Positions 1 to 40,893 of a stretch of 40,893 nt of DNA are shown here, piece after piece. Source of the DNA: Candidatus Methanovorans sp. (GTDB lineage Archaea > Halobacteriota > Methanosarcinia > Methanosarcinales > Methanosarcinaceae); NCBI GenBank assembly GCA_020793565.1, contig DQIP01000226.1:1-40893 (forward strand). Direction: 5' to 3'. The position numbers and the translations under genes are program-made. Under the pieces are notes generated by a model. That model worked only from the letters and a program-made list of their open reading frames with translations. It searched no databases and had not been told where the DNA came from. Position 1 is the stretch's first letter. Each line of letters starts with the position of its first letter.

Positions 1-221
1 TTATGACAAGAAGTCACATTACAAATTGCCTTATGGCTGGCCCTTTCATATGGGGTAATCCTACTTTGTCTTGAGTTTCAAAGATAACTGAAAATCGCCA
101 CATTTTTTTAAAAAAACCCGCATCCCGCGCCTCTGTCGCGTATCTCAAATCTTAGTCCCTAACTATTCAATTCATAAATCAAGTTCTATTGCACTCGAAA
201 TTGAGCAAAATGACTATATAA

Positions 222-1933
222 TCATAGTCCCTATTACAAAACCATGGTATTTTTAGAAAAGAAGAAAATAAAAGGTCATACTTACTGGTATGCCTCCGAA
301 CGTGGTCTTGTTGACGGAAAGATCAAACGAACCTTTCAAGAATATCTTGGAACAACGGAAATGATAATAGAATGCATGAGAAAATCAAAAGAACTGCCAC
401 ATATCAAATTGAAATCATTCCAGTATGGAAAAACTGCAGCTTTACTATCCATTTCTGACGAACTAAATTTCATAGAAATAGTAAACAAACATACCAACAA
501 GAAGAAAATCGAAGGATTGACAGTTGGTGAATATCTTCTGTTAAACATCATTGGAAGATGTGATGGTGCATTATTCGAAAATGCCATGTAGAAATGGTTT
601 GACAAATCCACGTTAAGTATACTGTGGAAGTTTCCTCATAAGCTTACCTGTCAGAATTTTTTAAATCATTACAAGTATGTAGATTATGAAACAAGCCAAA
701 AAATAGAGGATGATCTCTGCAGAGTGCTTATCGAAAAAGGCCTGACTCCACATATATTGTTCCTTGATGAAACTAACTGGTTCACCTACATCGAAAAGGG
801 TGAGGAACTGCCCAAGAAATGTAGCAATAATAAACAATATCATCATCACAAGAATCAACTTGCCATGGGATTAGCTGTATCAGAAGGATCCATGATTTTC
901 ATGCACGAGGCATATGAAGGAAATAAACACGATGCTAAGGCATTCCCCAGGTTGCTGGATGTACTGACAAAAAGGTTGACTAATTTGAAAATCAACACCG
1001 AAAACCTGATAATGGTCATTGATAAGGGCAATAACTCCCAGGAGAATATCGAAGATTTAGTATCTAAAATGCACATTGTAGCTTCGGCAAAGCATAATCA
1101 GGCAGAAGAACTATTGAATATCTCACTCAGTGAGTACAAATATTTGTACACGAACTCCAAAGGTAATAAAATATATGGTTACAGAACAAAACACGAATTC
1201 TTTGGACAGGAGTACACTACTGTCGTTCTTTATAGCAAAGCCTCATGTAAAAAACAGAAGAGAAGTTATGAGAATAGCAAGGAAAAAATCCTGATAAAAC
1301 TTGCTGATATAAAGAGGAGGCTGGAGAGTAACAGGGGAAAGGAGAGGGATAAAAGCAGCGTGGTGACTGAGATAAATGGTATAATTTACGAAAAATTCAA
1401 GGCTGTGATCGGATATTAAGTTGGAGAAATACCACGTGGAAAGAAAAAACCGATTTTGAAAACATGGATCAAGGAAGATGTGGAAAGTAAACGCTATGCA
1501 AATTTTGGAAAGACTATTGTTTTTACTGATATGCACATATGGCAATCCAAGAAAATTGCAAAGATATACAACCAGAAGTATCTCATAGAGAATGCTTTCA
1601 ATCTGCTAAATGATCATCTTCTCGTTCCGGTGGGACCTGTTAATCATCACAAGGATTTCAATATCAGGTCACACATTTTTCTGTGCATTACAGGAATGCT
1701 TTTCTACAGGTATCTAGCATGGAAATGCAAACATTTTCATCTGAGCTTGAGACAGCTTGTGGAAGAGTTGGAGGGATATCGCCTTGCTCTTGTGAAGAAA
1801 AAAACGAATAGCAAGGTCAAATTGGTGGTTGAAGAGATGGATTTAAAACAGGCCAGGTTATTCTCTCAGCCGGACATAGGGGTGTGCATGGAAAATCGAT
1901 AGCGGGATGATTTACTTTTAATAGGGACTATGA
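222..1933. mobile_element. IS1634/IS4-like insertion sequence with 15-bp terminal inverted repeats
   Basis: A perfect 15-bp inverted repeat brackets the transposase frame: TCATAGTCCCTATTA at 222-236 and its exact reverse complement at 1919-1933. The element is about 1.7 kb, a normal size for this IS group, and holds one transposase reading frame. I see no convincing target duplication outside the repeats (left flank ends tataa, right flank begins aaact). The family name rests on the DDE layout of the transposase. The transposase is interrupted, so the copy is probably not autonomous. Confidence 0.85.
244..1902 (+). pseudogene. IS1634/IS4-like DDE transposase, interrupted by in-frame TAG and TAA
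   Basis: Three open segments (244-591, 724-1419, 1456-1902) share one frame, giving about 552 codons with only two stops: TAG at 589-591 and TAA at 1417-1419. The codons between 592 and 723 are open and protein-like, so this is one gene with nonsense codons and not three genes. DDE-type features are present: the first Asp in LFLDETNW, the second in MVIDKGN, and the late Glu in the YLIENAF stretch, followed by the conserved Arg-Ser-His-Ile-Phe region. The start ATG lies 8 bases inside the left inverted repeat. The TAG could in principle be pyrrolysine, which is known in some methanogen transposases, but the TAA cannot be, and ordinary genes nearby end in TAG. I therefore call it a decayed transposase. 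Confidence 0.85.
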
Positions 1934-2191
1934 AAACTGGTTCGCATGATATCGGATTATTGCACATCTTTGAAAGTCAGGTCTGAGTTTCGCTTACTTG
2001 TGGCTAACGAAGTGAGTAACAAACTGATCGAATCGTCTGGTCTAAACTTTGGGAACACGCCCAAATAGATGGCAAAGTGTATGGAAAGATTAGTTGTTGT
2101 GGAAATATCTGAATCCTTAGCAAACAAAAGTCAAATGTTGCGATAGTACACAAAACCGCACCACCTGACCATCCCAATAACCACAACAGGC

Positions 2192-4036
2192 CTAAACAAC
2201 CCTTATCTCAACAGGCTCCCCATACTCCACAGCATCGAGGATATCATCCGCAATATCCGAACCCAACCTTGTTTTAATGTCACCATGCCGACCAACGGTA
2301 GCCGTGAAAAGATATTCATCCCCCACATAGATCTCAACATCCTGTTTTGCAAGTTCTGGAATGTTCATCACCACATGCTTTTTGGTTCGCTCAACTATGG
2401 GACGGTACCGCTTCTTACTCGTACCGCTGCGCTCCTTTATCTCATCGATCTTACGAACATCGATATGGATACCAAGTTCCTTCTCTATCTCATCGATCAT
2501 ACTTCCGCCTTTGCCTATAATACGCGGAACATCATGCTCCAGAACCTTAACAGTCGCCCTGCTGTCTGAAACCATATCAACCTCCACAGGACCGCTTGCA
2601 TATCGCGAGATCACATCCGAAACCTCACCTTCTGCAAGCCTCCATGCAGGCCTCTTCGCTGTGTCCACATTACCAACTGGCATCACAACCACCTGCTCAC
2701 CATAGGTGTATATCTCATACTCCGTTGTACCGGTCTCAAAATCAGAGACCGTGATCACAGGTCTTGCAAGATCCGCCTCAGTCATACCTGATGGTACCTT
2801 AACTGTGAACTCAAGAATATGCACCTTTGTCACCTCCCCCTTATCGATGAATACAACCGTATCCACTACTTGGGGAATAACACCAAGTTCCACACGTCCG
2901 ATAAGCCTCTGCACCGCATCCACAGCACGATTGGCGTGCACGACACCGATCATCCCCACGCCTGCAAGACGCATATCCGCAAAGATCAGGAAATCCCGCG
3001 TCTTCCTGACCTCATCATATATCGTATAATCCGGGCGGACCAGAAGAAGCACATCCGCTGTCTTTTCCATATCACCATCCAGCGGCGCATACTGGGTAAT
3101 CTCAGCCGGAACCTGAAGGTCACGCGGGGATTCCATGGTTTTGACAACAAACCCATGTTCGTTCAGGTAGATAGCAACCCCTGCTGCAAACGTTGACTTC
3201 CCGGCACCAGGCGGGCCTGCAATAAGAATACCGCGCTGGCCAAGTATCCGTTCCTTTAACTTATCACCCAGCCTGTACTCATCCAGACTCACCGCAGCTA
3301 TCGGGCGCACTGCCGTAATCTCAATATCATCAGAGAACGGGGGATTCGATATCGCTATACGCATATTCCGGATCTGGAGGACCAAAGCACCTTTCGAAGA
3401 CATCTCCGTGAATGATTCCTGGTCCGCACGTGCCCTCTCGACCAGTTCTCTTGATATCGCCTTGAGTTCATTGTAAGTACATGGCGTATCCCCAATAGCA
3501 ACAAACCTGACATCACCTATCGTGCCGCGTTTTGCCATTGGCACGACCTTGTTCTTAAGATGTACTGACATCGTGTCATTTGTGAAATAATCCTCGATCA
3601 AAAGCGAAGGAAAATCCACCTTTTCCGGGGATATCCATTCCACTTTTAGCCCTTTTGACGTTGCGACCTGGGCCTGTATCCGATCACCCGTAACAAAAAC
3701 AGCATCCAACTTCACGGCTTCTGCACGTATCAGCGCATCGATGCCCCCGGACCCTGCAAACTTCACCTGCTCAGGACTGGGGCGCTCCCCTATAAAAGAA
3801 AGTTTGATCTCACGTTCATCCGAGAGTGTGTGTAACTCCAAAAGTTCGTCCAGTCCCTTTTGACCGATCTCAAAACCTCGGTTTGCCTGCGCTTCAAGTT
3901 CAGAGACCACAGCTTCTGGTATGAAAACCTCGGCACCTGCATATTCCCCGCTACTGACCTTTTTCGAGATGCACCCATCAATAATTACACTAGTGTCAGG
4001 CACGATCCTGACTACTGAATCTCTCTCTTTTTCCAT
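2192..4036 (-). CDS. PIN-domain / VirB11-like ATPase / KH-domain protein
   Basis: A 614-residue protein of the archaeal PIN-ATPase-KH family, presumed to act in the cytoplasm on RNA; the exact substrate is unknown. The PIN nuclease fold occupies about residues 10-125, with acidic residues in VPDTSVIIDG, GGIDALIRAEAV and VFVTGDR. The ATPase core has a Walker A GPPGAGKST near residue 277 and resembles type II/IV secretion ATPases. A KH RNA-binding motif, IIGKGGSMIDEIEKELG, lies near residue 510. The length is normal for the family. There is no Shine-Dalgarno sequence in front of the ATG, but a TATA-like ATTATATATG is centred about 25 bases upstream, which suggests a leaderless transcript. The gene stands alone, divergent from the leucine-type cluster, and stops with TAG. 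Confidence 0.9.
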   Translation of the reverse strand: MEKERDSVVRIVPDTSVIIDGCISKKVSSGEYAGAEVFIPEAVVSELEAQANRGFEIGQKGLDELLELHTLSDEREIKLSFIGERPSPEQVKFAGSGGIDALIRAEAVKLDAVFVTGDRIQAQVATSKGLKVEWISPEKVDFPSLLIEDYFTNDTMSVHLKNKVVPMAKRGTIGDVRFVAIGDTPCTYNELKAISRELVERARADQESFTEMSSKGALVLQIRNMRIAISNPPFSDDIEITAVRPIAAVSLDEYRLGDKLKERILGQRGILIAGPPGAGKSTFAAGVAIYLNEHGFVVKTMESPRDLQVPAEITQYAPLDGDMEKTADVLLLVRPDYTIYDEVRKTRDFLIFADMRLAGVGMIGVVHANRAVDAVQRLIGRVELGVIPQVVDTVVFIDKGEVTKVHILEFTVKVPSGMTEADLARPVITVSDFETGTTEYEIYTYGEQVVVMPVGNVDTAKRPAWRLAEGEVSDVISRYASGPVEVDMVSDSRATVKVLEHDVPRIIGKGGSMIDEIEKELGIHIDVRKIDEIKERSGTSKKRYRPIVERTKKHVVMNIPELAKQDVEIYVGDEYLFTATVGRHGDIKTRLGSDIADDILDAVEYGEPVEIRVV

Positions 4037-4054
4037 AGGAACAACTATGGCTCG

Positions 4055-4066
4055 AACATATATAAT
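4055..4066 (-). promoter_or_regulatory. TATA-box-like promoter of the PIN-KH ATPase
   Basis: On the minus strand the sequence AATTATATATG sits about 25 bases before the ATG at 4036. That is the usual archaeal TATA-to-start-site distance, so transcription would begin at or next to the start codon. This matches the lack of a ribosome binding site. It is inferred from spacing and composition only. Confidence 0.4.
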
Positions 4067-4078
4067 TCAATTGCAAAT

Positions 4079-4160
4079 ACGAGTTTTTTATTGTATATAA
4101 TCTATAGGATTATGTAGTCCGAGTTAATTCGACCGCAGGGAGAATTTTCTCGGTTCTCAT
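4079..4160. repeat. Dispersed intergenic repeat, copy D1 (core GTTAATTCGACCG)
   Basis: About 80 bp: a T-run, then a TATA-like stretch, then a shared core (GATTATGTAGTCCGAGTTAA followed by TTCGACCG) and a purine-rich GGGAGAATTTTC tail. It matches 20711-20790 closely and 8740-8812 more loosely. The 13-mer core is at 4123-4135. All three D copies lie between divergently transcribed genes. Confidence 0.6.
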
Positions 4161-4810
4161 GGTCTTTTGAACTATAACAAACCGCAGATACACTCGCCTC
4201 ATACGAAGTTGAGTACTTGCCATCCGATGGGTAGCAGGTAACGCGGATTTCATATGCAGCATTCGCGCATATCTACTTTCGACCGCGTTATCTGTGCATC
4301 AGCACCGCCCACAGATATTAAAGCTGCAAACGCACTGGTTATGTTCCAGCTCGTGAACTGCACGCGGAGGTGTGATGGACGAATTTAACGATTGTGGGTG
4401 TTTGGATTTGCGGTGATGCCTGCATTTGGTGTGAGTGAACAGCGCAAATATGCGGCGCATTTCCAGATTCGCAGAAACCGGACGCGCGCGAATTTCGAAA
4501 TACGTCGAATGCATGTGATAATGCCATGCATTCCGAACAGGGAAAAATCACATTATTTATAGGAGATGATCGCATTACTTTAATAAGCTGATGAAATGTG
4601 TTTTTATCGATGATTTCTATCGAAGTCACCTGTCGAACTCATTTATCTAATATTAGGTACTTAACTATAACCAGAAGGCAGGACCAATGCCTGAATTGGA
4701 GACACAGGGTTTGATATTCGCAGGCTAATAACTGCCTTTAATGAAAAGTATTTACATAATCGGCACAATAATGCATTCATAATATCCTGAATATAGGTAT
4801 CTATTGGACA
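4161..4810. other. Long intergenic region with a perfect hairpin
   Basis: About 650 bases without a convincing gene. It holds a perfect 9-bp inverted repeat, GAATGCATG at 4507-4515 and CATGCATTC at 4525-4533, with a 9-base loop, set in a GC-rich patch (about 4190-4535) that stands out from the AT-rich surroundings. Short open frames here show no recognisable protein character. A structured RNA or a decayed element is possible; neither is shown. Confidence 0.4.
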
Positions 4811-4820
4811 GGTGAACCAA

Positions 4821-5312
4821 GTGGAAAAGATAATCAAAGGACGGGCATGGCTCTTTGGAGATGACATCGACACTGATGTCATAATCCCCGGAAAATATCT
4901 CAGGACGACCGACATGCAGGTATTCGGCGACCATGCCATGGAAGGTGTTGACCCTGACTTCCCAGAGAAGGTACAAAAAGGCGATGTGATCATTGCGGAT
5001 AATAACTTCGGATGCGGGTCATCAAGAGAACAGGCTCCCCTTGCATTGAAATATGCAGGCGTGTCATGTGTTGTTGCAAAAACCTTTGGGCGCATCTTTT
5101 TTAGGAACGCGATTAATGTAGGTCTTCCGCTAATGGAAGCGGATGTTGATTGCAGCGAAGGGGACACTGTTGAGATCGACCTTGTAGAAGGGACTGTAAA
5201 AGTTAACGATAAGACATTCAACGGTAACAAACTACCCGGTTTCCTGCTTGGGATCCTCACGGACGGCGGTCTTGTGGCACACCGAAAAGCAGAACAGCAG
5301 CGACATGGATAA
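4821..5312 (+). CDS. leuD: 3-isopropylmalate dehydratase / homoaconitase small subunit
   Basis: Small (swivel-domain) subunit of an aconitase-family isomerase, which in archaea works either in leucine synthesis (isopropylmalate) or, as a homoaconitase, in 2-oxosuberate/coenzyme B synthesis. Its 163 residues match the usual size. Family motifs are [16 protein letters not shown] near the N-terminus and [16 protein letters not shown] near residue 60. The start is set at GTG 4821, because AGGTGA at 4810-4815 is a good ribosome binding site five bases ahead; the GTG at 4812 lies inside that site. The gene overlaps the next frame slightly and sits near a leuB-type gene; the large subunit is not in this window. 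LeuD and HacB/AksE cannot be separated by sequence alone. Confidence 0.88.
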
Positions 5313-6192
5313 CAACATTCACACAACGCAGGTGCACATGATCTTTCCTGACGAATACAAGAACGTTGGAGTTACCAGCATCCATCCGGATGATGCCGGC
5401 AATAAAGTATATTTTTTATCAGACTATATCATCGCAGAGCAGAAACTGGATAATGGCACTAGTAAGTATCTACTGTACCATGTGAAAAAGAGTGGGGAGG
5501 AACTCCTGCAAAACGTTGAGTCGATCGATATAATCGCATCCGGTAAACAGATCATAAAATACGAAAAAGAACTGAACATAAAAAACCGTGCGCTTTTGAT
5601 CGAAACTGCAAGCAAACTATGCCAGGGAGACGTGAACACTGTAATCTTCACGGGAGTTGACAAGCATGTGACTTTCGTGCACGCCCCCGACCCATCAAGT
5701 ATCATTGAGATAGAGATCGTTGATGTAGTTCCACCTGAACCATCATGGCTCATACATGTCATAAGAAGGCTTGAGACAAGCGGAATCTTTGGTGATTTCG
5801 GGTTGCGTTTTAGTGAAAATGTCACAGACCTGCGACAATTCGAAGGTGAAGATACAGTATTCCCATGTACAGCATCAGGACTCAAGGGAAAGTACCTGGA
5901 TTCCGACATCATCACAAAGAACGGTTCACTGATCGTAGGTTGTGAAATATCAAGAACCCTGGTCAAATTGAGATTTCCTGAACTTGAATACACGCTCGTA
6001 AATATCTGTCCGTTCAAATCAGATATATTCAAACCCACAAAACCGTTCATAACAAGATGCTGCCGCTCTGACAGGTCCGGACTTGTCACGATCAATGATA
6101 TAGAGGGAGTTGTGGTGCACTGGGGTGCATCCGAATTCGATGTTGCAGAAGCGATCAGGAAATTGGTTTTGCATATCAAAGAGCAAGGTTGA
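5305..6192 (+). CDS. Conserved archaeal protein of unknown function in the leuD-leuB cluster
   Basis: About 295 residues, soluble, with no signal peptide or membrane helix. I recognise no catalytic motif. Visible features are an acidic N-terminal half, a [15 protein letters not shown] stretch near residue 145 and a late segment with CPFKSDIF and [10 protein letters not shown], whose cysteines could bind metal. Its position between leuD- and leuB-type genes resembles an uncharacterised methanogen family found in the same context. The ATG at 5305 overlaps leuD by 8 bases and lacks a clear ribosome binding site. The ATG at 5338, three bases after AGGTG, is an alternative start and gives a protein beginning [12 protein letters not shown]. 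Confidence 0.75.
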
Positions 6193-6352
6193 AATGCAAG
6201 ACTTTTTAATATATTCCGGAATGGTTCGGAAAATCGCAGAGGACGCAGAGATGAATAAGAACCCCCTGTGGTGAATTTTTTTGCCATGATCTATTCATCC
6301 GGAATATATTATAAAATCTAAATAATCATAACACGTAGAACAGGTGAATATC

Positions 6353-7348
6353 ATGAAACTTGCAGTTATCGAAGGCGACGGTGTCGGGAATGAAGTGATT
6401 CCCGCAGCAGTTGAAGTGCTTGATGCGCTCGGGCATGGGATTGAAAAAGTGCCGCTTGAACTTGGATATGGCAAGTGGGAAAAAACCGGTGCCGCGATCA
6501 CAGATGAAGATATCAGGATACTGAAAGAATGCGACTGTGTTCTATTTGGAGCTGTGACAACACCTCCTGACCCAAATTACAAAAGTGTGCTCCTGACAAT
6601 CCGCAAAGAGCTTGATGTCTACGCAAATATCCGTCCGATTAAACCGCTTGCCGGCATTAAGGGTGTGACATGCAGGAACGATTTTGATTTTGTGATCGTG
6701 AGAGAGAACACTGAAGGAATGTATTCCGGGATAGAAGAACTGCATGACGATGTTTCATATACGAAAAGAGTCATCACGCGCAAAGGTTCAAAACGCATTG
6801 CCGAATATGCCTGTAAACTTGCAAAACAGCGGCAGAACAGGATTACCATTGTTCACAAATCCAATGTCTTGAAATCCGACAAACTCTTTCTGGACACATG
6901 CCGCGATGTCGCGGATGGTGAAGGTGTTACACATAACGATATGCTGGTCGATTCAATGGCATACAGTCTGATCACATCCCCGCAAAAATATGATGTTGTA
7001 GTGACAACGAACCTTTTCGGGGACATCTTAAGCGATATGTCAGCCGCACTTGTCGGAAGCTTGGGGCTTGCCCCGAGTGCCAATATCGGTGAAAGATACG
7101 CATTTTTCGAACCCGTGCATGGAAGTGCACCCGATATTGCAGGAAAAGGCATCGCAAACCCTATAGCAGCAATCCTGTGCGTGAAAATGATGATGGAATG
7201 GCGCGGGGATACAAAAAGCGCTTCGCTTGTGGAAGATGCTGTGACCCATGCAATTAAGCGTGGTATCATGACACCGGAAATCGGGGGAAGATCATCTACA
7301 AGGGATGTCGGGAATGCTATTGCTGAACATATACGGCTGCAGCAATAG
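6353..7348 (+). CDS. leuB: 3-isopropylmalate / homoisocitrate dehydrogenase family
   Basis: A 331-residue NAD(P)-dependent beta-decarboxylating dehydrogenase. In the leucine pathway it would oxidise 3-isopropylmalate; in coenzyme B synthesis the paralogue AksF acts on homoisocitrate and longer homologues. Family motifs are IEGDGVGNEVIP at the N-terminus, the substrate-loop region TTPPDPNYKSVLLTIRKELD, the metal-binding stretch TTNLFGDILSDMSAAL and FEPVHGSAPDIAGKG. The start is ATG 6353, since AGGTGA at 6342-6347 is the ribosome binding site and the earlier GTG at 6344 lies within it. It lies downstream of leuD and the unknown gene, with a 160-base gap. LeuB is the likelier role, but AksF is not excluded. 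Confidence 0.88.
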   Translation: MKLAVIEGDGVGNEVIPAAVEVLDALGHGIEKVPLELGYGKWEKTGAAITDEDIRILKECDCVLFGAVTTPPDPNYKSVLLTIRKELDVYANIRPIKPLAGIKGVTCRNDFDFVIVRENTEGMYSGIEELHDDVSYTKRVITRKGSKRIAEYACKLAKQRQNRITIVHKSNVLKSDKLFLDTCRDVADGEGVTHNDMLVDSMAYSLITSPQKYDVVVTTNLFGDILSDMSAALVGSLGLAPSANIGERYAFFEPVHGSAPDIAGKGIANPIAAILCVKMMMEWRGDTKSASLVEDAVTHAIKRGIMTPEIGGRSSTRDVGNAIAEHIRLQQ

Positions 7349-7355
7349 GTTTGGT

Positions 7356-7605
7356 GTATTTGTATAGATATAATAAGATCAATGCACAAATGAGATTGTT
7401 TTATTTGAATCAAAAAACACTACAAACGCCGCAGGCGGCGTACTTCCACAACACTGACGTCAATGATATGAACGTTTTCTCGTAGTATATTTTGTACATC
7501 TTATCCAATTCAAGTCAATCCGACCGATATAGATTTTTTCCATTATGTTTGAAATGCGCCGCCTGCGGCGTATTGCATCGGAATCAAAACGATCTAAACA
7601 AGTAC
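7356..7605. mobile_element. MITE-like element B, copy 1
   Basis: A 250-bp non-coding element almost identical over about 200 bp to 16684-16919. It has imperfect terminal inverted repeats (GTATTTGTATAG on the left, and GTACTTGTTTAG read inward from the right) and two internal GC palindromes, CGCCGCAGGCGGCG near 7428 and CGCCGCCTGCGGCG near 7557, which are reverse complements of each other. The left end differs from copy 2 by about 14 extra bases. I see no clear target duplication here; the boundaries are taken from copy 2. Confidence 0.7.
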
Positions 7606-7633
7606 AAAAAAAGATAAAAAAAGAAAGTGTAAA

Positions 7634-8596
7634 TCACTTTCTTCTACTTACAAAGTAAAGAGCTGCAATTGCCCCAATCGCAGAAACGAATCCAAATCCT
7701 GGGGTTGATGATGATTCATCTTCTTCTTCTTCAGAATCATAAAGCTCAGGTTCTTCTGCTTCAGAATCATAAACCACAGGTTCTTCTACTTCAGATGTTG
7801 TATCTGGTACTTCAGTAGCAACTGTTTCACCAGAAGTAAAGTATGATTTAGGATGGCATGCACTGCATTTCATATCATCTTTTGATTTTGTGCCTACAGC
7901 ATCAAATGTGTGAAGATCACTAATCTGGTGACATCTTATACATTCGGGTACAATGACAATTTCATTGTCCATGTGACAGGCCACACATGATACCGCTGGA
8001 ATGTGGATGTTATGTGGTACCTGGGTTGCAGAAACATCGTCTTCCCCGGGCCTGTGACAATCGTAACATGCTTGTATATTTGACTCATTTCCGTGAACAG
8101 ATGCTACACTATCACTTGCATGACATGCCTGGCAGACAATATCCATTTCTGCTGTCTCAACAGGTTTCACGATATCTGGTGCCGTGCGGTGACATTTAGT
8201 GCAACTTTCAACCTCACCACCGTGGTCCAGAATCAAGTCTTTGTGGCAGTGTGCACATACACTCTCTGAAAGGGCAGCGTTGTGTACACCTTCAAGACCC
8301 TGGTGACAATATGAACAGTCTTCTGTCGCTACCTTGCCTTTATGGACAGTGTGTATTGCTCCATTATGACAATTTCCACATTGCGGTATAGCTATTGCAA
8401 GATTTTCACCGTGGCAATCTACACAGGACACTGGTCTTCCAGCGTGTATTTTGTGGGGGTTTTCAGCGTGACACACGGATAAACAATCCACGTCTGCCGC
8501 ATCCAAAGCGGTTACTGTAAAAGCCTCCTCCGCAGATGCTGGAATCGCTAATATGGCAACAACGAGTGCCAGCGAAATAAACATCAGTTTTCTCAT
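7634..8596 (-). CDS. Surface-anchored multihaem c-type cytochrome (11 haem sites) with PGF-CTERM
   Basis: A 320-residue exported cytochrome. The N-terminal signal peptide (about residues 1-22, ending in Ala-Ser-Ala) is preceded by the ribosome binding site GAGAGG, which fixes the start at ATG 8596. Ten canonical CxxCH motifs follow, and the first site, CLSVCH, has three residues between the cysteines. They occupy residues 38-230. Next come an acidic Glu/Asp/Ser linker and a C-terminal STPGFGF segment with one hydrophobic helix and Arg-Arg-Lys, the PGF-CTERM signal used by archaeosortase for surface anchoring. The likely role is electron transfer at the cell surface; the partner is not shown by the neighbours. 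It is monocistronic, with TATA-like sequence near 8630. Confidence 0.92.
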   Translation of the reverse strand: MRKLMFISLALVVAILAIPASAEEAFTVTALDAADVDCLSVCHAENPHKIHAGRPVSCVDCHGENLAIAIPQCGNCHNGAIHTVHKGKVATEDCSYCHQGLEGVHNAALSESVCAHCHKDLILDHGGEVESCTKCHRTAPDIVKPVETAEMDIVCQACHASDSVASVHGNESNIQACYDCHRPGEDDVSATQVPHNIHIPAVSCVACHMDNEIVIVPECIRCHQISDLHTFDAVGTKSKDDMKCSACHPKSYFTSGETVATEVPDTTSEVEEPVVYDSEAEEPELYDSEEEEDESSSTPGFGFVSAIGAIAALYFVSRRK

Positions 8597-8739
8597 TTTA
8601 ATACCTCTCTGATTTGAATATAAATATAATATATAGGAATTAAACTCACAATCATATTTTACTTTTTCCATTTAATGAGCACAACTTTTTGATATCAATG
8701 GTAATCCGGATCTATCATGACACATACCACCATACCATT

Positions 8740-8812
8740 TTTTAATCGTACATGAACGATAAGATCATGTAGACCGGGTAAATCCGACCGCGAGGGAAGA
8801 TTTCCTTATCAT
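8740..8812. repeat. Dispersed intergenic repeat, copy D2 (core GTAAATCCGACCG)
   Basis: A looser relative of the copies at 4079-4160 and 20711-20790: a T-run, GATCATGTAGACCGGGTAAA, CCGACCG, and the tail GGGAAGATTTCC. The core is at 8778-8790. It lies between the divergent cytochrome and methyltransferase genes. The rest of 8813-9000 is AT-rich, without a gene. Confidence 0.5.
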
Positions 8813-9080
8813 TTGCCCAGTTTAAATAAACAACAATAATCTATTTAAACATAACACATTTGATATCTACCATCAAAAGGAAATATCAGCTCGTTTGATT
8901 GCAGAGTCGTTTAAAAAGATTGTTATTTTATGCCCATATAAACCAAAGTTTATCTTTTTATCTTTTTATCCGGTTTCGATAAAATATCGATGTACAACCT
9001 AAATTGCCAGACCCCGTGGAGCAATCCCACCGCAGGCGCTAAAAATCGCTAAACAAACACAACCAAAGAATGGTTTTAAG

Positions 9081-10133
9081 TTGCTTGAAACTGTGTATGG
9101 AACGATAACTGTGTCACGCAAAAAAAAATTTGAAAAAACCCTGTATTCCGATAAAGATGGGATTCGATTTGCAACACCACAGGTTGTTGCACAATACCGG
9201 GCAAAACGCATAAAGTATAAAACACTCGCCGATATCAGTTGCGGCATAGGCGGGCAGGTGATATTCTTTGCAAAAGAATGTGATTTTGTCTATGCCGTAG
9301 AGATCGATCCACAAAAGATCGAATACGCAAGGAAAAACTGCGAACTTCATGGTATCGATAACGTGGAATTCATATGTGGCGATGCACTATCCACGGATGT
9401 TATAAGGCAGATCCCAAAAGTTGATATTATTTTTTCAGATCCTGCCAGGCCTGCTGAAGAAAACAAGCGTCAGGTAGTGAGTCTCGAACCAGGGATCCCA
9501 AATGTCATATCTGCATATTCAGGTAAAACCGATAACTTTGCATTTGAAGCACCGCCACAAATGCCCCCACAGCGAATCCCATTTGATTGTGAGCGCGAAT
9601 ACATGTCCCTCAATGGACAACTGAATCGTCTTACATTGTATTTCGGAAACCTGAAACAATGCGAATGCTCAGCAGTGTCACTTCCATGTGGAGCACACAT
9701 AAGTTCAACAAATACGGCTTGCATCATGAATGAAACACAAACTCCCAAAACATATGCATACGAACCTGAACCATCTGTAATAAAAGCCGACCTGTTGCCG
9801 CAACTTGCAGGATCGATCAAACATGATTCCGGAAATATAGATCTCGAACTCTTCACAATCGACAAAAAGAGATTGCTTTTAACATCTGGCATACCGATAC
9901 GACACACGATGCTAAAAAACCATTATTCGATCATACAGGTCACTGATTTTGAACCGGCAGCGATCAATTCTTTACTGAAAAAGCATGATGTAGGTACAGT
10001 AGTACTCAGGGCAGGGGTTGATCCTGCCGAATATTGGACCATACGAAATAAAATTGAAAACGGGCTAAGTGGCAAAAATACCATACATCTTTTTGTTAAA
10101 AATAAAAAAGCAATATTGTGCAAAGTGATATGA
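9081..10133 (+). CDS. Class I SAM-dependent methyltransferase with C-terminal THUMP-like domain
   Basis: About 350 residues. A Rossmann-type methyltransferase core has motif I DISCGIGGQVIFFA, motif II YAVEIDPQKIEYA and the motif IV-like IIFSDPARP, followed by a long central segment and a C-terminal THUMP-like part (TSGIPIRH, VLRAGVDPAEYW). The family is thought to methylate RNA; the target is not known. The start is uncertain: TTG at 9081 is the first usable canonical start, but the frame is open back to 9003 (ATT) after a TAA at 9000. Those residues, including IPPQALKIAKQ and NGFKLLETVYG, run smoothly into the protein, so a rare ATT start or a frameshift is possible. The ATG at 8990 is out of frame. 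Confidence 0.8.
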   Translation: MLETVYGTITVSRKKKFEKTLYSDKDGIRFATPQVVAQYRAKRIKYKTLADISCGIGGQVIFFAKECDFVYAVEIDPQKIEYARKNCELHGIDNVEFICGDALSTDVIRQIPKVDIIFSDPARPAEENKRQVVSLEPGIPNVISAYSGKTDNFAFEAPPQMPPQRIPFDCEREYMSLNGQLNRLTLYFGNLKQCECSAVSLPCGAHISSTNTACIMNETQTPKTYAYEPEPSVIKADLLPQLAGSIKHDSGNIDLELFTIDKKRLLLTSGIPIRHTMLKNHYSIIQVTDFEPAAINSLLKKHDVGTVVLRAGVDPAEYWTIRNKIENGLSGKNTIHLFVKNKKAILCKVI

Positions 10134-10256
10134 TTACGCAAATACACTCAACTCCGTAAGAAGTGGGTGTCCTTTGCAGTGTATTATTTTGGAGATATTT
10201 TAAAATATAGGGGCTTTCCTGCAATACATACAAAAAATATTCGATTCACTGTATGT

Positions 10257-11321
10257 TCATCTGGCATCAGGACTCCAACCTGACCTTTTCATAACCATTT
10301 TTATTCGTGCATTAAGTTCACGCATATCAAACGGTTTGGAAACATAATCATCAATTCCAAGTTCCATTCCTCTTATCTTATCATCTACCTCAGACTTGGC
10401 AGACACCATAATGATCGGTATATTACGTGCAACATCGCTCTTCTTTAATTTTTGCACAACTTCATAACCATCCATATCCGGCATCATGATATCAAGAAGG
10501 ATTAAATCCGGAAGTTCGGAGATTGTCAGGTCGATTGCCTCATACCCCCCATAAGCTGCTATAAAATCATATGGTTCCTTTGACAGCAATAATTTTACAA
10601 GTTCAGGTATATCCGGTTCATCATCCACGATCAAAATCTTTAATCGATCCCTTTTTACCTTTTTCTTTATGTAGTCAAAGGTAATCGTACCCTCTTCAAT
10701 CTTGTACCATACATTAAGATTATTTAAACCAATATTCGCATGCATCTCACCGCCATGCCGGACATCAATGATTACATCAAAAAATGATTTTGTCAAAGCT
10801 TCGATATCTGGCTGTAAAATACTCTTGCCAAGCATTGAAACAACACTGCCATCCTTTTCTTTGATCGATTTTTCAACATATTTTATGAAATTCTCAATTA
10901 CCTGGAACGTATCACTTGCCAGAATTGTCATATCATCAATTACAAATACAATATTCTCTTGTTCAGATGACAATTTTGCAGCATACGATGCCATTTTTGT
11001 ATAATCTGTGCGAGACGTACAATAATATGTATTGTCTTGAGATTCCTTACCCGCGGTTCCGACATCTATGAACCAAATACTGTTTTTAAAATTCCCGATA
11101 TCAAAACCAAATTCATCAAACTTATCGAGTACCCCATCCCTTGAATGTTTCAAGCAGAGCCATACAATTGTGCGATTTGGATCGTGTTTCAGTATATCGA
11201 ATATGTGAAAATAGATGATCCGCTCTATGAAACTATCAACAGGTGCTAAAAACAATGTACTTTTTGATACCAGTTCATCTCGAAACGTGGCAAGTATATT
11301 TTCGGTGTTGTTTTCTGACAT
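10257..11321 (-). CDS. KaiC/DUF835-like domain fused to a C-terminal response-regulator receiver
   Basis: About 354 residues and probably cytoplasmic. The N-terminal half (about 1-215) looks like the degenerate RecA/KaiC-type domain common in archaeal signalling proteins, with a Walker B-like IVFVIDDMTILA but no clear P-loop. The C-terminal receiver (about 230-350) has the acidic pair in ILIVDDEPD, the phospho-acceptor Asp in LILLDIMMPDMDGYE and the conserved Lys in YVSKPFD, so it can probably be phosphorylated. No histidine kinase is nearby. The start is ATG 11321, preceded by AGGGG; the upstream ATG at 11357 adds 12 residues without a clear site. There is no DNA-binding output domain, so the output is probably protein-protein. 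Confidence 0.85.
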   Translation of the reverse strand: MSENNTENILATFRDELVSKSTLFLAPVDSFIERIIYFHIFDILKHDPNRTIVWLCLKHSRDGVLDKFDEFGFDIGNFKNSIWFIDVGTAGKESQDNTYYCTSRTDYTKMASYAAKLSSEQENIVFVIDDMTILASDTFQVIENFIKYVEKSIKEKDGSVVSMLGKSILQPDIEALTKSFFDVIIDVRHGGEMHANIGLNNLNVWYKIEEGTITFDYIKKKVKRDRLKILIVDDEPDIPELVKLLLSKEPYDFIAAYGGYEAIDLTISELPDLILLDIMMPDMDGYEVVQKLKKSDVARNIPIIMVSAKSEVDDKIRGMELGIDDYVSKPFDMRELNARIKMVMKRSGWSPDAR

Positions 11322-11454
11322 TGCAACCCCTACACAATAACCAGGGAAATTGAACAATTAACTAATTACCATTTGTTTTGTTTTAATATTAATCTTTGGG
11401 AAACACTGGCCTGAGACGATATTCTTTTTGGAATCAATATGCAGTGACATTTTT

Positions 11455-11525
11455 TGAGTATTTGCCGCAAAAACTAACCCGCTATGCGTCGTCATTTATT
11501 GCCCAAGGCCGGAAACACTGAATTC
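11455..11525. repeat. Repeat C, related inversely to 14583-14650
   Basis: The stretch starting GTATTTGCCGCAAAAACTAA and running through CGCTATGC to a GGCC-rich end matches the reverse complement of 14583-14650 (GTATTTGCCGTAAAAACTAA, CGCTATGC, CCAGGGCC). It lies in the 360-base gap between the receiver protein and alaS; the rest of that gap is AT-rich, with nothing recognised. Confidence 0.5.
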
Positions 11526-11683
11526 AGAGCCAATTTTATGCCTGATTCAAAAAACAGGGTTGAATAGGGGAATGACGCTTCTTTTTTCAGGATCTGGTAA
11601 AACACTTCCGGTCACCAGATATCGAAAAAATGAACAACTTCATCCCAACCCCTATTATCCGAATACCGGATCCAATACCATAA

Positions 11684-11731
11684 TTATTGTTTTATTGTTT
11701 TATTGTTTTATTGTTTTATTGTTTTATTGTT
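11684..11731. repeat. Six tandem copies of an 8-bp unit (TTATTGTT) at the alaS stop codon
   Basis: Six uninterrupted copies of TTATTGTT span 48 bp. On the alaS strand the unit reads AACAATAA, and the copy at 11724-11731 supplies the last codons and the TAA stop. Copy-number change would leave the stop in place, because each copy contains TAA in the same relation to alaS. Confidence 0.9.
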
Positions 11732-14504
11732 TATTCGTACACTGTTCCTTCACAAGTCCTGCGCCGCGACTTAATGCTTCATCGATCTTTAAAGGATCGA
11801 CTCCGCCACCCTGTGCCATGTTCGGACGACCGCCACCGCCGCCGCCAACAATATGTGACATCTCCCGCACTAACATTCCGGCATTTACGCCATGTTCTAC
11901 AGCACCCTTACCTGCGGCTGCCACAATCTTGACGCCTTCGAAATCACTTGCAAGCAGCGCAACCACGTCATCATGTTCAGCCAGGCCTCCTGCAATAATC
12001 AGGAGTTCTTCATTGTCTGCATTCGGTATCATCTCAGCAATAATACGAACTCCATAGGTCTCAACAGCCTGTCGGACCATCTGGTGCACACGTGCATTTG
12101 CCAGTTCTTCCTTTAATCGTGCATTTTCCTTCTTGAATTCCTTCCACTCGCCAAAGAACCTCCCTATCGTTATCGGAAGGTGCTCCGGTAATACCCGAAG
12201 CGCGTTTGCAGACTCGTGCAGGAGAATATCAATCTCCTGGACCGCCCTGACAGCAGCTTCGCCTGCCGCATACTCGATACGCTCAACACCATCCTGCACG
12301 CGTTCTGTCTTCAATATCTTGATCGGACCCACAAGACCCGTGCTCGTACAGTGAGTGCCTGCACAGGCTTCGATATCATCGCCAACCTTGAGAACCCTGA
12401 TACGATTTCCAGGCGGCACACCGCCCTGGTATAATCCAAATCCGTATGTCTGTTCGGCATCTGTCCGATCCATCCATTCAGTATGAACGCGCAGGTTCTC
12501 CATGACGATCCGGTTTGCGATCAACTCGATCTCATTTAATTCATCAGTGGTGATGCGTTTATAATGGGACAGGTCAAGTCGGGCACGATCTGTGGATTTT
12601 TGTGCACCTGCCTGCCATATATGGTCACCAAGTACTTTCCTGGCAGCATCGTTCACAATATGGGTTGCGGTGTGGTGCCTCGCATGTGCCATTCGTCGTT
12701 CTTCATCGACCTTGCCAATGATCAGGTCGCCTTTGCGAACATGCAGTTCATCTTCTATCTCTTTGATGGTGTGTATCACAACACCATTCACTACCTGGAC
12801 ATCAACAACATGCAGCACATTATCATTTATGATCATTTTACCGTAGTCAGCCGGTTGTCCCCCACCTTCGGGATAGAACAGGGTGCCATCAAGTACAATA
12901 TTAGTATCAAATATATCCAGCACAACCGCTTCGAATTCCATCCTGTTCGGCTCATCATAGAACAGTTGCGTTGTAGGAGGTAGTTTGCCTATGCGATCAG
13001 CATACGGGATCTCCTCCACTTCCTTTTCTTCTGCCTTGCCGTGCTTATCTGCCACCAGTGAATAGAAAGTATCAGACAGGTCAACCTCAACCCCGACCTC
13101 TGCTGCCGCTTCCTTTGATATCTCTGGTGGAATTCCATGGCTGTCATACATCTCGATCAATTTATCGAGCGGTATCTTCTCGCCACTCTTTTTATAATGT
13201 TTTGCAGATTTTTGGATCATACGCCTGCCGCGTTCCAGCGTGTCTGCAAATTTCTGTTCTTCATGGTGGAGAATGTCTTCGATCGTCTCAAACTGTTCCT
13301 CGAATTCAGGATATTCAGGCAGGTTCTTGATATGCATCTTAACAATTTCAGATAAGGATATACTGATTCCAAGATCCCGCATCATGCGAAGTGTTCTTCG
13401 AAGTACCAGGCGCGCAAGGTATCCGGCCTTGACATTTGATGGGATGATACCATCACCAAACATGAATGTCAGGCACCTTGTATGGTCTGTTATCGCATAC
13501 ACAGTCTCGACCGGTTCCATTATTGATGATAACTTTTCAACAGTAGTGCCGATGCTTGATGCAACCTGTTTGCGAAGTTCAAGCAGGTTCGCCTTTTCGC
13601 TTATATCCATCAGTCCTGCCAAACAGGCATTCCGGGACAGGATATTTGCATATTCGGCATTATCGAGCTTATGATCAACACCCGCAAGCCCCATCAGTTC
13701 ATTGACAATTGATGGGAAGATCGCGTCGTAGATGGTGGGAGAACCTTTTGATGCCCACACAAGTCTTTCAAGACCATATCCGGTATCGACAATATAATTG
13801 TCCATTTTCGAATATGCCTCATTTTTTATTATGATGTCGCCATCTTTTGACTGCTTAAGGTTCATGAACACAAGGGTTGCGACCTCAAGACCGCCTATGA
13901 GCACCTCAAGACACGGACCTGCATTACCACCTCCGGCCCATGGTTCTTCCTTGTATGTCACAGCCATCGGGTCTGCCCCAAGTGATAATAAGAACTCATC
14001 GCACAGTTCCACTGTTCTTTCTTTCCAGTAGATCTCCTTACTCGCGGTATTGAACGCATGGTGTGCCATCATCTCAAATGTTGTCAGGTGCCGTCCGCTC
14101 CTGCCAACTGCATCAAGATCAGGCAAACGTATGCAGGGCTGTGATATTGTCAGCGGGTTTGCAGGTGGTGCCACCTGTCCTGATGTGACAAAAGGCTGAA
14201 AATCAGCAATGGATGCAATTGTCAGGTATATATCATCCCTCCACCTGGCGATCACAGGATATCTTTCGATTCGTGTATGGCCATTCTGTTCAAAAAAATT
14301 CAGGTAATATTCCCGCATCTCTGCAAGATCATACTCTTTTTTGAAAACCGGATCGCCTATGAATGAATATGGATCACAGGGGGCATCCCCGCATGTTTTC
14401 CTGTTGTTGTCACGTGTCCAGAAAAAGGTTCCACATTTCTGGCATTGCTTCCGAATAAATTCGTTATTAGAAAAAAAATCAAGTTGATATTCATCTTCAA
14501 GCAT
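11724..14504 (-). CDS. alaS: Alanyl-tRNA synthetase (archaeal type)
   Basis: 926 residues; charges tRNA-Ala with alanine. The archaeal N-terminal extension carries a Cys cluster, CQKCGTFFW with CGDAPCDPYSF, before the class II catalytic core (VIARWRDDIYLTIASI, VGRSGRHLTTFEMMAHHAF, GYGLERLVWA). The editing domain has the HHTATH zinc motif and a later CAGTHC, which hydrolyse mischarged Ser/Gly. The C-terminal DHHA1-type domain ends with a glycine-rich GGGGGGRPNMAQGGG stretch. The length is typical. ATG 14504 is chosen because TTGGA precedes it and the Cys-rich N-terminus follows soon after; an upstream start at 14537 would add 11 residues. It stands alone, and its 3' end lies in an octanucleotide repeat. 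Confidence 0.97.
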   Translation of the reverse strand: MLEDEYQLDFFSNNEFIRKQCQKCGTFFWTRDNNRKTCGDAPCDPYSFIGDPVFKKEYDLAEMREYYLNFFEQNGHTRIERYPVIARWRDDIYLTIASIADFQPFVTSGQVAPPANPLTISQPCIRLPDLDAVGRSGRHLTTFEMMAHHAFNTASKEIYWKERTVELCDEFLLSLGADPMAVTYKEEPWAGGGNAGPCLEVLIGGLEVATLVFMNLKQSKDGDIIIKNEAYSKMDNYIVDTGYGLERLVWASKGSPTIYDAIFPSIVNELMGLAGVDHKLDNAEYANILSRNACLAGLMDISEKANLLELRKQVASSIGTTVEKLSSIMEPVETVYAITDHTRCLTFMFGDGIIPSNVKAGYLARLVLRRTLRMMRDLGISISLSEIVKMHIKNLPEYPEFEEQFETIEDILHHEEQKFADTLERGRRMIQKSAKHYKKSGEKIPLDKLIEMYDSHGIPPEISKEAAAEVGVEVDLSDTFYSLVADKHGKAEEKEVEEIPYADRIGKLPPTTQLFYDEPNRMEFEAVVLDIFDTNIVLDGTLFYPEGGGQPADYGKMIINDNVLHVVDVQVVNGVVIHTIKEIEDELHVRKGDLIIGKVDEERRMAHARHHTATHIVNDAARKVLGDHIWQAGAQKSTDRARLDLSHYKRITTDELNEIELIANRIVMENLRVHTEWMDRTDAEQTYGFGLYQGGVPPGNRIRVLKVGDDIEACAGTHCTSTGLVGPIKILKTERVQDGVERIEYAAGEAAVRAVQEIDILLHESANALRVLPEHLPITIGRFFGEWKEFKKENARLKEELANARVHQMVRQAVETYGVRIIAEMIPNADNEELLIIAGGLAEHDDVVALLASDFEGVKIVAAAGKGAVEHGVNAGMLVREMSHIVGGGGGGRPNMAQGGGVDPLKIDEALSRGAGLVKEQCTNKQ

Positions 14505-14582
14505 AATTATTCCAACTATATGCACTGGTATCGACAATCTATTTCGATTATCACGTAATCACCCTAATGCTTAAAAACATTT

Positions 14583-14650
14583 CTGATTCAATAGGCCCTG
14601 GGAACAAAAATGCTGCAGCATAGCGGTTAGTTTTTACGGCAAATACTACA
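14583..14650. repeat. Repeat C, inverted copy, with outer inverted arm
   Basis: Reverse complement of the repeat at 11455-11525. Its outer end, ATTCAATAGGCCCTGG (14584-14599), is also matched in 15 of 16 positions by CCAGGGCCTATTCAAT, read as its reverse complement, at 14964-14979, just past the right end of element A copy 1. The two arms enclose about 365 bp. Confidence 0.5.
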
Positions 14651-14691
14651 AAAAATGCCACAGCATATCGATTATAAAAATAATATCGTCC

Positions 14692-14966
14692 TAGTGTTGT
14701 GTCAACTATCAAGTATCGTATTATTTTACCGAAACTGAAGAGATCGGAGCACCAGTTCCTATCATAGGTGTGATATTTTACTACTGCCAAATCCACAATC
14801 CAAACATACGATTCTAAGATCTGCAAATACGACACCACTTGAAAACAGTATTATATTTTTATTTATGGTGTTGGGAAATGCCGCGCTGCGCGCGTGGTAG
14901 CACCGTTTTTCATATCTGCCTTAACCCCCTTCTGTTTAGCAACTTTGTATTGTTGACATGACACCA
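14692..14966. mobile_element. MITE-like element A, copy 1 (unoccupied)
   Basis: A 275-bp non-coding element. Its ends are inverted repeats: TAGTGTTGTGTCAAC on the left and, read inward from the right, TGGTGTCATGTCAAC. The interior matches 16522-17040 along its whole length once the 244-bp insertion there is removed, giving exactly 275 bp in both copies. It contains the uninterrupted site CAGTATTATATTT at 14846-14858, where copy 2 carries element B. No gene and no clear target duplication are seen. Confidence 0.8.
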
Positions 14967-14977
14967 GGGCCTATTCA

Positions 14978-15232
14978 ATGGAATGGCGTACCCGGATAAT
15001 ATCCTACCTTATAGTCAGCCCCCGCGCGACAATCCCCCCGCAGGCAGCACGTTCTACTGCTACTGTCCACCTGTATCCGAAAAATCCGTTACTATGTCCT
15101 GAACAATACGTACAAACACAGATCACTGGCAGCGATTGGATTTTCGGTGTGTATGCAGGGCAGGTGGTGGAGAGCAGCGCCGCGCTACACGCGCGTGGTA
15201 ACACCAAATTCCCAACCTGCCGGATTAATGGA
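14978..15232. other. Intergenic debris downstream of element A
   Basis: No gene is supported; the longest open frames have low-quality composition. The stretch at about 15176-15225 (GCCGCGCTACACGCGCGTGG, then TAACACC and CTGCC) resembles the right interior of element A (GCCGCGCTGCGCGCGTGG, then TAGCACC and CTGCC) and may be a fragment of a third copy. A GCAGGC palindrome remnant lies near 15040. Confidence 0.35.
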
Positions 15233-15236
15233 CCTG

Positions 15237-15533
15237 TTAGATATTTGCAAGCAGATCGAGTCCCTTATCGGTCAGCCTGTATAGGTCATTTTCGACCTTT
15301 AAGAAATTCCCGCTCATTAAGAACTCTGCCTGGTACTTGAGCGAAGCATCATCAATATCAATTTCACCCTGTATCTCTTTTTTTGTCTTACCGAATACGC
15401 CAATGGATCTTACAAGATTTCTTCGTAATGGATGCGATACGGCTTTGTTCAACATTTCATGATCCTTCTTTTTGCTCTCACGTGCAGATGGAGCCGCCAT
15501 CATCATTTCTTCAAGTTCATCATCTTCGATCAT
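15237..15533 (-). CDS. Small winged-helix DNA-binding protein
   Basis: 98 residues. An acidic, Met-rich N-terminal tail is followed by an ArsR-like winged-helix fold: LNKAVSHPLRRNLVRSIG (helix 1), KTKKEIQGEIDIDDASLKYQAEFLM (recognition helix region), and a wing with FLKVENDLYRLTDKG. It is probably a transcription factor; its target is unknown. The start is ATG 15533, ten bases after AGGGAG; the GTG at 15542 is too close to that site. It is divergent from surE, 180 bases away, so it could act on that promoter region. Both N- and C-termini are short compared with larger archaeal regulators, and no ligand domain is visible. Confidence 0.75.
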   Translation of the reverse strand: MIEDDELEEMMMAAPSARESKKKDHEMLNKAVSHPLRRNLVRSIGVFGKTKKEIQGEIDIDDASLKYQAEFLMSGNFLKVENDLYRLTDKGLDLLANI

Positions 15534-15712
15534 ATTTGTCACACTCCCTTATTATTTTCATATGGTATAATGTAATTGTCACTTATTGTTTATTAGATTA
15601 TCGACGGTTGTGCACAACACGCACACATTCTATACGCCATGTTTCCGGAACCTGTGCATTTTTTCAACATATATCCATTAATTATAAAACATCAAAGAAC
15701 AATGGAATATCC

Positions 15713-16501
15713 ATGGCTCCTAAGATACTACTTACAAATGATGACGGTGTCTATGCCACAGGCATCAGGGCAGCATACAAAAGTGTTTCAGACCTGGGGG
15801 ATGTTACTATTTCCGCCCCTGCAATGCAGCAAAGCGGCGTAGGGAGATCAATATCGATCTTTGAGCCACTACGGATCAATAAAACCGTTATTGATGGTGT
15901 TACTGCCCATGCCATTGGCGGCACTCCGACCGATTCTGTGATACTCGGAATATTCACGATCATGAAAGAGATGCCGGATCTCGTGCTCTCCGGCTTTAAT
16001 ATCGGGGAGAACATCAGCACAGATACGATCACAACATCAGGCACGATCGGTGCTGCGCTCGAAGCTGCAAGTTACGGAATACCTGCTATCGCAGCATCGA
16101 TACAGGTGACAGAAGAAGGAACAAAGTTCGATGACCTGCGCGATTACCAGCACGATTTTGATATAGGGATCAAAGTGGTCAATAAAATTGCAAGGAAGGT
16201 ATTAAAATACGGACTGCCGGACAATGTTGACCTGTTGAACGTAAATATCCCCCACTTTGCAGGGGATGATACTGAAATCGAGATAACCCGCCTTGCACGC
16301 AAGATATTCAAGACTTCAGTACAAGAGCGCCATGATCCGCGCGGCAGGCCATATTACTGGATCGACGGTGACCTTGTCCGTGAAGAAGAAGAGGGGACGG
16401 ATGTGCATGCGATAATGCAAGAAGGGCATATTTCGATAACGCCGATTACACTTGATTCCACATCTCCGGTCAACCCATCTGAGATCAAAAAACTGATATG
16501 A
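15713..16501 (+). CDS. surE: 5'/3'-nucleotidase SurE
   Basis: 262 residues. SurE removes phosphate from nucleoside monophosphates and polyphosphate using a divalent metal. The N-terminal metal-binding motif KILLTNDDGVYATGI begins at residue 4; APAMQQSGVGRSIS follows near residue 40 and SGFNIGENISTDTITTSGTI near residue 95. The length is in the family range. ATG 15713 is chosen because the NDD motif must lie near the N-terminus, although the frame is open for 110 codons upstream; that upstream part has no protein character. The ribosome binding site is weak (AATGGAATATCC). It is followed at once by element A copy 2. Confidence 0.93.
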   Translation: MAPKILLTNDDGVYATGIRAAYKSVSDLGDVTISAPAMQQSGVGRSISIFEPLRINKTVIDGVTAHAIGGTPTDSVILGIFTIMKEMPDLVLSGFNIGENISTDTITTSGTIGAALEAASYGIPAIAASIQVTEEGTKFDDLRDYQHDFDIGIKVVNKIARKVLKYGLPDNVDLLNVNIPHFAGDDTEIEITRLARKIFKTSVQERHDPRGRPYYWIDGDLVREEEEGTDVHAIMQEGHISITPITLDSTSPVNPSEIKKLI

Positions 16502-16521
16502 TCCGGTATGGTTTTTGCGAC

Positions 16522-17040
16522 TACTGTTATGTCAACTATCAAGTATCGTATTATTTTACCGAAACTGAAGGGATCGAAGCACCAGTTCCCATAATAGGTG
16601 GGACATTTCACTACTGCCAAATCCACAATCCAGACATGCAATTCTAAGATATGCAAATACGACACCGCTTGAAAACAGTATTGGTATTTGTATAGTTGCG
16701 TAAATGAGATTGTTCTATCTGAAGCTAAAACCAATACAACCGCCGCAGGCGGCGTATTTCCACAACACTGACGTCAATGATATGAACGTTTTCTCGTAGT
16801 ATATTTTGTACCTCTTATCCAATTCAAGTTAATCCGACCGATATAGACTTTTTCCATTATGTTTGAAATACGCCGCCTGCGGCGGATTGCATCGGAATCA
16901 AAACGATTTAAACAAGTACCAGTATTGTATTTCATATTTATGGTGTTGGAACATGCCGCGCTTAATCGCATATGTTCGCGCCGTTTTTCACATGCCTTAA
17001 CCCTTCCGTTTAGCAACATTGTATTGTTGAGATGACACTA
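16522..17040. mobile_element. MITE-like element A, copy 2, split by element B
   Basis: The ends TACTGTTATGTCAAC (16522) and, read inward from the right, TAGTGTCATCTCAAC (17040) are inverted repeats matching copy 1. Removing 16684-16919 plus one 8-bp target copy leaves 275 bp, the length of copy 1. The two copies align along their full length at roughly 85-90 percent identity by eye. It lies 20 bases after surE. Confidence 0.82.
16684..16919. mobile_element. MITE-like element B, copy 2, with 8-bp target duplication
   Basis: A 236-bp element bounded by CAGTATTG at 16676-16683 and CAGTATTG at 16920-16927. Copy 1 of element A has the empty site CAGTATTA. Its termini GTATTTGTATAG and, inward from the right, GTACTTGTTTAA pair imperfectly. 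It contains the two GC palindromes and the core GTTAATCCGACCG at 16828-16840. No coding capacity is visible, so it must have been moved in trans. Confidence 0.88.
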
Positions 17041-17059
17041 CGCTAAATCTTTTGACAAT

Positions 17060-17110
17060 CCATTGTTGAAGATCCCCGTTAAAAATTGACCCTTTTTTCC
17101 CACCAATTTT
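17060..17110. mobile_element. IS21-like terminal remnant
   Basis: The phrases GTTAAAAATTGACCC, TTTTTTCCCACCAA and TTTTGACCCACCCC, spaced closely, are typical of the multiple terminal repeats of IS21-family elements. No istA/istB gene or second end is present nearby, so this would be a solo end left by deletion. Recognition is from memory of such ends and has not been compared directly. Confidence 0.4.
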
Positions 17111-17236
17111 GACCCACCCCATGTATAATTTATCATACATTTGAGCCAAGTGCTTTTAGAAGATTACCAAATAGGCTTTTGATGGATTTTTAAAGGTGTT
17201 TGGTACATTTTGCCAGAGCCCCAAATACCAAATATT

Positions 17237-18730
17237 TTATCTGAGATTTTTCTCACAAAACTTTATTATCCTCGGGTCTTTTATCTCTTTTCCGATTACC
17301 AGCGCCTGTTTATAATGTTCAAGCGCTTTTTCCACCTGCCCAAGATGGCTGTAGGCTGAGCCGAGGTTTCCGAGATGAGCTCCTTCACCGCGCCTATCCC
17401 CGATTTCTCTTGAAATATCAAGTGCCTGTTTATAGTGTTCAAGCGCTTTTTCGACCTGCCCAAGAGCGCTGTGGGCTAACCCGAGGTTTCCAAGCCAAAC
17501 TCCTTCTTTGCGTCGATCCCCGATTTCTCTTGAAATCGCCAGCGCCTGTTCGTAATGTTCAATTGCTTTTTCCACCTGCCCCAAGGCGCTGTAGGCTGAG
17601 CCGAAGTTTCCGAGACGAGTTCCTTCACCGCGCCTATCCCCGATTTCTCTTGAAATATCAAGCGCTTGTTCGTAATGTTCAATCGCTTTTTCGACCTGCC
17701 CAAGATGGCTGTAGACTAACCCAAGGTTTCCGAGTGCATTTCCTTCACCGCGCCGATTCCCGATTTCTCTTAAAATATCAAGCGCCTGTTCGTAATGTTC
17801 AATCGCTTTTTCCACCTGCCAAAGAGCGCTGTAGGCATTGCCGAGGTTTCCGAGATGAGCTCCTTCACCGCGCCGATCCCCGATTTCTCTTGAAATGTCA
17901 AGCGCTTGTTCGTAATGTTCAATTGCTTTTTCGACCTGCCCCAGAGCGCTGTAGGCATTACCCAATCGACCAAGTGAATTGGCAATTCCAATTTTCGTTC
18001 CTGTTCTTTCGGAATAATCAAGGGATTTTTCAAAATACTTCAAAGCCTCGGCAGCATAACCCCTGAGCAATTTGATTATTCCCAGATTGTAGTTCCAATC
18101 AGCAAACTTGTATGGGTCGTCTATTCCTTTTTCCTGGTATTCCTTCAATAACCCCAAATAATGTTCCTGTCTCTCATCAAGTTGCTCCTTATCCAAAAAT
18201 ACAAGATTCGTATCTCCGAATTCAAGAGATGGTGTCACCTGCTCCCTACGTTCCATATCGAACTCAAAAACGGTTGTACGCCACGAAAAGAAATCCTGTG
18301 CCTCTTTAAGTATTATTGAAAGGGAAGCCACATTGATCCAGATTATGAGCGGGTGCTTGATATTCAGGAAATCCTCACGCATCATGTTTAAAAGAACAAG
18401 TGCTTCTGATCTTCCCTCGCTCGTCTTCCTGTCGATTGCTTCATTAAGACCGGAAACAAAAAATGCGATCTTTTTCTCCTTGATCTTTAAACTGTAGATT
18501 TTCGAATCCACAGCATCATTTAGAAGTTGCAGAAGGTTTGTCGAGTTTTCATCCATTTCGATATCATAGATAAAAATCTCATTGGCCACCCTATTTTTAA
18601 TTTCCGCATGAAGCGTGTCACACAAAACAGGTTCATTACAGCGCACAAAGGCAATAGTCAGGCCATCGGATATAGAAAGAAGAGTAATCATCTCATCCAG
18701 TCTGGAAAGATGTTCGGGTGTTAGTTCCAT
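17237..18730 (-). CDS. TPR-repeat protein with degenerate NTPase-like N-terminal domain
   Basis: 497 residues. The N-terminal part (about 1-170) has the alternating strands of a P-loop NTPase (TIAFVRCNEPVLCDTLHAEI, KKIAFFVSGLNEAI, HPLIIWINVASLSIIL, DFFSWRTTVFEF) but no Walker A lysine. Similar domains precede TPRs in many bacterial and archaeal proteins of unknown role. After a linker, TPR-like units of 40 residues fill the C-terminal half: one diverged unit, then six nearly identical units of the GQVEKAIEHYEQALDISREI type. The DNA shows matching 120-bp direct repeats, implying recent expansion. The start is ATG 18730, with AGGT eight bases ahead. It lies 33 bases downstream of the AAA ATPase on the same strand, so the two probably form one operon. 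The function is unknown; it may be a scaffold or sensor for the ATPase. Confidence 0.88.
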   Translation of the reverse strand: MELTPEHLSRLDEMITLLSISDGLTIAFVRCNEPVLCDTLHAEIKNRVANEIFIYDIEMDENSTNLLQLLNDAVDSKIYSLKIKEKKIAFFVSGLNEAIDRKTSEGRSEALVLLNMMREDFLNIKHPLIIWINVASLSIILKEAQDFFSWRTTVFEFDMERREQVTPSLEFGDTNLVFLDKEQLDERQEHYLGLLKEYQEKGIDDPYKFADWNYNLGIIKLLRGYAAEALKYFEKSLDYSERTGTKIGIANSLGRLGNAYSALGQVEKAIEHYEQALDISREIGDRRGEGAHLGNLGNAYSALWQVEKAIEHYEQALDILREIGNRRGEGNALGNLGLVYSHLGQVEKAIEHYEQALDISREIGDRRGEGTRLGNFGSAYSALGQVEKAIEHYEQALAISREIGDRRKEGVWLGNLGLAHSALGQVEKALEHYKQALDISREIGDRRGEGAHLGNLGSAYSHLGQVEKALEHYKQALVIGKEIKDPRIIKFCEKNLR

Positions 18731-18763
18731 ACTCGATACCTATTTTAAAATATTCCAGTTTAT

Positions 18764-20011
18764 TTAGTCCGGAAGCATTCCTTTTTCATCAAGGATCGAG
18801 CGGACAATCGGATTTAGATCGCACCAGCTTTCAGCATTCTTGTATTCAAGTACACTGAGATTATGCAGCAAGCCAACAAGTTGTTCATCACGCTTTATGT
18901 CTTTTGTACTGCATACATCCTGCAACACTTTGTAATCCCCATCACTCAACTGTGCCTTATAGAGATTCTTGAGCCCGTTTACTACTTCCACCGCAATATC
19001 CTTACTGATTGACGTTTTTCCCCTTGCAAGAGCCCGGATAGCCGAATCCCTGATTATCCTGATATATTCCCTCACAACCCCACCACTCATCTCAATAATA
19101 TATTTCAGGGCATCATCCTCAAATAAATCAATAGAGGCTCTTTTTGAAACAATCTCTTCCATAAAATCTATGCCTTTTTGATATTCAGACCCATCCCTTT
19201 TATGGATCTTTATATTCGGATGAATAATAACGTCACTGAAATTGATCCTTATCTGCATGAATTTTTCAGAACTCTTGAGAGATATGGGAAATGTATAGAT
19301 AATCTTACAAAGAGGCTGGGTCAACTGCGTTGCGTGATCATAAAAGAGATCCAGTGCCTTAGTATAATCGATCTTTTCCAGGTTGTCAATAATGACAAGA
19401 ACCTGTTTTTCGTTCTTTTCGATTTCTGCAATGGTGTCGTTGATTATGCTGATAAGTTCGGAAACACGCGGTTCGATTTCCTTTCGAACTTCAGTGCGGG
19501 TGATTGTTTCACTTTTCATTCTGCCCAAAATATTGATGAAATGAAATGGTAAATTGACACTAACTCCAGCCTCCTTACCATTGGTATCTATTTTGGTTTT
19601 TATAATAGAACTGCCCCACCGTTTTGCCCTCTCGTTAAGACTTTTCCCTAATTCCATACCATCTTCCTGCACCTTTTCAAGCATTTTCGCAAGAATTGAA
19701 AACACAACATCAACATAAGTTATGTCATTGATATCCAGAAGGTCTAAAACACTATAATCTACAACAAAAAACCTGTCATCAAGGTTTGAGATAAGCCGGT
19801 TCAGGGTGCTCGTCTTCCCTGAGCCACGGTGGCCTATGAAAAGAAACTTTATAGGTTCCCTTGTCTCCAATCCCAATTCAAGCCGGATTTGCAGTTCCTT
19901 GATATTGATTTCATTCTGCTCGATTTTAACATAATATTTTATTAATTCATCATTTACCAGGGCAATGTCTGGGTTGAATAAATGATAGATGTCCTTAAGG
20001 TCTCCGGGCAT
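18764..20011 (-). CDS. AAA/KAP-like P-loop ATPase paired with a TPR protein
   Basis: 415 residues and predicted cytoplasmic. The Walker A GHRGSGKTST is near residue 58 and the Walker B VLVIIDNLEKID near residue 210; a later MSGGVVREYIRIIRDSA resembles the sensor/lid region of ORC/Cdc6- and KAP-like ATPases. A C-terminal helical winged-helix-like part follows (QLVGLLHNLSVLEY). GAGGAAGTG before ATG 20011 supports the start. It is the first gene of a two-gene set with the TPR protein. The organisation resembles ATPase-plus-repeat-protein modules seen in signalling or defence, but no effector nuclease, protease or toxin domain is present in either protein, so a defence role is only a guess. Confidence 0.85.
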   Translation of the reverse strand: MPGDLKDIYHLFNPDIALVNDELIKYYVKIEQNEINIKELQIRLELGLETREPIKFLFIGHRGSGKTSTLNRLISNLDDRFFVVDYSVLDLLDINDITYVDVVFSILAKMLEKVQEDGMELGKSLNERAKRWGSSIIKTKIDTNGKEAGVSVNLPFHFINILGRMKSETITRTEVRKEIEPRVSELISIINDTIAEIEKNEKQVLVIIDNLEKIDYTKALDLFYDHATQLTQPLCKIIYTFPISLKSSEKFMQIRINFSDVIIHPNIKIHKRDGSEYQKGIDFMEEIVSKRASIDLFEDDALKYIIEMSGGVVREYIRIIRDSAIRALARGKTSISKDIAVEVVNGLKNLYKAQLSDGDYKVLQDVCSTKDIKRDEQLVGLLHNLSVLEYKNAESWCDLNPIVRSILDEKGMLPD

Positions 20012-20294
20012 TAGTTACACTTCCTCTTTAAGAAAACCATAAAGCATACTTAAAAGTATCTTGATTCAGTTAAATTGCTTTAAATCTACAAATAACATTT
20101 GCTTTTATTTGACTTTTCAAGCCAGTCGAAGGTATCTTAATTGCAGAAACCTACGATTCGCCACCCGGAACAAATGCAGTAGGACAAAACGCAAGATAAA
20201 ATAAGAACTGGAATAAGAAAACAAAAACAAAATAAATTATTGGGCGGGTGAAATACAATATGTATTACGCCTACCCAAAATGTGATCGAAAAGA
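20012..20294. other. Intergenic region upstream of the AAA/TPR operon
   Basis: About 280 bases between the AAA ATPase start and the TRAM gene stop. It is AT-rich, and the part next to 20011 should hold the AAA/TPR promoter. I see no repeat or gene in it. Confidence 0.5.
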
Positions 20295-20504
20295 TTACTC
20301 ATCTGCAATCTCAGCGAATGCGAACTTGCGCATTACTTTTGTTACTTTAATTGCTACTTCGTCTCCTACTTTTGCGTTTGGCACAAAGATAACAAAGCCT
20401 TTTACTCTTGCAATTCCGTCTCCTTCTCTTGCAATGTCTTCAATCGTTACATCGTATGCTTCGCCCTCTTCTACCGGAGCACTTCTATCCATGTTGTTAA
20501 ACAA
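20295..20504 (-). CDS. Small TRAM-domain RNA-binding protein
   Basis: 69 residues made almost entirely of one TRAM domain (YDVTIEDIAREGDGIARVKG, FVIFVPNAKVGDEVAIKVTKV, KFAFAE). Single TRAM proteins in methanogens bind RNA and act as cold-shock-like chaperones. The start is probably TTG at 20504, preceded by GGACGTGA at a suitable distance and giving the Met-Phe N-terminus I associate with these proteins; ATG 20492 would shorten it by four residues and has no site. It is divergent from the GerW gene, and the spacer carries repeat D3. Confidence 0.9.
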   Translation of the reverse strand: MFNNMDRSAPVEEGEAYDVTIEDIAREGDGIARVKGFVIFVPNAKVGDEVAIKVTKVMRKFAFAEIADE

Positions 20505-20710
20505 AATCTTTCACGTCCTTTAATTTTTGGATTGCCATCAATCATGGAAAAATCAACTGCAAAAATAGTAAATCCCATTTAATGCTGTATATCTTTAAAC
20601 CAAAATGACTTTAATCTGTAATTCACTCTAAAGTAATTAGAAGTATATATAGATTTGCCTGGCATTAGTATCTCTTGCGAACTGTTTGGTTTTCTTCTGC
20701 AAGTTGCCAT

Positions 20711-20790
20711 ATTCGGTTTTTTATAGCATATAATTAATAAGATTATATAGTCCGAGTTAATTCGACCGTAGCAAGGATTTCTCGTATTGG
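20711..20790. repeat. Dispersed intergenic repeat, copy D3 (core GTTAATTCGACCG)
   Basis: Close match to 4079-4160 over about 75 bp: a GTTTTTTAT run, CATATAAT, GATTATATAGTCCGAGTTAA and TTCGACCG, then a GGATTTCTCG tail. The core is at 20756-20768. It lies between the divergent TRAM and GerW genes. The remainder of 20505-20912 is AT-rich, without a gene. Confidence 0.6.
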
Positions 20791-20912
20791 TTTTAGTACT
20801 TCTGCTGACACTGTAAAACACTTAACTTGAGATGTCCAAATTGTCAAGGGTTACTTTTTTACATCAAGAGTATCTAACTTGAAATATATATTGAACCTAT
20901 GGGAGTAAAAGT

Positions 20913-21335
20913 ATGAGCGTAGAGAACATAATAAAAGAAATAACAGGTGAGCTTGAACGATTGGTTACCACAAAGACCGTTATCGGAGAACCCGTGGAAG
21001 CCGCCGGAAAGACGATCATTCCGGTTACAAAGGTGTCATTTGGATTCGGCAGCGGCGGCGGAGAGGGAAAAGGCGACAAAGGTGAGACCGGCTTTGGTGG
21101 CGGAGGCGGCGCGGGTGCGAAGATCGAACCTATTGCATTCATTGTTGTTTCTGAAAACGAAACACGCTTGCTCACGGTTTCAGGCAAGACCGACCTGGGC
21201 AAGATTATAGAATCCGTGCCGGAAGTTCTCGACAAGATCAAGTCGATCAAGAGCAATATGGGGAAGAAGAAAGGAAAGCCAGAAGTTAGCGAAGAAACTA
21301 AAGAAGATGAAGAACAAGACGCGGGCAGCGAATAA
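20913..21335 (+). CDS. GerW/YtfJ-family protein
   Basis: 140 residues. The GerW (YtfJ) domain spans about 1-110: an N-terminal helix (VENIIKEITGELERL), a GEPVEAAGKTIIPVTKVSFGFG strand pair, a glycine-rich loop of GGGEGKGDKGETGFGGGGG type and a PIAFIVVSENE strand. The C-terminal tail is charged (Lys then Glu/Asp). YtfJ is known from spore-forming Firmicutes but is also widespread in archaea, where the role is unknown. GGGAG precedes ATG 20913. The next gene is DUF2953 (YtfI-like), the same pairing as ytfI/ytfJ in Bacillus, so the two probably function together at the membrane. Confidence 0.9.
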   Translation: MSVENIIKEITGELERLVTTKTVIGEPVEAAGKTIIPVTKVSFGFGSGGGEGKGDKGETGFGGGGGAGAKIEPIAFIVVSENETRLLTVSGKTDLGKIIESVPEVLDKIKSIKSNMGKKKGKPEVSEETKEDEEQDAGSE

Positions 21336-21371
21336 TATCCACAGACCCTGCCCTGCCGGACTTCAACATTC

Positions 21372-22004
21372 ATGTTGCCTGTAATTTATGCAGCGTTAGC
21401 CCTTATCGTTTTATTTATCGGGTTAGTGGTATTTGCCGCATTTGATGTGACCATTGATGTAAAGATAAAAATGGCCCGGGTTAGCCGGCACATAACCATC
21501 AAGTGGATGGGAGTATCATATAAGTTCAGGAATGGAAATGGAAACTCGGCAAAACAAAAGGATAAACAGGCAAAATCTAAGAAAGTGAAAACCAAAAAGA
21601 AAACGAAAACAAGCAGCATTGGAATTTCCAGTTGGTTCAGGATTACCAGGACAATACAAAAACCGGTTATCAGATTCATCAAAGATATTTTAGGAGTAGT
21701 TAAGTTTCGTAAGATATCCTGTGACCTGACATTCGGTTTTTCCGACCCTGCCGATACCGGCATATTGTCTGGTCTCCTGTATGGTTTGAAAGGGTTGTTC
21801 GCCAAAAGATGCAGTGTTTTTGACTTTTCGATAGATCCACAATTTCAGGACGAGATATTTGACCTCCATGTTTTCACCAACATTCGGTTCAGAATAAGTT
21901 CTCTTATTTTTGCTGTTTTCAGGTTTGTGACCAACAGAAAGGTTTTGGGCGCGGCATGGTTGGTTTTCAGGCAACGGCGTGCATCAAAACCAAATATGTT
22001 CTGA
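21372..22004 (+). CDS. DUF2953 (YtfI-like) membrane-anchored protein
   Basis: 210 residues. One N-terminal membrane helix (about residues 3-27) is followed by a strand, a Lys-rich linker (about 58-82) and the DUF2953 segment, with FRKISCDLTFGFSDPADTGILSGL and FDFSIDPQFQDEIFDLHV. It lies 36 bases after the GerW gene. In Firmicutes the DUF2953 protein YtfI partners YtfJ; the archaeal role is not known. The C-terminus is basic (RQRRASKP). Confidence 0.85.
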   Translation: MLPVIYAALALIVLFIGLVVFAAFDVTIDVKIKMARVSRHITIKWMGVSYKFRNGNGNSAKQKDKQAKSKKVKTKKKTKTSSIGISSWFRITRTIQKPVIRFIKDILGVVKFRKISCDLTFGFSDPADTGILSGLLYGLKGLFAKRCSVFDFSIDPQFQDEIFDLHVFTNIRFRISSLIFAVFRFVTNRKVLGAAWLVFRQRRASKPNMF

Positions 22005-22103
22005 GTACTTACTTGACGATTTTCATCAAAGGAAGGGGCAATTTGCCGTAGGCAGCGTATCCAACCGTACACAAAAATAAACTGCAAGCACATACCATCA
22101 TCA

Positions 22104-22210
22104 CAGGCCGTCCCAAAAGTCCAAAAAATGGAACTTTTTGACCTTGGTTTTTGATTTAAAGGCCAAATTGAACTCCATTTTCATGGGAATTTTAGTTTTG
22201 GGATAACCTG
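22104..22210. mobile_element. 107-bp inverted-repeat IS remnant
   Basis: The left end CAGGCCGTCCCAAAA and the right end, read inward as CAGGTTATCCCAAAA, match at 12 of 15 positions. ATCA directly flanks both sides (22100-22103 and 22211-22214) and may be a 4-bp target duplication. Ends with TCCCAAAA are seen in several IS families. There is no coding sequence inside. Confidence 0.5.
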
Positions 22211-22307
22211 ATCACCTCATTTTTTTGTGTTCAATGGATCGATCCATGCCTGTTTATAGCAGATCAATGGCAAGATATTCACCGCCTGCGGCAGCCACCA
22301 TACTGTG

Positions 22308-22421
22308 TTTTTAGATGCTTCAGATCTTGCATGCATGGAACAGGGGAAGATCAAAAAGATTGCAACCTTTGACAAGGATTTTCCCAAAATAAAAGATGTT
22401 GAAATTGTGGGAGGTCCATAA
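22308..22421 (+). pseudogene. C-terminal fragment of a PIN-domain (VapC-like) toxin
   Basis: The frame reads FLDASDLACMEQGKIKKIA, then TFDKDFPKIKDVEIVGGP and a stop. This is the conserved C-terminal third of a PIN nuclease: an Asp in a helix, then the TFDKDF acidic motif. The upstream sequence in this frame is not PIN-like and contains a GCCTGCGGC palindrome at 22284-22292, so the gene body has been lost. No antitoxin is found nearby. Confidence 0.65.
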
Positions 22422-22666
22422 AGTACCACAAAGACCAACAATCATCAACTATCAATATTTAATAAGATAAACGTATTTGTTTAAAAAACTAAAACCAATC
22501 TTATGACCGCATAGGCAGTGCATCTTAAGGACCGATTACCTTGTTATGCATTGGACTGTAATTCATTGGTAACGGCGAGGTACGCCGCCTGCGGCGGATC
22601 GTTAATTTGGAACCAAGAACAGGTACAAGTACAAGCACAAGAACAGATAAACAAGATACCGGAAAC
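22422..22666. other. Intergenic region with a GC palindrome before the beta-RFAP synthase gene
   Basis: It holds a strong palindrome, CGCCGCCTGCGGCG, near 22583, and a short purine-rich ACAAG-type repeat at about 22622-22645. The upstream operon promoter is expected here, but no clear TATA box stands out. Confidence 0.5.
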
Positions 22667-23632
22667 ATGATAAAAATAATATCCCCATCCAGACTCCACC
22701 TTACGCTCATCGACCTGAACGCCGGGATTGGCAGGGTTGATGGCAGTGTTGGTATTACACTTGATTCGCCGCACATATGCATCTCGGCTGAAAAAGCGGA
22801 TTCCATAGAAGTTATCGGAAAATCGCATCTTTCCGACAGGATGCTGGCAGCGGCAGAAGCGGTTATGCCGGATAGCTGCGGCATCAGGATAACGATCGAA
22901 GAAGATATGCCGGACCACGTGGGACTAGGTTCCGGCACACAGTCTGCATTATGCGCCGCTATGGCTGTCAATGAACTATACGCTCTCGGCATGAGTGTAA
23001 GGGAACTTGCGATCGCGGTCGGTCGCGGGGGGACGTCCGGAATAGGTGTGGCATCCTTTAAGAGCGGCGGATTCCTGGTGGACGGGGGGCACAGGTTCAG
23101 CGACAAGGGCGCATTCTCCCCTTCTGCTGCAAGCCGTGCAGACCCTGCACCGATCCTTTTCAGGCACGATTTTCCAGACTGGGATATCATACTTGCACTT
23201 CCTGATACGAAAGGTGCACATGATGTGCAGGAAGTGGACATATTCAAGCAGGTTTGCCCTATCCCACTGCGTGAGGTCCAGGACATCTCGCATACGATCC
23301 TGATGCAGGTGATGCCAGCAATAATAGAAGGTGACATTGAAAATTTCGGGTGTGCGGTGAATCATATCCAGGCTGTGGGATTCAAGAGACGTGAGATTGA
23401 ACTCCAGTCGCAACCTGTCAGGGATATTATTGAGTTTATGCAGGACAGCGGCACCTACGGTGCAGGCATGAGTTCGTTCGGACCGGCAGTGTATGGGTTT
23501 ATTGATAGCAAAATACAGGGTAAGCGGATACAAAAGGATGTGCAGGATATACTGGATGAAACTATTGGCGGCAGTGTTATGATCACACATGCGAACAATA
23601 GCGGTGCGATGATCACAGATACGGAGGCTTGA
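22667..23632 (+). CDS. Beta-ribofuranosylaminobenzene 5'-phosphate synthase
   Basis: 321 residues of the GHMP-kinase-like fold. It joins p-hydroxybenzoate (or p-aminobenzoate) with phosphoribosyl pyrophosphate, releasing CO2 and PPi, as the first committed step of methanopterin synthesis. Visible motifs are the N-terminal ISPSRLHLTLIDLNAGIGRVDGS, the phosphate-binding loop DHVGLGSGTQSALCAAMAV near residue 83, GRGGTSGIGVASFKSGGFLVDGG near residue 118 and a late AGMSSFGPAVYGF. The start is ATG 22667; the 20 upstream residues in frame are low-complexity. The stop overlaps the ribosome binding region of NOP5, so this begins a three-gene operon with NOP5 and fibrillarin. The pathway is typical of methanogens, methanotrophic archaea and relatives. 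Confidence 0.93.
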   Translation: MIKIISPSRLHLTLIDLNAGIGRVDGSVGITLDSPHICISAEKADSIEVIGKSHLSDRMLAAAEAVMPDSCGIRITIEEDMPDHVGLGSGTQSALCAAMAVNELYALGMSVRELAIAVGRGGTSGIGVASFKSGGFLVDGGHRFSDKGAFSPSAASRADPAPILFRHDFPDWDIILALPDTKGAHDVQEVDIFKQVCPIPLREVQDISHTILMQVMPAIIEGDIENFGCAVNHIQAVGFKRREIELQSQPVRDIIEFMQDSGTYGAGMSSFGPAVYGFIDSKIQGKRIQKDVQDILDETIGGSVMITHANNSGAMITDTEA

Positions 23633-23633
23633 T

Positions 23634-24674
23634 TTGAGAATTATCACATGGTTTGGGACACTGACACCTGGTGAAAACGGCAGTGTGGCGGAATGGGAAC
23701 TGTTCCCAAAGGATACGGATGCGCTTGCAAGGATGCTGGTTCAGCCAAAAGAACCGGGTATGGACATGCCACCGGCAGGTTTTGAGCTTCGAGCTGCTGC
23801 GATAGAATGTGGTTTTGTCACTTCAAATGACGAATATAATGAACTCCTGCGTGATGTGAGTATCCGTGCTGCAAAGTACCGGATATCTAGCGGTACGCCG
23901 GATATGGGTATGATCCAGGCAGTCGAGGCGCTGGATGATATTAGTGAGACTGCAAATACCCTCTCCGAGCGGCTGGCTGAATGGTACGGGCTGTACTTCC
24001 CTGAAGTGGGGCTCTCATCCGAAACGCTTGCAAGGTTTGTTGCGAAATATGGTTCAAGATCCGGCATATCGCCTGACGATGACCTATATGGGAAGGCGGC
24101 TTCATCAATGGGAGCAGAACTTACCGGGCTGGATGAGGAACTGGTAAAGGGTTTTGCAGGTAATATCTGCACCATGTACGACACTCGCAGCCGGATAGAA
24201 GAGTATATTGTAACAAGCATGGAGTCTTCTGCACCAAACCTTACAAATATCGCTGGCGCACTGATCGGTGCCCGCCTGGTGAGCATGGCAGGCGGCCTTG
24301 AGCGGCTGGCGCGTTTCCCATCCAGCACGGTTCAGGTAATTGGTGCGAACAGGGCACTTTTCAAGCACCTGCGCGGACGTGCGCCGTCTCCGAAACACGG
24401 AATCATATTCAATCATCCGCATATAAGGAATGCCCTGTGGTGGCAGAGGGGAAAGATCGCACGCGCGCTCGCTGCAAAGATATCCCTCGCAGTGCGTATG
24501 GATGTGTATTCCGGCGAACTGAATGAATCGCTTAAAACTGGGCTTGATAAAAAGATCGAGAGTATCAGGGCAGCCAACCCGAAACCACCGAAGCGGGATA
24601 ACAAAGGTGGCAGGGGAAAGGGCAGTCATAAGAACAAATATAAAAAAAATGAAAAGACAGGGGGCAGGAAATAG
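23634..24674 (+). CDS. NOP5/NOP56-family C/D box sRNP protein
   Basis: 346 residues. A core protein of the archaeal 2'-O-methylation complex, bridging L7Ae-bound C/D RNA to fibrillarin. The N-terminal domain binds fibrillarin; a coiled coil spans about 85-180; the NOP domain follows (SAPNLTNIAGALIGARLVS, ERLARFPSSTVQVIGANRALF, PSPKHGIIFNHP). The tail after residue 310 is Lys/Gly-rich, as in archaeal homologues. The start is TTG 23634, one base after the previous stop and seven bases after a strong GGAGG. It is followed directly by fibrillarin with no gap. Confidence 0.95.
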   Translation: MRIITWFGTLTPGENGSVAEWELFPKDTDALARMLVQPKEPGMDMPPAGFELRAAAIECGFVTSNDEYNELLRDVSIRAAKYRISSGTPDMGMIQAVEALDDISETANTLSERLAEWYGLYFPEVGLSSETLARFVAKYGSRSGISPDDDLYGKAASSMGAELTGLDEELVKGFAGNICTMYDTRSRIEEYIVTSMESSAPNLTNIAGALIGARLVSMAGGLERLARFPSSTVQVIGANRALFKHLRGRAPSPKHGIIFNHPHIRNALWWQRGKIARALAAKISLAVRMDVYSGELNESLKTGLDKKIESIRAANPKPPKRDNKGGRGKGSHKNKYKKNEKTGGRK

Positions 24675-25358
24675 ATGTCACCGAAAGAAGTGTCAGCCGG
24701 TATTTTTGAGATCACAAATAGAGGCGGCAAGCAACTTGCCACGAAAAATCTTGTTCCCGGCACGAGCGTGTATGGGGAAAAACTCGTTGGGATCGAAGAC
24801 TGTGAGTACCGGATATGGAATCCGAAACGCAGCAAACTTGCTGCGATGGTGATCAAAAAGTTTAACGTTCCGATAGCACAGGATTCGAAGGTGTTGTACC
24901 TGGGCGCGGCATCCGGCACGACCGTGAGCCATGTTTCGGATATTGTCCCGGACGGGATCGTATATGCCGTGGAGTTCTCACCGCGTACAATGCGGGATCT
25001 GATCGGACTTTGCGACGTGCGCCCGAATATTGTCCCGATACTTGCTGATGCCAATCGACCGCAGTTATATGCGCATATTGTTGAGGAAGTAGACGTGATC
25101 TTCCAGGATGTTGCACAGCCAAACCAGAGTGAGATCGCAGTATTGAATGCGAAACGGTTCCTTAAAAGAGACGGTAACCTGTTGCTTTCGATCAAGGCGC
25201 GAAGCATCGATACTGTTGCAAATCCAAAGAAGGTGTTCAAGGAAGAGGTAAGGAAACTGGAGCACGGGTTTGATGTCGGTTTTAAGGTGCTGGATAGTCG
25301 GGAACTTGCACCGTTCCATGAAGATCATCTTGGAATTTTGGCGCGGGTTCGAAATTAA
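24675..25358 (+). CDS. flpA: Fibrillarin-like rRNA/tRNA 2'-O-methyltransferase
   Basis: 227 residues. The SAM-dependent enzyme of the C/D box sRNP. An N-terminal beta domain (about 1-55) is followed by the methyltransferase core: motif I VLYLGAASGTTVSHVSDIV, motif II VYAVEFSPRTMRDL, VDVIFQDVAQPNQ and LLLSIKARSID. The conserved fibrillarin catalytic set is consistent with the Lys, Asp and late Lys/His seen in these motifs. The ATG begins on the base after the NOP5 stop. Length and order are typical of euryarchaea. Confidence 0.96.
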   Translation: MSPKEVSAGIFEITNRGGKQLATKNLVPGTSVYGEKLVGIEDCEYRIWNPKRSKLAAMVIKKFNVPIAQDSKVLYLGAASGTTVSHVSDIVPDGIVYAVEFSPRTMRDLIGLCDVRPNIVPILADANRPQLYAHIVEEVDVIFQDVAQPNQSEIAVLNAKRFLKRDGNLLLSIKARSIDTVANPKKVFKEEVRKLEHGFDVGFKVLDSRELAPFHEDHLGILARVRN

Positions 25359-25507
25359 AGGTGCGCCGCTGATTATGTGATCGATGTGGGTGAACATGGA
25401 TTCTGTGTTGTAATTCTTGCCATTTGACGATGGTAAATCCAGTTGTGCGATAAATGAATGCTGTGCAGTTTGTTGACTTGATGTCAAGACCAACTGGACA
25501 TATAAGA

Positions 25508-25588
25508 TTCGGATTGTAATTATAATGATTGTATTCCGAAAGTTATATCAATTATTCGGATCGTAAGTATAATGATCATGATCCGAAA
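25508..25588 (+). promoter_or_regulatory. Duplicated palindromic operator over the start of the DUF234 ATPase gene
   Basis: Two 34-bp direct copies lie at 25508-25541 and 25555-25588, offset by 47 bp. Each begins TTCGGAT and ends in an inverted TCCGAAA, with shared interior TATAATGAT. The second copy covers both possible ATG starts (25572 and 25578). This arrangement suits repression by a dimeric regulator, perhaps the gene product itself; this is inference. Confidence 0.55.
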
Positions 25589-26990
25589 ATTTATAAATCG
25601 CACAGAAGAACTTGAAGCCCTGAACCGCGAGTACAGGTACGATACATTCTCATTCACAGTCATATATGGCCGGCGAAGGATTGGTAAAACCGAACTCATA
25701 CACAAGTTCCATATGGATAAACCGCATATATACCTTCTAGCTGATAAGAGGGGGACACTGCCGAATCTTTACAGATTCAGGAAAATGGCGGCAGAATTGT
25801 TTGGTGATTTCGAGCCGGATGCGAAAACTTTTGACCAGGTCTTTGAGTACATCAGGACAAAATGGAACGGCGATGAAAAACTTGTAATTACCATAGATGA
25901 ATTCTCATACCTCGCTCAAATGGACGATTCCATCCCTTCGGTCTTCCAGCTTATTGTTGATGAGATTCTAAATGGGGGTCCATTTCACCTTATATTGTGC
26001 GGCTCTTCCATATCAATGATGGAAAAAAGCACGCTTGCATATTCAAGCCCCCTGTATGGGAGACGAACAGGGCAGATGCTGGTCAAACCAATGTTGTTTC
26101 GACATATTCATGAGTTCTTCCCGAAATTGTCATCAGAAGACATTGTTAATATCTACGGGGCATCCGGAGGCGTACCATTTTACCTGTCATTTTTTGATGA
26201 AAAATATTCTTTTTACGATAATTTAAAGAACACCTTGTTTGCAAAAGAAGCCGTGCTCTACGCAGAAGGGGAATTCCTGCTCCGTGAAGAGTTAAGGGAA
26301 CCTGCAACTTATATGAATATTCTGTTCGCGATCTCAAAAGGTACAGTGAAACTGAGTGAGATCGCATCGAAATCGTTTTTGGAGCCAAAAGACCTTACAT
26401 ATTATATGAACACGCTCATACGGCTCGGGTTTGTGAGAAAAGAACATCCCCTTACAGAGAAAGTTACTACAAAAAAAACCATATATAGAATTAATGACGG
26501 GTTCATCAGGTTCTGGTTCCGTTTCGTATTGTCGCATAAGGACGAATTGGAACAGGGTGACAAGGAATATGCGATCGAAGATGTAAAGAACATTTACAAC
26601 AGGTATCTTGGAGAAACATTTGAACAGATCGGAAGAGAGATGTTGCTTTATCTTAACTCGAAAGGTGAACTGCCTTTCAGGTTCCATAAACTTGGCAGGC
26701 AGTGGGGCAAGATCCCGAAGGTTCCCAGAGGGCGCAATGATTATGAGATTGATATTGTCGCCATAAACAGTGATACGAAGGAAATTCTTTTTTGCGAGTG
26801 TAAATGGCAGGATAAAACAATCGGTATCGATGTTTATGATAAACTAAGGAAAAAAGCCGGATATGTAAAGTGGCTGTCCGGTAGAAAAGACTATTTTGTT
26901 ATCATCAGCAAATCGGGATTCACAGATGAGATGATGCGGGTGGCAAAAGTGGAAGGTGTCCTGTTGCTTACGCCTGATAACTACCTGTAG
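25572..26990 (+). CDS. Archaeal AAA ATPase with C-terminal DUF234 nuclease-like domain
   Basis: 472 residues. The family ATPase begins FINRTEELEALNREY, then the Walker A YGRRRIGKTELIHKF near residue 35 and the Walker B LVITIDEFSYLAQMD near residue 107. A winged-helix segment follows (about 240-300), then the DUF234 domain with a PD-(D/E)XK-like pattern: YEIDIVAIN, then FCECKWQ near residue 415. Such ATPases occur in many copies in archaea and are often strain-specific; the role is unknown. The start could be ATG 25572 or 25578. There is no clear ribosome binding site, because both lie inside a palindromic repeat. The TAG stop is eight bases before the frame leading into the riboflavin regulator. 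Confidence 0.9.
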   Translation: MIMIRKFINRTEELEALNREYRYDTFSFTVIYGRRRIGKTELIHKFHMDKPHIYLLADKRGTLPNLYRFRKMAAELFGDFEPDAKTFDQVFEYIRTKWNGDEKLVITIDEFSYLAQMDDSIPSVFQLIVDEILNGGPFHLILCGSSISMMEKSTLAYSSPLYGRRTGQMLVKPMLFRHIHEFFPKLSSEDIVNIYGASGGVPFYLSFFDEKYSFYDNLKNTLFAKEAVLYAEGEFLLREELREPATYMNILFAISKGTVKLSEIASKSFLEPKDLTYYMNTLIRLGFVRKEHPLTEKVTTKKTIYRINDGFIRFWFRFVLSHKDELEQGDKEYAIEDVKNIYNRYLGETFEQIGREMLLYLNSKGELPFRFHKLGRQWGKIPKVPRGRNDYEIDIVAINSDTKEILFCECKWQDKTIGIDVYDKLRKKAGYVKWLSGRKDYFVIISKSGFTDEMMRVAKVEGVLLLTPDNYL

Positions 26991-27068
26991 GCACCGGTTT
27001 GTTGCGATGCAGTAATGATGCCGATGTGAGTGCTGTTTTAACTCATATCAAAACCTTTATTATGTTTC

Positions 27069-27102
27069 ATCTCATCTTTGAGAACAATCTCATATTTGAG
27101 AT
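27069..27102 (+). promoter_or_regulatory. Tandem palindromes, candidate RbkR operator
   Basis: Two 16-bp palindromic units, ATCTCATCTTTGAGAA (27069-27084) and ATCTCATATTTGAGAT (27087-27102), follow each other with an 18-bp period. The second is a perfect inverted repeat around TATT. They sit 8-50 bases before the ATG of the HTH-riboflavin kinase and just after a TATA-like TTTATTATG near 27057, so a bound regulator would block transcription of its own gene and ribB. Confidence 0.65.
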
Positions 27103-27118
27103 GCAGAGGTTATACAAA

Positions 27119-27787
27119 ATGTCGGTTATTGAATCCTTAAAAAAACTTGCCCTGCTCGGGGCAATTGATAAGCCGATCAAGATATCGTCCGGTGAATTTT
27201 CAAAACACATCTTATCCAGTTCCAAGACTGCTGCCAGGATATTGAAAAATCTGGAAGATGAAAGGTTCATTGACAGGGAACTGGTGACAGGCGGACAGAT
27301 GATATCGATCACGGACCGCGGTGTTAAGCTTCTCAAAACCGAGTATGCGGATTACCAGAATATTTTTTGCAGGGAATGTGAAGCTATAGAATTGTATGGG
27401 TCCCTGATAACAGGGCTTGGTGAAGGACAGTACTACATAGGACTGGATGGATACAAACACCAGTTTGAGAATATACTGGATTTTACGCCATTCCCGGGTA
27501 CATTGAATGTACAACTTACAGATTTCAGTAACTCCCTGCGCAATAGGATGGATCTGATACATGCTGCAACAGTGTCAGGATTTACTGACGGGCAACGCAC
27601 TTTTGGAGGCGGAAAATGTTATCCCGTACGGATCGAAGGAATCGGGGGCGCAGTGATAGTACCGGACAGGACGCACTACCCGGATGACCTGCTGGAGATC
27701 ATAGCACCTGTAAACCTGCGTGAGGTGCTCCGGTTAAAGGATGGGGATAAGATCAAGATCGTAGTTGGTAATGATGCAAGCGATTGA
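27119..27787 (+). CDS. rbkR: RbkR-type bifunctional regulator / CTP-dependent riboflavin kinase
   Basis: 222 residues. An N-terminal winged helix (about 1-88: IDKPIKISSGEFSKHILSSS, ARILKNLEDERFIDRELV, SITDRGVKLL) is fused to the archaeal CTP-dependent riboflavin kinase (about 92-218: GLGEGQYYIGL, FTPFPGTLNVQL, RTFGGGKCYPVRIEG, RTHYPDDLLEIIAPVNLR). The kinase makes FMN from riboflavin with CTP. The HTH form is known in archaea as RbkR, which represses riboflavin genes and responds to FMN. The start is ATG 27119, with AGAGGT upstream; 40 in-frame codons before it overlap the operator palindromes and are not coding. ribB follows after 25 bases. Confidence 0.92.
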   Translation: MSVIESLKKLALLGAIDKPIKISSGEFSKHILSSSKTAARILKNLEDERFIDRELVTGGQMISITDRGVKLLKTEYADYQNIFCRECEAIELYGSLITGLGEGQYYIGLDGYKHQFENILDFTPFPGTLNVQLTDFSNSLRNRMDLIHAATVSGFTDGQRTFGGGKCYPVRIEGIGGAVIVPDRTHYPDDLLEIIAPVNLREVLRLKDGDKIKIVVGNDASD

Positions 27788-27812
27788 AAATGAGTAAAAG
27801 ACCAGTGATACA

Positions 27813-28541
27813 ATGAATTACAATGATACAAATTATACGAAAAATATAATACGTGCACTACAAGCAGTCCGGAAAGGTGAAATGATATTCATTTTTGATT
27901 CGGAAGGGCGTGAGGGCGAGACGGATTTCACGATACCTGCCGGTGCAGTGACACCAAACGATGTGAAATGGATGCGCAGGGACGGCGGTGGGCTGATATG
28001 CGTTGCACTGGATACCGACACATCAGGACAATTTGGCTTGCCATTCATTTCCGATGTGCTTCGCGATGCTTCGAACTCCAATAGTTCACTCAAGACAACC
28101 GTGGAAAAAGGCGGCGATCTTGCGTATGATACCCGCTCATCCTTCTCGCTGTGGGTGAACCACAGGGACACACGCACAGGAATACCTGATAATGACCGCG
28201 CGCTGACGATCAATAAACTGGCAGAGGTGGTTGACAGGACACTTGCCGGTGAGAATGTCATTTTCGGTTCAGAGTTCCGGACACCAGGGCATGTCGCCCT
28301 GCTGCGAGCGGCGAAAGGGTTGGTCAATGAGCGCCTGGGACAGACCGAACTCTCGATCGCCATTGCCAGGATGGCAGGAATAACTCCTGCAATGGTCGTG
28401 TGCGAGATGCTTGATGAGGACAGCGGCATGGCATTGTCTAAAGCGGATGCAAAAGCGTATGCGACTGACCGCGCCCTGGTCTTCCTTGAAGGCAGTGAGA
28501 TCGTGGATGCCTATAATAAATGGGCGCGCACGAAAGAATAA
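27813..28541 (+). CDS. ribB: 3,4-dihydroxy-2-butanone 4-phosphate synthase
   Basis: 242 residues. It converts ribulose 5-phosphate to 3,4-dihydroxy-2-butanone 4-phosphate and formate, feeding riboflavin synthesis. Motifs are FIFDSEGREGETDFTIPA near residue 26 (acidic active-site loop), MRRDGGGLICVAL, the substrate region TGIPDNDRALTI and FRTPGHVALLRAA near residue 160. The stand-alone archaeal length is normal, with no GTP cyclohydrolase II domain. The start is ATG 27813, 25 bases after the riboflavin kinase, so the two are probably co-transcribed and repressed together. Confidence 0.94.
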   Translation: MNYNDTNYTKNIIRALQAVRKGEMIFIFDSEGREGETDFTIPAGAVTPNDVKWMRRDGGGLICVALDTDTSGQFGLPFISDVLRDASNSNSSLKTTVEKGGDLAYDTRSSFSLWVNHRDTRTGIPDNDRALTINKLAEVVDRTLAGENVIFGSEFRTPGHVALLRAAKGLVNERLGQTELSIAIARMAGITPAMVVCEMLDEDSGMALSKADAKAYATDRALVFLEGSEIVDAYNKWARTKE

Positions 28542-28576
28542 AATACTCAAAACGTATTTAGGATAACTGTTCCTGT

Positions 28577-28651
28577 GGGACCGTAGGGTAGTCTGGTCCA
28601 TCCTGCAAGGCTGGGGGTCTTGCGACTGGAGTTCAAATCTCCGCGGTCCCA
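28577..28651 (+). tRNA. tRNA-Pro (anticodon GGG)
   Basis: A 75-base cloverleaf. The acceptor stem GGGACCG (28577-28583) pairs fully with CGGTCCC (28644-28650), with discriminator A. The anticodon stem CAAGG/TCTTG has one G-T pair, and the 7-base loop CTGGGGG places GGG at positions 34-36. The T arm is TGGAG-TTCAAAT-CTCCG. CCA is not encoded and there is no intron. A T-run (ATTTTT) about 10 bases later may end transcription. Confidence 0.93.
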
Positions 28652-28891
28652 TCACAATCTAATTTTTATGTCAGTGCACTATTATAGTTAAAAACCTGAT
28701 CAACGGGAATTGCTGGGAATTCCATAATACCTGAATATTTAAACCATGATACATGAACCCTGAAATTTAAAAAAAGTTGTGATCACAACAGCCTTTTTTG
28801 TGGGGTACGCTATTATTTTGTGCGGATCCTGCTAGATCCTTGTGTCCGGATGGGATAATATATTAATATCAGGTGATGTTCATTATTCACT

Positions 28892-29350
28892 ATGTGTACA
28901 GATACAGATGCCACAGAGGTCAGCGTTAAGGGAGTATACATAATAGATGCGCAAGGAGGACCTGCACCTGCGGTTTTGCTTGAAGACGGGGACGGGCTTT
29001 TAATGCCGATATATGTAGGGCAGCCCGAAGCGATATCGATCAATGCAGTGCTGAAAAATGAGACCATGCCACGCCCTCTTGCACATGACTTGATAATATC
29101 AATATTGGCACGCCTTGATACGAGAATTGAAAGTGTGCTTATCGATGACAAGATCGATAAGGTGTACTATGCACGTATCACACTCGAAAAGGACGGAATG
29201 CTGATGGATTTTGACGCGCGCCCAAGTGATTGCATCGCGCTTGCATTGCGTGACGATGCACCGATAATGGTGACAAATAGTGTGCTAAAACGCGCTGTGG
29301 TGGATAAAGAGAATTTCCGTGGTTCAAAGACGATAAATGGATTGATTTGA
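28892..29350 (+). CDS. Bifunctional nuclease (BFN/DUF151) domain protein
   Basis: 152 residues, essentially one BFN domain: VKGVYIIDAQGGPAPAVLL, PIYVGQPEAISI, PRPLAHDLIISIL and DFDARPSDCIALALRDDAPI. Plant members of this family have DNase and RNase activity; archaeal members are uncharacterised. ATG 28892 is the first start in frame; the AGGTGA at 28871 is rather distant. It stands between tRNA-Pro and hisF. Confidence 0.9.
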   Translation: MCTDTDATEVSVKGVYIIDAQGGPAPAVLLEDGDGLLMPIYVGQPEAISINAVLKNETMPRPLAHDLIISILARLDTRIESVLIDDKIDKVYYARITLEKDGMLMDFDARPSDCIALALRDDAPIMVTNSVLKRAVVDKENFRGSKTINGLI

Positions 29351-29428
29351 AAAATGTACACTGTTACAACAACTATACTACTATACACTATACTATACTT
29401 TTATTGTCCCTGTAAGTGAAGTGATAAC

Positions 29429-30250
29429 ATACTCACAAAAAGAATTATCCCATGTCTTGATGTAACACTTGATGGATCCGGCGGTACGGTTGTCAAGGGT
29501 GTTGAATTTGTAGACCTGAAAAAAGCAGGCGACCCTGTGGAACTTGCCAAGCGCTATAATAAACAGGGCGCGGATGAACTGGTGTTTCTGGATATTACCG
29601 CGTCCCATGAAGGGCGAGGTACGATGGTAGATGTTATAGAGCGCACCGCAAACGAGGTATTCATACCACTAACGGTCGGCGGCGGCATAAATTCTGTTGA
29701 AGATGTGCGCCAGATATTGCGCGCAGGTGCGGATAAGGTTACGATCAACACATCTGCTGTGAAGAAACCCGAACTTATCAGGGAAGCATCAGGTATCTTC
29801 GGTTCGCAATGCATCGTCACTGCGATCGATTGCAGGCGAAATACAAATGTTGCGGATAATCCCGGTAAAACGATACTCACCCTTGAGGACGGGACGCCTG
29901 CATGGTACGAAGTGGTGATATACGGGGGACGCGAGCCGACAGGCATTGATGCTGTCCAGTGGGCAAAGAAGGTAGAGGAACTGGGGTGCGGGGAGATCAT
30001 GCTTACCAGCATGGACAGGGATGGCACATACGACGGTTTTGACATTCCGATAACTCTTGCACTGTCAGGAGCCCTGGAGATACCGATCATAGCATCAGGT
30101 GGTGCCGGGAACCCGCAGCACATGTATGAGGGTTTTGTGAACGGAAAAGCCGATGCTGCACTTGCTGCGAGTATTTTCCATTTCGGGGAATACACGGTTG
30201 GCGATACAAAGAAGTACCTGCGGGAGAAGGGTATTCCCGTACGGCTTTGA
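29429..30250 (+). CDS. hisF: Imidazole glycerol phosphate synthase, cyclase subunit HisF, with no standard start codon
   Basis: About 273 residues. A TIM-barrel cyclase that makes imidazole glycerol phosphate from PRFAR and ammonia supplied by HisH in histidine synthesis. The N-terminal [20 protein letters not shown], with the catalytic Asp, and the later VTAIDCRRN are clear, as are [10 protein letters not shown] and [11 protein letters not shown]. Homologues start Met-Leu-Thr-Lys-Arg, but here the codon before Leu is ATA (29429), and a TGA lies at 29417-29419, leaving no ATG, GTG or TTG before 29537. AGTGA four bases ahead marks the expected start. Either ATA initiates, or ATG has changed, or the sequence has an error. 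GTG 29537 would remove the active-site Asp. Confidence 0.9.
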
Positions 30251-30325
30251 TGCCGGTTTTATGATAGTTGGCTATCAGAATGATGTACGCCCTAAAACCT
30301 TTTAAAAATAAAAAAATAAAGCACT

Positions 30326-30814
30326 TTAGATAAACAAATCTAAAATTGCTTCAAGTTCATCAAGATCTTCTGTATCTTCAACTATTTGAATCATTTCTTC
30401 GATATCAGATATCATCTCATTAATATTCTGATTAATGGTTACAATATCATCAGAAATAGAGGTCTTGACAGATTGTGTGTCAACATCTTCAAATTTCAAT
30501 TCCTGTTCATTTGAAGTTATAAAATCCTTAAAATCATTTGAACGTGATATTACGTATTCGGATTCGTCAATATAATCATGTGCTAATCCAACTAATTGTT
30601 CAACTTCTTCAGAAGTTAAATATTCATCAGCCAGAGCCATTGAATTTGCTGAATTCCATGCATCAATTTTTGAATTCAAAGAATTAATATCTTGATTATC
30701 AGTGTCCATATAAGTATTGTAGTCATCAATTAAACCAGTATTATCAGTACAACCTATTCCTGTCATTAATGCAAGAATAATAATTGATGTAATCAACATT
30801 TGTTTTATTTTCAC
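30326..30814 (-). CDS. Small acidic lipoprotein
   Basis: 162 residues. The start GTG 30814 gives a basic N-terminus, one hydrophobic helix and a lipobox-like TGIGC at residues 18-22, so the mature protein should be lipid-anchored outside the membrane. The rest is very acidic and helical, with heptad-like hydrophobic spacing, probably coiled coil. No known domain is recognised. The gene is isolated and AT-rich. Confidence 0.75.
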   Translation of the reverse strand: MKIKQMLITSIIILALMTGIGCTDNTGLIDDYNTYMDTDNQDINSLNSKIDAWNSANSMALADEYLTSEEVEQLVGLAHDYIDESEYVISRSNDFKDFITSNEQELKFEDVDTQSVKTSISDDIVTINQNINEMISDIEEMIQIVEDTEDLDELEAILDLFI

Positions 30815-31193
30815 AGTTCCACTTTTCCTTAATTATTTTCAGTTAATAAAAATACAATTTTTTTCACAATATGTCGATATTTTTGTTTATATTTATTAGT
30901 ATCGTATTTATGTCAAGTTGCAATTGCATATAACGATCAGCAGCACGGTGCCACTGCAACCGTGCCCCTAGCTTGTGTAGAAAGTTGGCGAATTTGCAGA
31001 AGCTGTGCACATGCATGCCATCAGTGAGATCCGTGTTCCATTACAATATTACTCTCAACCGATAACGCATGAAAAATTATGGTACACGAATGTGTTAGCA
31101 TGGACCAAAAGGATAAGTACGCAGGTACAAAGATAAATTGTCATCAAAAATTATTAATACTCTCTTACCTAATGTATAATTGAGAGTGGTATT
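30815..31193. other. Intergenic region with a hairpin
   Basis: About 380 bases between divergent exported-protein genes. It holds a perfect 7-bp inverted repeat, GCACGGT at 30943-30949 and ACCGTGC at 30959-30965, with a 9-base loop, in a GC-rich patch of an AT-rich gap. A TATAAT-like stretch near 31175 precedes the next gene. No gene is seen. Confidence 0.4.
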
Positions 31194-32156
31194 TTGACCG
31201 GTTACAGATCAAACATAATTAGAATTTTAATATTAACATCTATCCTGATGGTATTAACTGCATCAAGTGGATGCCTTCGGAGTTTTGAAGATGAGAGCCA
31301 GATAAGGATCACGAACATGGATATATCTGCAAAAGAGGTCAAAAGTGCTTTTGTAAATATTGATGTCACAACCTATGTTGAGAATTATCACGGTGATTCG
31401 AGCAAGAACACGTCGCTTCTTCTAAAAGCATTCAGCACAGGAACCGGTTTGCTTGAAGTGCAGACACAGGGTGATATTGGTATCATCAACAAAGGTGATA
31501 CCGTAAGCATCACCCAATCGCTTGAATTGCAAAAAGAAGGCGGATACCGGATTGTTTCTGTTTTGTTTGAAGAAGAAAAGAAAAAGAACACCGGGGAAAT
31601 AACGATATATAACCTGGAAAACCTGCCTGCAGATGTGCAGGATATCGGTATTGAAGTTGCAGGGATGGATTTCCTTGTGCGGGAGATCAATGGCAGCAGG
31701 GTAGTGATACAAAGTGACCTGTATCTTACAAATGAAGGCACCGGCACAAGTGGAAATTATGAGATGCTCATCAAGGCCCGGGAAATGGACGCACGCCTGC
31801 TTGCTGACAAGGTGTGGATAAATACAGGTTCGATCAAGCCCGAAACCACCATCATTAAAAGTGTCAACCTGACAGTTCCGGATCAATATAACTACGTTGT
31901 TGAAGTGCTTATATGGAGCAATGATACCATTGTTAAACGTGGGGAAGATTATGTGCAGCTTAAACCTGAAATGACTATTGATGCTGGAACAGAGGTAAAG
32001 ACAAAACACATAGAGACCAGCGAGTTCATCCTGCCCAGGGAAGATATTGATTATTCAATGGAATATGGTGAGGATGCAATGCCCGGATTTGAAATATTGA
32101 TGGCCATCGCTTCGATATTATTAGTGGTACTTGTGCAGAGGAGGAAAGAGAAATGA
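31194..32156 (+). CDS. Exported protein with lipobox-like Cys and PGF-CTERM anchor
   Basis: 320 residues. TTG 31194 follows GAGAGTGGT and gives a signal helix ending in ASSGC (about residue 27). The extracellular part holds two similar beta-sandwich-like modules (about 35-145 and 150-255; compare NTSLLLKAFSTGTGLL with NYEMLIKAREMDARLL). The C-terminus has MPGFE, a hydrophobic helix and Arg-Arg-Lys, a PGF-CTERM signal for archaeosortase. It therefore looks membrane-bound at one or both ends. The fold resembles archaeal domain-of-unknown-function surface proteins; the function is unknown. The stop overlaps the next start (ATGA). Confidence 0.85.
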   Translation: MTGYRSNIIRILILTSILMVLTASSGCLRSFEDESQIRITNMDISAKEVKSAFVNIDVTTYVENYHGDSSKNTSLLLKAFSTGTGLLEVQTQGDIGIINKGDTVSITQSLELQKEGGYRIVSVLFEEEKKKNTGEITIYNLENLPADVQDIGIEVAGMDFLVREINGSRVVIQSDLYLTNEGTGTSGNYEMLIKAREMDARLLADKVWINTGSIKPETTIIKSVNLTVPDQYNYVVEVLIWSNDTIVKRGEDYVQLKPEMTIDAGTEVKTKHIETSEFILPREDIDYSMEYGEDAMPGFEILMAIASILLVVLVQRRKEK

Positions 32157-32386
32157 TCGATACGACCGACGAAAAACCTACAATGGAGGAATACTTCAAA
32201 AGAGGAGTGTTCATCATTTCCATGCTGCTGTTATTTGTCGCCACATTCCAGCTTTATTTTTCAATGGAGAATATAATCAGGACATGGCTTGAGTACGAGT
32301 ATGTCTCGATATTCAAGGCATTTTACAATCTCGGGGTGTTATTGGTCTGTGTTTACCTGATAAAACTCTATATCATCAAACGGTAG
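32153..32386 (+). CDS. Small two-helix membrane protein
   Basis: 77 residues. It begins within the ATGA overlap of the preceding gene. Two hydrophobic helices lie at about 18-38 and 51-73, with a short acidic N-terminus and a basic C-terminal tail ending KLYIIKR. No domain is recognised. The translational overlap suggests it works with the PGF-CTERM protein, perhaps as a membrane partner. Confidence 0.8.
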   Translation: MIDTTDEKPTMEEYFKRGVFIISMLLLFVATFQLYFSMENIIRTWLEYEYVSIFKAFYNLGVLLVCVYLIKLYIIKR

Positions 32387-32506
32387 GATATCTGAATCCT
32401 GCCTATTATTCAATTTTTGACGGGATCGTTTAAAACTTGATACAGGAACTGCAAAACCGAACATACTATTTTATATAGCATCCAGAGCACTGCACAATTT
32501 AGAAAC

Positions 32507-35068
32507 ATGTGTACAAGACCTGAATTACTGGCTCCGGCCGGGAATATGGAATCCCTGGTAGCAGCCGTGGAAAACGGTGCAGATGCAGTATATTTAGGAG
32601 CGGATAGGCTCAGTGCCAGGGGATTTGCCGGTAATTTCACAGTTAGCTGCATTATGGATGCCATTGACTATGCACACCTGAGAGGAGTCAAAGCATACGT
32701 AACGGTAAATACACTGGTAAAAGACCGAGAAATGGAGGATGCTGTTAACCTCCTGTATTATCTGGAGGAGTGTGGTGCCGATGCTGTGATCGTGCAGGAT
32801 ATCGGATTGCTTTTAAAGATGCGTGAATTGTCAATTGACATTCCAGTCCATGCCAGCACCCAGATGACGATACATAACAGCGAAGGAGTGAAGTTCCTTG
32901 ATGAATTGGGTGTCAAAAGGGTCGTTCTTGCAAGGGAAATGTCACTTGATGAGATACGTGAGATAAAACTGAACATTAATGCTAATGCCAATACTAACAC
33001 TAATGCCAACACTAACACTAATGCCAACACTAACACTAACGCTAATACTAATGCCAATACTAACGCTAACACAAACACAAACACAAACATTGAGATCGAG
33101 ATGTTCATACACGGTGCGCTGTGTATATCCTATTCCGGGCAGTGCCTATTTAGCAGTATTATCGGAGGGCGGAGCGGGAATAGGGGATATTGTGCCCAGC
33201 CCTGCCGGAAAAAATACAAACTGCGTTCAAATGGGTATGCCGTAAAAACGAATGGGGAATATCTGTTAAGTCCAAAAGACCTGAACACAGCCGGCATACT
33301 TCCACAACTCATTGATACAGGTATTGATTCATTTAAGATCGAAGGTCGCATGAAACGACCTGAATACGTTGCAGGTGTTGTCAGGATATATCGCCGCCTG
33401 ATCGACAGGTACCTGGAAAAACCTTCTGAATATTACGTCACAAAGGGAGAATCAATGTGTCTTGCACAACTCTTTAACCGTGGGTTCACGTCTTCCTACT
33501 TTTTGGGAAAGCCCCGCACTGGCCTGATGAGCCGCAAGCAACCATACAATCGGGGAATACCTATCGGGACTGCTGTCGGGTATGATCGCAGATCCGGACG
33601 CATGCGCGTAGATCTTACCGGAACGCTCAATACGGGCGATGGAATAGGAATTGGAGGCGCGGTTGAGACCGGGGAGATCGCCTATCGCATGTATGAAGAT
33701 GACAGGATAATCGATCGCGCCGGTGCGGGAATGGTTATCGAGATCCCGGTTAGTACAAAAGTGCACGCAGGCAGTACCGTGTACAGGACACTGGACAAAG
33801 CATTGATGAAATCACTGGAGAAAACATTTACATCCCGGGTTCCTGTCCGGAAAGTTCCTGTCACCATAACAGCAAAAGCCGTTGAGGGTGAACTGTTTGA
33901 GTTGAAGATAGAAGATATCGATCTCAATGCGGTACAGATCAGGTCGGAATATGTGGTTGAGCGGGCGACAAAAAAACCTACAACCAGATACCAAATTATA
34001 CAGCAGTTGACGAAACTCGGGAACACTGTTTTTGATGTGGATTCTATTGATGTGGAACTTGAAGATGGCATATTTATTCCTATCAGCCTGCTAAATGACA
34101 TTCGAAAGGATGCAATATCCCGTTTAAACGAAGAAAGGACAGTACAATGGAGACGCAGTCCGCACGTCAGGTACACTGGCATGTTGCCAGTTCCGGAAAC
34201 CGAAGAAGTCCCGACTAAAAAACCTTTAATTGCCGTGAGTGCGGATTCATTGGGGGACGTGCAGAATGCGATTTCGGGCGGCGCAGATGTGATATATTTT
34301 AATAGTACATGCGGGTGCAGTGAAGATAAAACGGATCTTAAAGATGCAACCGTATATGTGCATAGGGCAGGACGGCAGATATATTTCGATACGCCACGGA
34401 TTGTTAAGGATGATAAGATGGACGTGACCGAAAACATTTTCCGCATGGCAAGAATACTTGGTGCAGATGGGGTTATGGTGTCAAATGCGGGTACGTTCAA
34501 GCTTGCAAAGAAGATGGGACTCGCAATAATACTGGATAGTCCTTTTAACGTGTTCAACCGCAGTTCGCTTGATTTTTGGACAGGCCAGGGTGCACGGCTG
34601 GTCGTGCTCTCACCCGAACTGACGCTTAAAGAGATCGGACAGTTCGCCCAATCAGGTGTAACTGAATGCATCGTGCACGGACGGCTGGAACTCATGGAAA
34701 TGGAACACTGTGTCGTTGGTGGGATGTATGAAGGTGCCTGTCCTGCGCCGTGCAAGGAAAATGAGTTTGAACTTGTGGATGAAAAAAAATATGTATTCCC
34801 TCTTAAGATGGATGGGGATTGCAGGATGCATGTCTTAAATTCAAAAGTGCTCTGCATGCTTGACAATATCCCGAAGATCGTTGAAACCGGTCTTTCAAGT
34901 ATCAGGATCGATGTAAAGGCAGTTGGTGGTGAAAATGTTGAAACGGTTGTGCAATCATACAGGGATGCGATCGATAGGTGTTTTGGTAAGAGCGTAAAGA
35001 CCGTTGCTACATGCAAAGACCTGACCGTGGAATACACAAAAGGTCATTATTTCAGGGGTGTCCAATGA
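32507..35068 (+). CDS. U32 peptidase-family protein with Asn-Ala/Asn-Thr repeat insert
   Basis: 853 residues. The family contains peptidases and RlhA-type 23S rRNA C2501 hydroxylation proteins; the role here is probably RNA modification or protein processing, but this is not settled. The N-terminal barrel starts [27 protein letters not shown], and the U32 signature [18 protein letters not shown] lies near residue 205, with further cysteines [13 protein letters not shown]3656-like middle and a second barrel (about 565-830, including [10 protein letters not shown]) follow. An insert of 20 Asn-X dipeptides at 156-195 lies just before the signature; other members have a short loop there. The stop overlaps the next gene by 4 bases. 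The internal repeat is in frame, so any length change keeps the frame. Confidence 0.9.
32972..33091 (+). repeat. In-gene 6-nt repeat tract encoding 20 Asn-X dipeptides
   Basis: 120 bp of imperfect hexamers (AAYGCY or AAYACN) encodes Asn-Ala and Asn-Thr pairs, bounded by Asn-Ile at each end. The unit is a multiple of three, so expansion or contraction changes only the length of the protein loop. Confidence 0.95.
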
Positions 35069-35484
35069 ACGTCTTCTTTTCCTGTTCCATACGCGGCGGG
35101 CGGCAAATGCTTCCTGCGTACCGGCATATCTGCAAATTTTTGAGAAGCAGGGGAATGAATGTATTAAGCTGGCATGTAGCTGACCCGGATCTTGGTGGAA
35201 AGGAAGCAAAGATGAGTGAACAGGAGATATATGACCGCGATATCAGCCTGATCAAAAATAGTGACTGCCTGATCGCAGAGGTTACTGTTCCTTCGATTGG
35301 TGTTGGTTATGAGATATGCAGGGCTGCCGGGGCCGGGATGCCTGTCCTGTGTGTTCACAGGCCGGAGGCAAACGTTTCTGCAATGCTGCTCGGGAATCCG
35401 GGTAAGAATATGAGGGTGGAACAATATACTGGCCATGAGCATCTTGAAAATATCATTTCAGAATTCGTTGCTTTTATCGGGTAA
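35065..35484 (+). CDS. Nucleoside 2-deoxyribosyltransferase-like (Rcl/DNPH-like) protein
   Basis: 139 residues. The fold is that of nucleoside 2-deoxyribosyltransferases and 2'-deoxynucleoside 5'-phosphate N-hydrolases: [19 protein letters not shown] at the N-terminus, a [19 protein letters not shown] segment with the Asp after the helix and [18 protein letters not shown] with the likely catalytic Glu. It would cleave the N-glycosidic bond of a deoxynucleotide; the substrate is unknown. The start at ATG 35065 overlaps the U32 gene's stop (ATGA); the frame continues upstream without meaning. The overlap implies coupled translation. Confidence 0.88.
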
Positions 35485-35541
35485 AGCCAAAATTCATAGC
35501 AATGATTAAATAGTGCTGATTTTAATATTAACCTGATCAAT

Positions 35542-35802
35542 ATGAGTGTGTTAGAAATGCCAGAAATATGGGTTTTTTTGATTGCGATACTTGCAGCGTT
35601 CATTCTCTACAAGGTGTTGAAAACTGCCAAAAAAATTATAATAAACATTGTTGTTGGTTTTGTTATCCTGATCGCGGGAAATATCGGGTTTGGGCTTGGG
35701 ATAGATTACACAAACTGGATCGTGATCCTGACATGCGCATTATCCGGTGCATTCGGTGCGATCTTGATCATACTGCTAAAGTTCCTTAATATTGCGTTCT
35801 AG
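35542..35802 (+). CDS. BofA-like small membrane protein
   Basis: 86 residues with three hydrophobic helices (about 9-27, 31-55, 58-82) and the pattern IINIVVGFVILIAGNIGFGLGI typical of the pro-sigma-K processing inhibitor BofA family. In Bacillus BofA controls a sporulation protease; archaeal members are unstudied, since archaea do not sporulate. It ends in TAG, four bases into the stop region of the convergent methyltransferase. Together with the GerW and DUF2953 genes, it is a third sporulation-family homologue in this window. Confidence 0.85.
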   Translation: MSVLEMPEIWVFLIAILAAFILYKVLKTAKKIIINIVVGFVILIAGNIGFGLGIDYTNWIVILTCALSGAFGAILIILLKFLNIAF

Positions 35803-36452
35803 AACAAGCGTGCAACCACTTTTATCATGTGGCGGGAGTGGATTTCTCCCCTGAACTTTTTTTCAGATCTTGCATTTTCAAGTTTTATTATTTCAAATCC
35901 CCTAAGGAGAGATGATACTTCTTCTTTCGTAAAATAATGGTAAATAACCCCGTTCTTGCGCAGGAATGTATCCGGTTCGACCTCCGTTCCCCCATATCTC
36001 ATATCATCCACCCCGAACGCTTCAAAGAACAGGAAACCACCAGGGGAAAGCACTCGCTTAAACTCGCTCACTGCCGCGCGCCTCTCACCTGCAAAAAGAT
36101 GCTGTAAAACCCCATAACAGACGATCCCGCCAAAAGAATCGTTATCAAAAGGAAGTTCGGTTACACTTGATACAAGGTGTTCGCTGTGCTGCCCGCTCTT
36201 TTCCAGATATGTTCCGGAAGCCACAAGTGCGGTTTTGGAGATGTCAATCCCAACGGTACAGTAGCGGCGCGACAGTGGCAGAAGATGCCGCCCATTGCCG
36301 CATCCCGCATCAAGTACACGGCTACCTTCCAGCAGGTGGTCACGCACTGTCCTGGTTGACCTTGGCCCACCCCATGTAATATGGGTATATTCCTGCTCCC
36401 ATGCTAGCAATTGCGATTTCGGGGTGGGGTGGTGGGTGGGATAAATGGTCAT
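35799..36452 (-). CDS. Class I SAM-dependent methyltransferase
   Basis: 217 residues. Motif I is RVLDAGCGNGRHLLPLSR and motif II VGIDISKTAL; FGGIVCYGVLQHLFAGER and the LSPGGFLFFEAFGVDDMRY stretch follow in methyltransferase_11 order. The substrate is not predicted. The start is taken at ATG 36452; the ATG at 36479 adds nine residues and has no better ribosome binding site. It converges on the BofA gene with a 4-base overlap of ends. Confidence 0.85.
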   Translation of the reverse strand: MTIYPTHHPTPKSQLLAWEQEYTHITWGGPRSTRTVRDHLLEGSRVLDAGCGNGRHLLPLSRRYCTVGIDISKTALVASGTYLEKSGQHSEHLVSSVTELPFDNDSFGGIVCYGVLQHLFAGERRAAVSEFKRVLSPGGFLFFEAFGVDDMRYGGTEVEPDTFLRKNGVIYHYFTKEEVSSLLRGFEIIKLENARSEKKFRGEIHSRHMIKVVARLF

Positions 36453-36565
36453 ATACAGTGGATGTTTGTATGTTAGCACTTTTATTGGTTATGTGTACAC
36501 AGGTGTTGATTATGGATAAAAGCAACCAATGCGGCATTTATGTGTCAATTGTAATGGGTTTTATC

Positions 36566-38908
36566 TCAAACACCTGTGAAATATGATATCCATTCCGGTC
36601 TACCCGGAGGATTCCTGTCCAGCATCCCTCTCCAGGCTTCATCGGTAAGCCGATCGTCCATAGGCTGCTTGAACTCATAATAACTCATAACCGGACCTGA
36701 ACCTATCAGTATCCTTCCATCAGGGAGCTGGTATGCTACAACGACAAGGTCTACATATCCCACACCCTCCTCCAGAACAGACATTGTATTGCCATCGGTA
36801 TGGACATCAGCGATTATAGTGGTCTTTTTTGCCTTATTATCAACATCTGCGATGACATTATTTAAACTGTCGCCGAAATTCTTTATAAACTCGTAATCAT
36901 CTTCACTTAACTCTTTATTTTCGAGTTCATCGGATGATATCTCAACAAGTCTCCCAAGTATCACTTCAAGATTATCCAGTCTGTATTTAGCTGATCCATC
37001 CAGCACATCCATTTCGCTTAAGCCTTTATTTGTCATCTGTGTTAATGCCAGCAGCCTGTTATAGAATTCAGGAACAGGTTCAACATAACCCACAACAGGT
37101 TTTTCTTCAGTGGGTGGACCAATGGAAGTCACATCCATAGTATAGCTCTGTTTGGCATAAAGGATCGTATCATGTCTCAGTTCGGCCCATGAAGCCAGTG
37201 AGGTGACCAGTTCCTTATCCTTCCATGCATCCGTTTGCATAAATGTAGGATACCCCTCACCATGATCATCCAGCAGGGGTTTGAGCGTGAATAACCAGGA
37301 CCAGTACAGGTTCTTATTCCACTGGGCCGCATCAAGCGAATCGAATTCCCCTTTCAGTTCATCGTACTGGCTGTCATATAACTCATAATTGGAATCACCC
37401 ATCCCGTTCAGCAGTTCCATCGATCGATCTGATCCGAGCAATGCCATAACGTCAAGGCCTCTGGGGAATCCTCTTATCGGTCCCATAGCACTTCTGACAA
37501 GGGTGAACGGGGTCTGGTTGCCCTGGTAAGTACCTGTATATGCACCTACAAGATTTGTGAACATGTATGAATCAGGAATGAATCTCTGCCCCATCAACCT
37601 GAATCCCTTTGTATTGTCCAGGCACCGATCTGCCTGCTCTGGTGTAAAAGGAGGTGATATTCCACATTTTCCTGTCCCGCCGTATATCTTCGGTGAGCTG
37701 TACTCTGCCATTCGGGCTTTAATTTTTCCGATATTATCTTCATTCAGATCAGCCGGATCAAATGTTCCTCCAAAAACCGTGTTTGATGCATTAATGTATT
37801 CATAAGGTCCGAGATCATCAGATAATCCCACATAAAAGGCAGTTACTGAATATATCCGGTCCCATTTATCCAGTAGTGATCGATCTTCATCGAATTCGGA
37901 TGCTATCAGGCATGCACTTGTTGTCTGGATCCTGGCGTCTTCTACTGAGATCAAACCATTTTCATCTGACGGGTCGGTTGTTCCAGGTGCTATATTATCA
38001 GAGCCTTTAAGCAACATGCTCATTCTTCCATACCACATGAACGTTTTAAAATAGTTCTTTAGTTTTTCTGACCTTGTATAGTGTCCTCTTGGAACATACT
38101 GGGAATAATCTTCAAAATAAATAAAAATTGGTGATTCTACAAATCCCGAATGCTCGTCTATTAATTTGAGTTCTTTTTCAACATCATCTATTACATATGA
38201 TGGAATCTCAAAACTGTATTTCTCAAGATCATCTTTGCTAAAATAAGCATCTGCGCATTCCCATTCGTCCTGTTTTGGGCAGAGCTGTTCAGGAACCGGT
38301 TTAAGCAGACTCAGTCCGACTGAAAAGTATGCAACATTTCTTCTTGCTGCTTCTTTTACATCTGAATCACTGTTTTGGTAAGTCTGAATTGATTCATTCA
38401 ACAGTTCTTCACTGATCTTCCATATGTTATCATAGAATTCCCTCTCTTCGATCTGGCGCAGGGTTTCATCGAACTGGATGTGATAAAGATGCAGCAGTGA
38501 ATCTGTTGTTATAAAGACAGGTACTTTTTCATGCTTTAATCGATCATATGGCCGGATGATGTCATCTTCAACTGGATTAAATGGATTATTTATCACAACA
38601 AACCCGTTCTTTTCCAGCAGGTCCAGTGCCTCGCTGCTAAGCGGGATATCATCAGAAAACGCATCATAGTTCGATATTTGATCTACTGATAACGGTAATT
38701 GGTATTGGGGAACCTGTACACTAAGATTCAATGGCTGTAATGAATAATATTTGGTAAATTGGGTGTTTTCCCCTGTGACACCAGATAGATCGACCAGTTC
38801 GGTTTCAAGCTGTCCCTGCTGTGTGGTATCAACTGGACTAAGTTCCTGATCGACACAGCCGCTGATGACCAGTGAAAGGGCAATGATCATTAATAATTTC
38901 AGTTTCAT
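36566..38908 (-). CDS. Large DUF3160 lipoprotein
   Basis: 780 residues. The N-terminal signal peptide ends in VISGC (lipobox Cys at residue 18), followed by a Thr/Gln linker. Most of the protein is a DUF3160 domain, recognised from the VPVFITTDSLLHLYHIQFDETLR stretch near residue 133 and later RLMGQRFIPDSYMFTNLV and DVMALLGSDRSMELL. The family is found in archaea and bacteria without a known activity and is presumably extracellular. No transmembrane helix other than the signal is seen. The ribosome binding site AAGG nearly touches the ATG, so the start may be leaderless or weakly translated. It is isolated. Confidence 0.88.
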   Translation of the reverse strand: MKLKLLMIIALSLVISGCVDQELSPVDTTQQGQLETELVDLSGVTGENTQFTKYYSLQPLNLSVQVPQYQLPLSVDQISNYDAFSDDIPLSSEALDLLEKNGFVVINNPFNPVEDDIIRPYDRLKHEKVPVFITTDSLLHLYHIQFDETLRQIEEREFYDNIWKISEELLNESIQTYQNSDSDVKEAARRNVAYFSVGLSLLKPVPEQLCPKQDEWECADAYFSKDDLEKYSFEIPSYVIDDVEKELKLIDEHSGFVESPIFIYFEDYSQYVPRGHYTRSEKLKNYFKTFMWYGRMSMLLKGSDNIAPGTTDPSDENGLISVEDARIQTTSACLIASEFDEDRSLLDKWDRIYSVTAFYVGLSDDLGPYEYINASNTVFGGTFDPADLNEDNIGKIKARMAEYSSPKIYGGTGKCGISPPFTPEQADRCLDNTKGFRLMGQRFIPDSYMFTNLVGAYTGTYQGNQTPFTLVRSAMGPIRGFPRGLDVMALLGSDRSMELLNGMGDSNYELYDSQYDELKGEFDSLDAAQWNKNLYWSWLFTLKPLLDDHGEGYPTFMQTDAWKDKELVTSLASWAELRHDTILYAKQSYTMDVTSIGPPTEEKPVVGYVEPVPEFYNRLLALTQMTNKGLSEMDVLDGSAKYRLDNLEVILGRLVEISSDELENKELSEDDYEFIKNFGDSLNNVIADVDNKAKKTTIIADVHTDGNTMSVLEEGVGYVDLVVVAYQLPDGRILIGSGPVMSYYEFKQPMDDRLTDEAWRGMLDRNPPGRPEWISYFTGV

Positions 38909-39135
38909 ACCTTAAATTAAGTAAGACTTTGTCTATAAGGGTTTTGATGGAGCCTATAATTTATCTACAGTGTAAATGGAAAGGCCCAACATATCGCTTA
39001 CTTTTTTGCCTGTTTGCTATTCCGTGTGAGTGTCCTTGCGGCGTATGATTTTGGTCACCGCAAAGAGGCGAAGTTTGCAAAGAGCGTTTAAATTGTTTGG
39101 TTTTTGACTATATTTGAAGTCCCGGGTGTATGAGA

Positions 39136-39178
39136 TTTGAAATGTGTTTGTTTGAAATGTGTTCGTTTGAAATGTCGG
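39136..39178. repeat. Short tandem repeat (15-bp unit TTTGAAATGTGTTYG)
   Basis: Almost three copies of TTTGAAATGTGTTYG lie directly before the stop side of lysS (39181). The gap from 38909 also holds an ACCGCAAAGAGGCGAAG patch of the kind found in intergenic DNA of many genomes. No gene is seen in this 270-base gap. Confidence 0.7.
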
Positions 39179-39180
39179 CA

Positions 39181-40773
39181 CTATGGTTTATAGGTCGATG
39201 CGTCCATGAAACGCCTGACCAGAAAATCCTTTTCCAGGGATGATAGGAACCATCCGGCCTTTGGGCCTGACTGCTGCCCAAGTATTGATATATAGATGGC
39301 TTTGAACATGTCCTTCGGATCTATTTCCAGTTCACCCGCCCCGACACCGGGCATCTGCACGATTGCGGAATGCAGTTTTGAATCTGCCTCCTTTGCAGAG
39401 TATACAAGATTGTGATAGTCCTCACCAGTAAGTTCCCCGCTTTCATTTATGATGTTCGAGAATGCACTAAGGAACGCTTTTTGCACGCCTGTCAGCGTGG
39501 CTGCATGGACAGGGACTTCTTCCTGCACACTGAACTTTGCAAATGGGGGAGCATACATTTCAAGCCAGTTGCCTACGTTTTCCGCAAGTTCCCGTATACA
39601 TTTTTCGTTATCGGTATTGTAACCCGCACGTGCCACGATCTTCATGATCCGGTCAATATCCCCTCGTGCTGCCTGATAGATCGTGACCATGTGCTTGAAC
39701 GGAATATCCGTGTGGCAGATACCGCTTGCGTGGGAGAGTTTTATGACAGTGCTCTCATATTCTGTTATTTCGGTCTTGTAATGCAACTTCTCGTACTCGT
39801 CAACAAGGTTCAGGAGCGGCAGGGCAGGGTCGAACTGGATATGTTTCTCAGGCTTTGTCCTGATTATGAGATACCGCAATACTTCAGCTGGAACGACTTT
39901 GAGCATATCGGATATGGAGACCACCACGCCTGTCGAGGAGGACATTGCGCCTTTTTTCCCGAGCATGATCCACTCATATACGATCGGGTAGGGTGTTTTG
40001 TAGCCGTATATCTCCCTGGATATTCTCTTTCCGGTATCGTACGAACCGCCTCTTGATGCGTGGTCTTTACCGAACGGCTCGACTGTGACACCCAAAATAC
40101 CCCACCGTGCAGGCCAGTCCACACGCCATGTGAGTTTTCCGCCGCCGCTCATCGGAACCGTGCCGGAATGACCGCATGAGCAGGTATAGTCCACTGTTTC
40201 GGCATCCGCATCGAATCCGGTTACCTTTGTGGTGTTTATCTTTCCGCACCCGGTGCAGATCGGATTGAACGGACTCCAGTCGTCCGCGGTTGTTTTATGG
40301 GTCACTTCATCAATGATATTGGCAATCTCGTCGCGTTTTGCCAGGGCTGTTTTTATTGCTTGTGTGTATGCACCGCTCTTGTAGAGTTCATCGGCAAGAT
40401 AGACCTTCGGCCGGATGCCTAATTTTTCCAGTGCCCCAAAGAATGGTTTGAGGAAATGGTCTGCATAGTTCTTGCATTCCCCGCAAGGACACGGTACTTG
40501 TGAAAGCGGTTTCCCGACATGTTCTGCATAACTTTCAGGCAGGAAGGGATACACTTTACGGAGCGGGTCGAAGGTGTCTGCTATGTATATAAGTTCAGCG
40601 TCCGCGCCTTTGCCAAGCAGTGCCCGAAAGGCTGCATCGGCAGTTACGACTTCCCGCATGTTGCCTATGTGAATGTGACCGGAGGGCGTGATGCCTGTTG
40701 CTACGAGGTGCTTATTTGAAAGTTTGAGTGCCTCGCCTGCGGTAACGTCTGCCCAGTGTGTGATTTGTGCCAT
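39181..40773 (-). CDS. lysS: Class I lysyl-tRNA synthetase
   Basis: 530 residues; charges tRNA-Lys. The class I form is typical of most euryarchaea. The HIGH motif is in [14 protein letters not shown] near residue 33, and the KMSKS-like site is [12 protein letters not shown] near residue 280. Zinc-type cysteines occur in [15 protein letters not shown] and CSCGHSGT. The C-terminal anticodon-binding part is helical, with no OB fold. The start is ATG 40773, five bases after GGTGA; the GTG at 40782 lies inside that site. It stops with TAG. Confidence 0.96.
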
Positions 40774-40875
40774 TGTTTTCACCGAAAATTTTTATAATCA
40801 GAATATGTTCGTTTTAGGGCTATGAATTGCTGATACAATATTAGTACTTGTTCAGGTAGTTCTGATGCCGAGACA

Positions 40876-40893
40876 ATCCGCCGTAGGCGGCAT
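40876..40893. repeat. GC palindrome of the dispersed GCCGYAGGCGGC type
   Basis: GACAATCC followed by GCCGTAGGCGGCAT at the very end of the window forms a short stem with a TA loop. It matches the family seen at 7428, 7557, 15036, 16741, 16871, 22045, 22284 and 22583. It is cut by the window edge. Confidence 0.6.

Follow-up and report, generated by a model that had tools for sequence, protein, structure and literature searches.

Canonical IS66 insertion sequences have ends that begin 5'-GTAA, duplicate 8 bp of target DNA and carry a tnpA/tnpB/tnpC gene trio. An archaeal lineage of this family departs from that scheme: its representative in a sister genome of the one studied here (L328) has TnpC only, together with a DUF2080 ORF, in place of the trio. 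The IS630 family, part of the IS630/Tc1/mariner superfamily, includes a lineage of about 1.2 kb with CTAGTGTCATGTCAAC ends that is found across archaea and bacteria. MITEs are described from prokaryotes, including archaea, as small, multicopy elements with terminal inverted repeats and target duplications that are moved in trans (PMC10969869). The text of that review contains neither IS66 nor IS630 nor the word "nested". The same review (section 4.2) covers the Rickettsia palindromic elements, the nearest precedent for a 262-bp coding element considered below.

The window, that is, the whole 40,893-nucleotide stretch of Candidatus Methanovorans sp. DNA that was analysed, contains two copies of a small element, A, the second of which is interrupted by another small element, B. 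Judged from their sequences, A and B are two unrelated, newly found MITE families of known kinds. Like the MITEs of the review, they are small and multicopy, with terminal inverted repeats and target duplications, and they would likewise be moved in trans. They differ from these in being two nested families, with autonomous-type partners for both. The nested pair alone is ordinary in kind, and its value lies in its clean anatomy and in the lead that it gave to a frame-preserving coding element.

Anatomy of the nested locus

A sequence-only reading of the window had described two small non-coding mobile elements, with B nested in A after the insertion of A. This description holds, and the coordinates of both A copies, of B and of the 8-bp repeats proved correct when the sequence was re-read (Table 1). 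The interrupted copy, A2, has a perfect CAGTATTG repeat on either flank of B, and subtracting B and one repeat leaves 275 bp, the length of the uninterrupted copy, A1. The two copies are about 86% identical, and the break in their alignment coincides exactly with the ends of B. The agreement 519 − 244 = 275, to which the sequence-only reading had pointed, is sound as arithmetic but partly a matter of luck, because the alignment, gapless to the left of the site, requires compensating gaps to its right.

A1 had also been offered as the pre-insertion control. Its site is indeed unoccupied, but it reads CAGTATTA, whereas most of the remaining genomic A copies read CAGTATTG at that position and run through it without interruption; these are therefore the better empty-site controls. 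At the right end of A1, TA has changed to CA, and the TA duplication of this copy is no longer intact. Just outside A1 is a 16-bp inverted repeat, ATTCAATAGGCCCTGG (94%; 14586-14601 and 14964-14979), as if A1 lay within another element.

Each arm of the inner inverted repeat of B contains a palindrome-like GCCGCAGGCGGC. The additional B copy reported at 7356-7605 is genuine, with 94% identity to B over its last 218 bp, although its first 30 bp or so are altered; its 8-bp flanks, GGTTTGGT and AAAAAAAG, are wholly unmatched, the duplication having been lost or never present. A full-length copy with 96% identity and a 7/8 duplication lies elsewhere in the source genome (G000:C218:5668-5903). A2 is located between surE, which ends at 16501, and the next gene, and both insertions of the nested pair, A2 and B, are intergenic.

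Table 1. Features of the nested locus and related copies (window positions, except in the last row).
Feature	Position	Strand	Remarks
A copy 1 (A1), 275 bp, IS630-type MITE, uninterrupted	14692..14966	+	some 20 other copies in the genome align with it; ends as in the IS630 lineage
A1 left terminal repeat, TAGTGTTGTGTCAAC	14692..14706	+	
A1 right terminal repeat, TGGTGTCATGTCAAC	14952..14966	-	
CAGTATTA in A1, unoccupied counterpart of the B target site	14846..14853	+	
A copy 2 (A2): 275 bp of A, B and one 8-bp repeat, 519 bp	16522..17040	+	TA at both ends
A2 left terminal repeat, TACTGTTATGTCAAC	16522..16536	+	
A2 right terminal repeat, TAGTGTCATCTCAAC	17026..17040	-	
Element B, 236 bp, IS66-type MITE in A2	16684..16919	+	ends GTATTTGTATAG / GTACTTGTTTAA; perfect 8-bp duplication
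Left 8-bp target duplication of B, CAGTATTG	16676..16683	+	
Right 8-bp target duplication of B, CAGTATTG	16920..16927	+	
Perfect 21-bp inner inverted repeat of B	16740..16885	none	arms 16740-16760 / 16865-16885
Second B copy, 250 bp	7356..7605	+	past the 3' end of a leuB-like gene
B-like fragment at the contig end	40833..40891	-	81% to the right part of B
262-bp element copy in the source genome	L358:776-1042 (G000:C112, start 25774)		host: SAMHD1-like HD phosphohydrolase

Two families and their transposase-bearing relatives

At E ≤ 0.001, A has 46 matches and B 56 in the source genome (2.45 Mb in 236 contigs), numbers that put both repeats far beyond chance. Both are multicopy in all seven genomes of the genus (7/7), and neither was detected in the other genomes of the family and order that were searched (0/53). 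The terminal motif of B, GTATWTGTWTAG, was counted 67 times in the source genome and its reversed control 2 times; the corresponding counts in one sister genome are 181 and 1. Many of these motif matches lie near contig ends, where repeats that break assemblies would be expected. Many contigs of the genus terminate inside A- or B-type repeats. In one sister genome (G001:C20), a 113-bp A-like stretch lies within a 628-bp B-type element.

The ends of A are asymmetric, TAGTGTYRTGTCAACTATCAAGT on one side and TAGTGTCRTGTCAACAATRCAATGT on the other. Both types, each at its own end, are found on IS630 elements of about 1.2 kb, which form 73 non-redundant pairs, nearly all of them from public genomes. 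These loci were retrieved from archaea and bacteria with the transposase as the query, and the closest, 87% identical, is in an ANME-1 archaeon. Two sister-genome elements with A ends, L164 (1226 bp) and L169 (1216 bp), are both decayed, with a frameshifted transposase (NCBIfam transpos_IS630, E = 1.7e-43; Pfam DDE_3); L191 is an intact IS630 element of the L164 lineage. A transposase remnant of the same lineage, 77-88% identical, is present in the source genome (L128, on contig C205).

A-type end pairs of MITE size number 29 (non-redundant, 229-445 bp). C precedes TA on one or both sides in every one of them, and on both in 15; among the 73 IS630 pairs it does so on both sides in 50, which points to a CTAG target of which TA is duplicated. 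Adjacent A-type elements join at a shared CTAG, and an A-type end also adjoins another IS630-type copy (L126) at CTAG. Multicopy and devoid of a transposase reading frame, A shares with the 1.2-kb lineage both distinct ends, the CTAG context and the terminal TA; it differs in being 275 bp long, in having no transposase gene and in being restricted to one genus among the genomes searched. These features mark A as an IS630-derived MITE, probably mobilised in trans by an IS630 transposase.

For B, 38 non-redundant, non-coding terminal-repeat pairs were compared with controls in which one flank was shifted by −3 to +5. The flanks agree at 7/8 or better in 19 of the 38 pairs and exactly in 12, against 0-1 with a shifted flank, and B thereby passed the genome-wide check for 8-bp duplications that the sequence-only reading had proposed. 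The longest exact duplication is 8 bp, never 7, 9 or 10, and the duplicated target is A+T-rich; half of the pairs are without a clear duplication.

The candidate partner of B is the L328 element, 1649 bp long with GTATTTGTTTAGCT at both ends, whose 452-aa IS66 transposase (NCBIfam transpos_IS66, E = 4.6e-73) is intact and is accompanied by a transposon-associated DUF2080 ORF; the flanks of L328 itself match at only 6/8. Further loci of this IS66 lineage that share the end, L295/L340 and L293/L343, come from another family. MITE ends are identical to those of L328 over 13-15 bp, and B in the window agrees with the IS66 ends at 11/12 and 10/12 bp; B-type and IS66 elements have some 12-15 terminal bp in common. 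B shares the terminal motif and the 8-bp duplications of this archaeal lineage and differs from it in being 236 bp long and without genes. The ends of B, like those of L328, begin GTAT instead of GTAA, and B is therefore named IS66-type and not a canonical IS66 derivative. It appears to work like an IS66-dependent MITE, probably mobilised in trans, an assignment for which the evidence is its ends, the length of its duplication and co-occurrence.

The source genome assembly, which breaks repeatedly within these repeats, contains no intact IS66 element of the L328 lineage, and a search for viral relatives of the IS66 transposase returned none. Several other candidate parents were set aside. The other IS66 elements of the source genome (C79) belong to a distant lineage with about 24% identity. 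In G002:C7, B-type ends form a 1.9-kb pair around an ATPase-like gene, with no transposase and with unmatched flanks. L126 (~750-1990, G000:C1) is a complete IS630-type element with a 390-aa open frame; its ends, TAGTRTATCGATTCCAAA, are different, and it merely adjoins an A copy. At 200-1930 of the window there is an IS1634-type element whose transposase is spread over three frames through stops or frameshifts, and its ATAGTCCCTATT ends match neither A nor B.

Succession of insertions and competing explanations

What has been observed here comprises the anatomy, the target duplications, the empty sites, the spread in many copies and, in sister genomes, elements that carry a transposase between matching ends. 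Very likely, A is a non-autonomous IS630-type relative, B is a non-autonomous element with IS66-type ends, and A2 was in place before B entered it. A, being Tc1/mariner-like, would insert at CTAG and duplicate TA, while B would use its IS66-type ends and duplicate 8 bp. Copies of A would have spread to begin with, A2 would have inserted between surE and the next gene, and an IS66-type transposase would then have put B at CAGTATTG within A2. Both elements would have been moved in trans by those transposases, or by close relatives that have since been lost, have decayed or are unassembled in the source genome. The earlier claim that A and B depend on a transposase elsewhere is upheld to that extent. 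In place of the one full-length IS for which a search had been suggested, there are two separate candidate partners; A and B fall to different transposase systems, IS630 and IS66, and no single parent IS therefore has both sets of ends.

That one transposase moves both, B being a rearranged derivative of A, is scarcely credible. Their nesting and the genus-wide range that they share would fit, but their different ends, and the TA of the one against the 8-bp duplications of the other, already refute it; the two also showed no sequence similarity when compared in the window, and each has separate transposase-bearing relatives. A more serious contender, though still an unlikely one, is that B was mobilised by another family that makes 8-bp duplications (e.g., IS256, IS1595 or ISL3) and that its likeness to IS66 ends is due to chance. 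B-type and IS66 ends have, after all, just those 12-15 bp in common. Among such families, the search covered ISL3 and returned a 92-position fragment in one sister genome, on which ISL3 was rejected as the parent of B. Against chance stand the identity of up to 15 bp between MITE and L328 ends and three independent IS66/DUF2080 loci with a GTATTTGTTTAGCT end; these loci come from the genus and from a second family, and one of them has the end on both sides.

There is also very little to be said for A and B as regulatory or structural repeats spread by recombination and not by transposition. The strong inner palindromes of B and the mostly intergenic position of both elements would suit such repeats, but precise empty sites and 8-bp duplications at the exact ends are signatures of transposition; a regulatory role may have been acquired later. 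Equally improbable is that the nesting is an artefact of metagenome assembly. The assembly is in 236 contigs, many of which end within A- or B-type repeats, but a chimera would not produce an 8-bp target duplication at the ends of an element, and the contig extends well beyond the nested site in both directions. The preferred reading, an IS630-type element later entered by an IS66-type one, makes the nested pair a clear example from nature of two transposition systems acting in succession, with both duplications, empty sites and candidate transposases together, in a lineage whose mobile DNA has received little description.

A coding element with B-type ends

A search outside the window found that B-type ends also bound a 262-bp element, which occurs in several of the order's families; copies in this genus are rare. 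The element consists of one frame from end to end, 87 codons long (YLFSWDEIPGND...ELNIY), with no internal stop in 39 of 40 distinct copies. The copies were collected via their ends, so that end conservation is by construction, whereas the duplications and the frame are independent of it. Flanks agree at 7/8 or better in 10 of the 40 copies, against 0-1 when shifted, and exact 8-bp duplications were found at L316, L361, L341, L352, L370 and L372. The possibility that GTATTTGTTTAGCTGGGA matches in other families were chance matches in coding regions was rejected, since the 8-bp duplications show mobility. In 30 of 39 copies the frame of the element stays open for 40 codons or more to either side, compared with 0-2 in the five other frames. 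Insertion preserves the frame because the element and its duplication together make 262 + 8 = 270 bp, which is divisible by 3 (90 codons).

The host genes are unrelated. The source genome copy, L358, splits a SAMHD1-like HD phosphohydrolase: PDB 2hek aligns with the host protein as far as its residue 70 ahead of the element and resumes at residue 73 behind it. The host of a sister-genome copy (L348) is a DNA primase small subunit, with Pfam DNA_primase_S matching in two stretches. A Rad3-like helicase (L311) and an IS1634-type transposase (L368) are further hosts, and helicase, transposase and tail-like genes are used in other families of the order. Two copies of the element lie in single reading frames at L361:2-3640 (a 1213-aa frame) and L378:548-2860. 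The element was also seen at L316, L361 and L309. The 87-codon domain matched no Pfam family and had no clear PDB relative; phage, plasmid and viral searches gave no relative, and its motif did not occur in any of the papers searched.

The family with the most copies of the element includes a genome that has an IS66/DUF2080 locus, L318, with the same end. The 262-bp element is probably an IS66-driven, frame-preserving, protein-coding MITE that adds a small domain to unrelated proteins, the IS66 drive being suggested by its ends and duplication length. It is rarer and weightier than the nested pair and, if confirmed, would open to experiment the question of how proteins, among them a replicative primase, tolerate a mobile domain or put it to use.

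Like the Rickettsia palindromic elements, the 262-bp element is small, has a conserved frame and sits in-frame in unrelated host genes. Unlike them, it is archaeal, spans 87 codons and has IS66-type ends, visible 8-bp duplications and an identifiable partner transposase family. If confirmed, it would be their archaeal equivalent, and one with a visible transposition mechanism.
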